Part shown: piece after piece, positions 1-64,000 of the stretch
Position numbering within the stretch: position 1 is the first letter of the stretch
Layout: every line of letters starts with the position of its first letter
From: Shewanella sp. UCD-KL12
GTDB taxonomy: Bacteria; Pseudomonadota; Gammaproteobacteria; Enterobacterales; Shewanellaceae
Direction: 5' to 3'
Assembly: GCF_001957125.1 (NCBI RefSeq)
Contig: NZ_MPHJ01000001.1
Location: 420,407 to 484,406 of the forward strand
DNA: 64,000 bases
Translations under genes and position numbers: made by a program
The notes under the pieces: model-generated
The model's input: the letters and a program-made list of their open reading frames with translations, nothing else
Databases searched by the model: none
What the model was told of the DNA's origin: nothing

Positions 1-4
1 CTTA

Positions 5-160
5 GCGCTAGCAGGCAATTTAATCTTCATCTGGAGGCTCAAGTGAGCGTCCTAAGGGGAGGTGATGAACCATGATGAAAACATGTAGCACTCGCTACAT
101 AGAGTCAGAGTCATCAAATCTGAATTAGTTCACTCTTAATAGAAAAAACGATCAAAAAAG
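5..160 (+). repeat. Short-ORF cassette, copy 1
   Basis: First of three diverged copies of a cassette. Shared blocks in order are GCGCTAGCAG (5-14), a strong ribosome-binding site with start-like triplets (GGGGAGGTGATGAAC, 56-70) and AGTTCACTCTT followed by an A-run (127-148). Two tiny frames are possible: a start at 62 or 65 ending at the TAG at 86-88, or ATG at 72 ending at TAG 126-128 (18 codons). A perfect 7-bp hairpin (83-89 with 94-100) lies inside. The array may continue beyond the window start. Function is unknown; leader peptides, small toxins or an sRNA are all possible. Confidence 0.45.
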
Positions 161-184
161 TGAGAAGAAAGAGAGAAAACAGAT

Positions 185-218
185 AAAAAAATGGCTCCAA
201 CTTAAATAAGTGGAGCCA
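185..218 (-). terminator. Strong intrinsic terminator on minus strand
   Basis: An 11-bp stem with one bulged base and an AAAT loop (192-218) is followed on the minus strand by seven U (complement of A185-191). It would stop leftward transcription. On the plus strand it is only a hairpin. It sits between cassettes 1 and 2, so an RNA antisense to the cassettes, or long readthrough from the peroxidase gene, would end here. Confidence 0.6.
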
Positions 219-266
219 CAACAATTCTAATTAAGAATCTTTACTTGGAAACTGACATATCAATTA

Positions 267-445
267 GCGCTAGCAGTCGATAACGGTTTCCACTAGATAC
301 CAAGCGTATCTAAAGGGAGATGATGATGAACGGTGAAACGACTTGGATTAAAACTGGGTTAGAGCAAGATAATCAAAGCCAGAAATTCGGTTCATAGTAT
401 ATGAGTCGAGTTAAGCCAAAAAGTTCACTCTTTAGCAAAAAAATT
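267..445 (+). repeat. Short-ORF cassette, copy 2
   Basis: Second copy: GCGCTAGCAG at 267-276, GGGAG site at 315-319, then ATGATGATGAAC at 320-331 and AGTTCACTCTT at 422-432 followed by an A-run. The reading frame 320-397 gives 25 codons (starting MMMNGETTWIK) and is the longest of the three. Spacing from copy 1 is 262 bases. The conserved order of blocks argues for a duplicated unit rather than chance, but divergence between the blocks is high. Confidence 0.45.
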
Positions 446-545
446 GCTGAATAATTTTAAGCTGGGAAAAACAGGCAAAAAAAGGGCAACACCACTCTTG
501 TTTAAAGATAGGGCTGCCTGATGATCATTTAAGATCAAGGGGACC

Positions 546-640
546 GCGCTAGAAGTCCCAGGGAGAATGATGAACATGAAAACCTTCTTCGCTGTTCATA
601 TTCTTTGATGCCCTAAAAAAGTAAAAGTTCAAAAAATAGA
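546..640 (+). repeat. Short-ORF cassette, copy 3 (shortened)
   Basis: Third, shorter copy: GCGCTAGAAG at 546-555, GGGAG at 561-565, ATGATGAACATGAAA at 567-581 and a trimmed AGTTC plus A-run at 626-636. The frame 567-608 gives 13 codons (MMNMKTFFAVHIL). Spacing from copy 2 is 279 bases. The region between the ribosome-binding block and the 5' block is much shorter than in copies 1 and 2. Confidence 0.4.
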
Positions 641-669
641 CAATGTTTTTTATCTTTTTTTTACTTTTT
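616..669. terminator. AT-rich inverted repeat downstream of glutathione peroxidase
   Basis: AAAAAGTAAAA (616-626) pairs with TTTTACTTTTT (659-669). It lies just past the stop codon of the minus-strand peroxidase gene and could end transcription from either side. The stem has almost no GC, so it may be weak. Confidence 0.4.
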
Positions 670-686
670 ATATAGTGTGTTGATAG

Positions 687-1166
687 TTAAAGTAATTTCT
701 CTATGTCTTTTTCTATATCTTCAGGCTTTGTTGTAGAAGCATAACGGGTCAATACCTTTCCTTCGCTATTAACTAGGAACTTGGTGAAGTTCCACTTGAT
801 CCCTTGGCTACCTAAGAGCCCTTTTGCTTCTGATTTTAGATATTCATAAAGGGGATGAGCATTGGCGCCATTCACTTCAATCTTCTCAAATAGTGGGAAG
901 GTTACACCAAAGTTCAGTTCACAGAATGTAGATATCTCGCTTTCACTACCACTCTCTTGGGATCCAAATTGATTACAAGGAAAGCCCAAAACGACGAACT
1001 TTTCTGGACCATGTTTTTTATAAAGCTGCTCAAGACCTTCATATTGCGGAGTGAAGCCACAAGCGCTGGCGGTATTGACGATTAGCAATACTTTATCTTT
1101 ATATTCAGAAAGAGAGCTAGGTTTACCTTGTATGTCATTTACTGAAAAATCATAGATTGATGTCAT
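687..1166 (-). CDS. Glutathione peroxidase family protein
   Basis: Thiol peroxidase of the glutathione peroxidase (BtuE/GpxA) family, expected to reduce organic hydroperoxides in the cytoplasm, in bacteria usually with thioredoxin or glutathione. The peroxidatic cysteine is in NTASACGFT (residue 36 from the chosen start), followed by the family motifs GFPCNQFG and KWNFTKF. Length, about 159 residues, is normal. The frame is open 6 codons further upstream, but the ATG at 1166 has a GGGGCGAG site at the right distance. It is a single gene, with an OhrR-like operator about 75 bases upstream, which fits peroxide-induced expression. A selenocysteine is not used. Confidence 0.9.
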   Translation of the reverse strand: MTSIYDFSVNDIQGKPSSLSEYKDKVLLIVNTASACGFTPQYEGLEQLYKKHGPEKFVVLGFPCNQFGSQESGSESEISTFCELNFGVTFPLFEKIEVNGANAHPLYEYLKSEAKGLLGSQGIKWNFTKFLVNSEGKVLTRYASTTKPEDIEKDIEKLL

Positions 1167-1238
1167 GATCTCGCCCCTAGGCATTAGTTAATACTGTTAT
1201 CGATTATTAGCCAGAATCTTAGCTTAGAAAGCAAATAA

Positions 1239-1255
1239 ACTCAATTGAATTGTGT
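1239..1255. promoter_or_regulatory. OhrR-like operator upstream of glutathione peroxidase
   Basis: A 17-bp imperfect palindrome with the core CAATT-G-AATTG; the outer 8-base arms agree at 7 positions. It matches the general form of operators bound by the MarR-family peroxide sensor OhrR (TACAATT-AATTGTA type). It lies in the 324-base gap before the peroxidase start at 1166, and could also affect the divergent gene at 1491. Nothing else in the 1167-1490 gap stands out. Confidence 0.45.
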
Positions 1256-1490
1256 GCAATTTAATTTTGCGCTTCCTATGTTAGCTTTACTGAGAAGGTT
1301 TATAAGAAATGATGCAGTCTGTAGCTTAGGTTTCCTTTAAGGGGGATATGTTGTCAATTGTTTAAGCTTGATCGGGATTTGGAATGGTAATGTTTTGATA
1401 CTGGTTTTTAAACTTGTTTTAAAACAAATGGATACTGGATGTGCGTATTGTTTTTGATATCATGCTCAAAATGATTATATTGAGACAATT

Positions 1491-2030
1491 ATGAAAGCAA
1501 AATTATGGGGAGGTGTTCTCCTACTATCAAGCATCTCAGTGACTGCAAGTGCCAACGACTTTGGTATCAGCCTTAACGATGATGTCATCTCGACGGAGAT
1601 GAACCTAAATTTGCAGAATAACGCTACAGCTTCGCTAGGCTATATCTATTCAAATGATGGGGGGAGCTTATTATCAGGTGCCATGCACGTAGCGCATGAT
1701 GCAGGTATCCACCATTTTGAGATAGGCGCAAAATACTCTTATGCTTGGGCTAAAAATAGCTCAAATGGTAGTGCTATTGGCGTGGGTGGCCGTTATGCAA
1801 TGGCACTAGGTTCAAACCTGTCATTTCAAGCATCTGGCTACTATGCACCATCAGTACTTTCGTTTGGCAGTGTTGATGGGATGTATGAATTAGACAGTAA
1901 GATTCAATTTCAGCTTAATCCAAGCTTAGCCTTGTACACAGGTTATCGAAATATTCGTCTTCAGTATGATAATTCGCAAAACTCAACATTCGATAGTGGA
2001 TTCTATATCGGTGGCAAAGCCAGCTTCTAA
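1491..2030 (+). CDS. YfaZ-like outer-membrane beta-barrel protein
   Basis: Small outer-membrane barrel of 179 residues. A signal peptide with cleavage expected after SASA (residue 21) precedes alternating hydrophobic/polar strands rich in Gly, Tyr and Ser, and the chain ends in phenylalanine (GGKASF), the usual barrel-assembly signature. Overall pattern and length resemble the YfaZ family, whose function is not established. It stands alone, divergent from the peroxidase, and is followed by a perfect 10-bp hairpin at 2049-2071. Another small porin-like family cannot be excluded. Confidence 0.6.
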   Translation: MKAKLWGGVLLLSSISVTASANDFGISLNDDVISTEMNLNLQNNATASLGYIYSNDGGSLLSGAMHVAHDAGIHHFEIGAKYSYAWAKNSSNGSAIGVGGRYAMALGSNLSFQASGYYAPSVLSFGSVDGMYELDSKIQFQLNPSLALYTGYRNIRLQYDNSQNSTFDSGFYIGGKASF

Positions 2031-2048
2031 TTCACCATTTGCTGTATA

Positions 2049-2071
2049 TTGCACCTGAATGTCAGGTGCAA
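2049..2071 (+). terminator. Hairpin downstream of YfaZ-like gene
   Basis: A perfect 10-bp stem (2049-2058 with 2062-2071) with an ATG loop. No clear U-run follows, so it is a weak terminator or mRNA-stabilising hairpin. The rest of the gene-free stretch up to 2541 shows no reading frame or repeat that I can support. Confidence 0.4.
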
Positions 2072-2541
2072 TCCTCTCTTAAGTCACTGCTATCTCCACC
2101 AACAGATATCCCCTTCAATATCAGCTTCAGAGATTCAGAAGTTTAAAATTCAAAGTAGCCAGAGTAGGCTAGACTTATGTGTAGCGGTACTCGAAAGTAT
2201 TTAGGAACGCTATAGTCAAAGGAAGGCATCTCTCCTGCAAGTTTTGCTTCTTTTACTTCCTGTAATAAAAACAACTTTTCGTTTCAGTTCCGCAAGTTTT
2301 ATGTACTGTTATGATGAGTTCCTAACGACTTTTGGCGATTTATTCAACGGGAAGGTATGATTTTTTCGCCAAGTGAGTGTTTTCTATTGAATATTGCGTT
2401 ACGTGTAAATAAACTTGAATCTAAAATGTTAATGGCTTGTATTGGCAATGGTTGTCTCCAAGGATCAGGGGAGTTTCCATTAAGCCTACTGCTTATAGTT
2501 GGCTAAGGGTCAACGAATAATTAGATAAAAGGCTGAATGCT

Positions 2542-4209
2542 ATGATCCATAAAGTACTTTTAATACTCTTTTTTGTTATCGTTCAGGTGTTCCCAAGCCA
2601 GGCTTTATCAGCCACCTCACTCGATCAATCTTTTCTCTTTTTTGCTAAGCCAGAACAGACTCCTCCTGCAAAGCATGCAGATGTCACTCCTTGGATGGCC
2701 ACGTTAGAAAAAGCTGACAGTATTAGCTTAACTGGCGGGAGCTATTGGCTAGTGATGCCTACATTTGTTTATGACAGAGAAACCCGATGGGCTGTTAGTG
2801 TCAGAAATTCAATCGTTGAATCACTTGATTATTGGGTGATCGGGACTGACGGTAGCAAGCAGTATGCTCATAGTGGTTATTATGCCCCCTATGAGTTTCT
2901 GTTTGATTATGGCCGTGAAGTCGAGCTCAATAATGGTGTGGAATATTGGTTAATCGTTAAGATGGAAAGCCGCTATTTCTCTTCGATACCAAAGATTGAG
3001 CTTAATCCCCTAGTAGAGCACAAGCAAAGTGCAGATATTGAAGCGATGGCCGTGATGCTATGTCTTGGTGGACTGATCTTTATCGCTTGCTATAACTTAT
3101 TGATTTTCTTTTCGATTAAAGACCGTGCATTTCTCTATTATGGTATGTATGTACTGTCGTACTTTTTTGGCTGGGCGCTGACTTTTCATATTCCTTCTCA
3201 CTTGTGGGGTTATCATAATTTAGAGCTACACCACCTGTTTTTTATCAGTTTGCCTATATTTAATATTCTGTTTTACAAGCACTTTCTACAGCTTCCTGAA
3301 TACTCACCTAAGCTTTGGCGCCTAAGTAAATATCTCATGTGGCTCTGTATTATCGCCTTGCCAACCAGTATTTATCTGGTCTCTTATACCGCACTGATTG
3401 CCTCCGTCTTAATCATGTTATGGATTGGTCTCGCGATCACCTGTGGTAATGTCTGCCTGATCAAGGGCTTTTCACCGGCGCGTTACTTTATTTTTGCTTT
3501 TACCTGCTTATTACTGCCCGCAGTTATTATTCTTCCGGGCAATCTAGGTTTGACGCCTGACTTTATCGAATATGCAGAGCTCGCCACCTTGGTAGGCGGC
3601 ACTGCCGATGCCTTGCTACTCTCTCTCGCATTAGCCAATAAGATTAAGCTCCTGTCTGAGGAGCGCCAAACCTATATTGAGACACTCGGTATAGCGTGGG
3701 AGAAAGCGCGGCAAGATGATCTTACTCAGTTGCAGAACCGACATGCATTTGATGAATACATGCAAACAGCGTTATTAGGTAAAAATGCTAAGCGTGCACA
3801 GCATCTTATTTTGATTGATATCGATGGTATTACTCAGGTTAATCACACATTGGGACACCAAGAGGGTGACAGCTTACTCAAGTTAGTTGCTAAGCAGTTA
3901 AAGTCGATATGCAGCGACCATGAGCGAGCTAGACTGTTTAGAATTGGCAGTGATAACTTCGTCATTTTGTTATCCGCTGAGCAGACTAAATCGTTAGTGA
4001 ATCAATTAGAACTGCTCTCAAAAAGTCTAGAACAGGAAGGTTATCGTGATACTGGTATCAGTTATGGTTATGCCGTTAACTCTGAAGTGAGGGATGCCAG
4101 TGAATGGCTGAGAACCGCAGATAGAAACATGTATAAGGTTAAGACTGAAAAGCGTCGTGAGAAGCAAGCTCAATCTGTTTCATTAACCGAAAATGAGTTA
4201 TTAAGCTAA
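2542..4209 (+). CDS. 7TMR-DISM membrane receptor with degenerate GGDEF domain
   Basis: Inner-membrane signalling protein of 555 residues. Order: signal peptide (about 1-23), periplasmic 7TMR-DISMED2-type sugar-binding-like domain (about 25-160), seven transmembrane helices (about 168-365), short linker helix, GGDEF domain (about 390-540). The domain has the usual DDLTQLQNRHAF start and DIDGITQVN motif, but the active-site loop reads RIGSDNF (467-473) where active cyclases have R-x-GGDEF. Diguanylate cyclase activity is therefore doubtful; it may be a GTP- or c-di-GMP-binding or partner-regulating domain. The stop codon abuts a MITE-like element. No EAL domain is present. Confidence 0.8.
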   Translation: MIHKVLLILFFVIVQVFPSQALSATSLDQSFLFFAKPEQTPPAKHADVTPWMATLEKADSISLTGGSYWLVMPTFVYDRETRWAVSVRNSIVESLDYWVIGTDGSKQYAHSGYYAPYEFLFDYGREVELNNGVEYWLIVKMESRYFSSIPKIELNPLVEHKQSADIEAMAVMLCLGGLIFIACYNLLIFFSIKDRAFLYYGMYVLSYFFGWALTFHIPSHLWGYHNLELHHLFFISLPIFNILFYKHFLQLPEYSPKLWRLSKYLMWLCIIALPTSIYLVSYTALIASVLIMLWIGLAITCGNVCLIKGFSPARYFIFAFTCLLLPAVIILPGNLGLTPDFIEYAELATLVGGTADALLLSLALANKIKLLSEERQTYIETLGIAWEKARQDDLTQLQNRHAFDEYMQTALLGKNAKRAQHLILIDIDGITQVNHTLGHQEGDSLLKLVAKQLKSICSDHERARLFRIGSDNFVILLSAEQTKSLVNQLELLSKSLEQEGYRDTGISYGYAVNSEVRDASEWLRTADRNMYKVKTEKRREKQAQSVSLTENELLS

Positions 4210-4474
4210 TACCAATCAGTATAAGAAATTGATCTACTCAGAGCTATTTGGGGCAAACTAATTCAAGGCGAATAAGTGATGTAATGGTGATCCCTTATGA
4301 GGTTATTCAACGAAGAAGTAGGCAGCCCCCAAAGCTCCTACAAGGCGAGTTTTAGCGCTTCTGAATGCTGCGTTAACGAGCTTAAACGTAGAATAACTAT
4401 GCTCTTCACTCGTTGCCTTGCCTCAGAAGCGCTAAACTCTCGCTGAGCGAGCAAGTCTTTATACCGATTGGTAT
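4209..4474. mobile_element. MITE-like element, family A copy 1
   Basis: A 266-bp element without a reading frame, bounded by 16-base terminal inverted repeats (ATACCAATCAGTATAA at 4209-4224 against 4459-4474, 15 of 16 matching). A second internal inverted repeat (4345-4364 with 4423-4443) would let the element fold into a long hairpin. A clearly related 265-bp copy lies at 51478-51742. Structure and size fit a non-autonomous miniature transposable element. The left end starts on the last base of the upstream gene's TAA stop codon, so the insertion just spared that gene. No transposase is in the window. Confidence 0.75.
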
Positions 4475-4508
4475 TACACTCCTCTAAGATCTATTTTGAT
4501 GAAAAAAA

Positions 4509-4536
4509 GCTGACAGTGCATGCTGTCAGCTTTTTT
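4509..4536. terminator. Bidirectional terminator between convergent genes
   Basis: Stem GCTGACAG/CTGTCAGC around TGCATG, with an A-run before and a T-run after. It serves both the receptor gene on the plus strand and the oxidoreductase gene on the minus strand. Confidence 0.85.
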
Positions 4537-4588
4537 GCGTTAAAGCCGCTTTCTAAAAAGCGGGTTGCTTGTGTCAATTAGCCCTAGA

Positions 4589-7500
4589 TTAAAAGTCCTG
4601 CTCGCCTTTAATCAGCTTAGGGTAGCCACAAATCGCTTTTGAAGTGTGCATTCCGGCCATCGTTGCCGCCTCAACACAGCTGGCGTTAATACCTGTGTTT
4701 ATCCAGTCGCCAGTCATGTAGAGGTTATCTATGCCGGTACCGTCAGTATTGATACGGTATTTACTGCTGCCTTTTACCGACATAACATAACGCTCTGATG
4801 GGTCAACATTGGCGCGCCAATACTGACTGTTAAATCTTGCTTCTCCCTGTGCGCCAGAGCTGGCTTCATCACCTGTGTGTAGCCATTGCCAAGGGAAGGT
4901 GTCGCCGACATGACTCCAAAGCTTGTGGATCTGGGTATTCAGTTGACCGATAGCGCCCTCTTTAGCTTGCAGGGCTTTTTCCTCTGGAAAACTCACATCA
5001 GAGCGAGGCGGGTAGTGCGCTACAGGCAGTGCCGAGCAGAAGTAGCTGGCATTTTTAGGCTCAAGGCCATGCCAGTCCTCTTTATCCAGCAGTTGATCCA
5101 TTGAAGCCCACGTATCGAAAGGCTCGGTAAAACCTGATAGGACTGGCTCCTCTCCGCTCTCTGGCGTGTATTGCCAACCTATGCCGTCAAGATCTTCATT
5201 CATCCACAGCTGGTAAGCTTGGGTCGCCACGGTTTTAACCTTCTTTACCGCTTTGGTCAATGGCTCACTTTGAGCCATCACCTCACTGGCAACGTGGGGG
5301 ACTGAGCCGATGGAAAGGCCAAAGATCACCTTGTCAAAATCTTGCCCTTTGACTAATGTCTTCTTCGGTAGCGGCGTGCCGATATTCGCTTGATAAACCT
5401 CACTCCAGTTACTCCAGAAGTGCTCTAGGTTAATATCATTGTCTTTGAGTAGCTGTGCCTGTATTGGATCGAGTTGCTCATAAAGTGGCGTACTTGGCCA
5501 GCAGGCTAAGCCTTTCACATCAACCAGAGGGTTATAGCTTTCTACCCCCTCTTTGAGTTTAACCTGTTCGGTTATCTCAATGCCTTCTATGCTGCCGTTA
5601 TTGCAAACTAGGTTATCCACTTGATTGAAGTAGTGGAAGTTAACCCCTCGGCGTTTAAGCACCTCGTAGTATGGGGTAAAGACGACATCTCCCATACCAG
5701 CCTGCATCTTCCACATCACACCACCTTGATAACACAGAGCAATTCTAAGCATAGAGCGAATGATGGTGCCAGCTTCGACATTGGGCTGGCTAAAGTCGCC
5801 TTTCTCATAGGCGAAGACAAGATCGTAAAACCCTCTTACTGGCGCGGAGTCGACGGTAAAGGTTTGGTTTGCACCATGTTTAGTGAGCCACTCTCGGTAA
5901 TCATAATCATTGATGACATCGAAACCGTGCTTAAATACCCCATCGGCAAACATACCTTTGAGAATGGTTAGGCCAAGGTCTGAGGCGATATAAAGTCTGC
6001 GCAGTTCATCATTGGTCTCTAATTTCTCGACAAAGTTTTCCTCCAGGCGAGCACGAAAACTATCAACGGCTGACTCGATAAAGCCCTCATCATCTTCATC
6101 AGGGCTATGTGCATGCTCGTCACACTCACGGCCTACAAGTTGATTGATATGGCACTCGATTGAATCCCCAAGGGAGGCTAAGCTCTCTTTGGTATCTTCT
6201 ATGGTGTCTTCAATTGAATCTTCAATCCTATCCTTAAGGGTTTCAAACCAATCTTCGCTAAACCAGTGCACAGGCTTTGCGGTCTCTTTTTCGGCGTTAT
6301 CGAGTAGATCATCCATCTCCTTGAGCCACTCTCGAATCCAGCTGAAGGCAGCTTTAACCACTTTCCAAAGGGTTAAGATTTCGGTGCTGTCGCCTGGGAT
6401 CCCCTCTCTGAGGGGGAACTCAATTGGCCAGCTGTCAGACTCACCGCCCACATCTTCCTGCAGTACAATATAGCTATGGGGCTTAAAGGCATCTAAGAAG
6501 GTCGCAAGGGGAGCATCTTCTGGGCGGTCAAGCTCTTCATAGGCCTGGCGCATCAGGCTAAAGGCATTTTGGTAGAAACCGAACCAGATATGCAGACCGT
6601 GTTCTTCAATTCGCTGGCCATGCTCGGCGTTACGGCCACTGGCACCTTTTCCGCCAATCCGCCAACCGAGTTGATAGACATCAATATCATACTTGTTTTG
6701 CCAGCCCGGTTGCTCTGTGAGGCACATTGCCGCTGTCATTGCGGCGACTCCTCCACCAAGCACAGCAATTTTCTCCTTTTTAAGCACTGAGTTATCGACT
6801 AAGACCTCCCCTTGAGGGACTTCAAAGTCAAAATTGACATGATAGGGAAGCAATACATTTTGCTCGCCCAGTTCGACACCCAATGACTCTTTGAGCGGAA
6901 AACTGGCGTTATCGAACACTGTCGCTAACAGGTCGTTTTCCAACAGTGACAGAGAATGTACTTGTTTGACTGTCGCTGGGGAGGCGGTAATCGCCTGATA
7001 AACGGCTTTTTGGCCAGCTGAGTCGGGTAACTGCTTAAGAAATATCTGATCGATAGCGGGCTTAAAGAGTAGGCTAAAGAGTTGATCTTCACCGAGTCTG
7101 TCGAGCTCTGGAATAAAATCGGTTTGATCTTTAAAGAGCTGCCAGGTTTTAGTAATGGCTTCAACAGTGGTGAGCTGATCTTCCTCTTTTGCTTCACAAT
7201 CAACAGACAGTAAAGGGTGCATCGCCAGTTCAGTTTCTGGCGAAAAGGTTTTAAAGCTTTTGGCTGACAGACTGAGCTTAGTAAGTGGCTCACCCGGCTG
7301 GGGCATCTCATACTCGCACATGTTCTTGGGGTAGCCGAACAGCTCACGGCCGTTGATCAGTGCCATAGAGTCATTGACGAAAGTGTACAGGGGATGAAAG
7401 TACACATGACTGATATCGTCACTGTCGGCACTATTTTGCCTGCCGACCATGATCCAAGTGATGATATCGGTTTCTTGGATCCAACCTTTATCTCTATCTT

Positions 7501-7741
7501 CTGGAAATTCAGAGTAAGCTTTGTCGACACGAGTAAAGCTGGTTAATACATAAGGTGATAACACCCTAAAATACATACTGCTGCCTGCGACTTGATTTAG
7601 GCAGGTATCGATAGATTTTTGTAGATTGGCTTGTTTGCCTTTCATGAAAAAACCATACATATCCGCCTTATTCAGTACTAAAGGGGAATGCATTAACATA
7701 GATCCGGGAGGATAGATAAAATCAGGGCGAAGTTGTTCCAT
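4589..7741 (-). CDS. Acetoacetate-decarboxylase-like / FAD-dependent oxidoreductase fusion
   Basis: Large two-part protein of 1050 residues. The first ~190 residues resemble the acetoacetate decarboxylase superfamily, including GRELFGYPKN (131-140), whose lysine corresponds to the family's Schiff-base region. A helical linker leads to a flavoprotein starting at about 322 with the dinucleotide motif VLGGGVAAM (327-335), RIGGKGASGR (361-370) and EEHGLHIWFGFY (379-390), the pattern of amine-oxidase/phytoene-desaturase/hydroxysqualene-dehydroxylase flavoenzymes. The C-terminus has the FAD-closing motif (LYMTGDWINTGINASCVEAA). The linker at about 470-550 is very acidic. The ATG has an AAGGAAT site. 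It stands alone; the substrate is unknown, an isoprenoid or other lipid being a guess from the flavoprotein family. Confidence 0.75.
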   Translation of the reverse strand: MEQLRPDFIYPPGSMLMHSPLVLNKADMYGFFMKGKQANLQKSIDTCLNQVAGSSMYFRVLSPYVLTSFTRVDKAYSEFPEDRDKGWIQETDIITWIMVGRQNSADSDDISHVYFHPLYTFVNDSMALINGRELFGYPKNMCEYEMPQPGEPLTKLSLSAKSFKTFSPETELAMHPLLSVDCEAKEEDQLTTVEAITKTWQLFKDQTDFIPELDRLGEDQLFSLLFKPAIDQIFLKQLPDSAGQKAVYQAITASPATVKQVHSLSLLENDLLATVFDNASFPLKESLGVELGEQNVLLPYHVNFDFEVPQGEVLVDNSVLKKEKIAVLGGGVAAMTAAMCLTEQPGWQNKYDIDVYQLGWRIGGKGASGRNAEHGQRIEEHGLHIWFGFYQNAFSLMRQAYEELDRPEDAPLATFLDAFKPHSYIVLQEDVGGESDSWPIEFPLREGIPGDSTEILTLWKVVKAAFSWIREWLKEMDDLLDNAEKETAKPVHWFSEDWFETLKDRIEDSIEDTIEDTKESLASLGDSIECHINQLVGRECDEHAHSPDEDDEGFIESAVDSFRARLEENFVEKLETNDELRRLYIASDLGLTILKGMFADGVFKHGFDVINDYDYREWLTKHGANQTFTVDSAPVRGFYDLVFAYEKGDFSQPNVEAGTIIRSMLRIALCYQGGVMWKMQAGMGDVVFTPYYEVLKRRGVNFHYFNQVDNLVCNNGSIEGIEITEQVKLKEGVESYNPLVDVKGLACWPSTPLYEQLDPIQAQLLKDNDINLEHFWSNWSEVYQANIGTPLPKKTLVKGQDFDKVIFGLSIGSVPHVASEVMAQSEPLTKAVKKVKTVATQAYQLWMNEDLDGIGWQYTPESGEEPVLSGFTEPFDTWASMDQLLDKEDWHGLEPKNASYFCSALPVAHYPPRSDVSFPEEKALQAKEGAIGQLNTQIHKLWSHVGDTFPWQWLHTGDEASSGAQGEARFNSQYWRANVDPSERYVMSVKGSSKYRINTDGTGIDNLYMTGDWINTGINASCVEAATMAGMHTSKAICGYPKLIKGEQDF

Positions 7742-7983
7742 AGCCTATATTCCTTTTGTGGCCTAACTTAAGTGAACATCTCGAGCGGATGCTGTTTTAC
7801 ATTATGTTTTTGTATCTGAGTTTTGAGTTTCTAATTTTTGTATTGAGGGTATTAACTTAAATATAAGATAGGATAAGACTATGAAGATTTTGACTATTTT
7901 ACAAATTTTTAGGCAGCTAAATACTCGCTGATGAATAGATAACTTAGGTTCGAGGCATTAACGCTGAGAACCTAAGCCTTGTC

Positions 7984-8160
7984 TTATAACCATTGTTGAG
8001 CGTGTGAATCTTGATCAAACTGTTGACGTTTTTGATCTGAGAGCTGCTTACGATTATGTTTATTACGCTTACTTTTCTGCTTATCTCTACTCATGTCAGC
8101 TTGCTCTATTTCACTGTCCCAAAGTAAGTCATCATTATCGTAGAAGTTAGAGGTGTTCAT
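7984..8160 (-). CDS. Small hypothetical protein, 58 residues
   Basis: A 58-codon frame from ATG at 8160 to TAA at 7984. The protein begins MNTSNFYDNDDLLWDSEIEQ, an acidic aromatic N-terminal part, then turns strongly basic (KQKSKRNKHNRKQ) and ends with QQWL. Such an acidic-then-basic pattern with regular codon use is unlike a chance frame. No signal peptide or membrane segment. The ribosome-binding site is weak. It occupies an otherwise empty 650-base gap between two larger minus-strand genes. I do not recognise the family; a nucleic-acid-binding role is only a guess from the charge. Confidence 0.6.
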   Translation of the reverse strand: MNTSNFYDNDDLLWDSEIEQADMSRDKQKSKRNKHNRKQLSDQKRQQFDQDSHAQQWL

Positions 8161-8287
8161 CGCTGTATGTCCCGCTTTGATTGTAAAAAATTAAATGGTT
8201 TACAGCATAATAAACAGCCTAAGTGACACTAATATGACGATGATTATGAGCGCTGGTCGTTGAGCTCTTTTTCATAGCGGTAAGATT

Positions 8288-8335
8288 GGGAGAAAGGGAG
8301 AAAGGGAGAAAGGGAGAAAGGGAGAAAGGGAGAAA
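8288..8335. repeat. Octamer tandem repeat, six copies
   Basis: Six perfect head-to-tail copies of GGGAGAAA, 56 bases downstream of the methyltransferase stop codon. Perfect identity suggests recent slippage. It is outside any coding frame that I can support, between the methyltransferase and the 58-residue gene, and could change spacing of the small gene's upstream region (the gene starts at 8160). Confidence 0.95.
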
Positions 8336-8391
8336 GGCGACAAACTGCCGCCATTTGATAAACCTATTATCAGCAAGTATTTTTAATACTT

Positions 8392-9831
8392 TTATGACTT
8401 CTTCATTTTAGCGACGAACATCCCATCGGTATTGGCTTGATTTGGTATCACAGTATGCATAGTGTCCTCAATACCTGTAAAGGGGTGAGTCGTACTGACC
8501 AATTTAAAATCAGTATGTTGCGCTAAAAAGGCATTAACCACATCTTCATTCTCTAAAGGCGACAGTGAGCAAGTTGCATAGACTAATGTACCGCCATCTC
8601 GCACAGCTCGACTCGAACGGCTAAGGATATCTAGCTGCAGAGCAGGTTTGTCATTTACTGAGTTAACAGCATCTATCCAGCGCATATCCGGGTTTCGTCG
8701 CCAAGTCCCAGTACAACTACAGGGAGCATCAACAAGCACGCCATCGAAATGTTTATGCGCAACTGGCAGTTCATCGGATTTCCAAGCAGATGTTGATATG
8801 CCGCTAAACCCTGCCCGCTTTGCGCGTTTTGCGAGTTCTTCAAGGGGTTTTCGGCGCACATCGGAAGCGACTATCGTCCCGTTTGAACGTTTATTTTGGC
8901 GTAACATAAGCGATCTGAGTTGTAGGCTTTTGCCGCCAGCACCACTACAGGTGTCCCACCAGTGTTCATCAGCATGGGGCGCACAAATCTGGCCAACGAC
9001 CTGAGAGCCAAGATCTTGGATCTCAAGTTCTCCTTCACGGTAAAGTGACAGGCCGTTGAGATTGAGACTCTTGTGGCCTAAGTTAATGCTGTCACTAAAG
9101 TAGTCACTGCCTGTCGCGACGATATCCAGCTTCGCTAGCTTCTCAATAGCTTCATCAGTATCAATGTTTTGCACTCTTGCCCAGATAGGTGGGCGTGAAG
9201 ACAGTGCTTCAACCATAGTTAAGCGTTGCTCTGTATTATCAATCTTGCAAGTTTGCCAAAACCACTCTGGCACGAGTTCATCGGTAGTAAAGCGCAAAGC
9301 GGGAAGCTGATGATTGAGCCAATCACATTTTGCCGATACAGAGGCTAAAGCCGTGTCGCTTTCAAGTGCGAGGGCTTGTTCTTTATCTGCAAATCCTGAC
9401 CATGCCGCAATAAAGGCTTCCCACGAGTGGGACTCAAGGCGTGCATTGACTGTCAGCATAGTGAACCAAGCGACTTGATTATCGCAACTCTTACCTTCTG
9501 TGCTGAACTTCTTTAACCAGCCCCACCAACGAAACAGGGCAAACAAGCTCTCGCGGATAACGCGCCTGTCTTTAGAGCCATGTTTCTTATTGACTCTGAA
9601 GTACTCACCTACAACCCGGTCAGCTGGTTGCTTCTTTTCCATCACCTCAGTAAATAGTTGAAGTATGGTATTGGCGTAGCTAAGGGCACGTTTTTGCGCG
9701 GGAGTCTCAGCATTCATAGCATCAAATGAGCTAGCTTTAAGCTCGTTTAAAAATGCCACGCTTGTGAGATGGTCATTAACCGTTGAGTCAGTCGTTTGTT
9801 CTGCTTGGCTTGTGTTCAAGGCGTTGCCCAT
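8392..9831 (-). CDS. RsmB/NOP-family rRNA cytosine-C5 methyltransferase
   Basis: SAM-dependent RNA m5C methyltransferase of the RsmB/Nol1-Nop2-Sun family, 479 residues. The SAM-binding loop is DTCSGAGGKS (293-302); the two conserved cysteines are in VDAPCSCTGTWRRN (Cys371) and YATCSLSPLENED (Cys421), the releasing and catalytic pair of this family. The N-terminal helical part (about 45-200) resembles the NusB-like domain of RsmB but is diverged, so this is probably an RsmB-like paralogue and the exact target cytosine is unclear. The start is uncertain: the ATG at 9831 has a poor ribosome-binding site and an internal ATG at 9717 is possible. Confidence 0.85.
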   Translation of the reverse strand: MGNALNTSQAEQTTDSTVNDHLTSVAFLNELKASSFDAMNAETPAQKRALSYANTILQLFTEVMEKKQPADRVVGEYFRVNKKHGSKDRRVIRESLFALFRWWGWLKKFSTEGKSCDNQVAWFTMLTVNARLESHSWEAFIAAWSGFADKEQALALESDTALASVSAKCDWLNHQLPALRFTTDELVPEWFWQTCKIDNTEQRLTMVEALSSRPPIWARVQNIDTDEAIEKLAKLDIVATGSDYFSDSINLGHKSLNLNGLSLYREGELEIQDLGSQVVGQICAPHADEHWWDTCSGAGGKSLQLRSLMLRQNKRSNGTIVASDVRRKPLEELAKRAKRAGFSGISTSAWKSDELPVAHKHFDGVLVDAPCSCTGTWRRNPDMRWIDAVNSVNDKPALQLDILSRSSRAVRDGGTLVYATCSLSPLENEDVVNAFLAQHTDFKLVSTTHPFTGIEDTMHTVIPNQANTDGMFVAKMKKS

Positions 9832-10166
9832 GGGTCGTTATCTAGCGGTGTATTTATCTGAGCTGGATTATAACAGATGTGGGCTGCTTGGAATCAAGCT
9901 GGTTAGTATTTTATATGCTGGTGGATATTGGTTTGCTCAGTGGCAAGCTTATATATTTCATTAGACTGGTATGACTCTGCTTATTGTGTGTTTTTAATCT
10001 CAAACGTAAAAATGAAGATCTAGGTATCAATAACCTTAATCATTGAGTAAAGGTTCGATTGGAATATTGAATTGTGACGTTTATAAAAGGTACTATTAAA
10101 TAGTAAGTTACAGATTGTTTTTATTACTTTTTATTTACATTTTCGATTGAAGGATTAAGTCACAAA
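9832..10166. other. Divergent intergenic region
   Basis: A 335-base AT-rich gap between divergent genes that must hold both promoters. A 15-bp dyad, TACTATTAAATAGTA, lies at 10091-10105, about 60 bases upstream of the leucine-rich-repeat gene, and may be a protein-binding site. Nothing else could be supported. Confidence 0.4.
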
Positions 10167-11000
10167 ATGGATTATAAACAACCGCTAGTTATGGGCGCTT
10201 TAGCTCTGGCTGTTAGTAGCAGTTGCTTTGCAACGCAGTACCAAAATGTCAATGATATCCCTTTTCAGGATGATAACTTTAAGAGCTGTGTATTAGCTCA
10301 AAAAGTACAAGACCCTGCCGCGATTACTAAATTGGTTTGTCGTCAGATGAAAGTTAATCAGGTTGAAGAGCTTAAGTATTTCCCTGCTCTGCAAGCCCTG
10401 TGGGTATCGGGTCCTCAATTAACTCAAGTTGATCTGACCCATAACTCTGAGCTTATCGATGTTTCAATTACCTCCTCTAAATTGACTGGGTTAGATCTTA
10501 GTCAAAACAGTAAGTTGAAAGAGCTTAATCTTGCTTTTAATCAATTGGCGAGCCTTGACCTTAGTCATAACCCTGAATTGACTAATATCGGTGTTGTCGC
10601 TAATAACCTTAAAGCGTTAGACTTGAGTCATAACACAGAGCTTAAGTATCTTTGGGCCAAAGAGAATCAGTTTACTTCAATGGATTTTAGCCATAATCCG
10701 GCGCTGATCCAGGTGGGTTTGACGAGTAACCAGATAACCCATATTGATGTGAGTAATAGCGGCCAATTAAATAGTTTAAGCTTGATGTATAACCAATTAG
10801 CTAAACTAGATGTGAGCAAAAATGCTAAGTTAACAAAGCTACATGTAACGGATAATAAGCTAACGAGTATCGACGTTAGCAATAACCCGAAACTGAGAGC
10901 CCTTTGGGCTACAGGTAACCCGTTAACTGAGCTTAATATCAGTAACAATCCTGCATTAGATGATTATGAAGTTGATGAAGGTATCTCTGTAAGCGAGTAA
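10167..11000 (+). CDS. Secreted leucine-rich-repeat protein
   Basis: A 277-residue exported protein. Signal peptide with cleavage expected after CFA (residue 22); then a short cap with two cysteines, then about nine 21-residue repeats (roughly 85-275) of the form L-x-x-L/I-D-L/V-S-x-N-x-x-L, as in LDLSHNPELTNIGVVANN. This is the internalin-like LRR type used for protein or ligand binding. There is no membrane anchor, LPXTG motif or catalytic domain, so it should be periplasmic or secreted. Single gene, followed by a 13-bp hairpin. The binding partner cannot be told from sequence. Confidence 0.85.
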   Translation: MDYKQPLVMGALALAVSSSCFATQYQNVNDIPFQDDNFKSCVLAQKVQDPAAITKLVCRQMKVNQVEELKYFPALQALWVSGPQLTQVDLTHNSELIDVSITSSKLTGLDLSQNSKLKELNLAFNQLASLDLSHNPELTNIGVVANNLKALDLSHNTELKYLWAKENQFTSMDFSHNPALIQVGLTSNQITHIDVSNSGQLNSLSLMYNQLAKLDVSKNAKLTKLHVTDNKLTSIDVSNNPKLRALWATGNPLTELNISNNPALDDYEVDEGISVSE

Positions 11001-11035
11001 CCTTGAGCCATAACTTTTGAAAATATTAGCTTGGT

Positions 11036-11073
11036 AAATATTAGCCTGGTAAGTAATAGACAGGCTAATATTT
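11036..11073 (+). terminator. Hairpin downstream of LRR gene
   Basis: A perfect 13-bp stem (11036-11048 with 11061-11073) 35 bases past the stop codon, followed only by TTTCTTG-like sequence. Likely the 3' end signal of the LRR transcript. Confidence 0.6.
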
Positions 11074-11176
11074 CTTGAAGTTATGTACAGGGGGAGCTTT
11101 ATCTAAATTGTCTCATCCGTACTAGCTTAAGTGAGCGCTCTATTAAGGAGAGTGCTCCATTAAATGAGTGCCTTCT

Positions 11177-11704
11177 ATGAAAATTAGACCCGAAAACGTA
11201 TCAGATAACGGGGCAATCTCTGCCTTAACCTACCAAGCGTTTGAGAACCATCCACATCATGCTCCTGGCGCTGAGCCTACAGAGCACCTGATTGTTCAAA
11301 AGCTTCGTGAAAGTGGCGTACTGTCTGTCTCGCTTATCGCTGAAGACGATACAGGCCTTCTTGGTCATATCGCTTTTTCACCTGTAACTATCGCTCAAGC
11401 TAATGGTGATATTGTTGAAAATAACTGGTTTGGCTTAGGCCCGGTATCTGTGAGCCCTGCTCATCAAGGAAAAGGAATAGGCAGTCAGCTAATCAGAGCG
11501 GGTATGGAGGAGGTAGCAGCGCTTGGGGCTGAAGGTGTTGTCCTACTTGGTGAGCCTGAGTATTACAAGCGTTTTGGGTTTTATGCTGACGCAAACTTGA
11601 TACTTGAAGGCGTGCCAGCTGAATACTTTATGGTTAAAATACTCAGTGAAGGGGAGACTGAAGTTCCTGTTGGTGTTGTACACTATCATCAGGCTTTTTC
11701 ATGA
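11177..11704 (+). CDS. GNAT-family N-acetyltransferase (YhbS-like)
   Basis: Acetyl-CoA-dependent N-acetyltransferase of about 175 residues. The acetyl-CoA pyrophosphate-binding motif is visible as VSPAHQGKGIGSQLI, followed by LLGEPEYYKRFGF, typical of YhbS-type GNAT proteins. The frame is open three codons upstream with GTG, but the ATG at 11177 gives the canonical MKIRPEN start. No partner gene adjoins it; substrate unknown. Confidence 0.85.
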   Translation: MKIRPENVSDNGAISALTYQAFENHPHHAPGAEPTEHLIVQKLRESGVLSVSLIAEDDTGLLGHIAFSPVTIAQANGDIVENNWFGLGPVSVSPAHQGKGIGSQLIRAGMEEVAALGAEGVVLLGEPEYYKRFGFYADANLILEGVPAEYFMVKILSEGETEVPVGVVHYHQAFS

Positions 11705-11848
11705 TAAACGCTTTATGCTTGGGGTGATGTCTATTATCCAGGGGAGGGCAATATTAGCCCCTTATTGAGCGAGATATGCTCAGCAGGCCAGCTTTGTACT
11801 ATTTATTACCTAAGAAATTGAGTGCTCATAATTACAGTGGCAGTGACA

Positions 11849-12181
11849 ATGAAAGAGATACCAACAAGCATTAGCTTTTTTGAAATACTGACGCCATTTG
11901 TGGCCTCGGGGAAAAAGACCATCACGATTCGCGATGAGTCAGAGTGCCATTATGTACCGGGCACCCAAGTCGAGGTTTTTACCTTAGAAACGAACGTTAA
12001 GGTTTGTGATATAGAGATAGAGTCGGTTGAGCCAATTCTATTTAGTGAAATTAATGAATTTCATGCCCAGCAAGAATACCTTGAGCTGCCCAAGCTTAAA
12101 GAGATTATCAGAGGTGTGTATCCCAATACTGAGCAGCTCTATGTGATCTCTTATAAGTTGGTTAAATCAACTATTGATTAA
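11849..12181 (+). CDS. yqfB: N4-acetylcytidine amidohydrolase (YqfB, ASCH domain)
   Basis: Small ASCH-domain enzyme of about 110 residues. It closely resembles E. coli YqfB, which hydrolyses N4-acetylcytidine to cytidine and acetate: the active-site segment GKKTITIRDESE and the later segment INEFHAQQEYLELPKLKEIIRGVYP align by eye with the E. coli protein, including the Lys, Thr and Glu of the catalytic set. The frame is open nine codons upstream, but the ATG at 11849 gives the family start. The ribosome-binding site is weak. It is convergent with a small minus-strand frame ending 11 bases away. Confidence 0.85.
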   Translation: MKEIPTSISFFEILTPFVASGKKTITIRDESECHYVPGTQVEVFTLETNVKVCDIEIESVEPILFSEINEFHAQQEYLELPKLKEIIRGVYPNTEQLYVISYKLVKSTID

Positions 12182-12191
12182 ATCGAGAAAG

Positions 12192-12338
12192 TTATTTAGA
12201 CACAATTTTTCTAATCTGCTTAGCAAACTCCTCTTCGCTTAAATCTGAAGAGGAGGATATTTCTCTGCCAATTTGCACCGTTCCATTCATAAATACGAAC
12301 CTAAGACCAAGTCGGTAATACGCTCGATTAACTTCATG
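12192..12338 (-). pseudogene. Possible remnant or small gene downstream of DUF2461 gene
   Basis: On the minus strand a frame that opens at about 12338 and stops at 12192 has protein-like composition (HHEVNRAYYRLGLRFVF then, from the first ATG at 12290, MNGTVQIGREISSSS, with an acidic then basic end). From the ATG it is 32 codons. An overlapping frame with a better ribosome-binding site starts MKLIERITDLVLGSYL and stops after 16 codons; joining both would need one frameshift. I read this as either a decayed small gene or a 32-residue peptide gene. No family recognised. Confidence 0.35.
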
Positions 12339-12362
12339 ATGCCTTTATTTCCAAGGTACTTC

Positions 12363-13034
12363 TTAATAGTCTAGATCTAATGCAAAGCACAGATATGCCA
12401 TCAGCTTTTGTGTCTGTTTAAATTCGTTGGCACACCATGAAACAAAGTCTTTATCTGTGATCTGTTTATTGTCAAAAGCCTTAATGGCGATAAAGTCTTT
12501 GCGTTTTAGCTCATCGAGCATGGGGTGAGTCTTGTCGTATCCTTTTGGCGGACGGATCAAGCTGCTGCCCTCCATCTCAAAACCAGCTTCTCGTAGTTGA
12601 ACTAGCGCTTTTTTATAAGCATTGGGGTTTTCATCTATGCAAGTGCGCAGCTTATTTAGCGCTTTTGAGTCTGGGTGCCAAATTCCTGCTCCTAAAAAGC
12701 AACCTTCGTTGGCGATATGTAGATAAAGACCCGGAGCATGAACATCTTTACCCTGAAAGTGGCGAAATTGAATACCCACATTGGTTTTATAAGGGGTCTT
12801 ATCTTTACTGAAGCGGGCATCACGTTGAGGTCGCATTAAACTCCCCCCCACCTTTTTAGGCGTTGCGTTTAATCGAGGGGAGAGTGCCAGAATGTGAGGC
12901 TGCATCGCCTCGATAAACTTGAGTGCTGGCGTACGCACTTCATCTTCGTATTGGGCTTGATTTGCTTTAAACCACTCTCTGTCGTTATGAGTGGCAAGTT
13001 GTTTAAGAAATGAAAAGCTTTTGGGTGTAAACAT
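12363..13034 (-). CDS. DUF2461 family protein
   Basis: A 223-residue soluble protein matching the DUF2461/TIGR02453 family by its opening FLKQLATHNDREWFKANQ, by RPQRDARFSKDKTPYKTN (about 67-84) and by the LYLHIANEGCFLGAGIWHP segment. The family is widespread and lacks a proven biochemical role. No signal peptide. Single gene on the minus strand, with a possible gene remnant downstream and a 417-base gap upstream. Confidence 0.85.
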   Translation of the reverse strand: MFTPKSFSFLKQLATHNDREWFKANQAQYEDEVRTPALKFIEAMQPHILALSPRLNATPKKVGGSLMRPQRDARFSKDKTPYKTNVGIQFRHFQGKDVHAPGLYLHIANEGCFLGAGIWHPDSKALNKLRTCIDENPNAYKKALVQLREAGFEMEGSSLIRPPKGYDKTHPMLDELKRKDFIAIKAFDNKQITDKDFVSWCANEFKQTQKLMAYLCFALDLDY

Positions 13035-13451
13035 AAGGTCAACATCTAAATCAAGAATAATGTTAAGGAAATTAGCACAGGGCTGACGAGATTGGGAGGG
13101 GGGAGCGGAAGCTAATTATGATGGTCTGAGTAGCAAGGAAGAATATTTTTCAGATGCTGAAAATGACGTGCATCAATGTACCAAAACGCTTCATACCTTA
13201 TATCTGGTGTTGCTAGGGTTCATTTCTTACCTAAGGAGTGACTTACCTGAGAAAGGTGTTTAAATTTACATTCGTTAAATTTTTGTTGCTTGCTTGTTGT
13301 TGTTTTGATCTTCTGTTAGGTTCGGGATCGTGAAGCAAACGAAAACGCTGCCAACGGTGATAGTCGTAGCCGATAGTATGGTGGAAGCTTCATTGTTCAA
13401 CAGTTTGACAAGCAACAGTAACTCTATACTAAAAATATAACGGAGAAACTC
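13035..13451. other. Divergent intergenic region before the protease gene
   Basis: A 417-base gap between the DUF2461 gene and the serine protease gene. It must contain both promoters. I see a short G-rich run near 13096-13108 but no reading frame, repeat or recognised operator. Confidence 0.3.
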
Positions 13452-15275
13452 ATGAAATTATCTAAAATTGCAGGCGCAATCATGGCCCTGACCGTGGGTG
13501 TGTCTACAAGCGTAATGGCAGATGATGAACGTTACATAATCCAAGTGGATAACAGCAAAAAAGGCGTAGTGAAAGCACTAGCCAATCAACTCGGTGGCAA
13601 GCTTCATGTTGATGGTAATGGCTTTATCGCCGCAACTTTCTCAGGTAAAGACCTGGCCCAAGTGAAAGGATTGCTTAACAACCCGCATATTAAGTTGGTC
13701 GAAGCGGATCAACGCCGTCAGTTGATGTCAGCATACAGTGACGATGCCGGTAATCCCATGACACAACAGATCACCCCTTATGCCGTGTATCAGTCACAAG
13801 CTGATCAGCTTAGTTTAAATGCAAGTGCGGGCATGAAAGTGTGTGTGATTGATTCGGGACTCGACGCCAGTAATAGTGATTTTGAGTGGAATAATATCAG
13901 TGGTGATAATGATTCTGGTACGGGGAACTGGAATGAACATGGTGGACCTCACGGTACACATGTCGCAGGTACTATAGGGGCGGCTGATAACAATGTGGGG
14001 GTAGTGGGCATGGCACCCGGTGTGGATATGCACATCATAAAAGTGTTTAACGATGACGGTTGGGGCTATTCTTCTGATTTAGCGCATGCTGCCGATCTAT
14101 GTAGCGCAGCCGGTGCCAATATCATTAGTATGAGTTTAGGAGGAGGTGGGTCGAACTCTACTGAGTCGAACGCCTTTCAATCTTTCGTCGATGCTGGTGG
14201 TCTAGTGGTCGCAGCTGCGGGTAATGATGGTAATAATGTTCGCTCCTATCCTGCAGGTTACCCATCAGTGATGATGATTGGTGCAAATGATGCTGATAAT
14301 AATATCGCTGATTTCTCTCAGTTCCCAAGCTGTACTTCTGGGCGTGGTAAGCGAGCACAAGAGGATGAAACCATCTGTGTTGAAGTAACAGCTGGTGGTG
14401 TCGATACGCTCTCTACTTATCCAGCGGGTATGGCTACAGCGGCAAATATGACTGCCGATGGTGCAGCATTTGCGAGCTCTGCTATGGAAAATGCCGGTAG
14501 TGTTAGCGGAAGTACCTACTATATGGGAACTGCTGAGGCGACTGATAGCGGTGCTAATGGCAATGTGTGTGTGATTGACCGCGGCGTGATCTCATTCCAC
14601 GATAAAGTCGCAAATTGTGAAAACTCTGGTGGTGTTGGCGCGGTCATTATCAACAATGAACCGGGTATGTTATACGGCACGCTGGGTGATACGAATGTGA
14701 CAAGCATTCCAGCTGTTGGTGCAACCTTTGAAGATCGCAGTGCACTGATAGCAGCAAGTAATATTGCTATCGATATCGGTACCTCTGATTATGGCTTTAT
14801 GAGTGGTACCTCAATGGCAACACCTGCAGTATCTGGCGTTGCTGCTCTCGTTTGGTCTAACCATAACCAATGTACAGGTAGTGAAATACGTGAAGCACTC
14901 AAAGCTACGGCGATGGATAGTGGCGCAGCGGGTAATGATGTGTACTTCGGTTACGGTATCGTCAAAGCAGCAGCTGCGGATGCTTATTTAACCGCTAATG
15001 GTTGTGCGGGTGACGGTGGCACTGAGCCTGGTGGTGACTTCACCTTGAGTGCAAATGGTTATAAGAGTAAAGGTGTTAAGAAGGTCGACTTAAGCTTCAG
15101 CGGCGCTGCTGGCAGCAATGTCGATGTATATCGTGATGGCAGCATGATAGCGACAACATCAGCAAGCTCAACCTATACCGATAGTATCTCTTCTAAAGGC
15201 GGTGGTTCTTATACCTATAAAGCCTGTGATGAAGGGACATCTACTTGTACAGCAGAGCAGACTGTGACTTTCTAA
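13452..15275 (+). CDS. Secreted subtilisin-like (S8) serine protease with PA and C-terminal domains
   Basis: Extracellular serine protease of 607 residues. Signal peptide (cut after VMA, residue 23), I9-type propeptide (about 26-92), then the S8 catalytic domain with Asp134 (VIDSGLD), His167 (HGTHVAGT) and Ser454 (GTSMATP). A protease-associated (PA) insert of about 130 residues (about 315-445) separates His and Ser regions, as in many marine subtilases. The last ~78 residues form a beta-rich domain (from FTLSANGYKSKGVKKVDLSF) related to the C-terminus of the convergent metalloprotease. The start has a GGAGAAA site at 13441. It ends at a shared bidirectional terminator. Confidence 0.92.
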   Translation: MKLSKIAGAIMALTVGVSTSVMADDERYIIQVDNSKKGVVKALANQLGGKLHVDGNGFIAATFSGKDLAQVKGLLNNPHIKLVEADQRRQLMSAYSDDAGNPMTQQITPYAVYQSQADQLSLNASAGMKVCVIDSGLDASNSDFEWNNISGDNDSGTGNWNEHGGPHGTHVAGTIGAADNNVGVVGMAPGVDMHIIKVFNDDGWGYSSDLAHAADLCSAAGANIISMSLGGGGSNSTESNAFQSFVDAGGLVVAAAGNDGNNVRSYPAGYPSVMMIGANDADNNIADFSQFPSCTSGRGKRAQEDETICVEVTAGGVDTLSTYPAGMATAANMTADGAAFASSAMENAGSVSGSTYYMGTAEATDSGANGNVCVIDRGVISFHDKVANCENSGGVGAVIINNEPGMLYGTLGDTNVTSIPAVGATFEDRSALIAASNIAIDIGTSDYGFMSGTSMATPAVSGVAALVWSNHNQCTGSEIREALKATAMDSGAAGNDVYFGYGIVKAAAADAYLTANGCAGDGGTEPGGDFTLSANGYKSKGVKKVDLSFSGAAGSNVDVYRDGSMIATTSASSTYTDSISSKGGGSYTYKACDEGTSTCTAEQTVTF

Positions 15276-15306
15276 ACTTTATCCATTCTCCCGAATAGGG
15301 GATTAT

Positions 15307-15345
15307 AAAAAGCCGCAGCTAGGTTCATTCCTGCTGCGGCTTTTT
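15307..15345. terminator. Bidirectional terminator between the two protease genes
   Basis: AAAAAGCCGCAGC (15307-15319) pairs perfectly with GCTGCGGCTTTTT (15333-15345). The 13-bp stem with A- and T-runs on either side terminates both convergent protease transcripts. Confidence 0.9.
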
Positions 15346-15363
15346 GGTTAAGCGTAACTGCGA

Positions 15364-18351
15364 TTAAAATATGACAGTTACCTCCTCGGAGCAACCACCT
15401 CCGCTTTGGCAAACTTTAACCGTATGGGAGCCGCCGCCTTTTTCTCCAGTGTCGATATCATAAGTATACGGTGAGGACTGCTCCTCAATTGCTTCCAATA
15501 TAGGCTGGCTCATGTCATCTAAGTAGATATCCATATAAGGGGCTGTATCCCAATCTAGCTTGATATGTTTAACTCCTTTGACCTTGTACCCCATGGTCTC
15601 TAAGTTGATGCTTGAGCTGTCTAATGTTGTAGCCGAAGCGATATTAGAAGGGGCTGAGTTACCGGCGCCATTGAGGGCTGTGACTCGGTAATCATAGCTA
15701 GTAGCAGCAGTGAGGGCCGTGTCTGTGTACAAGGTGGACTCAGCCGCGAGTGTTGCAATGCTGCTCCAGTTTCCGCTGTTTGCCGGGGCTCTTTCAATAT
15801 CAAAGCCTGTTTCATTGTCTGAAGCATCAAGCCAGGCAAGTTCAATACTTGTCGATGAGAGCGGCGTTGCCGTTAATGACTGTGGCGGTGAAGGAGGAAG
15901 GACACTGGCATCGGTTTCAGAGCGAATATAAAGCGCTGATACTGAGATTGTATCTTTAACTCTATTACCTGAATTTCTATCACTGTCGACAACCTGAATT
16001 CTCACCGTACCGGATGTGTTATTAGGCAACATAGTTGAGAAGTTATGATTGCCATCTGTTATCGATGCAAATTCAGTATAGTTGGCGCCGCCATTGGTTG
16101 AATAAGAGAATGTCATGGTCTCATTTTCACTGCTGGCTTGCATGTTTGCCGATAAGTGTAAGGTAACAACATCCCCTGCAAGCGCGTTAACGAGCCAAGT
16201 ATGTTGTAAATAGGTATGGCGGTTGGCAGGTTTCCCGCCAGATTCTCGCTCGGTGATACTCTGCACTGTGCCACTGTCTGGTTGGGTGTCGGTGTAACTG
16301 CCACTGACGCTACCGCTGCCAAAGATCTCGCCATGAACAAATTGATCGACAAAAGGCGGTGCATCGACACTTATCTGCACACTGGCTTGGTCAAATAACC
16401 CTAAATCATCGGTCACGGTGAGCGTTGCTGTAAATAAAGCCGTGCCTGGACCTGAATTGGTATAACTATGATTGGGCGAAGGCGACGATGAGCTATTGCC
16501 ATCACCAAAGTCCCAGCCGTAACTTAATGAATCCGTATGAGCGGTGTCGGGATCACTTGAGCCGGAGCCATCAAACGCGACCAGAAGAGGTGTTTCGCCA
16601 GATGTTGGCGTAGCAAAAGCATCTGCGATGGGGGCTTGGTTTGTTACCGATACCGATACAGAGTCTTGACTGCTTAAGCCGTCACTGTCTGTCACTGTTA
16701 ATGTGGCATTATATTCACCTGGCGCTGTGTATAAATACTGCGGATCGGCTAGGGTGCTTGAGCCGCCATCGCCAAATTGCCAACTAAAATTTGTTATTGG
16801 TTCATTGTCACTTGAAGCTGAGCCTACAAAGCTGATATCTAAAGGCGCTAAGCCTGAGCTTGCTCCAGTAATGGTGGCGACAGCGTTTGGTCCCTGTAAA
16901 TTAGATGGATTTTGCGCCGTTGCAGATATGATGTATTGGCCTAAACTGCCATAATCTGGATAGCCGCCATTGAGGGGGTCGCCTTTGCCTACGCCATCAA
17001 TTTTTAAGAAGTAAGTACCAGCATTGTCAAAACTGCCGCTCATTGATGCTGATAGAAGGTTGGCAACATTATCGGTTTGCATCAAAGTCCCAGTGCTGTC
17101 ATAGAGACTCGCCTCAATATCTAAGTTGGGGCTGATATCGTCTGGTTGAACTGAAATGCTATAGCTACCAGCGGCGGCATCGAATTTAAACATATCTTGG
17201 TCACTTCCAAGGTGTATGATCCCGTTGCTATCGAGTTGCACCGTTGTGCCGTTATCTGTGACAGCCATTGAGGTCACTGCGTTGGCATCATCCATCATAT
17301 CGACATGATCATCAGCGACCAAAGGCGCCCCATGTGCCTGAATTTCATTAATATCATTTTGCGGTTCATTGGCTAATGGGTAAGTATCCATGCTCCATTG
17401 AACGAGTTGCTGATAATAGCCCACCCCCATGATAGGCGCCCAACCTGTTACGCCAGAGCCATGACCTGTGTAGTATCCAGTACCGTTAGTTTGGCCATCA
17501 TGCCACAGGCCCAGATTATGACCGACCTCGTGGGAGATGGCTTCGCCCGCGCCTACCACACTCGAGTTGAATACAAATGCAGGTTTATACCTGTCACCGA
17601 CATAATTAAATACGCCGACATAAGCAAACCCACCGCAACCACAATTGGCAAAATTATCCTGGGTGATCACCACTCTGGTACCAAACTGAGTATCACCGTT
17701 GCCTGAGTTAGTGATTAACGCTTGAGCAGGCTCTTGAGTCGTGACATCAACATTAAACGGAGCATAGTCCTCTGCGACTTGGCGCCACATTAGGTAGATA
17801 CGGTCTAGCTCTGTTTGAGTAAAAGAGTCTGAGGTGCCTTCAGTATTGTAGGCTGGTGAGTTTATTGTGCCGACACCGTAAGAGGTATTCCACTGCCTGC
17901 CAGTGGTGATATGGCCATCAAAGTCGAGAAAAATGACCCTGTCTGCCCCTGGTTTACTATGAAGCAAGAAGGTTTGCTGCTCACTTAGCGATGTCTCTGG
18001 CGTCGTAATGGGGCCAGTAGGAGTGTGTTGGCTTTCATCTTCTACTTCAACATAGAAAATGCGTCCCTGTTTATCTAACCAAACACTTTTGTCCTCTCTG
18101 ATCATTTTGGCAAATTGTGCCGTTGTTTTGCCATACCAAGCTGCTACTTCTGGCAGCTTTGCCCCGAGTAAGCCGATGGCATGTTCGCCATTCGCGGGTT
18201 CAGGTAGTTCGACAGAGGGGAATACTCTATGAGCATTAGCTGGCGTGTTGGCTTGGGTGTTAGCTGCGTTGGCATCGGTTCCTGATAGCCCCGTAGCGGA
18301 TAAGGCAAAGCTGAAAAGCGCAACCTTAAAGAATCTATTTGAGTAATCCAT
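15364..18351 (-). CDS. Secreted zinc metalloprotease with PKD and Fn3 domains
   Basis: Large exported metalloprotease, about 995 residues from the chosen start. The longer frame to 18435 is open, but the ATG at 18351 has an AAGGAAC site and gives a clean signal peptide ending near DANA. The active site is HEVGHNLGLWHD (HExxHxxGxxH type, starting at residue 274 from this start). Then come a jelly-roll-like segment, two PKD domains (FSWQFGDGG and YGWDFGDGN), a beta-rich segment, a fibronectin type III domain, and a C-terminal module with GYKVKGVKHIKLDWD and EKGGGSHTVKVC that resembles the end of the neighbouring serine protease. Likely degrades extracellular protein for nutrition. Confidence 0.9.
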   Translation of the reverse strand: MDYSNRFFKVALFSFALSATGLSGTDANAANTQANTPANAHRVFPSVELPEPANGEHAIGLLGAKLPEVAAWYGKTTAQFAKMIREDKSVWLDKQGRIFYVEVEDESQHTPTGPITTPETSLSEQQTFLLHSKPGADRVIFLDFDGHITTGRQWNTSYGVGTINSPAYNTEGTSDSFTQTELDRIYLMWRQVAEDYAPFNVDVTTQEPAQALITNSGNGDTQFGTRVVITQDNFANCGCGGFAYVGVFNYVGDRYKPAFVFNSSVVGAGEAISHEVGHNLGLWHDGQTNGTGYYTGHGSGVTGWAPIMGVGYYQQLVQWSMDTYPLANEPQNDINEIQAHGAPLVADDHVDMMDDANAVTSMAVTDNGTTVQLDSNGIIHLGSDQDMFKFDAAAGSYSISVQPDDISPNLDIEASLYDSTGTLMQTDNVANLLSASMSGSFDNAGTYFLKIDGVGKGDPLNGGYPDYGSLGQYIISATAQNPSNLQGPNAVATITGASSGLAPLDISFVGSASSDNEPITNFSWQFGDGGSSTLADPQYLYTAPGEYNATLTVTDSDGLSSQDSVSVSVTNQAPIADAFATPTSGETPLLVAFDGSGSSDPDTAHTDSLSYGWDFGDGNSSSSPSPNHSYTNSGPGTALFTATLTVTDDLGLFDQASVQISVDAPPFVDQFVHGEIFGSGSVSGSYTDTQPDSGTVQSITERESGGKPANRHTYLQHTWLVNALAGDVVTLHLSANMQASSENETMTFSYSTNGGANYTEFASITDGNHNFSTMLPNNTSGTVRIQVVDSDRNSGNRVKDTISVSALYIRSETDASVLPPSPPQSLTATPLSSTSIELAWLDASDNETGFDIERAPANSGNWSSIATLAAESTLYTDTALTAATSYDYRVTALNGAGNSAPSNIASATTLDSSSINLETMGYKVKGVKHIKLDWDTAPYMDIYLDDMSQPILEAIEEQSSPYTYDIDTGEKGGGSHTVKVCQSGGGCSEEVTVIF

Positions 18352-18571
18352 TACCGTTCCTTTTTTAGCGACCGATAGGTAGTTTAAAGTGTAGCAGGGG
18401 ATAAGCGGTTCGCACGCTAGAGCAGGGCCTGTCAAGGTTTCTCACTTTTTTTAATCACTTATAATTTAATTAATCCGCTGTTCAAAGTTAACGATTTACG
18501 ATTAAAATTAGACTTAGTTTTAGGTAAAGCGGTTTTTAATCGTTGTAAGTTCATGAGGTTGGTAGGTCTAT

Positions 18572-19300
18572 ATGTCTTTTTCTATGCTAGATGTTGTCTC
18601 TTTTATCTGTTTCATCGTTTGTTGGGTGGGGTATGCTACGTTTGCGCGCCGCAAAGCCAAAACGACTAACTGTGTCGCTAGATGCTTGCATCAGCACAGA
18701 GTTCATTGGATGAATGAGTTGATAACCCGGGAGGTACGAGTCGGCGAAGCGGCACTACTGGCCAACCTTGAGCGTAATATTACCTTCTTTGCTTCTACGA
18801 CTATGCTGGTGCTAGCAGGTGTGCTGACCCTGTTTGCACAAGTTCCTCGCTTAGAGGCCGTGATCGCATCTATTCCATACACTGCTGTGCCCAATGATGC
18901 GATGATCCAACTGAAATTGAGTGTGTTAACTTTTATCTTTGTCATGGCTTTTTTTCAGTTTACTTGGTCTATGCGTCAATATGGTTTTTTAAATGTAATG
19001 GTGGGCGCTGCACCTATCGACCTTGAGGGGAAAAATCAAAACCTAAAGAAGTACGCTAAGCATATGGCGGTGTTGCAAGACAGGGCTGCACATTCCTATA
19101 ACTATGGCTTAAGGGCTTACTACTTCTCTATGGCTGTTCTGTGTTGGTTCTTCCATCCTGTGCTGTTCATTGGAGCGAGTCTATTTGTTGTTTATACCCT
19201 CTATCGTCGTGAGTTTAAGTCTAAAGCTGTTGTCGCCATTACCGCGGGGATGCAAGTGCTAGATGAGGAGCGTGCACTCTCTGTTAAAGATAAATCATGA
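18572..19300 (+). CDS. DUF599 family inner-membrane protein
   Basis: A 242-residue membrane protein with a hydrophobic N-terminal helix, then RRKAK, and about four hydrophobic segments (about 5-25, 75-98, 112-132, 192-215). The spacing, and motifs such as WMNELITREVRVGEAALLAN and AAHSYNYGLRAYYFS, match the DUF599 family, whose role is unknown. The gene is divergent from the metalloprotease gene, with a 220-base gap. A hairpin at 19359-19388 follows it. Confidence 0.85.
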   Translation: MSFSMLDVVSFICFIVCWVGYATFARRKAKTTNCVARCLHQHRVHWMNELITREVRVGEAALLANLERNITFFASTTMLVLAGVLTLFAQVPRLEAVIASIPYTAVPNDAMIQLKLSVLTFIFVMAFFQFTWSMRQYGFLNVMVGAAPIDLEGKNQNLKKYAKHMAVLQDRAAHSYNYGLRAYYFSMAVLCWFFHPVLFIGASLFVVYTLYRREFKSKAVVAITAGMQVLDEERALSVKDKS

Positions 19301-19358
19301 GCAGCTAGTGTGTAGCTCGCGATTATCATCTTCTCGCTTAGCAATCTTAACTAAGGGG

Positions 19359-19388
19359 CTTCTCGATTTATAAGCTATCGAGGAGAAG
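19359..19388 (+). terminator. Hairpin after DUF599 gene
   Basis: CTTCTCGAT (19359-19367) pairs with ATCGAGGAGAAG (19377-19388) with a small bulge and is followed by GGGCTTTT. A plausible weak terminator. The remaining stretch to 19676 is AT-rich and should hold the nqr promoter; no operator is recognised. Confidence 0.4.
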
Positions 19389-19676
19389 GGCTTTTGAGTT
19401 ACCGCATAGCGAGTTTGTTTTCTATAACGCTTGGGTGTTTAAATTAATCAGAAGAGCGCGCTAAATTAACAATATTTATAGGATTTCTAATAGTTAAGTT
19501 AGCTGTTTTGTGTAATGTTATTACATAACGGTCTCTTTGCTATCTTTTGGTTTTTGCTTGTAAGTTGTTGAATGTCGAGATTTCTTAACTCAACCTTAAA
19601 TTATCTTTTAAAAATTAACTAACCGATAAGAAATAAAATAACGTTAGCTAGTTCCAGAATTGAGAGGAAGTGTGAC

Positions 19677-19739
19677 ATGGATGTTGGTATTGTCATTAAC
19701 AAAGATTTACTATTAGCCATCCTTATTTCCTATGGTTGA
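19677..19739 (+). CDS. Putative leader peptide before nqrA
   Basis: A 20-codon frame from ATG at 19677 to TGA at 19737-19739, peptide beginning [14 protein letters not shown], hydrophobic with one Lys-Asp pair. It has the best ribosome-binding site of the area (GAGAGGAAG at 19662-19670), whereas nqrA itself has none. The stop codon lies 8 bases before the nqrA ATG at 19748, so nqrA translation could depend on coupling to this frame. It could equally be a short membrane peptide or chance. No family recognised. Confidence 0.45.
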
Positions 19740-19747
19740 TATTTGTG

Positions 19748-21109
19748 ATGGCAGGTTTCTCAAATCAGGTTCAAAAAATCAAGAAGGGCCTAGATGTACC
19801 TATTGCTGGTGAGCCCAGGCAAGAGATAGAAAATTCTTCGAGGTCATCACATGTGGCCATTTTGGGAGAGGAGTATATTGGGCTTAAACCCACTATGCTA
19901 GTTGAAGTGGGGGAGCTTGTTAAAAAAGGCCAGCCGCTTTTTGAAGATAAGAAAACTCAAGGTGTTATTTTTACTGCCCCTGCAAGTGGTGAGGTGGTTG
20001 AGATAAACCGAGGCGAACGCCGTGTATTACAGTCAGTCGTGATCAAATGTCATGGCTATGACAGCATTAAGTTCAAGTCCTTTGAAGACCTTTCAAGTTT
20101 GAATCGTGAACTCGTTCAGGAAAACTTAGTAAAGAGCGGTTTGTGGACTGCGCTCCGTACTCGTCCGTTTTCACGGGTACCTGAGCTCGATACCACGCCT
20201 GCTGCAATTTTTGTGACCGCCATGGATACCAATCCTTTGGCTGCCGATCCCCGTATTATCATCGCAGAGCAAGAAGAGGCGTTTGATGTGGGTATGCAGG
20301 TACTTACTCATCTTACCGATAATCAGGTTTTTCTCTGCCAAGATGATGGAGTAGCCCTTCCGGGTCACCAGCATTCAAAGGTGAGTGTGAAGCAGTTCAC
20401 TGGCGTTCACCCTGCTGGGCTAGTGGGTACTCACATTCACTTTACACTGCCTGTGAGTATTGAGCGTCCTGTATGGCATATTGGCTATCAAGATGTCATT
20501 GCTTACGGCAAACTATTTTTAACCGGTGAGCTTTATATCGACCGCGTGGTATCCATTGCCGGACCAGACGTTATTAACCCAAGACTTATTCGTACTCAAC
20601 TTGGCGCTGAAATAGTCGAAAGCACTAAAGATGAGCTAAAGCCTGGTTTTTCACGTGTGGTTTCCGGTTCTGTCCTGTCAGGTCATACCGCTAGCGGACC
20701 ACACAGTTATCTTGGCCGTTTTCATAATCAAATTACTGCGCTGACTGAAGATGATGAGCATGAGCTTTTATCATGGGTACGCAGTGGTTCAGATAAGTTC
20801 TCTATCACAAGAGCGGTGACTTCACGTTTCAGTCGTACGAAAAAGTTGTTCAATATGACCACGCATACAGGTGGTTCTCAGCGCGCCATGATGGCATTTG
20901 GTCAACTCGATAGAGTTATGCCTTTAGATATTTTGCCGACCCTGCTAGTTCGTGACTTAGTGGTACGTGATACCGATGAGGCACAAGAGTTGGGCGCCTT
21001 AGAGTTAGACGAAGAAGATTTAGCATTGTGTACCTTTGTTTGTCCTGGTAAATACGATTTTGGTAAAGAGCTTCGCGCTTGCCTGGACATCATTGAGAGG
21101 GAAGGGTAA
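19748..21109 (+). CDS. nqrA: Na+-translocating NADH:quinone reductase subunit A
   Basis: Subunit A of the Na+-NQR respiratory complex at the inner membrane, 454 residues. No transmembrane segments, as expected for this peripheral subunit near the quinone site. The N-terminal [10 protein letters not shown] and the lipoyl/biotin-like region ([21 protein letters not shown]) are characteristic. The upstream in-frame TTG at 19736 is less likely than the ATG at 19748. First structural gene of a six-gene operon; nqrB starts immediately after its stop codon. There is no good ribosome-binding site, consistent with coupling to the short upstream frame. Confidence 0.97.
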
Positions 21110-22354
21110 ATGAGTAACAAAGACAAAAAGCCTGACGTTCAGGAAGACTATTACGCACCTGGACAGGCGATGAAGGGCTACCTTCGTTCATTGGTCATCG
21201 CTCACGGTCGAAGCACTAAAGGTAAGGTGCACGTACGTGATGCCATTGATGTAAAACGTACCATGACCTTAGTGGGTCTATGTTTATTACCAGCCATCTT
21301 GTTTGGTTTATATAATTTAGGTCTGCAGGCACAAGTTGCAATTGCTTCGGGCTTATCTACGCCAGATGTATGGCAGCTAGCCCCGTTTAATCTGCTGTTT
21401 GGCGGCCTAACTGAGCAAACAGGTCTTATCGGTTTGTTCCTTTATGGCGCAAGCTTCTATATTCCCATCTATCTTACTGCGTTATTAGTCAGTCTATTTT
21501 GGGAGATGGTGTTTGCTAAGGTGCGTGGCCAAGAACTACATGAGGGCTTCTTTGTCACGGCACTATTGTTCACTTTGATTCTACCGGTTTCAACACCGCT
21601 TTGGTTAATTGCCATGGGTATCACTTTTGGTGTGATTATCGCTAAAGAGCTATTTGGTGGCATGGGATATAACTTCCTGAATCCAGCGCTTGCGGGTTAT
21701 GCGTTTATCTTTTTCGCTTATCCAACTCAAGTTGCTGAGCCTGCGCTATTAGTTGCAGCGGACGGTTTCTCTGGCGCGACTGCGTTAGCACAAACTGCAG
21801 CGGGTAAGATGAGCTTTGCCGATTACACTTGGTATCAGGCATTTTCAGACCCTCAGTGGTGGAATTCATTCTTTGGCTTTACCCCTGGCGCCATTGGTGA
21901 AACCAGTACTTTAGCCTTGTTGATTGGCGGTGGATTACTGCTTATCACACGTCTGGCTGACTGGCGTATCGTTGCGGGTGTGATGTTAGGCATGATATTA
22001 ACAGCGATTCTATTTAATACGATTGGCTCAAGTAAAAACGACATGTTTGCTATGCCTTGGACTTGGCACTTAGTTACGGGGGGCTTTGCCATTGCAATGA
22101 TGTTTATGGCAACCGATCCGGTGACAACTTCATATACCCGTCCGGGCAAGTTGGCCTACGGCGTATTGATTGGCTTTATGGCTGTGCTTATTCGCGTCAT
22201 TAACCCTAAGATGCCAGAAGGCATCATGTTAGCCATTTTGTTTGCTAATTTGTGGTCGCCACTGTTTGATTACATGGTTGCTCGCGCGAATATCAAACGA
22301 AGAGCTAAACGTACTGCGCTGACGAGCAAAGATAACTCGGGAGTTAACTCATAA
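21110..22354 (+). CDS. nqrB: Na+-translocating NADH:quinone reductase subunit B
   Basis: Membrane subunit B of Na+-NQR, 414 residues, with about ten transmembrane helices. It carries covalently bound FMN on the threonine of the SGAT motif (DGFSGATALA, Thr224) and contributes to the sodium and quinone pathway. The ATG follows the nqrA stop directly, and its own stop overlaps the nqrC start by one base. An AGAGGGAAGGG ribosome-binding region lies at the end of nqrA. Confidence 0.97.
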   Translation: MSNKDKKPDVQEDYYAPGQAMKGYLRSLVIAHGRSTKGKVHVRDAIDVKRTMTLVGLCLLPAILFGLYNLGLQAQVAIASGLSTPDVWQLAPFNLLFGGLTEQTGLIGLFLYGASFYIPIYLTALLVSLFWEMVFAKVRGQELHEGFFVTALLFTLILPVSTPLWLIAMGITFGVIIAKELFGGMGYNFLNPALAGYAFIFFAYPTQVAEPALLVAADGFSGATALAQTAAGKMSFADYTWYQAFSDPQWWNSFFGFTPGAIGETSTLALLIGGGLLLITRLADWRIVAGVMLGMILTAILFNTIGSSKNDMFAMPWTWHLVTGGFAIAMMFMATDPVTTSYTRPGKLAYGVLIGFMAVLIRVINPKMPEGIMLAILFANLWSPLFDYMVARANIKRRAKRTALTSKDNSGVNS

Positions 22355-23130
22355 TGGCATTGAAGAAAGATTCTGTGATGGGAACAATGATCTTCACCGT
22401 CACCCTCTGCCTCTTGTGTTCATTTATGATCACAGGAACCGCTGAGTTACTGAAAGAGAGAAAGCTGGTTAAAAAGCGTGATGAATTAAAGCGCTATGTA
22501 TTGATAGCTTCAGATACTGATATACAAGGTGAAAAGGATTTTCGCGCGATATTCGAAAAATCTGTCACGCCGCTACTTATCGATATTGAATCAGGTGAAA
22601 TAGAGCCGAAAGAGCGCATTGAAGTTATGGACTTCGATGAGCGTATGGCAGCAATTAATCCGGATAAATCACGCAAGCCTAAGAAGGATACTGCAAGAAT
22701 TCGCTCTCGTGCGGATGAGGTAAGGGTGTTTAAGGTCTTCAATGAACAAGGAGAGCTAAGCAGCGTGGTTATGCCAATTTATGGTAAAGGCCTTTGGTCG
22801 ATTATCTATGGTTATGTCGCACTAAAGCCTGACTTTAATACCATTGAAAACGTGGTCTTCTATGAGCACGGTGAAACGCCAGGTATTGGCGATTTCCTCA
22901 ACGAGACTGAGTGGACTGACAAGTTCCGTGGCAAGCAGATTTTTGATGCCAAAGGTAAAGTGGCACTTAAAGTCGTTAAAGGCGGCGCTAAAGAGGGTGA
23001 TGTTAGCGGTGTCGATGCGGTAAGTGGTGCAACCATGACTGGACGTGGTGTACAGCGTTCGATTCAATTCTGGTTTGGTGACGAAGGTTTTAAAACCTTC
23101 TTAGACAAACTAAAAGCTTCGGAGGCATAA
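22354..23130 (+). CDS. nqrC: Na+-translocating NADH:quinone reductase subunit C
   Basis: Subunit C of Na+-NQR, 258 residues, with one N-terminal membrane anchor (about 10-30) and a periplasmic FMN-binding domain. The flavinylation site is Thr227 in [15 protein letters not shown] attachment needs an ApbE flavin transferase, which is not encoded in this window. It overlaps nqrB by one base and is followed after one base by nqrD. Confidence 0.97.
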
Positions 23131-23131
23131 G

Positions 23132-23755
23132 ATGAGTAAAAGTATAACTGCCACTCGGGAAGTATTAACGACGCCTATCTTCGCCAACAACCCTGTGGCA
23201 ATGCAGGTCCTAGGTGTTTGTTCGGCGTTAGCGGTTAGTAACTCGATGCAAACGGCGTTAGTGATGACGTTAGCCGTGACTTTTGTATTGGTTTTTTCGA
23301 ACCTGATCATCTCGACCATTCGAAACTTAATCCCTAACAGTGTACGTATTATTGCGCAGATGACGGTTATCGCCTCACTGGTGATCATCGTCGACATGGT
23401 GCTTCAAGATATCGCTTACGAGTTATCTCGTCAGTTGTCGGTATTTGTGAGTTTGATTATTACCAACTGCATCATCATGGGCCGCGCCGAAGCGTTTGCT
23501 ATGAAGAATAAGCCGCCGATGGCTGTTGTTGATGCCTTAGGTAATGCCATGGGTTATGGCGTTATCTTAATGGGTGTCGCCTTTGTTCGTGAGCTTGTTG
23601 GCAGTGGCACACTGTTTGGTTATGAGATCCTCAAAACGGTTGAAAATGGTGGTTGGTACTTAGCGAACGAGATGTTCAAGCTGCCGCCAAGTGCATTCTT
23701 CCTGATCGGCTTGATGATCTGGGCTATCAACGTCATTCAGCGTAAAAGAGGGTAA
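23132..23755 (+). CDS. nqrD: Na+-translocating NADH:quinone reductase subunit D
   Basis: Integral membrane subunit D, 207 residues, about six transmembrane helices. Cys30 (VLGVCSAL) and Cys113 ([14 protein letters not shown]) match the conserved cysteines that, with those of NqrE, hold the intramembrane iron-sulfur centre. Family relative of RnfE/RsxE, but operon context fixes it as NqrD. Confidence 0.96.
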
Positions 23756-23764
23756 GAGAAGGTT

Positions 23765-24373
23765 ATGGAACACTATATCAATCTGTTTGTTCAAGCAGCT
23801 CTTATTGACAATATGGCGCTGTCATTCTTTATGGGAATGTGCACATTTCTGGCGGTATCAAAGAAGGTTTCGACCTCTTTTGGCTTAGGTATCGCGGTTA
23901 TTGTGGTGATGATGTTGGCCGTACCACTAAACCAGTTAATCTACGCAAATGTACTCGCGCCAGGGGCACTCGGATGGGCTGGACAGCCTGAGCTTGACCT
24001 TAGCTATTTGCAGCTAATTACCTTTATTGGTGTGATTGCGGCGCTAGTTCAGATCCTTGAGATGTTTTTGGATAAGTATATTCCAAGCCTTTATGACTCT
24101 TTAGGGATCTTCTTGCCACTACTTACCGTTAACTGTGCGATTTTTGCCGGGGTTATCTTTATGGCAAACCGTGACTACACCTTAGCGGAGTCAGCGGTGT
24201 TTGCAGCAGGCTCTGGTGTCGGTTGGGCGATGGCAATTGTCATGTTGGCAGGACTACGTGAACGGATGAAATTTCATGCCATTCCAGAAGGGCTACAGGG
24301 GATAGGTATTACATTTATCACCACAGGTTTAATGGCATTAGGCTTTATGGCTTTCGCAGGTATTTCAATTTAA
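23765..24373 (+). CDS. nqrE: Na+-translocating NADH:quinone reductase subunit E
   Basis: Integral membrane subunit E, 202 residues, about six transmembrane helices and inverted topology relative to NqrD. Conserved cysteines Cys26 ([10 protein letters not shown]) and Cys124 ([10 protein letters not shown]) are present. The RnfA/RsxA-like fold and the position between nqrD and nqrF identify it. Confidence 0.96.
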
Positions 24374-24427
24374 CTCTTAGCTGGTTTATTTGAGTTAACA
24401 CAATTGAATTAAGAGAAGGTAGATTCG

Positions 24428-25645
24428 ATGGAAATGGCAATTGGTATCAGCATGTTTACGCTCGTTGTGAGCTTGCTGGTGATGGTGATTTTATTCGCCA
24501 AAAGTAAACTGGTATCAACCGGTGATGTGAGAATTGGCATCAATGATGACGATGAGAAGAGCATTACCACATCTGCAGGTGATAAACTGCTTGGCGCGTT
24601 GGCCAATAAAAATATCTTTATCCCGTCTGCTTGTGGTGGCGGTGGTACTTGCGGGCAGTGCCGCGTAACGGTTAAGTCTGGTGGCGGTGATATTTTGCCT
24701 ACAGAACGTGATCATATCACTAAAAAAGAAGCTAAAGAGGGCTGTCGTTTAGCTTGCCAAGTCGCGGTTAAAACCGATATGGAGCTTGAGGTCGAAGAGG
24801 AGATCTTTGGCGTTAAGAAGTGGCAATGTGAAGTTATCTCGAATGATAACAAGGCGACCTTTATTAAAGAGCTACTGCTTAAGCTTCCTGAAGGGGAAGA
24901 TGTTAAGTTTAAGGCGGGTGGTTATATTCAGATTGAAGCACCAGCACATCAAGTGAACTACAGTGATTTCGATATTCCTGAAGAGTATCGTGGCGACTGG
25001 GACAAGTATGATCTGTTCAAGCATGTCTCTAAGGTTGACGAAGATGTACTGCGCGCATACTCGATGGCTAACTACCCAGACGAGAAGGGCCGCATCATGC
25101 TTAACGTGCGTATCGCTACGCCGCCGACAGATGATGTACCACCGGGTAAGATGTCATCTTACATCTTTAACCTTAAAGCGGGCGATAAGGTGACCATCTC
25201 TGGTCCATTTGGTGAGTTCTTCGTGAAAGAAACCAATGCCGAAATGGTGTTTATTGGTGGCGGTGCGGGTATGGCACCAATGCGCTCACACATTTTCAAT
25301 CAGCTTAAGGGTGAGAAGACCAAGCGTAAGATGAGCTTCTGGTACGGTGCACGCTCAACCCGTGAAGTCTTCTATCAAGATGAGTTTGATAAGCTCGCTG
25401 AGGAAAATGAAAACTTCGTCTGGCATGTCGCCTTGTCTGATCCGCTTCCTGAAGATAATTGGGACGGTTACACCGGCTTTATTCATAACGTGATCTATGA
25501 GAATTACCTAAAAAATCACAAAGCGCCGGAAGATTGTGAGTTCTACATGTGTGGCCCTCCAATCATGAACTCTTCTGTCATCAACATGCTTGAAAGCCTA
25601 GGCGTTGAAGAGGAAAACATTCTTCTAGATGACTTTGGTGACTAA
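24428..25645 (+). CDS. nqrF: Na+-translocating NADH:quinone reductase subunit F
   Basis: NADH-oxidising entry subunit, 405 residues. One N-terminal membrane helix, a ferredoxin domain with Cys69, Cys75, Cys78 and Cys110 ([11 protein letters not shown] ... RLACQV), then an FAD domain (RAYSMANYP) and an NADH domain ([14 protein letters not shown]). Ends with ILLDDFGD, the usual NqrF terminus. It is intact; its last 82 bases are repeated twice downstream. The gap from nqrE is 54 bases with an AAGAGAAGG site. No apbE or nqrM follows it. Confidence 0.97.
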
Positions 25646-25973
25646 CTCTTAGATAAAGCCTTCATGATTAGGGGCCACAAAAATAGTGTGGCCCTACACT
25701 AACCCATGAACTCTTCTGTCATCAACATGCTTGAAAGCCTAGGCGTTGAAGAGGAAAACATCCTACTAGATGATTTTGGTGACTAGTATTAGGTGACTAA
25801 CTCTTAGATAAAGCCTTCATGATTAGGGGCCACAAAAATAGTGTGGCCCTACACTAACCCATGAACTCTTCAGTTATTAAGATGCTTGAAAGCCTAGTCT
25901 TGCAAGAACCGTTGAAGAGGAAAACATTCTCCTAGATGACTTTGGTAATTAACTCTTAGATAGTGTTCAGCTT
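25564..25973 (+). repeat. Tandem partial duplications of the nqrF 3' end and its hairpin
   Basis: The stretch that starts at 25564 inside nqrF recurs at 25705 and 25860. Copy A (25564-25704) is the real gene end plus a GGGCCACA/TGTGGCCC hairpin (25672-25694). Copy B (25705-25859) encodes the same last 26 residues with synonymous changes near the end, then carries the same hairpin (25827-25849) and a 14-base extra segment after the stop. Copy C (25860-25973) has more synonymous-type changes at its start, then an insertion that breaks the frame, and lacks the hairpin. Direct evidence for repeated illegitimate recombination at the operon end. Confidence 0.93.
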
Positions 25974-26001
25974 GAAATGAATAGCAATAAATAGAGAGTT
26001 A

Positions 26002-26028
26002 AAATGCAGCCTTTTGGCTGCATTTTTT
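26002..26028 (+). terminator. Intrinsic terminator of the nqr operon
   Basis: A 10-bp stem, AAATGCAGCC/GGCTGCATTT with a TTTT loop and T-run. It lies just past the last partial nqrF copy and is the first hairpin there with a proper T-run. From here to 26569 I see no gene or repeat. Confidence 0.88.
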
Positions 26029-26569
26029 GTTTTTAGCCCTAAATCACCAACTTCAGTAGGTAGTTACCATCCATAGGCTATGCCTTCATGGGAACCACAG
26101 CTTATAAGTCCATTCAGGTATAGCCTTTTATGCCAGATGTTGTGCAGAGGTTTAGTGAATAGTGCAATACAAGCTTCTAAATCAGTGCAGGAAATGTTCT
26201 ATACATTTACCTGCATTCCCTGCCATCCATAGCGGTTAGTGATTTAGTCGTACCTATTTAGAAGAGCCTATAGGGCTATATTAACGGCGACTTGCAAATG
26301 CACGGTATCTAAAGCTCTCTTTTAGGGAGTGACTTTATAACTGTTCTCTTCAGTGGTTTAGTTTTTTGTGTAAGTTTATCAGTTGCTTATCTATTTATTC
26401 ACCTTTCTTGATATTAAGTTATCTTTGTTGATTATGTCATTGAGCATTCAGTGCTTATTATGCTGCCTCAAAATTTTAGACTGATAAAAATCAACCTATC
26501 TTCTGAAAGCGACTAACGCAGTAATTTATTACGGCGTGCAGTGTGAGGGAGATATGAAAGGAGCAAAAA

Positions 26570-27532
26570 GTGCACATAATGATTAAACCTGCAGCGGTAG
26601 CGATTAGCTTGTCTTTACTTAGCGCATGTGGCGGTTCAAGTTCTGATGCGGGAGATAAAACCAAACCACCTCAGCCAAAATTCAAGCCTGCTTACTTTGA
26701 AGCTGGTATTCAAGATGTGAAAAAAGATTACCTGCCCTTACGTCTTCATATTAGCAATATGAGAGAAGAACCTATCAGTCTCTCGGTTGCTCGGCTTGAG
26801 GATAATGGGAATGGATATTCGCATTATGTTAGCTCAGTTTTGAATAAAGCATATCCGAACATGATCCAGCAAGTGTGGCGCAGTGGTAATGACTACAGTA
26901 TTCAAGTTCACACTAGCCAAGTAAATAAAGGCTTGAAGCTGAAGGTGAGTGATTATGAGAGCAATAAGCCTTGGGAAATGGCAAAAGATATTAATGTTAG
27001 TAAGGACGCTGGCTACGTTATTGTGACCCCACAAGAAGCGGATATCGAAGGTAAGCTTCCTGTCGTATTTGTTAAGGGACTAGATAGCGATGCTCAAACT
27101 GGTGATTACTACAGCGTCATTAATCGATTTTCAGATCCGAGTCTAGGGGTTACTGACGCTAATGTTTGCTTAGTGGCTGTGAGCCAAGTTAATGATGCAG
27201 TGTTCCCGATTAGCTCGTTATTGAAACAAGGGGAGGCGACAGAATTACGCGATCTTTCAATGTTAACCCAAACTTGGCGTTTAGCTGTGGTGACAAAAGC
27301 CACCTTGAATACTCAAGAGGTAGCAATAATGCCAACGGGTGAGCAGCTAACCAAGATTCAACGCATTTGTACTGATTTTACCGTTGGAAATGGCGAAACA
27401 CTTAGGTTATTAACCCCAACAATAAACCCATCTTCAATGACGGCTGACATCATCTATAGTCCATCTGTTGGTGAAGCTGCATTCACTGATACCAGTGTCG
27501 ATTTAAGTACTTTGGCATGGGAGAGTATGTAA
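26570..27532 (+). CDS. Hypothetical lipoprotein
   Basis: A 320-residue predicted lipoprotein: short hydrophobic leader ending in LLSAC with the lipid-modified cysteine at residue 20, then a Gly/Ser/Lys-rich linker and a beta-rich soluble domain without known motif. The GTG at 26570 is preferred because AAAGGAG sits six bases before it; the next ATG (26579) is too far from that site. Two late cysteines (VCLVAVS and RICTDF regions) could form a disulfide. Convergent with a CadC-like regulator gene. I do not recognise the family. Confidence 0.7.
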   Translation: MHIMIKPAAVAISLSLLSACGGSSSDAGDKTKPPQPKFKPAYFEAGIQDVKKDYLPLRLHISNMREEPISLSVARLEDNGNGYSHYVSSVLNKAYPNMIQQVWRSGNDYSIQVHTSQVNKGLKLKVSDYESNKPWEMAKDINVSKDAGYVIVTPQEADIEGKLPVVFVKGLDSDAQTGDYYSVINRFSDPSLGVTDANVCLVAVSQVNDAVFPISSLLKQGEATELRDLSMLTQTWRLAVVTKATLNTQEVAIMPTGEQLTKIQRICTDFTVGNGETLRLLTPTINPSSMTADIIYSPSVGEAAFTDTSVDLSTLAWESM

Positions 27533-27586
27533 GCATGATTGCTGTGATTTTTCTGATGTGAAGTCGCAGCAAAGCCTGTTCTTTAA

Positions 27587-29143
27587 TTATTCAAGTAAAG
27601 CCGCTTCTTTTTCCTGTTCAGCTTTATTGATCAGTTGTGTCGCTAATCGGTTTTTATGTAAGCGAAAAGGTGCTGTGCTAGCTTTATTGAGGTAGGTGAC
27701 ATCAAGGTAATAGCGTAAGGCTTTTTTTACCGCGATAAACGAGACCGTATCTATCTGTTTTAGCAGCTGGTTCGACTTTTCTTTTTCCCCTACAAGTGCA
27801 AAGGCTGCGGCAAGCTTGAGTTTTGTATCAGATAAGTACTCCGGTGAGCCTTGCAAAAGAAAATGAATAGCTTGCTGTAAATCTTCGGCCTTACCTGTTT
27901 TAAGGTATTGATTTAACATGACTCTACCAAAAGCTCCGTAAATAATCGGGCAATCAATATCACATTGCTGTACAGATTGCTGGAGCTGATAGATCACAGA
28001 AGGCTCGTTGAGAATTTGCTGGCTATAGCCATATGCAGACAGTTTAATTCTATCGATACTTAAGCTTGGATCATTGGGCCTTTTGAGCCATTCAAACAGC
28101 AAAGTGATCACACGTTTTCGGTTATGAGAATTTGTGAACTTTTCAACTAAATTAAGCAAGAGTTCATCGAACTCTTCATCTAGTCTGTCGAAGGACAGTT
28201 TGTAACTTTGAAACTCAAAACTGTTCTGCTCACCATCAATCAAGACTTTAACTTGTAATGCCTTTGGGCTGTATCGAATGATAGGCTTTACCTCTACGAC
28301 CTCTTCTGGAATGTAAGTGAAACCTTGCTCACACATTTTGAATGTCTTAGTGGGACAGATAAAGTGAACATCGAATGGTTCATCTTTGAGCGACTCTTTG
28401 AGGCCAGTATAAAGAAATGCCGCCAATATATGACTGATTGGATCGGCGGGGATCTGTCCATTGCTGGTAAGAACGGGCTCAGCAGATATGACAACTTGGG
28501 TTCTCTCTTCTGGCCAGGTGAATACAGTTACCAGTAGCAGGCATAGAACTATTAATAAGGCGCTTAGCAGTGCAACAGATTTTTTGTGCTTGAGAGGTGA
28601 AGGCTTTGAGTTAACACCTGAAGAAAGCGGACCCTCTGCAAACTGTGTCTGGTTTAGTGTTTGGTTTCTTGTTTGGTTTAGTGCTTGGTGCTGTGAATGC
28701 GACATAGCGTTTGAAGAGTGACTATTATTTGTCTGCTGCTTAACTTCTTTAGTCTCAATCGAAGCTGGCTTGTCGTCATTTATCTCTGTGTTGGCCGAAG
28801 ACACAAGTGTGACTTTCTCTATCAGGGCATACCCTTGGCGTGGGATGGTGACTATTATGTGTGGGTTTTTACTGTCATCGCCTAACAACTTGCGCAACTT
28901 ACTCATAGATTGATTTAGCGAGTTTGCCGTAACGACCATATCGGGCCAAATTTTAGTAAATATGGTTTCTCTACTGACTGTTCGCCCTTGTTCACTGGCC
29001 AGTAAGGTCAGTAATTGCAGTAGTTGAGGCTCAACTTTCTGCTCAGCCTCTAATCGAATGGTTTGCTTAATAGGATCAACAATAATTGAGCTGCCTATTT
29101 GGAATGCTTGTGGCGAAGTAAAAAGGTTTTGAATATCTGACAC
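27587..29143 (-). CDS. CadC/ToxR-type membrane-bound transcriptional regulator
   Basis: A 518-residue one-component regulator. The N-terminal winged helix (about 20-110, with VEPQLLQLLTLLASEQG, FTKIWPDMVVTANSLNQSMSKLRKLLGD and TIPRQGYAL) is of the OmpR/CadC DNA-binding type. A polar linker rich in Asn, Gln and Ser leads to one transmembrane helix (about 188-210) and a long C-terminal, presumably periplasmic, part without recognised fold that could sense a signal. The Asn/Gln-rich linker contains a repeated NQTxNQT pattern. The target is unknown; the adjacent lipoprotein or the divergent SulP gene are candidates. Confidence 0.85.
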   Translation of the reverse strand: MSDIQNLFTSPQAFQIGSSIIVDPIKQTIRLEAEQKVEPQLLQLLTLLASEQGRTVSRETIFTKIWPDMVVTANSLNQSMSKLRKLLGDDSKNPHIIVTIPRQGYALIEKVTLVSSANTEINDDKPASIETKEVKQQTNNSHSSNAMSHSQHQALNQTRNQTLNQTQFAEGPLSSGVNSKPSPLKHKKSVALLSALLIVLCLLLVTVFTWPEERTQVVISAEPVLTSNGQIPADPISHILAAFLYTGLKESLKDEPFDVHFICPTKTFKMCEQGFTYIPEEVVEVKPIIRYSPKALQVKVLIDGEQNSFEFQSYKLSFDRLDEEFDELLLNLVEKFTNSHNRKRVITLLFEWLKRPNDPSLSIDRIKLSAYGYSQQILNEPSVIYQLQQSVQQCDIDCPIIYGAFGRVMLNQYLKTGKAEDLQQAIHFLLQGSPEYLSDTKLKLAAAFALVGEKEKSNQLLKQIDTVSFIAVKKALRYYLDVTYLNKASTAPFRLHKNRLATQLINKAEQEKEAALLE

Positions 29144-29690
29144 CGATATGGACTCTGTGGTGGATAGGGAGCAATAGTTAAGCGATGATATAGGTAAGCT
29201 TTTTAAAAGTGATAAGCTTACTTAAGTGTAAACGATAATGATTATAATAGGCACAGGAATAAATCGCTATCAGCAGCAGGCTGAGAGACATAAAATATAG
29301 TAGCAAGTTGAACATTTAGTGCTGATGACTATTTGAAATGAAGGTTATGTTTAAAAGATACACGAGTGAACGGTATCTTATAAAATAAACGTGAAATTTC
29401 GTATGAAAGGCGTACACTAGCGCCTTTGATACAGATGAAAGGAGTTATTAAGTTCGTGATAATTACGCCGCCTTAGTCCCAGCCCCCTCTATATAGCTTT
29501 CTAGCTACCAAGTAACACACTTATACACCCGCGCTCCCTTTTTACTGCATTTTTGCAGTGACTGCTTGCGCCTAAAATTTATAGCTAAATTTTTCAGTAT
29601 TCTGGAACGCTTTCGGCTGCCTGATAGATATCTAGATATATCAGAGGCTGCTTGAGAAAGTCCGGCTGTCTGATGAAAAGTAGAGGTTTA
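29144..29690. other. Divergent intergenic region, regulator / SulP transporter
   Basis: A 547-base gap with both promoters. A dyad at 29621-29644 (CTGATA with TATCAG around the palindrome TATCTAGATA) lies about 50 bases before the SulP start and could be an operator or leader hairpin. No small gene could be supported. Confidence 0.35.
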
Positions 29691-31181
29691 ATGTTTACAC
29701 AATTTAAAATCGATTGGATGTCTAACATCCGTGGTGATCTATTATCGGGTCTTGTTGTCGCACTTGCTTTGATCCCTGAAGCTATCGCTTTTTCGCTTAT
29801 TGCTGGCGTGGACCCTAAGGTGGGTCTGTACGCTTCATTTTGCATCTGCGTTATCGTGGCATTCAGTGGCGCAAGAGCTGGAATGATATCTGGTGCAACA
29901 GGGGCGATGGCCCTATTGATGGTGACTTTAGTCAGAGATTATGGTCTAGAGTACCTGTTGGCGGCTTCTCTGCTTACAGGTGTTATTCAGATAGTCATAG
30001 GTTATCTGAAGTTAGCTGACTTAATGCGGTTCGTGTCTCGGTCGGTGATCACTGGTTTTGTGAATGCGCTGGCGATATTAATTTTGCTCGCACAGCTCTC
30101 AGAACTGACCCATGTTAGTGTGTATGTCTATGCCATGACAGCTTTAGGCTTGGCTATCATCTATCTGTTCCCACGTCTGCCTATTATCGGTCGCCTGCTG
30201 CCATCGCCTTTGGTCTGTATCGTGTTGCTCACTTTGATCGTTATCTATAGCGGCATGGATATTCGCACTGTGGGTGATATGGGCAGTTTGCCCGATGCTT
30301 TGCCTGTGTTTCTCTGGCCTGATGTGCCTTTGACGTTTGAGACCTTATGGATCATTTTGCCTTATGCCTTGGCACTGGCCGTTGTTGGCTTGCTCGAGTC
30401 TATGATGACGGCGCGTATCGTCGATGATCTCACTGATACTCAAAGTGATAAAAGCCGAGAGTGCAAAGGGCAGGGGATGGCAAATATTGGCGCTTCCTTG
30501 ATGGGGGGAATGGCGGGCTGCGCCATGATTGGCCAGTCAATTATTAATATTAAGTCGGGCGGATTGGGTCGATTATCAAGCTTATCAGCTGGCATCTTCT
30601 TACTTGTTTTAGTGCTATTTCTCGATTCATGGCTGAAACTAATCCCGATGGCGGCATTGGTTGCCGTGATGATAATGGTCGCCATTAGTACCTTTTCTTG
30701 GCAATCGATACTCGATATCAAACATCACCCTCTTTCGACCAATATTGTCATGCTATCAACCTTAGTCGTGGTTGTTATCACGCATAATTTAGCTATTGGT
30801 GTGTTAGTGGGTGTGGTTTTAGCGTCACTATTTTACGCTAATAAGAGTCGTCACATCTTATCTCTTAGAGATGAAGTTGTTGTGGAGGGCGAGCATATTA
30901 CACACAAGGTTCATGGGCAGATATTTTTTGCGTCAGCGGATCATTTCATCAGTTTATTTGAGTTTAATCGTCGGGCTGATGCTGTCACGCTGGATTTATC
31001 AGATGCCTATTTCTGGGATATTACCTCGGTTGCCGCATTAGATAAGGTGATATTAAAATATAGAAAATTGGGCGTTGGTGTGGATGTTATCGGGGTGAAT
31101 TCGCCTAGTGAAAAGCTAATCAATAAGTTTGCGGTTTATGATAATCCTGAACTAGTTAGCGGCGCCTCTATGGGTCACTAA
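29691..31181 (+). CDS. SulP/SLC26 family anion transporter with STAS domain
   Basis: Inner-membrane anion carrier of about 496 residues. SulP membrane domain with 12-14 hydrophobic segments, including [20 protein letters not shown] near the start, then a C-terminal cytoplasmic STAS domain (about 395-490, ending near [12 protein letters not shown]). Family members carry sulfate, bicarbonate or other anions, often in exchange with or coupled to Na+. The frame is open 13 codons upstream, but the ATG at 29691 has a GAGG site. No carbonic anhydrase gene adjoins, so the substrate is open. Confidence 0.88.
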
Positions 31182-31277
31182 TCAATGTCATTGAGGTGTT
31201 AACCTTAAGCTATTAGCGTTCATTGTAGTGCAGCCAACAGGCTGCACATCTTTTGATATCAGTGTGAGCAGTAAAAC

Positions 31278-31472
31278 TCAGTGAGTGAGTAACTCCTCTA
31301 TACCCGTTACTCCGAAGTATTGTATCGAGCGCTTTACCATGATCTTTTTAGCGATGAGATCCCCATCTTTGAAAATTTTGACGACTTTCTTACCACCTTT
31401 ATCGTCACTGCTGTACTCATAGTCATCATTTAATCTAAGTTCATCGAACTGGCTTTTCATTATCAGATGCAT
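31278..31472 (-). CDS. Small hypothetical protein, 64 residues
   Basis: Short soluble protein of mixed charge (MHLIMKSQFDELRLNDDYEY ... GIEELLTH). The ATG at 31472 is preferred over the one at 31502 because a TGGAG site lies at the right distance. No motif, signal peptide or known family. It lies alone on the minus strand between the SulP and NnrS genes; regular codon use and a ribosome-binding site support it as a real gene. Confidence 0.55.
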   Translation of the reverse strand: MHLIMKSQFDELRLNDDYEYSSDDKGGKKVVKIFKDGDLIAKKIMVKRSIQYFGVTGIEELLTH

Positions 31473-31502
31473 AATTTCTCCATTGAGATATTTGTCATTC
31501 AA

Positions 31503-31851
31503 TATTTAAGCTTGTCTCGCTCTGTTTTAGTACTTTATGTTGTCATACTTACTTTGATTGTTTAAAACGACTTACCTTGATTATTAGCTATTTCGATTGG
31601 CTCTTGTTACTCGTTGATGAGCTAACCTCTTTTGATATTACCTCGAATTGAAATGATATGCATTGTTGAATGTTTACCGTTTGGTCTCAGTATGGTTGGG
31701 CGATCGGCGATGCTCCTTGCTTGTATCACAGTTCTACAGCTCAAAATCGCTAACCGAGCGATATTGATTGTCATATGTTAAGTTCAGGGATAAAATGGCG
31801 ACACTTTAAAAGGTGTAAATGTAATGCCTGTTTTTATTCGGAGTGACCGTG
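31503..31851. other. Intergenic region before nnrS
   Basis: A 349-base gap holding promoters for the small minus-strand gene and for nnrS. I looked for FNR-type (TTGAT-N4-ATCAA) and NsrR-type sites and saw none that was convincing. Confidence 0.3.
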
Positions 31852-33063
31852 ATGCTCAATATTGATGATCCAGCAGAGACTGAGAAGACGCCTGCAATAT
31901 GGCGATTAGCTTTCAGACCTTTCTTTTTAGGAGGGGCGATAATTGCTGCGCTTTATATTCCTTTATGGCTGGTGACTTGGTTTATGCCCCAATACAGTCT
32001 GTTTCAAAGCGAATTCTGGAGTAAAGTTGTACCGCTTTGGTGGCACCCTCATGAGATGTTATTTGGTTTCGCTATGGCGATTGTCGCGGGCTTTCTATTG
32101 ACGGCGGTAAAGAACTGGACCAATCAACCAGGCATGTCAGGTAAGCACTTGGCGTTTACCTTCTTCTGTTGGCTAACAGCGAGAGTGTTACTACTATTAC
32201 CTTTCGATATCCCACTACTGTTGCCAGCGCTGTTTGACTCACTCTTTTTAGGGTTAACCGCATTTAAACTCTGGACCAGCATCTATAAGGTCAAGCAGTG
32301 GAACAATATTGGTTTTCCAGTCATGTTGTTATTGGCCATGTGCATAAACTTACTCAGCTATTATGCGCTGAGTGAGAGAGATTTTACGCTATCTAACCAT
32401 ATCTGGCAGGCGATGATCTGGTGGATGGCAATGCTCATTACTATCGTTGGTGGACGGGTTATTCCTTTCTTTACTGCTGTACGAATAAAAGTAGAGAAGT
32501 CTGCGCCGATACCGCTACTTGAGAGTGCGCTGCTTGCAGTGATGTTACTTTTGGTGATTCAAGCCATTGGTCAGTTTATTCCTACGGCCATCGAACAGTG
32601 GCTCTTGGTGCTAGCAGGTGTTTTACATCTGGTTCGGTGGGGACGCTGGAATGCTCACAAGACGCTGAAAGAGCCTATGCTCTGGTCATTACACTTAGGT
32701 TACCTGATGCTACCTGTTACCTTGTTAGCCCTTGCGTGGAACATAGAGAACTTGATGATGTATCGTAACTTGTTGCACCTTTTTGCCATAGGCACCATGG
32801 CGGGGGTATGTCTATCGATGATCTCACGAGTATCACTGGGCCATACGGGACGTAATATTTATGAAGGGCCGTCTATGTCGCTAGCTTTTGCGAGTATCGC
32901 GCTGGCGGCGATCACTAGAGCTATTATGCCGACAGTAATGCCGGACTACTATCAAACTTGGCTATGGCTATCTGGAGGCTTGTGGTTTATCGCTTTTGGT
33001 TTATTTGTATGGCACTACACGCCCGTGTTGTCTAAGCCGCGTGTTGATGGAAGGCCTGGCTAA
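31852..33063 (+). CDS. nnrS: NnrS family membrane protein
   Basis: Multi-span inner-membrane protein of about 403 residues with about 12 hydrophobic segments and the family motif WWHPHEMLFGFAMAIVAGF. NnrS proteins bind haem and copper and are linked to nitric-oxide stress and denitrification/nitrite metabolism. The ATG at 31852 has a CGGAG site and is preferred over in-frame GTG codons just upstream. The next gene, 157 bases on, is nitrite reductase nrfA, which fits a role in handling NO formed during nitrite reduction. Confidence 0.9.
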   Translation: MLNIDDPAETEKTPAIWRLAFRPFFLGGAIIAALYIPLWLVTWFMPQYSLFQSEFWSKVVPLWWHPHEMLFGFAMAIVAGFLLTAVKNWTNQPGMSGKHLAFTFFCWLTARVLLLLPFDIPLLLPALFDSLFLGLTAFKLWTSIYKVKQWNNIGFPVMLLLAMCINLLSYYALSERDFTLSNHIWQAMIWWMAMLITIVGGRVIPFFTAVRIKVEKSAPIPLLESALLAVMLLLVIQAIGQFIPTAIEQWLLVLAGVLHLVRWGRWNAHKTLKEPMLWSLHLGYLMLPVTLLALAWNIENLMMYRNLLHLFAIGTMAGVCLSMISRVSLGHTGRNIYEGPSMSLAFASIALAAITRAIMPTVMPDYYQTWLWLSGGLWFIAFGLFVWHYTPVLSKPRVDGRPG

Positions 33064-33127
33064 TACTTGTATAGAAAAGAATTAGTTAAAAGTACTAATC
33101 TATATACCTCTTTCTGTATAAAAAACC

Positions 33128-33154
33128 GCGCTGGTTATCATTTTTAACCAGCGC
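33128..33154. terminator. Hairpin between nnrS and nrfA
   Basis: A 10-bp stem GCGCTGGTTA/TAACCAGCGC. On the plus strand no T-run follows; the T-run is on the minus strand. It may end or stabilise the nnrS transcript or act as a leader hairpin for nrfA, but its orientation does not suit a plus-strand intrinsic terminator. Confidence 0.4.
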
Positions 33155-33220
33155 TCATTCATCTTTAGTTCCTTTAATCTAAACTGGTTACAGTAGATAA
33201 ACTTTAGGTATTTCAATCTT

Positions 33221-34600
33221 ATGAAAACATGGCTTACACGTGCTTTGTTCAGTGTAACTGCTCTAACGAGCATGACTTTCTCAGCTTCTTTGTTAGCGGA
33301 TAAACTTGACGCTATTCAGGCTAAAGATATGGCTCAATTCCCGGCTCAATATAAGAGTTGGGCGGCTACCGAGGAGCAAGCTGAGCGAGAGGATATGCTG
33401 GCAAACTATCCAGCCAATATTATTTTATGGGCTGGCTCATCGTTTGCGAAAGAGTACCATAGTCCGCGAGGGCACCAGTTTGCCGTTGCAGATGTGACGC
33501 ATACTTTGAGAACCGGGGTTACGCCGGAGGCGGGAACCAAAGGGTTATCGGCGAGTTGCTGGACCTGTAAAACGCCCGATGCACCAAGATTGATGAAAGA
33601 GTTAGGTGTAAAGGGGTTTTCTGCAAAGAACTTTACCGATTTAGGTCATGAAGTTAAGAGTGTCGTTTACTGTACCGACTGTCATGTTAAAGGCTCTGAA
33701 AAGCTGGCTTTACCAAGACCCCATGCACAAGATGCGATGAATAAGGTGCACCTGCCGTTTGATAAGCAGGACATCAATATGCAAGGCGCACAAGTATGTG
33801 GCCAATGCCATGTCAGTTATTACTTTCAGCCTGAAAGCAGCAATAAAGTTAATATTCCGTGGATATTTGGCAACGATGCAGACACCATCGAGAAGTATTA
33901 TGATACTCGCCGTTTCTATGAGTGGATCCACCCTATCTCTAAAACACCAATTTTAAAGGCGCGTCACCCAGAATTTGAACATTGGAGCCGCAGTAATCAT
34001 GCTAAGCAAGGAGTCACCTGTATTACTTGTCATATGCCTGCAACGACTGATGAGAAAGGCAATGAGTATACTGACCACAAGGTAGGTAATGCTCTAGAGC
34101 AGTTTGATAAGGCGTGTAGCAGTTGTCATGGCAGTAAAAGCAAAATAGAAACGGCGTTAGAGAGAGATAAAAAGGCGATTGATAGTGCTGCTCGACATGT
34201 TGAGGGGCTACTGGTGAAGGCTCACTATGAAGCCAAAGCTGCCTGGGTTGCTGGGGCAAGTTGGCCAATCATGAATGAAGCGATAATGGCGATACGTCAT
34301 GCTCAATGGCGCTGGGACTTTGCTATGGCATCTCATGGCCTGTATGCCCATAACCCTCAAGAGGGGATAGCACTACTGAATAAAGCAACAGAGCAGGCTG
34401 AACATGCCAGAAAGCAACTTGCCGAGATATTAAGTATGTTTGAGGTGAAAGATGTCTACTACCCAGATATCAGCACCAAAGAGAAGGCACATGAAGCGAT
34501 TGGTATATCTGTTGAGGAACTCACCAAAGAGAAGCAAGCCTTCTTGAAAGAGGAAGTAGATAAAAACTGGTCTCCAATTACTAAGCGTGGTTACGAGTAG
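33221..34600 (+). CDS. nrfA: Cytochrome c552 ammonia-forming nitrite reductase
   Basis: Periplasmic pentaheme nitrite reductase, 459 residues, reducing nitrite to ammonium with six electrons. Signal peptide ends near SLLA (residue 26). Five haem-binding motifs are visible: CWTCK (113-117, the lysine-ligated active-site haem), CTDCH (151-155), CGQCH (193-197), CITCH (267-271) and CSSCH (299-303). No nrfB, C or D follows, so electrons probably come from a general quinol-oxidising cytochrome such as CymA, as known in Shewanella. A strong terminator follows directly. Confidence 0.97.
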   Translation: MKTWLTRALFSVTALTSMTFSASLLADKLDAIQAKDMAQFPAQYKSWAATEEQAEREDMLANYPANIILWAGSSFAKEYHSPRGHQFAVADVTHTLRTGVTPEAGTKGLSASCWTCKTPDAPRLMKELGVKGFSAKNFTDLGHEVKSVVYCTDCHVKGSEKLALPRPHAQDAMNKVHLPFDKQDINMQGAQVCGQCHVSYYFQPESSNKVNIPWIFGNDADTIEKYYDTRRFYEWIHPISKTPILKARHPEFEHWSRSNHAKQGVTCITCHMPATTDEKGNEYTDHKVGNALEQFDKACSSCHGSKSKIETALERDKKAIDSAARHVEGLLVKAHYEAKAAWVAGASWPIMNEAIMAIRHAQWRWDFAMASHGLYAHNPQEGIALLNKATEQAEHARKQLAEILSMFEVKDVYYPDISTKEKAHEAIGISVEELTKEKQAFLKEEVDKNWSPITKRGYE

Positions 34601-34622
34601 GCGAGTTATCGTTAATCTACAG

Positions 34623-34651
34623 GCCGTTCACTCGCAGTGAGCGGCTTTTTT
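34623..34651 (+). terminator. Intrinsic terminator of nrfA
   Basis: Stem GCCGTTCACT/AGTGAGCGGC with a CGC loop and T-run, 22 bases past the nrfA stop. The stretch 34652-34799 shows nothing further. Confidence 0.85.
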
Positions 34652-34799
34652 ATACTTAAATCATGGTCATTAACAAAGATAGAACAAGGTGCGCACTCCT
34701 ACAAAACGAGCAAAAACCAATAGATAATCATCAATCTATCGTCAGTACGACAGTTTCTCTGCTTCAGTTTGATTACCCTGAACGCCTCTTATCGCTCTA

Positions 34800-35076
34800 A
34801 TACCAATTCCATTAAAGAATTGACCATTCAGCGGGAGTTAAAATCGCTGTAGGCAAGTAAGTGGATTGAAACTAATAGTCATTCTATTTCGAAAGCCACA
34901 TGCGCAGCATAAAGTGATTTTAAACCCGCACTTTGTGAGCTTCTCAGGACTTCCCTCCTGTGTTGCATCGCCTCAAAAGGAAATAACCATTTCTTCAGCG
35001 ATGCGTCTTGGATCGAAATCCCTGAGAAAGCTCTGAGAAAGCTCTGAATAGATCACATGTTTAATGGAACTGGTAT
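34800..35076. mobile_element. MITE-like element, family B
   Basis: A 277-bp non-coding element with 17-base terminal inverted repeats (34800-34816 against 35060-35076, 16 of 17 matching; outer end ATACCAATTCCATTAAA). The outermost bases ATACCA are shared with the two family A elements, but the interior is unrelated by eye. A short direct repeat, GAGAAAGCTCT, occurs twice near 35025-35048. Likely a non-autonomous insertion using the same type of transposase ends. It lies about 65 bases before the radical SAM gene and could supply or disturb its promoter. Confidence 0.6.
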
Positions 35077-35141
35077 CAATAGCCTATGCCCTCATCAAGC
35101 GCTGTTTGTGACAGCTGGCATAGGCCCAAAGGTATTCAAAG

Positions 35142-36443
35142 ATGAAGTACTCTTTTTCAAAGGCTCGTTTATATCTGGCCACAGATAGCCTAGATTGGAT
35201 GATAAATTACAGCATTAAACAATCACTTTCATTGCAAGATGCCACGCCTATTGTCTCTGGGCACAGCAGTATTCCAGAGCGCCCCATAGAAACCTTGTAT
35301 ATTCATATCCCTTTTTGTCACACGTTATGCCGATTCTGTTCATTTCATAAGGTTAAATATCAAGAGACGCTCGCTAGAGAGTATTTTCAGGCATTGAGGC
35401 AGGAGATACGCGAGGTGATCGACAGAGGTTACCGATTTAATCGTGTTTATATTGGGGGCGGCACGACAACCATTCTTGAAGATGAGTTGATTAAGACCAT
35501 AGAGCTTATCAAAAGTCTGACCACTATCCGTGAAGTGTCCTGTGAGAGCGATCCCATCTATTTTAGTGAAGGCAATCCAGAGTTGCTCAATGGTTTGGTG
35601 GATCGCATGTCTATCGGTGTGCAAAGCTTTGATGATGTGATACTCAAAAGTACGGGCCGATTTGAGAAGTTTGGCTCAGGTCTGCAGCAGGCTGAATATG
35701 TCAGTCGCGCCATCGAGCTGTTTCCAACCGTCAATGTAGACATGATGTATGGTTTTAAGGTTCAAACTGTAGACTCAGTGACTCAAGATTTAAGACAAAC
35801 CATGGCGCTCAATCCAGATCAAATTACCACCTATCCATTGACGATTGGCATCGGGAAAAACCGCAAAAAAGCGGGTTGTTTAGCAGGTGAACCACATGAA
35901 CTCTGGCCGCAGTTTTTAGCCGTTAAACAGGCATTATCGGAGCGCTATGTGATGGAGTTCCCTTGGACCTTTAGTCGTAATTTTGGTCAACCAGTACAAA
36001 ACAAGTATGTACTCGATGGCGAAGATTGCCTCGGTGTCGGTTCTGGGGCTTTTGGGCGTTTTGGCGAGCAGTTTCGCATATCAAGTTTCGATATTGCCGA
36101 TTATACCCGGCTCATTGAGCAAACCCTATCGGGGACCTGTTACGTTAAATCCCTTGGAAATAACGCATTGAATCAACATCATTTGATGATAATGATGGGA
36201 CATGGTCATCTAGATAACCAAGTCTTTAAAGCGCATACCGGGCGTTCACTGTGGCAGGCTTTGCCGCTGGAGATGAGCTTTTTGCTGGCATCAGGTGCTG
36301 TAGTCAAGCGTGGAGATAACTACCACACCACTGAGCAGGGACAATTTATCGCCCTGAAGATGTTTACTGGCTTTTTGAGTGGTATGGACTATCTCAGAGA
36401 GCAGGCACGAGAGCTGCCATTAACCAGCATGAGAACAGCCTAA
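35142..36443 (+). CDS. HemN-like radical SAM protein
   Basis: Radical SAM enzyme of 433 residues in the coproporphyrinogen-oxidase-like (HemN/HemW/ChuW) group. The iron-sulfur motif is C59-x3-C63-x2-C66 in IHIPFCHTLCRFCSF; the extra fourth cysteine of HemN (CxxCxC) is replaced by Ser. The GGGTTT SAM motif and SIGVQSFDD are present, and a HemN C-terminal domain seems to follow. It may be a haem chaperone or haem-degrading type enzyme rather than a true HemN. No haem-uptake genes are adjacent. Preceded by the family B element, followed by a bidirectional terminator. Confidence 0.8.
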   Translation: MKYSFSKARLYLATDSLDWMINYSIKQSLSLQDATPIVSGHSSIPERPIETLYIHIPFCHTLCRFCSFHKVKYQETLAREYFQALRQEIREVIDRGYRFNRVYIGGGTTTILEDELIKTIELIKSLTTIREVSCESDPIYFSEGNPELLNGLVDRMSIGVQSFDDVILKSTGRFEKFGSGLQQAEYVSRAIELFPTVNVDMMYGFKVQTVDSVTQDLRQTMALNPDQITTYPLTIGIGKNRKKAGCLAGEPHELWPQFLAVKQALSERYVMEFPWTFSRNFGQPVQNKYVLDGEDCLGVGSGAFGRFGEQFRISSFDIADYTRLIEQTLSGTCYVKSLGNNALNQHHLMIMMGHGHLDNQVFKAHTGRSLWQALPLEMSFLLASGAVVKRGDNYHTTEQGQFIALKMFTGFLSGMDYLREQARELPLTSMRTA

Positions 36444-36456
36444 GAGGTAAAAAAAA

Positions 36457-36488
36457 ATGGCTAACCTGAAACTAGGTTAGCCATTTTT
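36457..36488. terminator. Bidirectional terminator, radical SAM gene / metY
   Basis: Perfect 11-bp stem ATGGCTAACCT/AGGTTAGCCAT with an A-run before and a T-run after, between two convergent genes. Confidence 0.9.
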
Positions 36489-36520
36489 AGTGTGAACTAT
36501 CTTGTGTGAGCTAACGATAA

Positions 36521-37837
36521 TTACGCTTTATCGAGTGCCTGAGACACATCATTAATAATATCGTCGATATGCTCGATACCCACTGAAATACGAATTAAGT
36601 CTTCAGACACACCAGCCTTTGCCAGTTCATCACTATCGAGTTGTCTGTGTGTTGTTGATGCTGGATGACAGGCGAGGGATTTAGCATCGCCGATATTGAC
36701 AAGACGTAAGATCATCTGCAGCGCATCGATAAAACGGCCACCGACGGCTTTTGCATCTGACTCTTTTGTAGAGCCTGTTTTAGCGCCTGAGTCAGCACTG
36801 CTATTAATACCAAAGCTGATTATACCCGATGCTTTACCGCCAGTTATCTTGTGGCAATTATCCTGATAGGGGCTGTTTGCGAGTGCGCCATAGTTTACCC
36901 AACTGACTTTTGGGTGCTCTGCTAAGAACTCTGCTAAAGCTAAGGCATTACTGCAGTGGCGCTCCATTCTTAACGCTAACGTCTCTAATCCTTGTAGCAG
37001 TAAGAAGGCACTTTGCGGGGCTAGCGCTGCGCCAGTATTGCGAAGCGGCACTACGCGGCAACGACCAATAAAGGCTGCTGGGCCAAAAGCATCTGTGTAG
37101 ACCACGCCATGATAGGAAGGGTCGGGCTCGTTCAGTAATGCAAAACGCTTGGGCTGAGCTGCCCAGTCAAATTTACCTGAGTCGATAATCGCGCCGCCTA
37201 TGGTGGTGCCATGACCGCCAATGTACTTCGTCAGAGAGTGCACCACGATATCCGCGCCAAACTCAAATGGCTTACACAGCACAGGGGTTGCCACCGTATT
37301 ATCGACAATCAGTGGCACGCCATGTTTATGCGCTATCTCTGCTAAGCGTTCTAGGTCGACGATATTGCCCGCTGGATTACCGATTGACTCACAAAACAGT
37401 GCCTTAGTGTTGTCATCTATATGTGCCTCTAATCCTGCAAAGTCATCAAATGCGGCCATACGCACATCAACGCCTTGGCGAGGTAAGGTATGGGCAAACA
37501 AGTTATAGGTGCCACCATAGAGCTGGCTGGTACTGACAATGTTATCGCCTACTTGCGTCAGGGCTTGAATTGCATAGGTGATTGCAGCCATACCAGAAGA
37601 TACTGCCAATGCACCGATGCCGCCCTCAATTGCCGCTAGTCGTTGCTCAAGTACATCTGTGGTTGGGTTCATAATGCGGGTGTAGATGTTACCTGGCACT
37701 TTTAGATCGAACAGATCGGCGCCGTGCTGGGTGTCGTCGAAGGTATAGGAAGTGGTTTGATAGATGGGAACCGCAGCTGCTTTAGTTGTCTCTTCTGATT
37801 TATATCCATGGTGTAGTGCCAGTGATTCAAGTTTCAT
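36521..37837 (-). CDS. metY: O-acetylhomoserine sulfhydrylase (MetY)
   Basis: PLP-dependent enzyme of the Cys/Met metabolism family, 438 residues, making homocysteine (or methionine) from O-acetylhomoserine and sulfide (or methanethiol). The length, the start MKLESLALHHGY and motifs IYTRIMNPTTDVLEQRLAAIEGG, SSGMAAI and PLP-binding Lys204 (HSLTKYIGGHGT) are typical of MetY rather than of MetB or MetC. A tandem Met box 48 bases upstream suggests MetJ repression. A short Ala/Gly/Ser-rich segment at about 350-365 looks like a small lineage-specific insertion. Confidence 0.9.
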   Translation of the reverse strand: MKLESLALHHGYKSEETTKAAAVPIYQTTSYTFDDTQHGADLFDLKVPGNIYTRIMNPTTDVLEQRLAAIEGGIGALAVSSGMAAITYAIQALTQVGDNIVSTSQLYGGTYNLFAHTLPRQGVDVRMAAFDDFAGLEAHIDDNTKALFCESIGNPAGNIVDLERLAEIAHKHGVPLIVDNTVATPVLCKPFEFGADIVVHSLTKYIGGHGTTIGGAIIDSGKFDWAAQPKRFALLNEPDPSYHGVVYTDAFGPAAFIGRCRVVPLRNTGAALAPQSAFLLLQGLETLALRMERHCSNALALAEFLAEHPKVSWVNYGALANSPYQDNCHKITGGKASGIISFGINSSADSGAKTGSTKESDAKAVGGRFIDALQMILRLVNIGDAKSLACHPASTTHRQLDSDELAKAGVSEDLIRISVGIEHIDDIINDVSQALDKA

Positions 37838-37884
37838 CGGATCTCTTCCTTATCCATTTTGTGTGAAACTTGAACATAACAAGT

Positions 37885-37900
37885 AGCCGTCTAGAAGTCT
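37885..37900. promoter_or_regulatory. Tandem Met boxes (MetJ operator) for metY
   Basis: Two adjacent octamers, AGCCGTCT and AGAAGTCT, each matching 7 of 8 bases of the Met box AGACGTCT, 48 bases upstream of the metY start. MetJ binds such tandem boxes with S-adenosylmethionine as corepressor. Confidence 0.75.
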
Positions 37901-38024
37901 AAGTGTTTATTGCTTTAAAGGTCACGAATAGTCTTTTGGTGTGGGTCATCATGGTTTTGCAGTCATTGTAATGTGACGGGTCTCACACAAATGGATGTTT
38001 AAGTGTCGGTTTATATTTATTAAA

Positions 38025-38051
38025 TAAGGTAAACATCGCTTTGGCCGATAA
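38025..38051 (+). promoter_or_regulatory. Sigma-28 (FliA)-type promoter
   Basis: TAAG, 15 bases, then GCCGATAA. The -10 element matches the flagellar sigma-28 consensus perfectly and the -35 core TAAA at three of four positions, with the canonical 15-base spacing. It is 67 bases before the FlxA-like gene. Confidence 0.7.
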
Positions 38052-38118
38052 GTATTGATACAAGTGTTGCTGGTTTTACTGGTGCAACTTTGCTGCTGCA
38101 CAACTTAAAGGTACTGAT

Positions 38119-38598
38119 ATGAATGTTATTGGCGTGAATAAGTATAACCCTGCCTCCGGTGGTGACTTTAGCAAGCTAGATGTAAAGTCTGCCAATAGCA
38201 TGTCAGCCTCAAGTGAGAGCCAAGCAAGCAAAGCTGTAGGTTCACATGCAGACGGAGAAAAGGTACAGATCTCAAAAGCGGGCAGAGATGCGCTAGCGTC
38301 TGATAATGGCAGTAAGCTGCACGCTCAATCATCTCAAGTTAACGCTCAAGCGGATGCAGCAGCGGCAGAAGAGTCTGGCTCGCCTAAGAAAAAGATTGAT
38401 GAGTTGATTAAAGCCTTGAAAGAAAAAGTTGAAGAGCTAAAGGCGGAGTTAAAATCACTAGAGAGTGATAAGACAGAAGCTGGAGAGAAAAAACGTAAAG
38501 ATCTGCAATCACAAATCGCTGTGCTATCGGCTCAAGTCTCTGATCTCATTAATCAGAAACTAGAGCAGGAGAAAAAGGAAGCGTTAATGAACGCTTAG
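38119..38598 (+). CDS. FlxA-like coiled-coil protein
   Basis: A 159-residue soluble protein without signal peptide. N-terminal half is Ser/Ala/Asn-rich with GEKVQISKAGRDALAS, reminiscent of segments seen in flagellar-associated proteins; the C-terminal half (about 90-155) is a strongly charged coiled coil (KKKIDELIKALKEKVEELKA...). Size and architecture resemble the FlxA family, flagellar-class genes of unknown function. The sigma-28-type promoter upstream supports co-expression with late flagellar genes, though no other flagellar gene is in the window. The family assignment is by eye. Confidence 0.6.
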   Translation: MNVIGVNKYNPASGGDFSKLDVKSANSMSASSESQASKAVGSHADGEKVQISKAGRDALASDNGSKLHAQSSQVNAQADAAAAEESGSPKKKIDELIKALKEKVEELKAELKSLESDKTEAGEKKRKDLQSQIAVLSAQVSDLINQKLEQEKKEALMNA

Positions 38599-38667
38599 GT
38601 TTTTCTGTTAAGTCCAGCACACTTGATTTGGTTTTATCATCAGAATGCTAAATTCATAGCTTAGTGT

Positions 38668-40086
38668 TTAACTTTTGTATGAATGAAGCAAGCAACAAAA
38701 GCGGGCTCCTCCTGCCGAGTTTCGGCTTACCGTTAACTTTCCGGACAGGCGTTTAGTTGCAGATTTGGCTATAGCCAGCCCCAGCCCTAAACCACCACTT
38801 TTTTGATTACGGCTCTTATCTAACCGCGAGAACGGGATAAAGATGGTGTCGAAATCTTCCTCGGCAATGCCGGGTCCATCATCATCCACGGTAATGATTA
38901 GCTGGCTATTGGCATCTAGCCCTTGTTTAGTCTCAACCGAGATGATGACTGTGGATCTGGCATACCTGATGGCATTTTTTACTAAATTATCAAACAGTAG
39001 TCTTAGATAAGCGGGATCGCATTCTAGCGCTTGTTGATGACAATAGAGAATCACTTGCTTGGACTGCTCTTGGTTTAACTGGGTGATACGCTCGTCAAAA
39101 TAGGTTTCGAGATGAATAACCTGCTTGCCTGCTAAGTCGCCGGCTAACTTGTCAGCACTGTGGGCGGCATTGAGTTTAGAAAAAGTCAGTACTTGCTTCG
39201 TGAGCTCATCGATATCATCTATATAGGTGTCAATATTATCGAGTAAGGCCACTTGTTGTGGCTCCGTGTTGCTCTTGCGTAATAGCCCTGTGGCCAGTTG
39301 TATACGGCTCAAAGGCGTACGCATCTCATGGGGCACAGCCTGTGCGAATATTTGATTCTCTTTTACGGTTTCTGTGATTGATTCTGCCATCTGATTAAAG
39401 CTTGTTGCTAAAGAGCTTACAGGTTTAGTGAGTGTAGAGGAGGCGCGTACCATTAACTCGCCGCGGCCAAATCGCTCGTTGGTGTCGATAAGTTGGTTTA
39501 TCTGCTTTTGTAACTGGCGGATCGGAAAGTAAAGCGGGGCACTTATGGCTAATATAGCGACAAATAGCAGTATCAAGGGGAGTAAGTCTTCGGGGTGTTG
39601 TTGCCATAAACTGGCTAAGTTTTCTATATTTACGTCATCATTGAACTCTTCATCATTGGTTATTTCAACCATATTGATATCAAGATTTTGATCGCTAATG
39701 AGTATCGCACCTTTAGTATTTGCTAATGGGTAAGCAGCGAGTAAAACGCCATATTCATCTTCATAAAGTTTGCTGTTATTTATGGTGTATAAATATTCAC
39801 AGGTTGCACATTGCGGCGCGCCATCCCAGACGGGTTGCCACTGAATATTGAACGCGAGTAAGTTTTTTGGGAGAGACTGAATATAGCGCTCAGGCTCTAC
39901 ACCATAGGTTGCTATGGATCTTGAAACTTCATCGAAGATATAACTGGTTTCTGCGTTAAAGTTTGCCATATCACTCTTAGTGATTGACTCATCGCTGACA
40001 TATAACGTCAACACTATGCTGCTTACTATCGCAATGATAATGCCTAGATAGAGGCGGGCGAATAAGGGGGGAGTAAATCTAGCCAT
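38668..40086 (-). CDS. Sensor histidine kinase with periplasmic CxxC
   Basis: Inner-membrane histidine kinase of 472 residues. Two transmembrane helices (about 12-30 and 168-188) flank a ~135-residue periplasmic sensor containing CATC (Cys93, Cys96). HAMP domain (about 188-240), phosphoacceptor His253 in VPHEMRTPLSRIQLA, and an ATPase domain with N, G1 (DDDGPGIAEED) and G2 (GGLGLGLAIAKS) boxes. The start overlaps the end of its response regulator gene by 8 bases, so they are co-translated partners. The CxxC pair may sense redox state or bind metal; this is inference. It resembles RstB in general architecture. Confidence 0.9.
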   Translation of the reverse strand: MARFTPPLFARLYLGIIIAIVSSIVLTLYVSDESITKSDMANFNAETSYIFDEVSRSIATYGVEPERYIQSLPKNLLAFNIQWQPVWDGAPQCATCEYLYTINNSKLYEDEYGVLLAAYPLANTKGAILISDQNLDINMVEITNDEEFNDDVNIENLASLWQQHPEDLLPLILLFVAILAISAPLYFPIRQLQKQINQLIDTNERFGRGELMVRASSTLTKPVSSLATSFNQMAESITETVKENQIFAQAVPHEMRTPLSRIQLATGLLRKSNTEPQQVALLDNIDTYIDDIDELTKQVLTFSKLNAAHSADKLAGDLAGKQVIHLETYFDERITQLNQEQSKQVILYCHQQALECDPAYLRLLFDNLVKNAIRYARSTVIISVETKQGLDANSQLIITVDDDGPGIAEEDFDTIFIPFSRLDKSRNQKSGGLGLGLAIAKSATKRLSGKLTVSRNSAGGARFCCLLHSYKS

Positions 40087-40765
40087 TAACTAACATATAT
40101 CCCTTGTTACGTACGGTTAAGATCAGTTGATAAGGTGGACTGATATCACCAAGTTTTTTTCTTAAACCCGAAATTCGCATATCGACAGATCTGTCATTGG
40201 CATCGTAGTCAATGCCGCGTAATGAGCGACAGCAATCATCTCTGGAGACTGTTATTCCAGGGTTTGAGGCTAGCAAAAGTAAAATGTCATATTCCGCTTC
40301 TGTCAGTACTGGCTTTATCTCCCCTAGGCTGACCTCTCTGCTCGCGGTGTCTAGTCTGAGTAAGCCTACTGTTATCATTGTCGTGTCTGGCGACTTGTTA
40401 CCAACACGTCTTAGGAGTGCGTCGATGCGCGCCACCATCACATGAGGGCGTATAGGCTTTGTGAGATAATCATCGGCGCCAAGCTTTAGCAGACTCACTT
40501 CGCTCATATCATCGGCGCAGGCGGTTTGAACCAGAATAGGCCCAAAATAAAAAGTGCGGCACTGTTTACAGATCTCGATACCATCGAGCCCAGGCAACAT
40601 AAGATCCAGTATGACTAGATCTGGCTTATAGCTTTTAATGGTATCGACTGCGAGTAGGCCGTCATTGATAACTTTAGTGTCGTAGTTTTCCGACTCTAGA
40701 TACATGGCGGTCAATCGCGAGATCTCTAGGTCATCTTCAATAATCAATATGCGTGCTTTTGTCAC
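40079..40765 (-). CDS. OmpR-family response regulator
   Basis: Two-domain regulator of 228 residues: receiver with acidic pair EDD (10-12), phosphoacceptor Asp54 (LVILDLMLPG) and Lys of LTKPIRP, then an OmpR/PhoB winged helix (about 130-225). First gene of a two-gene operon with the overlapping kinase gene. Direct repeats of GCTTAC upstream (40848-40895) look like its binding sites, suggesting autoregulation. Clearly related to the second response regulator at 49098-49799. Confidence 0.93.
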   Translation of the reverse strand: MTKARILIIEDDLEISRLTAMYLESENYDTKVINDGLLAVDTIKSYKPDLVILDLMLPGLDGIEICKQCRTFYFGPILVQTACADDMSEVSLLKLGADDYLTKPIRPHVMVARIDALLRRVGNKSPDTTMITVGLLRLDTASREVSLGEIKPVLTEAEYDILLLLASNPGITVSRDDCCRSLRGIDYDANDRSVDMRISGLRKKLGDISPPYQLILTVRNKGYMLVNG

Positions 40766-40847
40766 TGGATTTCCTAGTGTTAGTTTTATCTTGATGACTC
40801 ATGTTACAGCGCTTATTTTTACAGACTCTCATCATTAATCATAGTGC

Positions 40848-40895
40848 GCTTACACCCGCTTACATTCCCTTTGCCATAGCTTACCGCCGCTTACT
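40848..40895. promoter_or_regulatory. GCTTAC direct repeats between response regulator and lipoprotein genes
   Basis: Four copies of GCTTAC (starting at 40848, 40858, 40879 and 40889) in two pairs with 10-base spacing inside each pair and 21 bases between corresponding copies of the first and second pair's neighbours. Ten-base-spaced direct repeats are typical of OmpR-family binding sites. The array lies in the 184-base gap between the divergent genes, so it could control both. Confidence 0.55.
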
Positions 40896-40949
40896 CTTTA
40901 CACTTTTATCCCATGGTAATTTTAATCCCACAGATGATTTCGGGGAAAT

Positions 40950-42206
40950 ATGATGAATAAAGTATTATTGGCAAGTCTGCTTGTAACAAGTTTAGTACTG
41001 CTTGTGGCATGTAATTCAGACTCTTCAAGCACTCAAACAGTGCCTGGGCCTAATGGTTCAACAGGTGGTGGCTCAGGATCTGGCTCTGCAAACGGTCATT
41101 CGGCTGCCACCTTAGCTTTGAATATCACCAGTGTGCCGGACTCTCTGTCGGCGACCTACACCTCAGCGCTTAAATTTAACCGTTACACCCAAGTGATGGC
41201 CGCTAATGGTAAGCCGATTCATCTTATCGCACAGGATAAATTGTCCGATAATCAAATCGTCAGGGCACGCTCTATCTTGACTCACTATCTTACCGACTAT
41301 CCAGGTTCTGAATATGGCAGTGATAAATCGGCTGTTTCGAATAAGATGGCGGATAACGGCGCTATTCTTCTGTTACTCAATGGTGAAGATGATGGCACGA
41401 ATCCAGCTTCAGAGTTAGATGGTCAGCCACTGTATCAGAATGAAATTCAGGTTGAGGGGGGAAGCTGGTATATCAATCAAACCTTCGATGGCCATCGTGA
41501 TGCAAGTTTTGAGGAGATCCTGCATTTGGTCCATGACTATGGCATCGGCGTCGACCAAAACGCTGAGTTTATTGGTGCATTAGCCGATTATCAGGCTGAG
41601 ATCCGTAGTGCTCAGATAACGGCGCTTAATGATAAATTGTGGGGAATAGCATCGCCTGATTGGATCACCGAGTTAACTGCAGAAAATAGTTTGACTCAGG
41701 AGTATTTAGCCTCAGTTATCGATTCATATTATGGCCTTTGGGGGGCATGGACTGGCAGTGAAACCCATGGCATGTGGGGAGGTTATGTCGCTAAAACCCG
41801 AGCTGAGGTCATCAGTGAAGACCCACTGGGTTCAGTTTTGATGGATAATAAGTACTTTCACCCCTACCTGACCTATGATGCTCGAATAGATGAAAGCTTT
41901 GAGGGAGATTTTAGCTTAAGGTTTAATTCAAGCCTAGGCTATACCCACCATGCCCAGTATCTAAAAAGTGTCACCTTAACTGGTGATAACAAGAGCAATG
42001 TTATCGTTAACGGCTTAGATAATAAGGTGACGGGAAATACAGCAAAAAATATCGTTTTTTTTAGTGGCCGCTCATCTGAATATGACATAAATAAGCAAAC
42101 TGATGGCTCGACACTTATTTCAGATATGGTCGATAACAGAGATGGCGTTAATCGTGTCATCAATATAGAGCAAGCTGGCTTTAGTGATACTACAATCGAG
42201 CTTTAG
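40950..42206 (+). CDS. Lipoprotein with metallopeptidase-like motif and RTX-type C-terminal module
   Basis: A 418-residue lipoprotein: leader ending LLVAC (lipid cysteine 21), a Gly/Ser linker, a helical domain with FEEILHLVHDYG (187-198), which has the spacing of a variant zinc site but lacks the HExxH pattern, and a C-terminal ~80 residues (NIVFFSGRSSEYDI ... RDGVNRVINIEQAGF) that resemble a module common at the end of RTX/serralysin-type proteins. Divergent from a two-component operon over GCTTAC repeats, so it may be a target of that system. Function unknown; I do not claim peptidase activity. Confidence 0.6.
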   Translation: MMNKVLLASLLVTSLVLLVACNSDSSSTQTVPGPNGSTGGGSGSGSANGHSAATLALNITSVPDSLSATYTSALKFNRYTQVMAANGKPIHLIAQDKLSDNQIVRARSILTHYLTDYPGSEYGSDKSAVSNKMADNGAILLLLNGEDDGTNPASELDGQPLYQNEIQVEGGSWYINQTFDGHRDASFEEILHLVHDYGIGVDQNAEFIGALADYQAEIRSAQITALNDKLWGIASPDWITELTAENSLTQEYLASVIDSYYGLWGAWTGSETHGMWGGYVAKTRAEVISEDPLGSVLMDNKYFHPYLTYDARIDESFEGDFSLRFNSSLGYTHHAQYLKSVTLTGDNKSNVIVNGLDNKVTGNTAKNIVFFSGRSSEYDINKQTDGSTLISDMVDNRDGVNRVINIEQAGFSDTTIEL

Positions 42207-42417
42207 TCTGTACTTTTTATTGAGCCCGATGTTAGTTTGAGGGGGAATTGGAAGACTTAATTGGAAGAAATAAGCGGGATGACATTGGCAGGAAGAGAAG
42301 GGGGAGAACAACTTAGCCCTAAATAAGCTAGAGACAAGTAGTACTAAATCAGCTCAGTTAAGTTGCCGCAGCTTCCGCCAGATAATATAACGTCATTGCA
42401 TGTAAAAGGAGAGACAG

Positions 42418-43275
42418 ATGACAGCAGCAAAGCTTGTGATACGAAACATGACCGCCGATGAGCTGGTATTAGCAGTCAGTTGGGCTGAAAAAGAGGGATG
42501 GAATCCAGGCCTTAATGATGCAGCGCTGTTTTATCAAGCCGATCCCAGTGGCTTTTTTGTCGGTGAACTCGATGGCGAGATTGTCGCTGTGGGCAGCGCG
42601 GTAAGCTACGATAGCCGTTATGCTTTTTGTGGCCTGTATATTGTTGCACCTGAGCATAGAGGCAAGGGGTATGGCTTAGCGCTGACAAAACACAGATTAG
42701 CCTATTGTGGTGAGCGAAATATCGGTATCGATGGTGTACTTGAGAATGTCGAGATATATCAGCGTATCGGTTATGTGCCTTTCTATCAGAATTATCGATA
42801 TCAAAAAGTGGCGGCCTACGTCCCCCAGTCGATTGAGTGGATCTCTGTCATAGATAAGGATTCAAGTGCCTCACTTGAAGACTTATATGCTTATGATCGC
42901 CGCTGCTTTCCTGCCAAGCGTGAGGAGTTTCTCAAGACGTGGATGACACAAGAACAAGGTTTGACCTTAATGTATCGCCAAGAGGGGAAAGTACTGGGTT
43001 ATCTGGTCAGGCGCCGCTGCGTCGAAGGCTATAAAGTTGGGCCGCTATTTGCTGATAATGCTGATATTGCCTACCAGTTATTGAATCAGGCCCAGTCAGA
43101 TATAAAAGGCGAAACTATCATTCTTGATGTGCCCGAGAATAACCCCGCAGCTATCGACTTGGCCGAACATGAAGCTATGGCGGTGGTGTTCTCTACTGCG
43201 CGCATGTATCAAAAAGGGATGCCAGATATCGATAACCATAAGATATTTGGCATCACAACGTTTGAACTAGGTTAA
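42418..43275 (+). CDS. Two-domain GNAT acetyltransferase
   Basis: A 285-residue acetyltransferase. The N-terminal GNAT domain has the acetyl-CoA loop VAPEHRGKGYGLALTKHRL (about 79-97); the C-terminal ~130 residues resemble the extension seen in YitH/DUF1248-type GNAT proteins. GGAGAG ribosome-binding site at 42409-42414. It ends 7 bases before the convergent MFS transporter stop. Substrate unknown. Confidence 0.85.
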   Translation: MTAAKLVIRNMTADELVLAVSWAEKEGWNPGLNDAALFYQADPSGFFVGELDGEIVAVGSAVSYDSRYAFCGLYIVAPEHRGKGYGLALTKHRLAYCGERNIGIDGVLENVEIYQRIGYVPFYQNYRYQKVAAYVPQSIEWISVIDKDSSASLEDLYAYDRRCFPAKREEFLKTWMTQEQGLTLMYRQEGKVLGYLVRRRCVEGYKVGPLFADNADIAYQLLNQAQSDIKGETIILDVPENNPAAIDLAEHEAMAVVFSTARMYQKGMPDIDNHKIFGITTFELG

Positions 43276-43282
43276 GTCATAC

Positions 43283-44425
43283 CTACGTAGCAGGTAGGCT
43301 CCGGGATACGCTTTTTAGGCTGAGTAAGCAGGCGAGCAGTGCGCTTGCTAACAGTACTAGGCCAAGATGCTGCACATGTCCGGCGAGGACAAGCCCGGCG
43401 CCTAAAAGCAGGTAGTAGCACAAGCCTAATAGGGCACCAGCGCTGCCTGCAACCTCTTTATAATCAGTTAATGCCTGACTTAGCGTATTGGGAATAGCCA
43501 CCCCAAAACTGATGACAATGCCTAACATGGGCAGTAAGAAGAGTAGTTGCTCTCCAATTAAACAGATACCAATAGCGCTTAAGAGCGCAATCATAGCCGC
43601 CAGTTTTGTCAGTTGTTGTGGCTGTAAGCCTTTAGACAATAAAGCAGTATTGATATAGCTGCCTATGAAAGCTCCGACAGCCAACACTAGGCCACTGTAT
43701 CCGAACTCCAAAGAGGTAAACCCAAGCTTAGTAAATAGAAATGGGCCTAATGAGTAGTAGCTAAATAGCATCAAATTAAACAGTGCAACCATTGCAGCGC
43801 TTTGCCAGATTTTGCTGTCACGACACATTCTTAAGGCTAATGCTGTGAGTTTAATATTTGGCTGCTTATCCGGCTTCGTCTCTGCAAGTGAGCGGATAGT
43901 CATAGCGAGTAACACCAGCGCCAGTATCAGCAGCAAGGTAAATATCCCTGTGTGACCTAAAAAGCGTGCCAATGTGCCACCTGCCATCAAGCCAATGATA
44001 GGGCTAAGCGATAACCCCATCGCCATCAGTGAGAACATCTTGGCCAGCTCTGTGCTATCAAAACTGTCTCGTAATATGGTCTGGGTGACAACCGAGCCTG
44101 TGGCTGCACCAAATGCGGAAATCACACGGGCTAAAAGTAACAGCTCAAAGCTGTTTGCCAAAAGGGCAATGATAGAGCCAATACCATAGGTTAACAGCCC
44201 TGCTATCATAGCGGGACGGCGGCCAAAGGTATCTGCCGCTCTGCCCCAGAACACGACGCCTAAAGCAAATGCGATGAAGTACACTGAGAGTGTTTGTGAA
44301 GCCAATTGGCTGCTAACTTCAAACGCTTGGGCAATATGGGGAAGCGCTGGGCTATATATGGTTTCAACTATTTGCGGGAACATCATTAATATGGCGATTA
44401 AGCCTATATGGGGTTTTGCTTTCAT
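43283..44425 (-). CDS. MFS drug-efflux transporter (Bcr/CflA type)
   Basis: Inner-membrane major-facilitator transporter of about 380 residues with 12 hydrophobic segments. Bcr/CflA hallmarks are YSPALPHIAQAF in the first loop and the loop 2-3 motif GRAADTFGRRPAM. The ATG at 44425 with AGAGGC upstream is preferred over the one at 44446. Divergent from an AraC-family regulator, a usual arrangement for inducible efflux pumps. Substrate unknown. Confidence 0.88.
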   Translation of the reverse strand: MKAKPHIGLIAILMMFPQIVETIYSPALPHIAQAFEVSSQLASQTLSVYFIAFALGVVFWGRAADTFGRRPAMIAGLLTYGIGSIIALLANSFELLLLARVISAFGAATGSVVTQTILRDSFDSTELAKMFSLMAMGLSLSPIIGLMAGGTLARFLGHTGIFTLLLILALVLLAMTIRSLAETKPDKQPNIKLTALALRMCRDSKIWQSAAMVALFNLMLFSYYSLGPFLFTKLGFTSLEFGYSGLVLAVGAFIGSYINTALLSKGLQPQQLTKLAAMIALLSAIGICLIGEQLLFLLPMLGIVISFGVAIPNTLSQALTDYKEVAGSAGALLGLCYYLLLGAGLVLAGHVQHLGLVLLASALLACLLSLKSVSRSLPAT

Positions 44426-44548
44426 CTTGCCTCTCTCTATTATCAATACGCTTTACCGGCCAAGGTGGCGGCGAATGAGGAGGAGTATAGAGATTGACTG
44501 AATGTCCAGTTACAATGATAAGAACATAAAACATCAAAAGTCGGACAG

Positions 44549-45325
44549 ATGCTAATCGATCACACCAGTCAGTTTGATGCTGATAACATCGATGCTCAGG
44601 TTGTTGGTATTGCCGCGGAACTGGGCCTACATGATTCTGGGATGCACACCCATCGTAAAGCGCAGCTGCTGTATTCTGCTCAAGGCTGTATAACGGTCAC
44701 AACTGAAGGATCGCAATGTATATTGCCGCCAACACGGGCGATGTGGATCCCAGCGGGGCAAAAGCACAGTGCCAAGATGCGTAATGTGGTGGCGTATCGC
44801 TCTTTGTATTTTGATACTCAGAGGTTAGGCAGCTTACCCGAAGAGCTTAAAGTGATTGCAGTAAATCCGCTTTTTAAACAGTTAATTGAGCGGATATCCT
44901 ATTGGGATTGGCAGATGCCAGCTAAATCGCAAACGAATGTGTTGGCCCTATTTTTCGATGAGTTAAGACAGGCTCCAGATGAGATGTTGCAGTTAACCAT
45001 ACCGAAAGATCCAAGATTGGCCGTATGGGTCGCTCAGGTAGCGGCGGGGGATATGCAGCCTCAAGCGCTCAATAAGATGGCATTAGCAATCGGTGCGAGT
45101 GAGAAGACGATTTCACGGATCTTTATAAAAGAGACGGGAATGGCTTATCAGGCATGGCGTCAGCAATGGCGTTTACATCGCGCGATTGAGTATTTAGCTG
45201 AAGGGCTGAGTATTACACAGCTGGCTTCCTTGTTAGATTTTGCCAGTGACAGTGCTTTTATTAGCTTCTTTAAACAGCAACTTGGCGAAACTCCGAGTCA
45301 ATTTATTAAGTCTAAAGCCGGTTAG
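44549..45325 (+). CDS. AraC-family transcriptional regulator
   Basis: A 258-residue regulator with an N-terminal cupin-like sensing domain (HTHRKAQLLYSAQGC and PTRAMWIPAGQKH) and a C-terminal double helix-turn-helix (about 170-255, including LAIGASEKTISRIFIKETGM and LDFASDSAFISFFKQQLGETPSQF). Divergent from the MFS transporter gene with a 123-base gap, so it likely regulates that gene and itself. Confidence 0.9.
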   Translation: MLIDHTSQFDADNIDAQVVGIAAELGLHDSGMHTHRKAQLLYSAQGCITVTTEGSQCILPPTRAMWIPAGQKHSAKMRNVVAYRSLYFDTQRLGSLPEELKVIAVNPLFKQLIERISYWDWQMPAKSQTNVLALFFDELRQAPDEMLQLTIPKDPRLAVWVAQVAAGDMQPQALNKMALAIGASEKTISRIFIKETGMAYQAWRQQWRLHRAIEYLAEGLSITQLASLLDFASDSAFISFFKQQLGETPSQFIKSKAG

Positions 45326-45411
45326 TGCTGTGAATTACTTGATTGAGTTCGATACTATTGGTTTTGCTCTGTTGTATCATTGCTATAGAACACCGACGCT
45401 GAGAACATCTA

Positions 45412-46086
45412 ATGCAACTAAAACCTCTGTCTAAGGGCCGCTTTCAATCACTTTGGGAGCAGGAGCATGATGACATTGAACAGATCATGCTTGAGTGCAT
45501 TAGTGAAACTAAGCTGGTACCAGCTCATCAAAAATTGATGCAGCAAGGTCAGAAAGTGGATGAGCTCATTTTAGTGAAACAGGGCCGGATCGCTATGGGC
45601 TATACCGCCCGTAATGGGCGTTGTTTTCAATTAGGCACTATGATGTGTGACTCACAGCTCTTCGGGGAGATGGAGTTTTTCAGTGATTATCGATGCCAGC
45701 TCGATATCATTGCCGAGGATGAGGTGGAAGTTGAGATTATCTGTGGTGATAAGCTACAACAGGCACTGACTAAAAAGCCGATGTTTGCGCTGTTTTTTGC
45801 CAGTGCCATCGCGGTTGATTATCAAGATACCGTCGATATTCTAACGCGCAGAATGCTCTACCCGATTGCTTACAACATCGCATATGACCTCTATCATCAG
45901 TACCTCAATGATCTGCCTGTGGATGGCTTTAGTAAGTGCTACTTAGAAGCTGAGCGATTCGCGACGACAGATCGTGTGTATCGCCGAGCGGTAAAGAAGC
46001 TTGAGGAGTTAGGCTTAATTCAAAAGGATAAAGAGGAGGGGATCATTATCCGCGATCTTGAAGGGCTCAAAGCCTATATTGAATAA
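45412..46086 (+). CDS. Crp/Fnr-family regulator (YeiL-like)
   Basis: A 224-residue protein with a cyclic-nucleotide-binding-like beta barrel (about 20-120) and a C-terminal winged helix (about 145-215: FATTDRVYRRAVKKLEELGLI). Length and pattern resemble E. coli YeiL. There is no N-terminal four-cysteine cluster of the FNR kind, though several cysteines (28, 65, 73, 95, 111) are present. Single gene, 86 bases after the AraC-type gene. The ligand and regulon are unknown. Confidence 0.75.
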   Translation: MQLKPLSKGRFQSLWEQEHDDIEQIMLECISETKLVPAHQKLMQQGQKVDELILVKQGRIAMGYTARNGRCFQLGTMMCDSQLFGEMEFFSDYRCQLDIIAEDEVEVEIICGDKLQQALTKKPMFALFFASAIAVDYQDTVDILTRRMLYPIAYNIAYDLYHQYLNDLPVDGFSKCYLEAERFATTDRVYRRAVKKLEELGLIQKDKEEGIIIRDLEGLKAYIE

Positions 46087-46137
46087 GACCTAAGTGACAA
46101 TAAGCCTAGATTATGCGCTTCACCTCCGTAAACCACT

Positions 46138-46189
46138 CCCGTGAAGCATCCCCGTATGAAGTCCCCGTGAAGCATCCCCGTATGAAGTC
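46138..46189. repeat. 26-bp tandem repeat, two copies
   Basis: Two exact copies of a 26-base unit that itself contains two related 13-base halves (CCCGTGAAGCATC and CCCGTATGAAGTC), with partial units on both sides. It sits in the 303-base gap 46087-46389 before the MipA gene. No coding frame is supported; nothing else is visible in the gap. Confidence 0.85.
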
Positions 46190-46389
46190 CCCGTAAAGCG
46201 CCGCAGTCCGGTAGCCATCTTATGTTAGCTCTTAACTTTAGCCTGTTAATGCCATGCCCTAGGTTTGTTTCATTACAAGCTGCAGTGAAACCTTAATCGT
46301 ACTCAGGTTACATTCGGATACAGAGTCTAAAACATCGATCAAATATAGTGACCCTACTGTTATTTGAAAGATGTCAAAAGGACTCACTC

Positions 46390-47163
46390 ATGAAAAAAAT
46401 TTGTTTCGCAATCTCAGCAATCTTACTGTCTAACTCTGCTTTAGCTGCAGGCGATACTTACATTCGCAATGGTAATATCTACAGCCACCAAGGCCAGTTC
46501 TTCGCTGGAGCAAGTGCGATAACCGGCAGTGAATTCTATAAAGGGCAAGATCATAAAACCGGCGTTCTTGTTAACGGTGGTTATCATGGCGAAGACTTTA
46601 ACGCCGATCTGAGCAGTATTAACTATCGCTTCCTTGGCAGTAATGAAAGCAAGTTCAACTTTAGTGCCTTTGTGGTGGCAAACCCCGGCTTTGATGCCAG
46701 TGATGCAGATAGCTTAAAAGGCATGAAAGATCGCAAAATCAGTGGTGACTTAGGGTTAAATGCCGATATCCACTTAGGTCAAGGCACGCTATCGAGTAAA
46801 TTCAAGCACGATGTCACTGGCGTCTATAACGGCTATCAAGCTGATGTTACTTACTACCATCCAATGAATATTGGTTTTGCTGATTTCGTTCCTTATGCTG
46901 GAGTTCATTACTACAGTAAAGATTATGCAAACTACTACACGGGCGTATCAAAGTCAGAGGAAACCGCTAAACGTCCAGCTTACAAGGCTGAAGGCACATT
47001 TGCCTACAAGGTTGGGTATGCCTTAGTTATGCCTATTACCGAACATTTAGATATTACCCAATCGACCGGGTATTCACGTTTAGGCTCAGGTATGGCTGAT
47101 TCGCCGCTGGTTGGCAGTAATAATCAATGGGCGACGACGTTAGGTATCAATTACAGCTTCTAA
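46390..47163 (+). CDS. MipA/OmpV family outer-membrane protein
   Basis: Outer-membrane barrel of about 257 residues: signal peptide ending ALAA, alternating beta pattern, YYTGVSKSEE motif typical of the MipA/OmpV family, and terminal aromatic (NYSF). The ATG at 46390 with AAAGGAC is preferred over the upstream open frame. Followed 20 bases later by a small lipoprotein gene, probably co-transcribed. A second MipA/OmpV member is encoded at 50198-51070. Family members are linked to murein synthesis scaffolding and to envelope stress and antimicrobial tolerance. Confidence 0.85.
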   Translation: MKKICFAISAILLSNSALAAGDTYIRNGNIYSHQGQFFAGASAITGSEFYKGQDHKTGVLVNGGYHGEDFNADLSSINYRFLGSNESKFNFSAFVVANPGFDASDADSLKGMKDRKISGDLGLNADIHLGQGTLSSKFKHDVTGVYNGYQADVTYYHPMNIGFADFVPYAGVHYYSKDYANYYTGVSKSEETAKRPAYKAEGTFAYKVGYALVMPITEHLDITQSTGYSRLGSGMADSPLVGSNNQWATTLGINYSF

Positions 47164-47183
47164 TAGGTTAGGTGGGAAAGATT

Positions 47184-47639
47184 ATGAAATCATTGATAAA
47201 ATTATCAGCCGGTGTGGCACTTGCTATTATGCTGTCAGCTTGTGCAACATCATACGATACAGAGAAAAGCTTTTGGACGTTCGGTAAAGGCTTTGAAACT
47301 ATGCAGATTGCCCCGGATAGCTGGCAGATTAGCTTTGTAGGTAATACCAATACAGATAGAGCGCTGACGCGTAAATATGTGATGTTAAAGTCAGCTGAAC
47401 TGTGTCAAAAAGCAGGGTTTGCTTACTTTACCTTTACTAATGAACAGACTAATCGAGATTCGGTTGGACAGTTCGGCGCAGCAAGCAGTAGCAGTGATAT
47501 TTTATGGGGCAGCTCGACAATAGATAAAGAGACCTCGACTGTGGTTGAAGTCACTGGACTTAAGAGTAAAGCGACTAACTCTGGTACCCGTATCTACGAG
47601 ACTCAGTATATTCTTAGCCATTTAACTACCGATAGCTAA
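47184..47639 (+). CDS. Small lipoprotein (CC0125/CC1285-like)
   Basis: A 151-residue lipoprotein, lipobox MLSAC with Cys20. The body has WQISFVGNTNTDRALTRKYVMLKSAELCQKAGFAYF, the pattern (small beta-alpha domain with R-x-x-AAEL-like helix) of the CC0125/CC1285 lipoprotein family of unknown function. A ribosome-binding site GGGAAAG precedes the ATG at 47184; the GTG at 47172 is rejected. Likely co-transcribed with the MipA gene and closed by the terminator at 47661-47706. Confidence 0.7.
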   Translation: MKSLIKLSAGVALAIMLSACATSYDTEKSFWTFGKGFETMQIAPDSWQISFVGNTNTDRALTRKYVMLKSAELCQKAGFAYFTFTNEQTNRDSVGQFGAASSSSDILWGSSTIDKETSTVVEVTGLKSKATNSGTRIYETQYILSHLTTDS

Positions 47640-47660
47640 AGTCACAGACTATCCATTCTT

Positions 47661-47706
47661 AAAAGCGTCACTATTTATATCGATAGGTATCAGTGGCGCT
47701 TTTTTC
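47661..47706 (+). terminator. Terminator after the MipA-lipoprotein pair
   Basis: AAAAGCGTCACT pairs with AGTGGCGCTTTTTT (one G-T pair) around an AT-rich loop and ends in a T-run, about 20 bases past the lipoprotein stop. Confidence 0.75.
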
Positions 47707-47780
47707 TCTCGCGAATGTTGAATCAAAAGTTATAATTAAACGTTAATCATGCGTCTTATTTAAACGCTTAGTCCGAGTTT

Positions 47781-49073
47781 TTAAGTTTTAAGTTTAAACG
47801 TTAATGACATACGTGCGCCGCCTAATTTTGCAGAGCGGCTTATCACTAACTCAGTCCCCATCCAGTGACCAATACGTTTTACTATGGCGAGTCCCATGCC
47901 ATGGCCGGCATTATCTCGACTTTGTTGCCCACGTACGAAAGGCTTTACTACCTGCTCGATTTCCGCACTATCGATACCTTGACCATCATCATCAACATGT
48001 AGCCAGGCTACACCGTCTTCAACCTCAACACTCAATTGGATCTTCGATTGGCCAAAACGCTCAGCATTACTGAGTAAGTTACCGATTTGCATCGATAAGT
48101 ATTTAGGATCTGTGTTTATCGTTAAGGCTTGAGTAAAAGGGATAAATTCTAATGAGTGGGTAATATTTGCATGACTGGTCAACTTTTGTTTTAACCAGTC
48201 ATTAAGTTCAATCGATTGTAGCTCTGGCTGAATGTTGGCTTGATCAAGGCGAGCATAACTTAAGAGTGTAGAGACCAGCTCCTCCATGGTATCTAGATCG
48301 CGATTTAAGCGCTGGAAGTATTTAACTCTGAGCTGTTCACTTTGGGTTTCCTCAAGCGCCTCAATACCGAAACGTAACCGAGCGATAGGCGTTTTTAAGT
48401 CATGGGATACGGCTCTGCTCAGCAGCTTATTATCATCGACGAGCTGCTGGATCCTATCTGCCATACGGTTGAACTCAGTTTCAATTGTAGCTATATAGGA
48501 GGTTTTACTGACGGGGATCCTTTGCTTTAGCTCTCCCATACCAAAGGCTTGAGTCGCTTTGCTCAGGTTCAACAGTTGTCTTATCAGTGGCGATACCCAT
48601 AGCAGTAATATGAGTACCACACCGGCATAAAACAACATGGTATAGAGCTCGTTGACGTTAAAACTATCTTCAGTTGAGGTGACTAGCTGTGTTTTTATGT
48701 TCAGTACTTGCTGGGTATTAGGTAAGCGGTAATGCAGTGAAATGCCCTCATCTGAATCGAGCAGTAAAGCGCCTTCTTGAGCAAACTCTAGCTTTAAGGA
48801 GGGGGGTAAAATAAATCGAGTCTCAGCAATCAGAGATAATTTCTCTGGGTTGTGTTGATTCCAGCTTTTTATAAACTCATTTTTAGCGGCATTTTCATCA
48901 TCGAGGCTATGTGCCAAGGTAACGCCCAGCAGCTTCAAGGCCGTTAACTGCTCGCTCGTGCTAGGGGCGTCGGTATCAGGGTTATGCAAGGCTGCAAACT
49001 CACTGATTGACCAGCCTAAACTGACAATAGAGGCCAGTACCACGAGTATCAGGGAGACGATTAACTTTCTCAT
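47781..49073 (-). CDS. Sensor histidine kinase of the MipA-DUF3019 operon
   Basis: Inner-membrane kinase of 430 residues. N-terminal signal anchor (about 4-22), periplasmic sensor of ~115 residues, second transmembrane helix (about 145-163), HAMP, His224 (RAVSHDLKTPIARLRF) and ATPase domain with DDDGQGID and GHGMGLAIVKR. Last gene of a four-gene operon and 24 bases after its response regulator. The operon's other members are envelope proteins, so it probably senses an envelope or periplasmic condition. No CxxC is present, unlike the kinase at 38668-40086. Confidence 0.92.
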   Translation of the reverse strand: MRKLIVSLILVVLASIVSLGWSISEFAALHNPDTDAPSTSEQLTALKLLGVTLAHSLDDENAAKNEFIKSWNQHNPEKLSLIAETRFILPPSLKLEFAQEGALLLDSDEGISLHYRLPNTQQVLNIKTQLVTSTEDSFNVNELYTMLFYAGVVLILLLWVSPLIRQLLNLSKATQAFGMGELKQRIPVSKTSYIATIETEFNRMADRIQQLVDDNKLLSRAVSHDLKTPIARLRFGIEALEETQSEQLRVKYFQRLNRDLDTMEELVSTLLSYARLDQANIQPELQSIELNDWLKQKLTSHANITHSLEFIPFTQALTINTDPKYLSMQIGNLLSNAERFGQSKIQLSVEVEDGVAWLHVDDDGQGIDSAEIEQVVKPFVRGQQSRDNAGHGMGLAIVKRIGHWMGTELVISRSAKLGGARMSLTFKLKT

Positions 49074-49097
49074 TTTGCTAGCCTGCTCATCAGTATT

Positions 49098-49799
49098 CTA
49101 TGGCTGGGATTCATCTTCGCGGCAAAATAGATAACCTTTACCTCGAACCGTTTTTATCTTGTAGGGCTGATTTTTAGCTTCATGAAGCTTTTTACGCAAA
49201 CGAGAAACACGAATATCAACAGAGCGATCGAAACCATCATATTCAATACCACGAAGCTCGGCGATCAAGTCTATGCGGCTCACAACCGTACCGACCTTTA
49301 GTGCGAGTAACCAAAATACGTCGAACTCGTTGGCATTTAAGTCTAAGGGCTGCTGCTCAATGGTGACTGATTTAGCGGCGGCGTTGAGTACTAATGAGTC
49401 GAATACTAAGACTTGTTTAATTTTATCGTCAGTAGCCCGGCGCAATAAGGCTTTGATCCGTGCGAGCATCACTTGTGGGCGAATAGGCTTAGTTAAGTAG
49501 TCATCAGCGCCTACTTCTAGGCCTTGGATCTCATCTCCCTCTTCTACACAGGCTGTCATAAATAGAATTGGGCCAGGATAAAATGCCCGCGCTTCTTTGC
49601 AGACATCAAAACCGTTTTTCACCGGCAGCATGACATCTAGCAATACCAGATCTGGCTCCTCTTCAGCTATCATAGCTAACGCGTAATCGCCCTGACTCGC
49701 CACCGTAATGCTATACCCATGATCCAGTAGATAATCACTTATCCATTCGGCTAATGAGGTATCGTCTTCGACAACCAATATATGCTTTTGTGTCGACAT
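49098..49799 (-). CDS. OmpR-family response regulator of the MipA-DUF3019 operon
   Basis: A 233-residue regulator: receiver with EDD (11-13), Asp55 (LVLLDVMLPV) and LTKPIRP, then OmpR-type winged helix (about 135-228). It starts one base after the DUF3019 gene stop, so translation is probably coupled. Clearly a paralogue of the regulator at 40079-40765, sharing LTKPIRPxVMxARIxALLRR. Confidence 0.93.
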   Translation of the reverse strand: MSTQKHILVVEDDTSLAEWISDYLLDHGYSITVASQGDYALAMIAEEEPDLVLLDVMLPVKNGFDVCKEARAFYPGPILFMTACVEEGDEIQGLEVGADDYLTKPIRPQVMLARIKALLRRATDDKIKQVLVFDSLVLNAAAKSVTIEQQPLDLNANEFDVFWLLALKVGTVVSRIDLIAELRGIEYDGFDRSVDIRVSRLRKKLHEAKNQPYKIKTVRGKGYLFCREDESQP

Positions 49800-49800
49800 G

Positions 49801-50190
49801 TTAGAAAAGTCTCCAGCCAGATTGACTTTGTTTCGGTGCTTTATAGACCCAAGTTAATACAACTTTAACCTCTGCTAGAGGCTGCGACTCATCATTACGG
49901 ATCAAGCTAAAGCTAGTGGTAGAATCGCTTTCAAAACTATATTGATATTCCTGCAGAGCTTGACCATCCCAACAGGTTAATTCTTGTTGGCTTTTAGACT
50001 GTATAAGGCAGTAACGACCTACCTTGGGGGTTTGCCACTGAAACAGGATATCTTGATAGCAAGTTTGCCCTTTATGTAGCGCGACACACTGCTCTGGGGT
50101 GGCAGTAAAAATAATGGTCTGCTCATGCTCAGATGCTGTCGATGGTGCAACAAACAGAATTAGCGGCAACCATGAATAAAACTTACTCAT
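49801..50190 (-). CDS. DUF3019 family periplasmic protein
   Basis: Small exported protein, 129 residues from the ATG at 50190, which has an AGGTGG site. The frame is open to 50238 but that would overlap the previous gene. Signal peptide ends near STA. The mature part has the DUF3019 pattern: PEQCVALHKGQTCYQDILFQW, GRYCLIQ, LTCWDG and the terminal WRLF, with four cysteines that could form two disulfides. Function is unknown. Second gene of the MipA-DUF3019-regulator-kinase operon; it may take part in signal detection. Confidence 0.85.
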   Translation of the reverse strand: MSKFYSWLPLILFVAPSTASEHEQTIIFTATPEQCVALHKGQTCYQDILFQWQTPKVGRYCLIQSKSQQELTCWDGQALQEYQYSFESDSTTSFSLIRNDESQPLAEVKVVLTWVYKAPKQSQSGWRLF

Positions 50191-50197
50191 AGGCCAC

Positions 50198-51070
50198 CTA
50201 AAACACATAACTGATTGAGGCGTTAAAAAACGACACATAGTCAGATTGATTAAAGGGACTGTCAGTTACTTCGTCAGAGAGCAGGTTAATTCGGTACATG
50301 GCGCGAAACACAAAGCTTTCGCTAATTGGATAAGCCACACCGAGTTCAATGCCATAGCCAAACGAGCTATCTGGTTGGTATTCAGGAAAGAGTTCAGTGG
50401 CTTCCTCACTGCTCACGCCAAAAAGGTACTGATTAAGTGTGGACGATGAGTATTCAACACTCGCTAGCGCGTGAAAGTTCCAGTTACGCACTTGCCAAGA
50501 CTTTCCTAGCCTTGCTGAGCTTTGAATGCCTTGATCGTCGTAGTAGTCACTCACTATTCGATATTGGAATACATAGTGATCTCCCCAATAACGTGTTGCT
50601 CGAAAGCCTGCACCGATATAAAGGGAGTCTTCAGACATGAGATAGGCGTTACGACCAGCTTCATTAAGCAGTGCTGGATTATATTCTTCTGAACGCGCCC
50701 AAGAGCTTTTAAGATTGGCAAATAGCAGGTCTAGGGACCAATTGTCTGAATTCCAAATGTTATAACCTAGATTGATTCCATCTTGAGATTGATGCACCAT
50801 CTCAACAAAAAGCCCTTTATATTGATACATACCACTGAGCAGTAAAGATGGCTCTATGGATTGATAGTCGCTTTGCCTAACATCAACCTTGTTGACACTG
50901 TAGACACTTGCTCCTAATTCAAAGTAGCCACCATCTGCGAGACGGTTGTCTACACCGCCAGCCACGCTGCTGGCTATGTCTGAAGCGTAGGTCATAGCCG
51001 GAGACAGAATGAGTATCAGGCAGAGGGTACTCAGCCAAGATGAGGATAAATTACAACAGTAACGGCTCAT
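50198..51070 (-). CDS. MipA/OmpV family outer-membrane protein (operon head)
   Basis: Outer-membrane barrel of about 290 residues from the ATG at 51070 (GGTGAT upstream; the frame is open to 51127). Signal peptide ends near TYAS. Features of the family are the YKGLFVEMVHQSQDGINLGYNIW region and aromatic end SYVF. It is the first gene of the operon with DUF3019, response regulator and kinase, with a 7-base gap to the next. The adjacent upstream gap 51071-51477 shows no recognised operator. Confidence 0.8.
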   Translation of the reverse strand: MSRYCCNLSSSWLSTLCLILILSPAMTYASDIASSVAGGVDNRLADGGYFELGASVYSVNKVDVRQSDYQSIEPSLLLSGMYQYKGLFVEMVHQSQDGINLGYNIWNSDNWSLDLLFANLKSSWARSEEYNPALLNEAGRNAYLMSEDSLYIGAGFRATRYWGDHYVFQYRIVSDYYDDQGIQSSARLGKSWQVRNWNFHALASVEYSSSTLNQYLFGVSSEEATELFPEYQPDSSFGYGIELGVAYPISESFVFRAMYRINLLSDEVTDSPFNQSDYVSFFNASISYVF

Positions 51071-51477
51071 ATCACCAATAAACTTAAAGTTGAGTTGTTG
51101 AGAAGGGTTAACACAATGAGATACCACTGAATTGACGCATCATAATTTCCTTATGTACGTAGTGACTTATAAAGTCGCGTTACGACATGGGAGCAATTTC
51201 TTTAGGGGCAAAGTGTTTCTGCTAGCGCTTTGTTAATAGTAAGAGCAAATAGCAGGTAACCCCCTAGTTTACGCCTTCAAGCCAAAGCTATTTAATCAAA
51301 AGCTATCTAATAAAAATCGCCTAATACCTACTAAATAAAAGGCTGAAATATCCTGAAGGTTCAACAAGCTTAAAATACACCACAAGTATCTAGCAGCGCA
51401 ATGTGATTATGCTAACAAGATAGCTCAAAAGCTCACTAATAGCACAATGTGATCACAAAGGTTGCACTTGGTTGTTT

Positions 51478-51742
51478 ATACCAATCAGTATAAGAAAGTG
51501 ATCTACTCAGAGTGCTTTTTGGCAACTAATTCAAGGCGAATAGCTGATGGAATGGTTATTCCCTTGTGAAGCTATTCAACGAAGAAGTAGGCGGCCAAAA
51601 ACACTCCTAAAAGGCGAGTTTTAGCGCGTCAGATGCTGTGTTAACGAGCTAGAACGTAGAATGACTATGCTCTTCACTCGTTGCCTTGCTTCTGCAGCGC
51701 TAAACTCTCGCTGAGCGACCACATCTTTATACTGTTTGGTAT
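51478..51742. mobile_element. MITE-like element, family A copy 2
   Basis: A 265-bp element closely related along its whole length to 4209-4474. Terminal inverted repeats are 51478-51493 and 51727-51742 (14 of 16 matching), and the internal GCGAGTTTTAGCGC / GCGCTAAACTCTCGC inverted repeat is retained. Both copies lack a reading frame. Presence of two copies 47 kb apart supports mobility. Confidence 0.75.
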
Positions 51743-51892
51743 TACCCTAAGTTTCAAAGCCTATTCCTACTCTTATTATGAGCCTGTACAGGCTTACTGA
51801 GATAAGGAAAAAGGGGAGAGTATCCTAATTGGGGAGATCTGAAAGTCGTGTTTGAATAACGAGTTTAAATCGTGTGTTAAAAGCTGTAAGAA

Positions 51893-51923
51893 AAAAGCCC
51901 TGGTGTTTGAATTACCAGGGCTT
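51893..51923 (-). terminator. Terminator of the 46-codon basic peptide gene
   Basis: A 10-bp stem AAGCCCTGGT/ACCAGGGCTT; on the minus strand it is followed by six U. It lies 15 bases past the stop codon of the basic peptide frame, giving that frame its own transcript end. Confidence 0.85.
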
Positions 51924-51937
51924 CATATAATGTGGGC

Positions 51938-52078
51938 TTATCTTTTTTGTAGGTTTAAGCTTCGCTGTTTCTCATCTTGTTGACTGGCCTTCATCATCAA
52001 CAAACTGATCCTCTTCGCTCGTCTCATCCTAATCTTACGTACTCTCGTTTTAACTCTAATCGTTCTAGGTTTACGCAT
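51938..52078 (-). CDS. Very basic 46-residue protein
   Basis: ATG at 52078, TAA at 51938. The peptide (MRKPRTIRVKTRVRKIRMRR at its start, ending SLNLQKR) has about 18 Arg/Lys and only two acidic residues. It has its own promoter (TATAAT at 52123-52128) and intrinsic terminator (51893-51923), which supports a real transcription unit. The ribosome-binding site is weak (AGAGATAAG). Composition is like small ribosome-associated or nucleic-acid-binding proteins, but I do not recognise a family. A non-coding RNA is the alternative. Confidence 0.5.
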   Translation of the reverse strand: MRKPRTIRVKTRVRKIRMRRAKRISLLMMKASQQDEKQRSLNLQKR

Positions 52079-52122
52079 GGCAGTTGCTTATCTCTGTCAT
52101 TGTTAAAATTAAAGTTGCCCGC

Positions 52123-52151
52123 ATTATACGTTTTTTTTATGGTTAAATTAA
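52123..52151 (-). promoter_or_regulatory. Strong promoter with GC-rich discriminator
   Basis: On the minus strand TTAATT, 17 bases, TATAAT, followed by GCGGGC. The perfect -10 and GC-rich discriminator resemble stable-RNA promoters under stringent control. The -35 overlaps the stop codon of the MFS gene upstream. Confidence 0.6.
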
Positions 52152-53335
52152 GCTGTAGCTAAACTGTTTTCTGCAGTTTGGCGACGAGATATCACTAACA
52201 TGGCTAAAATAATGGCGTAAATAACTGGTATTGCATACATTACCGTTTGTAAGCCAATAATAGATTCAAACATTGAGCTGATGGCTGGACTGAACATTGC
52301 GCCAGCGCTACCACTGATAAGAATATAAGAGACATTCTTACTGCTTGCCTGTTTCACAAAAGATACGCCGTAGGCGATAAAGGCGTTGTACAAGGCCGCA
52401 CAGGCAAAGCCGTAACCGTAAGTCAGGTAACCCATCCACTCAAGCTTATCTGTTGTGACAATTAGACTCGTGATAATAAATGCAAGAGCCATCATTCCCA
52501 TCAAGAAGTGCTGGATCTTAACCCTTGATACGATAACGGTAGAGATGAGCGCTCCAACGAGAGCGGCTGACCAGTATTGAGTAATGATGTTGCCAGCTTC
52601 TTCAAATGGAATATCAAATTTCTCTTTAACGAACATTGGTGCCCAAGTGAGGAAGGTATACAGGGCTAGCATGCCCAGAAACAGACCAATACCAGCACTG
52701 ATAATAGAGAAGTTCCACTCAGATTTTTCTGCGCTTAAATCACCCTTGTCAGCTGATTTTTCACCCTGTCTGTCACAAAGGTCAAAGTTAGTCATTAGTG
52801 CCATCATAGCGGTACCTAATGCCACTAAGCCTACGGCTAAGTAACTATAGCTCCATGACAGTGCATTGCTTAAAGCGTAAGTAGTGATAAGCGGGAAAAC
52901 GACACCTGCCACATTAAAGGTAGCGTCTTGAACCACTAGCATGGTGCTCTGAATTTTGTCTTTCCATACCGATACTACAATCGTACCCGCAATACACAGA
53001 CCAATACCACCGCATAGACCGATAACAGTCATGGCCATCATCACCACGCTGAGTGATGAGGTAAAGTGCAGGGCTGCAGCGCTCAGCGCAATACTTATGT
53101 AACTCAGTAGCGTAATACGTTTAACCCCTATCTTCTCAATTAAGAAGAAGGCGGCGATAGTACCTGCGAGCGCACCACCGTTTAAGAGGGAGAAGATTGA
53201 AGCGACTTCATTGACGTTAGCTGCGAACTTTTCGGCGATGGGCTCTATTAGCATGCCGAACTGAGTGGCAAAGCCTGCCATGATAAAGTTGGCGAGGAAG
53301 CTTAAAATCGTTAAGGATATTTTGTTTTTCATCAT
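52148..53335 (-). CDS. TsgA-like MFS transporter
   Basis: Inner-membrane MFS protein of 395 residues with 12 hydrophobic segments. The start (LTILSFLANFIMAGFATQFGMLIEPIAEKFA) and the SIFSLLNGGALAGTI segment resemble TsgA-type transporters of unknown substrate. It is followed upstream, 142 bases away, by deoD on the same strand, so a nucleoside-related role is possible but unproven. Confidence 0.75.
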   Translation of the reverse strand: MMKNKISLTILSFLANFIMAGFATQFGMLIEPIAEKFAANVNEVASIFSLLNGGALAGTIAAFFLIEKIGVKRITLLSYISIALSAAALHFTSSLSVVMMAMTVIGLCGGIGLCIAGTIVVSVWKDKIQSTMLVVQDATFNVAGVVFPLITTYALSNALSWSYSYLAVGLVALGTAMMALMTNFDLCDRQGEKSADKGDLSAEKSEWNFSIISAGIGLFLGMLALYTFLTWAPMFVKEKFDIPFEEAGNIITQYWSAALVGALISTVIVSRVKIQHFLMGMMALAFIITSLIVTTDKLEWMGYLTYGYGFACAALYNAFIAYGVSFVKQASSKNVSYILISGSAGAMFSPAISSMFESIIGLQTVMYAIPVIYAIILAMLVISRRQTAENSLATA

Positions 53336-53477
53336 CTGTACCTAGTTGTCGTTTTAAAGGCTCGCAGTCGATTCACCATTTGTTTTTTTTGGGGCTAGCT
53401 TTAAAGAGTCGCTGCCATGAGTGATATCGGGTTTACTGCGAGCGTTAGCTGAAATATCTACACTTTTATATCTGCTT

Positions 53478-54182
53478 CTAACTACAAGCTGTCTCTAGCG
53501 CTAATTCAATCATCTGATTAAATGACAGTTGACGCTCCTCGGCTGTTGTTTCTTCGCCTGTTATGCAGTGATCTGACACAGTTAAAATAGCTAAAGATTC
53601 GATACCTTGTTGATGGGCTAAGCCGTAAAGTCCTGCCACTTCCATATCGACGCCTAACACGCCAAAACGCTCTAGGGCTGGGATCATGTCTTCATCGGGA
53701 TCGTAATACATGTCACCACTGAAGATATTACCCACTTTAACGCTGATATTTTTATCAGATGCTGCCATAAAGGCTTTATGCAGCAGATCAAAAGTGGCTG
53801 AGGTCGCCATCTGGTAGCCGCTGCTACGCTTAGCATTAGTCGGCGAGTCAGTCCCTGCCGCTTGCGCTAAAATGACATCATGCAGTTTCACATCTTTCTG
53901 GGTTGCGCCTAAGCTGCCGACACGAATAATGCGCTTAACACCGAAATCATTAATCAGCTCATGAGCGTACAACACCATAGAGGGAATACCCATGCCATGC
54001 CCCATGACTGAGATGCGTTGGCCTTTATAGAACCCTGTGTAACCTAGCATATTGCGAATGTTGGTCACTTCTACCGCATCTTCAAGGAAGGTTTCGGCAA
54101 TATATTTAGCGCGAAGGGGATCGCCCGGCATGATGATGGTCTCGGCAAAGTCGCCTCTGTTACCGCTGATATGTGCAGTCAT
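53478..54182 (-). CDS. deoD: Purine nucleoside phosphorylase (DeoD type)
   Basis: Hexameric-type purine nucleoside phosphorylase, 234 residues, cleaving purine (deoxy)ribonucleosides with phosphate in the cytoplasm. Motifs: GDPLRAKYIAE phosphate loop, GHGMGIPSMVLYAHELI, RVGSLGATQ, GVDMEVAGLYGLA and the catalytic Asp in VSDH. The ATG at 54182 (AGAGAG upstream) gives the family start MTAHISGNRGDFAETI; the longer open frame to 54263 is rejected. No deoA, B or C adjoins it. Confidence 0.95.
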   Translation of the reverse strand: MTAHISGNRGDFAETIIMPGDPLRAKYIAETFLEDAVEVTNIRNMLGYTGFYKGQRISVMGHGMGIPSMVLYAHELINDFGVKRIIRVGSLGATQKDVKLHDVILAQAAGTDSPTNAKRSSGYQMATSATFDLLHKAFMAASDKNISVKVGNIFSGDMYYDPDEDMIPALERFGVLGVDMEVAGLYGLAHQQGIESLAILTVSDHCITGEETTAEERQLSFNQMIELALETACS

Positions 54183-54511
54183 ACTTATTCTCTCTTTTTC
54201 GCAACAGTTTAAAGTTGCTCTGTGGCAGTTCGATTCATTTAGCTGATTTAATGAGTGGCTCAACCAAATGTTCTTAATGCACCCGATAGTAAATCTGACT
54301 GAAACAGAGGGATTAGGACAAAAGTCCGCTTGGAGTGTAAATAGGTATCTTTTATCGATTGAGTCAATATTAAAAGTGAAAGAGTACGCAAGAGGAGTTT
54401 TAAAAATGAAGGAATATTGATCATTAAGCGAAAATAAAGGCTATATGGGTATGAAGTATACCATTTCATGTGCTTATACTTTCTTTAGCATATAGCCAGT
54501 TCTTCAGTTCA

Positions 54512-54952
54512 TTACTCTACTGGGGGTACGAAAGTCCCACATGATTCAGTTTCAACTGGAGGTACTTCGCCATCACACATTAGCATAGCTGCTAATGGGC
54601 CACTTTCACCAGAGACTCGACAATCATCAGCATCTCTAGTGTACATATCTGACATAGATTCAAATGTAGGCTGGTCTTGATCATCTAAAACAGGATCTCC
54701 AAATTCATCTACAATCGGTACTGAGTAATCACACTCCTCCTCATCACCAGTCATGTGATTAAGGTGCCCTTTACCATTATGGCTAACGTTTAAAAGTTTC
54801 CAAATTAAGCTTGTAGACGCTTCATCTGTCATATCGTCAGTGACTTCACAGCCACAGTGAAATAACTCTGTTTTGGGCTGTTTTGCCATTGTTGCACCTG
54901 ATGCAAACATGAACATTAAGCAGCCGAGGATTATTCCAATTTTTTTACACAT
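54512..54952 (-). CDS. Secreted acidic Cys-rich hypothetical protein
   Basis: A 146-residue exported protein: signal peptide with cleavage expected after TMA (about residue 23), then an acidic body with seven cysteines (HCGCEV, EECDY, DDCRV, LMCDG, ESCGTF) and a closing PPVETESCGTFVPPVE. GAGGTGAC ribosome-binding site. Low-complexity Asp/Glu stretches (DEFGDPVLDDQDQP) may bind calcium, which is speculation. No family recognised. Single gene. Confidence 0.65.
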   Translation of the reverse strand: MCKKIGIILGCLMFMFASGATMAKQPKTELFHCGCEVTDDMTDEASTSLIWKLLNVSHNGKGHLNHMTGDEEECDYSVPIVDEFGDPVLDDQDQPTFESMSDMYTRDADDCRVSGESGPLAAMLMCDGEVPPVETESCGTFVPPVE

Positions 54953-55477
54953 TTTGTCACCTCATGTCTTTTATTTTTGCTAGCGAATGATTATTAGCTA
55001 GCTTTTGAAAAGCTAATCACAATGCTATGACAAATGGTGTCCATGTCAGTCCATAATCTCTTCAACGTTCCCTATTGACATTGAAAATTAGATACCCAGT
55101 AAGTTTAGTTAAAAACTTGCAATTTACATGTGAAACGGCCTGTTTCACTGCATTCTGGCAATGAGTTCTAGTTGGCTAATCTTGGTTTTTCTAAGCAGAA
55201 AATTAAAGGCTAAAGTGAGGTGAGTAAATTTGTGAATTTCTATAGTGACTTAGAGGGGGCTGCAGTAACATTGTTTAAACATACCTTGTTACATTTATCG
55301 AGTTTCATTAGTAATAAAAAGCTTAATAAATGGGATGGATTTAGCATTTTGCACTGTATTTTGCACTGTATTTTGCACTGGGATAGCAGTGTCTGGACTC
55401 GCGGGAGAAATGCAAATAAGCCCGCTATAACGGACTTATTTACATGTGATTGGCAGTTAAGCACTCAATTTGAGGCT
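54953..55477. other. Gene-free region with 12-bp repeat
   Basis: A 525-base stretch between the Cys-rich protein gene and the TonB receptor end. It holds three tandem copies of ATTTTGCACTGT (55346-55380, last copy with one mismatch). Frames on both strands across it have no ribosome-binding site or protein-like composition. No terminator is clear. Confidence 0.4.
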
Positions 55478-57547
55478 TTAAATCTTATAACTGACCCCAA
55501 ACTTTAGCGTTCTTGGCTTACCGACATTCACCTCTCCGTTTTCGCCGCCACCTAAGTAGTCAGTATCAAATAGATTCTCAACTTTTAGTCTTAGTTGCAG
55601 GTCATTTCCGGCCACTGGCAGTATGTAGCTGATACCTGTGTCGATGCGGGTGTAAGCTGACTTCTCGAAGCTGTTATCACCGTCGCCGAAACGTGCGCCT
55701 TCGTAGAAGGCGCCTAAGTTAAAAGCTGCTCGTTCTGTGATGGAGTACTTGGCCCAGATAGAGGCTGTCCACTCAGGTACATCTTCGGGGCGATTGCCTT
55801 CAAATTCATCATGGCTGGTGTATTCTGCATCCAGATACATAAGTGAAGTTATCAGTGATAAGTCATCGTTGATCTGGCCAATGGCGCCTAACTCGACTCC
55901 CTTGTGACGCTGCACGCCGCCTTGGGTGGTAATAGGTTCATCGGATGAGCCTTGATTGACTATGATATTACTGCGCTTGATATCAAATAGTGCGGCATTG
56001 AGGCGGACTTTGCCTGATAACAGCTCCCATTTAGTGCCTAGCTCATACATCTCACCTTTGATTGGATCGAGCTCAGTGCCAAAGCTTGCATCTTCATCAT
56101 CCAGAACGCGGCCCTGTGGCTCGAAACTTTCGCTGTAATTGGCATAAATAGAGGCATAACTTGTCGGGTGGTAGATGATCCCTAGTTTAGGCAGGACAGA
56201 CTGGTTATCTGCATCGGTCTTTTCCTGTTTATCGAAGCGTACCCCAAGGAGCACCTGCCATTGGTCGTTGAAGGTGATCAGGTCTTGAGCAAACACACCA
56301 TAGTATTTGTAGTGCTCTGACTCTGACTTACCATCGGCATAGTCTAGATCAGGTTGTGGCACTATGATGCCAGTATCGATATTACCTGAGTCCATTTTAC
56401 CTTTGACTTTCAAGGAGCTGTATTCGTGCTTGAGATAGTTACCACCGAAGAGCAGATCATGTTGCATGCTGCCAATTTCTAGGGTGCCGACTAAGTCAAA
56501 ATAGAAGGATTGTTGCTGCCAATCTTCCAGCTTGTTGTAAGGTTTGTTTTTGTAGCTGCCGGTATCGGGGTCATAGCTGCCGGTTTGTGGCTTGCTTTCC
56601 CAGCGTTCACGTTCGTTATGTTGCTTGTTGTAGCCAGCGTCGATATTCCAATCGTCGCTTAATTGGTAACTGATGTCAGCACCATAGTTTTCACTCTGGG
56701 CATCAATCTTTGTCCAGGGCATATCCCAGATGGTTTCATTACCGCCAATAACATTACCCTGCTCATCGACAAGTGCGCCGCTGTCTTGGCCGGCGAGTTC
56801 ATCGGATTTGTCATAGTGCAGCGACAGAGTCAGATCATCGCTGATATCGAAATCAGTCATCAGGCTGCCAACGAAGAAGTCACTCTCTTGTGCGCTGCCA
56901 TCTTGATATTCACGCCAGTTTTTGTTCTCTTGCTTTTCAACGATGGCGCGGTAACGTATGGTTTGCGCTTCATTTAAGCTGCCACCTGCATCAAGCATGC
57001 CTCGCAGTGAGCCATTGTCATCGCCTTTAATGCCTATCTCTAGAAATGAATCATAGGTAGGATTTTTGGTCACCAGGTTAACTAATCCGCCAGGCGTAGA
57101 CTGACCGTAGAGTAGACTTGATGGGCCTTTAAGCACTTCAATACTCTCCATAAGTGCCATAGGTAAACGGTATTTAGAGAAGTGCTGGTGGCCATCTTTC
57201 AATAAGTTGGTGCTCTCATCTAAGCTAAAGCCTCGTAGACTGAACCTTTCTCTGTCGGTAGTGACTCGACCAATGGAGACACTGGCATCATTTTTTAATG
57301 CATCGCCTAAGGTTAACACCATCTGGTCATCCATAATCTCTGTAGGGATGACGGTGACAGATTGTGGCGTATCTAACAGGGATACATCAGATCGCATTGC
57401 AGCATGGGCTTGATCTGTTTTGTAGTGTTGCTGCTGGCCAACAACCGTGATCACTTCGATATCTTGATTAGTTTGAGTTGCGGCAAACGCACTTGAGTTA
57501 AGCGTAGCTGCGATGGCTATGCTGATTAATGTTACTTGGGTTTTCAT
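55478..57547 (-). CDS. TonB-dependent siderophore receptor
   Basis: Outer-membrane receptor of 689 residues. Signal peptide cut after AFA (22), a TonB-box-like ITVVGQQ region, plug domain (about 50-165, with SVTVIPTEIMDDQ and ALMESIEVLKGPSSLLYGQSTPGG shortened pattern), then a 22-strand barrel ending GVSYKI. The FhuA-like siderophore subclass is suggested by the plug sequence. A Fur-like box at 57687-57705 lies about 140 bases upstream. No siderophore biosynthesis or ABC uptake genes adjoin it, so it probably takes up a foreign or distantly encoded siderophore. Confidence 0.92.
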   Translation of the reverse strand: MKTQVTLISIAIAATLNSSAFAATQTNQDIEVITVVGQQQHYKTDQAHAAMRSDVSLLDTPQSVTVIPTEIMDDQMVLTLGDALKNDASVSIGRVTTDRERFSLRGFSLDESTNLLKDGHQHFSKYRLPMALMESIEVLKGPSSLLYGQSTPGGLVNLVTKNPTYDSFLEIGIKGDDNGSLRGMLDAGGSLNEAQTIRYRAIVEKQENKNWREYQDGSAQESDFFVGSLMTDFDISDDLTLSLHYDKSDELAGQDSGALVDEQGNVIGGNETIWDMPWTKIDAQSENYGADISYQLSDDWNIDAGYNKQHNERERWESKPQTGSYDPDTGSYKNKPYNKLEDWQQQSFYFDLVGTLEIGSMQHDLLFGGNYLKHEYSSLKVKGKMDSGNIDTGIIVPQPDLDYADGKSESEHYKYYGVFAQDLITFNDQWQVLLGVRFDKQEKTDADNQSVLPKLGIIYHPTSYASIYANYSESFEPQGRVLDDEDASFGTELDPIKGEMYELGTKWELLSGKVRLNAALFDIKRSNIIVNQGSSDEPITTQGGVQRHKGVELGAIGQINDDLSLITSLMYLDAEYTSHDEFEGNRPEDVPEWTASIWAKYSITERAAFNLGAFYEGARFGDGDNSFEKSAYTRIDTGISYILPVAGNDLQLRLKVENLFDTDYLGGGENGEVNVGKPRTLKFGVSYKI

Positions 57548-57686
57548 ATGCTAAACCTAAATGGCTCAATGCGTGTTGCTTTTCCTTAAGCCTGAGATGA
57601 AGAACCGACGTTAGCCGCATCATTTCTTCCGCGCAATTATGAGGTATATGGTGAATGTGAGAATTGGTTTTTGCGGATGTTAATGC

Positions 57687-57705
57687 TAATCAATCTCGTT
57701 ATCAA
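57687..57705. promoter_or_regulatory. Fur-like box upstream of TonB receptor
   Basis: On the minus strand GATAACGAGATTGATTAGC matches 14 of 19 bases of the Fur consensus. It is in the 276-base gap upstream of the receptor gene, consistent with iron-repressed expression. Confidence 0.55.
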
Positions 57706-57823
57706 GGTTTGCAATGTAAAGATGTAATTTGTTTAAGGCTTAATGCTAGTGCTGTGAAATATGTCACAAATGTAACAGTTGTGGTGGGTGGAATTTAAGC
57801 ACAATCAGTTTGTTACACGGTAT

Positions 57824-59332
57824 TTATTCCAAGATTAAGGCCATTATCTCAGCTGTTTTTTGCTGCATTAACCCTCTATTGCCTTTCGTTTCGACGTTAA
57901 GCCTGACTAAGGGCTCAGTTTGTGAGCAACGTAAATTAAAGCGCCATAGATGTGCGGCGTTTGAGGTTGGTGTGTTGAGACCTGTCTCTGGTATTGGCTC
58001 TGATTCTGAGCCTGATTCTGGCTCTGGTTTTGATTCTAAGAAGGTCATGCTGAGTCCGTCAGTGTCATCTATATCCACAATTTCGAACTCTTTAGCGTCT
58101 AGCTTGGTATGCAAGGTATGGGCTTCATAGTGGCTGCGCACTTTGGCTATGGCAGCTTTGGGATCGTCAATGCTGGCGTTTATCTCGCCTGATGATGGGT
58201 AGGTGCTGATCCGCTGAGCTACGGCTTGTGAAAGTGTGAGGCCTTGGTTAGCTAAAAGCTCGATGACGAGCAGCCAAGGGATCATGCCTGAGTCGCAATA
58301 GTTAAAATCACGGAAATAGTGATGAGCACTCATCTCACCACCATAGATCGCATCATGTTGACGCATAAGTTGCTTGATGTAAGCGTGGCCCGCTTTAGAT
58401 TGAATCGCACTTCCTGCATTTTCATCACAGAGTGCTTGGGTGTTCCATATTAGCCTTGGGTCATGAACAATTTTTGCGCCTTTTTCTTTGAGTAAAAATG
58501 CTTCGGCTAACAGCCCGACGATATAATAGCCTTCGATAAACTGACCGTTCTCATCGAACAGAAAACAGCGGTCAAAGTCACCGTCCCATGCGATACCCAT
58601 GTCAGCCTTATGTTCAATGATGGCATCTGATGTTGTCTGACGGTTTTCGATTAATAATGGGTTGGGGATGCCGTTAGGGAAGGTGCCATCAGCTTGATGG
58701 TGAATTTTGATAAATTCAATTGGCACATTTTGGTTAAGCAACTCAGCTTCTATCGCATCCAGCGCGTGGCCGGCACTGCCATTGCCCGCATTGACGACTA
58801 ATCTTATTGGCTTGCACTCAAGCTGAGTAGATAAGTTTTCACCGTTTATATAGCTCAGCATATGCTGGACATATTCAGCCATCACACAGACTTTTTTATA
58901 GCTTCCTCTAATAAGCGGTTTGGGCTTAAAAGTTTGATATTCAGCAAGTTGCTGTATCTGCGTTAGGCCATTATCCCGAGCGATTGGGCGTGAATCTGAG
59001 GTCACCAGTTTCATACCGTTATAATCGATAGGGTTATGACTCGCTGTGACTTCTATGCCGCCATTGAGTTTCAGATAAGCGGTCGCAAAGTAGATCTCCT
59101 CAGTGCCTGTCATACCAAGGTCTAAAACATCGACGCCACTGTCTCTAAGGCCATTAGCCAATGCTGTTTTTAGACCTTCTGAGCTGAGGCGACAGTCTCC
59201 TCCAACTACCACGGTATCGGCATTGATGACTTCAGCAAACGCACGACCGATACGGTAAGCTATCTCTTCATTGAGCTCGGCGCCGAGTTTGCCGCGAATA
59301 TCATAAGCTTTGAAACAGGTCAGTGAGTTCAT
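57824..59332 (-). CDS. manB: Phosphomannomutase (ManB/CpsG type) with acidic insertion
   Basis: Four-domain phosphohexomutase of 502 residues converting mannose-6-phosphate to mannose-1-phosphate. Phosphoserine Ser98 in [13 protein letters not shown], metal-binding DGDFDRC, and substrate motif [10 protein letters not shown] are present, as is [12 protein letters not shown]. Between DGLSMTF and HLWRFNLR there is an unusual insertion of about 25 residues (about 430-455), rich in Ser, Glu and Pro, encoded by a degenerate short repeat. It is the second gene of a pair with manC for GDP-mannose synthesis (exopolysaccharide or LPS). Confidence 0.93.
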
Positions 59333-59405
59333 GGCTTCTCTCTTACTACTCTTACTTCTCTTATTTCAATTATCTGTTTCATTTGATATTGCATTCTCTA
59401 TACCG

Positions 59406-60875
59406 CTAGTTTCTGCCGTACTTGTCTTGAAAGCGTATGATATCGTCTTCGCCCAAATAACTGCCAGATTGCACCTCAATCAACTCAAGGGGGAGTTTGC
59501 CTGGGTTCTCTAAGGAGTGGACCATGCCTATGGGGATATAGGTTGATTGATTCTCGCTGAGCAACAGCTCTTCATCGCCTTTAGTTATTTTGGCGGTACC
59601 AGACACCACAATCCAATGTTCAGCTCTGTGATGGTGCATCTGTAAGGATAGTTTCTCTCCCGGATTTACCGAAATGCGTTTAACTAAGAATCGCTCACCA
59701 GCATCAATCGCATCATATTTGCCCCAAGGGCGATAAACCTGCTTATGTTGCATCAGCTCTGGGCGCTGCTCTTGGTCAAGTTGCTCAACAATGGCTTTGA
59801 CTTGCTGTACATCTGATTGCTTAGCGATTAATACTGCATCTTTAGTTTCAACGACCACCATATCCTCAAGTCCTATGGTGGTAACTAGCTTATCTTGTGC
59901 GTGGATATAACTGTTACGGGTATTGTTGGCTATTACATCACCGCGAATAGCATTACCTTGAGGGTCTTTATTCGAGACCTCCCATAAAGAGTGCCAGCTG
60001 CCAACATCACTCCAGGAGCAATCCAATGGCACTACTATAGCTTTACTGGATGTTGACTTGTCATTACATAGGGGCTCCATCACGGCGTAATCGATAGAGT
60101 CTGCATGGCAAGCTTCAAAAGCATTTCGGTCGATGCGGATAAAGTCTAGGTCTGATTGAGTGTTGGCAATCGCCAGCTCGCAGGCACTATAGATTTCGGG
60201 TTGATGATTTTTTAGCTCGGTGAGGTATACGCTGGCTTTAAACATGAAGATGCCACTGTTCCAGTAATAGTCACCGCTCTTAAGGTAGTGCTTGGCTGTT
60301 TCTAAGTCAGGCTTTTCGACAAACCTATCGATTGTAAAAGGGGTTTTGTCTAGTGCTGATGCGTCTTGGTTAGCTGCGCTGAAAGCTGAGCCACGTTTGA
60401 TGTAGCCATAGCCTGTTTCAGCTTTCGTCGGTACAACCCCAAAAGTAACGAGTTTGTTTGCTTCAGCAAGTGCTGTGGCCGACGCTAAGGTTTGGCAAAA
60501 AGCCGCTTCATCTTTAATCACATGGTCGGCTGCAAGAACAAGTAAAACAGGGTCTTGGCCACTCTTTAATGCCTGTAAGGCTGCAATTGCGATAGCTGGC
60601 GCAGTATTTCGACCAACAGGCTCTAAGATGATGCCGCTATGCTTGAGTTGAGCTGCTCTAAGTTGCTCGGCAACAGAGAACCTATGCTCTTCGTTACAGA
60701 TGATTAATGGCGCTTGATTATCTAATCCTGATAGCCGCAGCAAGGTGGCTTGTAGCATTGAGTCTTCGCCATCTAAAGTCAGAAATTGTTTTGGGAAGCG
60801 CTGACGAGATAGGGGCCACAGGCGAGTGCCACTGCCACCTGCCATTACTACAGGTAAAATCATTTTATTATCCAT
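59406..60875 (-). CDS. manC: Mannose-1-phosphate guanylyltransferase / mannose-6-phosphate isomerase
   Basis: Bifunctional enzyme of 489 residues. N-terminal nucleotidyltransferase with the signature [13 protein letters not shown] (12-24) and FPKQF, C-terminal cupin isomerase domain (about 375-480) with [16 protein letters not shown] metal-binding site. Together with manB, 73 bases downstream, it makes GDP-mannose. No glycosyltransferases or gmd/fcl genes adjoin it, so the final sugar use is not shown here. Confidence 0.95.
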
Positions 60876-61016
60876 GATGTTGCGATTTTCATTGGCTGGC
60901 TGTTCAACTTAGTCGTTGGTTAAAGATAGAGATAAGAAGTTGATAGGATAATAGCATCAAGCTGTGCTTTACCTATAACCAAAGCCGTCATAATCAGGGA
61001 AAGTTATGCCCACTGA

Positions 61017-61775
61017 TCATAGTTTCTGTGTTGGGGGGAGGGCATTATGTTGCTGATAGATTTTTTCAATGCGGCCAGATTGTGTCATATCTAAAAGGGC
61101 TTTTTCTAAGGCTGCTTTGACTTTTATGTCAGCAGAAAACTTTGAGAAGCCATAGTAGATGCCGACATTCTGTTTATGTCTATAATTTGCATAAGCATAG
61201 TCGGTGAAACCTATCTGTTTAAAGGCTTGCTCTATTGATGTTTTATCGAGCACTATCATAATATCAAATCTATTTGCAGCAAACATACTCGACATATTTT
61301 TATCATCTAACAGTAAGACTTTATTGAGCTTAAGGTCGTTATTGAATGCTTTAAAGTAAGCGGTATTTCTTTTGACTCCTATCTCATATTTGTAAAGGTC
61401 ATTATAGCTGTTTACTCGATTTTCAAAGCCTTTGCGTACTAAAAATAGTATATCTTTTTGTTGTAAGCCTATAGGGCCTAAATAATCGATAAACTTTTCT
61501 CTCTGCTCAGTTTTTATGACTCTTGGCACTATGTCTATTTTACCATTTTGTAAGTCTTTTAAGCTTCTGGCAAATGGGGCTATTCGCCACTTTATTTTAT
61601 AGCCTATCTCACTGGCTGCTTCATTGAGGATATCTTTCAAGGGACCAAAGGAGTCATTTTGATCAATAATCATCTGAGGAGGTCTGTGCCTGATATCAGC
61701 CGTGAGCAATTTTTCTTGGGCTGAAGAGATACAGGTAAATGTTAGCAAAAACAAACAGAGAAAAAGTTTGAGCAT
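61017..61775 (-). CDS. Periplasmic family-3 solute-binding protein
   Basis: A 252-residue exported protein, signal peptide ending near SSA (19). Sequence pattern of the SBP_bac_3 fold: PPQMIIDQNDSFGPLKDILNEAASEIGY near the start, then a two-lobe alternation with LKDLQNGKIDIVPRVIKTEQR and a late LLDMTQSGRIEKIYQQH helix. No permease or ATPase gene is adjacent, so it may serve as a stand-alone sensor or an orphan binding protein, as is common for this family in related bacteria. Ligand unknown. Confidence 0.85.
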   Translation of the reverse strand: MLKLFLCLFLLTFTCISSAQEKLLTADIRHRPPQMIIDQNDSFGPLKDILNEAASEIGYKIKWRIAPFARSLKDLQNGKIDIVPRVIKTEQREKFIDYLGPIGLQQKDILFLVRKGFENRVNSYNDLYKYEIGVKRNTAYFKAFNNDLKLNKVLLLDDKNMSSMFAANRFDIMIVLDKTSIEQAFKQIGFTDYAYANYRHKQNVGIYYGFSKFSADIKVKAALEKALLDMTQSGRIEKIYQQHNALPPTQKL

Positions 61776-62041
61776 CGCCTCTCCAAAGTGATTCGTGAAA
61801 TTGATACCAATAACTATAGCGACATAATCTTATCAGCAAACTAATGTTTAACAGCTTATTAGTTAAACCTTAATTACTTGTACCCGAAAAGCGTTAATTT
61901 GCTACCCCCTAAAAGTCTAAATATGAAGGTGTATTGATTTGAATGCTGTCCGCGCGTACTCCATCTCCCTAAGAGTTGACCGCAATGGGTAGAAAGCGAT
62001 AATGTCCCACTGTTAATCACTCAGTTTTTAGTTCGTTCATT

Positions 62042-62758
62042 ATGCGTCTTGATAAATTTCTCTGTAAAAGTACCGAATATTCACGTAAGCAAGCCATAGA
62101 GCAGATAGAGCAAGGCTTTGTCACTGTGAATGGAGAGGCGATCATAACCCCTGAGACACAGGTACATGAAAACAATACTATCTTGCATAATGGCCAGCGC
62201 CTTGTTGCTCGCCCTTCACGTTACATCATGCTAAACAAGTCTATGCATACCCTTTGTTCCAATGTTGACGGTGATTATCCGTCGGTGATGAACTGTATTG
62301 ATGTAGAAAGAAGCTGGGATCTACATATTGCAGGGCGATTAGATGCTGATACCACAGGGCTACTGCTGCTGACTGACGATGGACGTTGGTCATTTAATAT
62401 TATCAACCCTAAGTACCACTGTGAAAAGGTTTATCGAGTACGCCTGCGCGATCCTATAACAGAAGATAATGCCGATGAGCTAGTAGCTCGCTTCGCTAAA
62501 GGTCTTCAGCTTCAAGGGGAAGAAAAATTAACCTTGCCAGCCAGCTTAAAGGTTGTATCTCCAAAAGTGGTATTACTTACCATTAGCGAAGGGCGCTACC
62601 ATCAGGTTAAGCGCATGTTTTTTACTGTGGGTAATCGCGTTGTTGGCTTGCATCGAGAACAAATAGGGGGATTACAACTTGATGTTGAACCGGGGCTGTG
62701 GCGCTATTTGACTGAAGATGAAGTGAGTGGTTTTAACAATAAAAACAGCGAGCATTAA
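62042..62758 (+). CDS. rsuA: 16S rRNA pseudouridine(516) synthase
   Basis: RsuA-family pseudouridine synthase, 238 residues: N-terminal S4 RNA-binding domain (1-50: MRLDKFLCKSTEYSRKQAIE) and catalytic domain with Asp101 in GRLDADTTGLLLLT, and RYHQVKRMF. Length and S4 domain fit RsuA rather than RluE, which lacks S4. Single gene; an imperfect hairpin overlaps its stop codon. Confidence 0.93.
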   Translation: MRLDKFLCKSTEYSRKQAIEQIEQGFVTVNGEAIITPETQVHENNTILHNGQRLVARPSRYIMLNKSMHTLCSNVDGDYPSVMNCIDVERSWDLHIAGRLDADTTGLLLLTDDGRWSFNIINPKYHCEKVYRVRLRDPITEDNADELVARFAKGLQLQGEEKLTLPASLKVVSPKVVLLTISEGRYHQVKRMFFTVGNRVVGLHREQIGGLQLDVEPGLWRYLTEDEVSGFNNKNSEH

Positions 62759-62770
62759 CTCACTGTTTTT
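62741..62770. terminator. Terminator overlapping rsuA stop
   Basis: AAAAACAGCGAG (62741-62752) pairs with CTCACTGTTTTT (62759-62770) with one mismatch. The A- and T-runs suit both directions, so it could serve rsuA and the convergent DUF3300 gene. Confidence 0.7.
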
Positions 62771-62840
62771 AATTTAGCTAGTTTCTCTTTTTAGCTTCGC
62801 TATAGCCGTAGCCCTCGTTTAGCCTGGGCTTAGACTTATA

Positions 62841-64000
62841 TCAGTCTCGCTGCTTAGTGTGAACGCGGCTTTGACTTTTACTTGGTCCAGCTGAGTGATA
62901 CGGTGTTGAGCTCCTCATATTTGATGAGTGGCTGGGCTGTTGGCTCGGCTTCACTCTGGTTTGCTGCACCTGTGATGGAGCACTTTTATACTGCTTATGT
63001 GTCGCTTTAGGCTGTGTCTGCCTGTTTGATGATGGCGTATAGTGTCGTTGATTGGACTGCGCAGGTTTCACCTGTTTAGCTTGAGTCCGGTTGACATTAT
63101 TGCTCCCGTTAGCCCTATTTACATCTTGTCTGTTTGCTTGATGCTTATTCACGCTGCGATCATTGACCTGCATATTTCTGTTGTGATGCATTTGGTTAGC
63201 AAATTTTTGCTCTCTCTGCTTAGCTACTTGCTTGTTGTAATGGCTTAGATTACTCGTTTGCTGTTTGTGGCTGGGCTTGCCATTTAGCTTAGCTTTGGTA
63301 TTGCTATGGACCTTAGTATTCGAGTGGCTAATCGTATTGTATTGCGCCTTGCGAACCTGTTTTGCCTGCATCGTGCTCGGGCGATGACTGTTATATCTGT
63401 GCTTCACTGCAGGGCTTCGGTAAGCCACACCACGGCGATGCACCGGTTTATGATGCCACCTCTGGGCGCCATGACTCGTTACAATACGGCCATGATGGCG
63501 GTAGTGGCGAGCATTCTTATGGTGAACAACAACGACATGACGCTTGTGCCAATGGAAGGCGCTAAAGTAGTAGTTAAATGAAATATGAACGCCGCGATGC
63601 CAGTAAAAATGACCGTATGGTGGACGAACATAGTAAGGGTATGGCGCCCAGTAAACTGGCGGGTAGCTATACCAAGCCCAGTGTCCATAGACAACCCTTG
63701 GATCATAGTAGGGAACATAGACTATCTCTTTTTGCACCGGCTCTATGATGATCTGACTATCGACACGGCTAACCTGCATATTCTCCATCTCTGATAGGCT
63801 ATCAGCTTCATCAGCTTGGTGTCTTAGCGTTTGGATCATGGCCAAGGTTTGCTCTTCATTCTGCAAGAAAGCATCGCCTAAGTCTTGGGTCCACTCAAGA
63901 TCTTCGCTGAGCTTTTCCAGTACAGTGGGAAAGGCTAATAATGCCGTAACACTAGGATCCCACTCTTCACCTTCGGCTTTTTCCATCAGCTGTGGCGTAG
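62841..64000 (-). CDS. DUF3300 protein (cut by the window edge at its N-terminus)
   Basis: Partial gene whose frame continues past 64000; only the last ~386 codons are seen. The visible start (WDPSVTALLAFPTVLEKLSEDLEWTQDLGDAFL) and IIEPVQKEIVYVPYYDPRVVYG are characteristic of DUF3300, a family of exported proteins of unknown function. A Tyr/Trp/His-rich segment follows (about 120-150), and the remaining ~200 residues are low-complexity, rich in His, Asn, Gln, Ser, Thr, Lys and Arg with almost no acidic residues. The tail may bind nucleic acid, polysaccharide or metal. The internal ATG at 63986 is not the real start. Confidence 0.85.
   Translation of the reverse strand, partial: TPQLMEKAEGEEWDPSVTALLAFPTVLEKLSEDLEWTQDLGDAFLQNEEQTLAMIQTLRHQADEADSLSEMENMQVSRVDSQIIIEPVQKEIVYVPYYDPRVVYGHWAWYSYPPVYWAPYPYYVRPPYGHFYWHRGVHISFNYYFSAFHWHKRHVVVVHHKNARHYRHHGRIVTSHGAQRWHHKPVHRRGVAYRSPAVKHRYNSHRPSTMQAKQVRKAQYNTISHSNTKVHSNTKAKLNGKPSHKQQTSNLSHYNKQVAKQREQKFANQMHHNRNMQVNDRSVNKHQANRQDVNRANGSNNVNRTQAKQVKPAQSNQRHYTPSSNRQTQPKATHKQYKSAPSQVQQTRVKPSQQPSHSSNMRSSTPYHSAGPSKSQSRVHTKQRD

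What the first reader, a model, noticed from the sequence alone, without database searches (positions are those of the whole stretch)
51893..52151. Autonomous transcription unit for a 46-residue very basic protein
Between a MITE copy and an MFS gene lies a complete small unit: promoter with perfect TATAAT and GC-rich discriminator, a 46-codon frame with about 18 Arg/Lys, and a strong terminator 15 bases after the stop. The promoter type is like those of stable RNA and ribosomal genes. It could be an undescribed ribosome-associated protein or an RNA gene.
Basis: partly seen in the sequence, partly recalled or inferred. Interest (0 to 1): 0.55.

Follow-up and report, generated by a model that had tools for sequence, protein, structure and literature searches.

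The report
Tiny arginine-rich protein of Shewanella clade
A 46-residue, strongly basic protein gene with its own promoter and terminator is real and preserved by selection in one branch of Shewanella bacteria, matches no known family searched, and probably binds RNA, although that has not been shown.

Summary
Window 52078-51938 (minus strand) is a 46-codon frame with 11 Arg and 7 Lys, a TATAAT box 44 nt upstream and a hairpin terminator 13 nt after the stop. Relatives occur in 15 of 129 genomes of the genus (14 full-length, one cut after codon 32), each beside a tsgA-type transporter gene or its remnant. No significant relative was found outside these 15 in the family, order and class genomes searched, or in phage, plasmid and viral records. 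Selection acts on the protein: pN/pS is 0.25, codons 1-38 carry no indels, and upstream indels break the frame. Two genomes keep the gene after losing the transporter. 32 other transporter loci examined lack it, so it was probably gained once. An RNA gene is disfavoured: only the terminator folds consistently. A ribosomal-protein-like role is disfavoured too: its Arg codons are mostly AGA/AGG/CGA, where ribosomal genes use CGT/CGC. Best reading: a lineage-restricted small protein acting as a basic helical RNA-binding peptide, comparable in working to DUF1127 proteins but not a member. Coding status is well supported; function is inference.

The parts
51938..52078 (-). small protein gene, 46 codons plus stop
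   Evidence: relatives in 15 of 129 genus genomes; purifying selection on the protein
52123..52128 (-). -10 box TATAAT, followed by GCGGGC
   Evidence: exact in 13 of 15 loci; the best -35 is weak (3-4 of 6) in all 15
52079..52122 (-). discriminator and untranslated leader, with a recurring AACTTTAAT...AATGACAG...AACTGCC stretch
   Evidence: indels between loci shift the frame, so it is not read in frame with the gene
51894..51924 (-). intrinsic terminator hairpin (11 pairs, loop 9) running into a T-run
   Evidence: 72 nt after the stop: -17.9 kcal/mol, z -4.0 here; a hairpin in 15 of 15 loci
52148..53335 (-). upstream neighbour: TsgA-type MFS transporter (context, not part of the unit)
   Evidence: reduced to 17-23 aligned residues in two genomes that keep the small gene
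51478..51748 (.). MITE copy downstream (context)
   Evidence: second copy at 4209-4480, 86% identity

Best explanation
A genuine, autonomous protein-coding gene, probably gained once in the ancestor of one Shewanella clade, between a tsgA-type transporter gene and a convergent CRP-like regulator gene. Its product is a very basic peptide (net charge +10 to +16) of 46-52 residues, predicted to be a single helix, whose first ~32 residues are the constrained core. Shown here: the unit's anatomy, its conservation, the coding constraint, the single-clade distribution and independence from the transporter. Inferred: that the peptide acts by binding nucleic acid, most likely RNA, through arginines spread around the helix, at modest expression, as a small post-transcriptional or RNA-metabolism accessory rather than a structural ribosomal protein. 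The GC-rich discriminator would allow growth-rate or stringent control (recalled knowledge, untested).
For: Coding: mean pN 0.133 against pS 0.530, with pN<pS in 103 of 105 pairs; the two shifted frames of the same strand show pN above pS. Among 14 full-length rows, variable columns are 17/13/29 by codon position. 0 of 14 rows have a stop, against a mean of 13.2 after column shuffling, and amino-acid identity is 0.762 against a shuffled maximum of 0.664 (500 shuffles). Leader indels break the frame upstream, while codons 1-38 carry none in 15 loci. Independence: S. hanedai (G041/L104) and MAG DT_112 (G094/L101) keep the gene with only 23 and 17 aligned residues of transporter left and no deoD match in the ~8-9 kb held. 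One origin: the 13 transporter genes with the small gene form one side of a branch, support 100/100, in a tree of 30 of the 50. Mode: AlphaFold2 on 8 sequences gives a helix over residues 4-45, mean pLDDT 84.7. The hydrophobic moment is not above shuffles (p 0.16-0.69, 10 sequences), so there is no sign of a membrane-active face; the charge pattern suits an arginine-rich RNA binder.
Against: No transcript, peptide or RNA-binding data. A lone predicted helix is weak evidence for any function; pTM is 0.50. Codon use suggests low expression. Three genomes near the clade by marker identity (G123, G015, G095) lack the gene together with the transporter and the CRP-like gene, and G117 has it cut after codon 32, so it is dispensable. 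Leader plus CDS has mean z -1.2, so some RNA structure is not excluded.
Confidence: 0.5

Rival explanations
1. Coding gene whose peptide works by binding a protein partner (for example a kinase, nuclease, RNA polymerase or transporter) rather than RNA.
For: Small DUF1127 proteins of Agrobacterium act through the sensor kinase PhoR (PMC12501420, seen as title and start of abstract). The helix has a conserved LLM patch at 26-28.
Against: Five of the fully invariant residues in 15 loci are arginines (R2, R5, R12, R19, R20). It persists without its transporter neighbour.
Confidence: 0.25
2. Ribosome-bound or ribosomal-type protein.
For: Size, charge and GC-rich discriminator.
Against: No Pfam or NCBIfam ribosomal family matches; the best PDB profile hits, uL29/L35, have E 0.16. 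Arg codons other than CGT/CGC are 9 of 11 here and 123 of 146 over 15 loci, against 7 of 107 in frames of at least 60 codons in the ribosomal-protein locus around rpsC, one of those frames spurious, and 42% in 40 window ORFs. Not found in 114 of 129 genus genomes.
Confidence: 0.12
3. RNA gene or dual-function small RNA, the frame being incidental or secondary.
For: A short autonomous unit with a strong terminator and a recurring leader stretch. Leader plus CDS has mean z -1.2, with 5 of 15 loci at or below -2.
Against: Codon-phase constraint; no fold outside the terminator that is stable across loci; no Rfam match in the whole window at gathering scores.
Confidence: 0.08
4. Leader-peptide attenuator sensing arginine or tRNA-Arg charging.
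For: Arg-rich frame with uncommon Arg codons just before a terminator.
Against: No adjacent downstream gene in the same direction to control: a full CRP-like gene converges on the unit in 13 of 15 loci, is decayed in S. hanedai and has moved away in the window. The peptide is conserved at amino-acid level.
Confidence: 0.04

Closest known systems
DUF1127 small proteins (CcaF1 of Rhodobacter, YjiS of Salmonella, Agrobacterium small DUFs)
   Same: Arginine-rich, often under 50 aa (PMC12501420, start of abstract). CcaF1 binds RNA, and this was associated with its arginines (passages of PMC11707872).
   Different: No DIGL motif, no DUF1127 match for any of 12 relatives, and no DUF1127 match in this genome. 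Found here only in one Shewanella clade.
Lineage-restricted (orphan) small bacterial genes such as laoB and ano of E. coli O157:H7
   Same: Short, lineage-restricted protein-coding genes (search listing and abstract starts only).
   Different: Those overlap older genes. This one stands alone with its own promoter and terminator and is kept in 15 genomes, each of a different species in the collection used.
Small ribosomal and ribosome-associated proteins (bL34, bL36, Sra; recalled)
   Same: Size and charge.
   Different: No family match and opposite codon use.
Arginine-rich RNA-binding helices such as phage lambda N (recalled)
   Same: A short basic helix with arginines spread around it.
   Different: No sequence relation found; PHROGs best E 0.11.

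Membership tests
DUF1127 (PF06568) | match to the Pfam profile | tested here: not met
   0 of 12 relatives match it at E<=10 (HMMER filters drop most weak matches); 0 matches in the window's genome at E<=0.01, while E. coli rings among the 14 controls
DUF1127 (PF06568) | conserved DIGL motif | tested here: not met
   absent from the 12 aligned relatives; motif named in PMC11707872
Ribosomal proteins | match to a Pfam or NCBIfam ribosomal family | tested here: not met
   PDB profile search best E 0.16
Ribosomal proteins | codon usage of highly expressed genes | tested here: not met
Ribosome-associated proteins | physical association with ribosomes | not testable with these tools
   needs polysome or subunit fractionation
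Known RNA families (Rfam 15) | covariance-model match at gathering score | tested here: not met
   0 matches in the window
Structured non-coding RNA | conserved fold beyond the terminator | tested here: inconclusive
   leader+CDS z from -4.2 to +0.9 over 15 loci, mean -1.2, at or below -2 in 5 of 15; no covariation test was run
Protein-coding small gene | purifying selection in one frame | tested here: met
Protein-coding small gene | translation product detected | not testable with these tools
   no ribosome profiling or proteomic data on hand
Arginine-rich RNA-binding peptides | RNA binding | not testable with these tools
   inferred from composition and predicted helix only

The most novel reading that the evidence does not exclude
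The gene arose de novo from non-genic DNA between a transporter's stop codon and the convergent regulator, acquired a complete transcription unit, and became a conserved clade-specific RNA-binding regulator. Its persistent use of uncommon arginine codons would be a kept feature that ties its synthesis to the supply of AGA/AGG-reading tRNA.
Probability: 0.15. Interest if true: 0.6.

Novelty: new member of a known kind. Interest (0 to 1): 0.38.

Why it matters
It appears to be an undescribed small-protein family: no description turned up in the paper searches, which cover only the held open-access library. The site is empty in related lineages, the transcription unit is complete, and two genomes lost the neighbouring transporter but kept the gene. 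That makes it a tractable case for how a small basic protein gene is gained and retained in bacteria. If RNA binding is confirmed, it would be a clade-specific RNA-binding protein outside the families searched here.

Tried and rejected
Family look-ups: Pfam, NCBIfam and PHROGs for 12 relatives and PDB gave only weak hits, each Pfam, NCBIfam or PHROGs family matched by one member (best E 0.06 NCBIfam, 0.11 PHROGs, 0.23 Pfam; PDB profile 0.16). PADLOC was not searched. Phages and plasmids by tblastn gave no match at E<=10; viral contigs had 45 pattern matches and none confirmed. Weak genome hits elsewhere were judged chance: best outside the 15 is E 0.0028 (G139) among 152 family genomes and E 0.0014 (G164) among 394 order genomes. 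A 25-base DNA match in G037 and G046 (E 3e-4) lies in unrelated sequence with no extended frame in common. The attenuator idea was rejected for lack of a downstream co-directional gene. The membrane-active peptide idea was weakened by the non-significant hydrophobic moment. An upstream start was rejected because the distance from the leader's ATGACAG-like motif to the start codon is 21, 22, 23 or 25 nt in different loci (counted by hand), covering all three frames. Antisense frames: one shares the third-position pattern but has a stop in every row; another is open in 12 of 15 rows but shows no constraint, pS 0.237 and pN 0.208. Paper searches for a described Shewanella gene of this kind or transcript data in carriers found none (listings only, plus passages of PMC11707872 and PMC11796252). 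The S. piezotolerans WP3 small-RNA paper (PMC5471319, listing only) was not read, and whether that strain carries the gene was not tested by name. Fold search was not run because a single helix would give uninformative matches.

Full report
WHAT IS THERE. On the minus strand, downstream of the transporter gene at 52148-53335, the sequence reads: TATAAT (52128-52123), GCGGGC, a short leader, ATG at 52078, 46 codons, TAA ending at 51938, and a hairpin at 51924-51894 running into T's. The protein is MRKPRTIRVKTRVRKIRMRRAKRISLLMMKASQQDEKQRSLNLQKR: 11 Arg, 7 Lys, 2 acidic residues, pI 12.0. The -35 is poor (3 of 6), and a consensus scan lists neither promoter nor terminator here. No Rfam family matches in the window at gathering scores.

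DISTRIBUTION. The protein is found in 15 of 129 genomes of the genus, at E 4.1e-12 or better. The same 15 are the only strong ones (E<=3.7e-22 with the profile) of 152 family genomes; the next is E 0.0028. In 394 order genomes the strong hits are two of these same 15 (G000, G028), and the best other is E 0.0014. In 369 class genomes the window's own is the only match at E<=0.001. Named carriers from the GTDB contig collection, 8 loci confirmed of 32 candidates, are S. nanhaiensis, S. atlantica, S. canadensis, S. benthica, S. hanedai and three MAG or uncultured genomes; contig lengths equate these with eight of the 15 G handles. Phages, plasmids and viral contigs have none. No second copy was found in the window's genome by protein or DNA (next best E 1.3).

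CODING SIGNAL. Over codons 2-38 of 15 loci, pN averages 0.133 and pS 0.530, with pN<pS in 103 of 105 pairs. In the two shifted frames of the same strand pN exceeds pS and each row has 2-7 stops. Of the antisense frames, one shares the third-position pattern, as expected by symmetry, but has a stop in every row. One is open in 12 of 15 rows yet shows no constraint, pS 0.237 and pN 0.208. The third shows pN above pS and stops in every row. Among 14 full-length rows, 17, 13 and 29 of 37 columns vary at codon positions 1, 2 and 3. No row has a stop, against a mean of 13.2 rows (minimum 1) in 500 column shuffles, and amino-acid identity is 0.762 against a shuffled maximum of 0.664. Codons 1-38 carry no indel in 15 loci, whereas leader indels put the upstream ATGACAG-like motif in all three frames (hand count). 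G117 has stops at codons 33 and 38 but keeps codons 2-32 constrained (against L014 pS 0.62, pN 0.08). Whether that shortened form still works is open.

RNA ALTERNATIVE. The 72 nt after the stop fold stably in all 15 loci (z -2.1 to -7.6), but leader plus CDS has z from -4.2 to +0.9, mean -1.2, at or below -2 in 5 of 15. No covariation test was run. The leader does recur (AACTTTAAT...AATGACAG...AACTGCC in the main group), which may reflect translation or regulation; its role is unexplained.

CONTEXT AND AGE. The usual order is deoD-type purine nucleoside phosphorylase, TsgA-type MFS transporter, this gene, then a convergent CRP-like regulator. In the 15 loci the transporter is full-length in 13 and the CRP-like gene in 13. 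The transporter is in 50 of 129 genomes at E<=1e-60. I looked at 32 of the 37 such loci that lack the small gene: 17 by eye and 15 by tblastn. None has a relative; two show only a 9-residue match (E 0.04) inside the regulator gene. In 14 of the 15 the convergent regulator follows; the gap is wide (over 300 nt) in L152. In a tree of 30 of the 50 transporter genes the 13 with the small gene form one group, 100/100. One gain is simplest; repeated loss is not excluded. By identity to a window ORF at 8392-9831 (an RNA methyltransferase by eye, not tested), 18 genomes stand nearest (67% or more; the next is 64%). Fifteen have the gene. G123, G015 and G095 lack it, and also the transporter at 1e-60 and the CRP-like gene at 1e-30, so they seem to have lost the whole locus. 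G095, at 67%, may lie outside the clade. S. hanedai and MAG DT_112 have lost nearly all of the transporter and any deoD match beside the gene, yet keep the gene full-length, so it is not an appendage of the transporter.

HOW IT MIGHT WORK. AlphaFold2 on 8 sequences gives one helix, residues 4-45 (mean pLDDT 84.7, pTM 0.50). The hydrophobic moment is not above shuffles in any of 10 sequences tested, which argues against a membrane-active amphipathic peptide. A highly basic, non-amphipathic helix with invariant arginines (R2, R5, R12, R19, R20) most resembles RNA-binding arginine-rich peptides; this is inference. Arg codon choice argues against a ribosomal-protein-like gene: 9 of 11 here, and 123 of 146 over 15 loci, are not CGT/CGC, against 7 of 107 in the ribosomal-protein locus around rpsC (one counted frame being spurious) and 42% in 40 window ORFs. 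Taking one locus from each of five groups, the excess over the window's 42% has p 0.0004-0.018. It may come from an A-rich origin, from low expression or from selection; I cannot separate these. The GC-rich discriminator (12 of 13 loci with TATAAT have at least 4 of 6 G/C; the loci are related, so this is not 12 independent cases) keeps open a growth-rate or stringent type of control.

KNOWN RELATIVES. The nearest functional comparison is the DUF1127 small proteins. CcaF1 binds RNA, associated with its arginines, while for YjiS no evidence of RNA association was found (passages of PMC11707872), so composition alone does not settle function. Membership is not met. sORFdb (PMC11796252, passages) clusters small proteins of up to 50 aa into 8,884 families; I could not search it, so the family may already be listed there without a function.

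VERDICT. A real, selected, lineage-restricted small protein gene: well supported (about 0.95). RNA binding as its mode: about 0.5. Ordinary in kind, apparently new as a family, and worth a tagged-protein test.

Noticed in passing
51478-51748 and 4209-4480: Two copies of a ~271-bp MITE-like repeat, 86% identical, with ACCAATCrGTAT-type ends (3 matches in the window, 0.26 expected, all at these copies).
   Followed up: partly
45409-46083 (+) and 51790-51859 (+): The CRP-like gene that adjoins the small gene elsewhere is intact about 5.8 kb away in this window. A possible decayed copy of its 3' end lies beside the small gene's terminator: local score 38, no shuffle control for that exact pair; against relatives' copies the scores stayed within the shuffled range.
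   Followed up: partly
L103:4001-4141 (G117): The small gene has two in-frame stops in its variable tail while the first 32 codons stay intact and constrained.
   Followed up: partly
L104 and L113 (S. hanedai): The CRP-like gene is decayed into fragments and the transporter is reduced to 23 aligned residues beside an intact small gene.
   Followed up: yes
L004-L008, L014 promoter region: A taCCaATcGGTAt-like palindrome, resembling the ends of the window's MITE, overlaps or touches the -10 box (L006-L008, L014) or sits just after it (L004, L005), suggesting mobile-element material in the promoter (sequences).
   Followed up: partly
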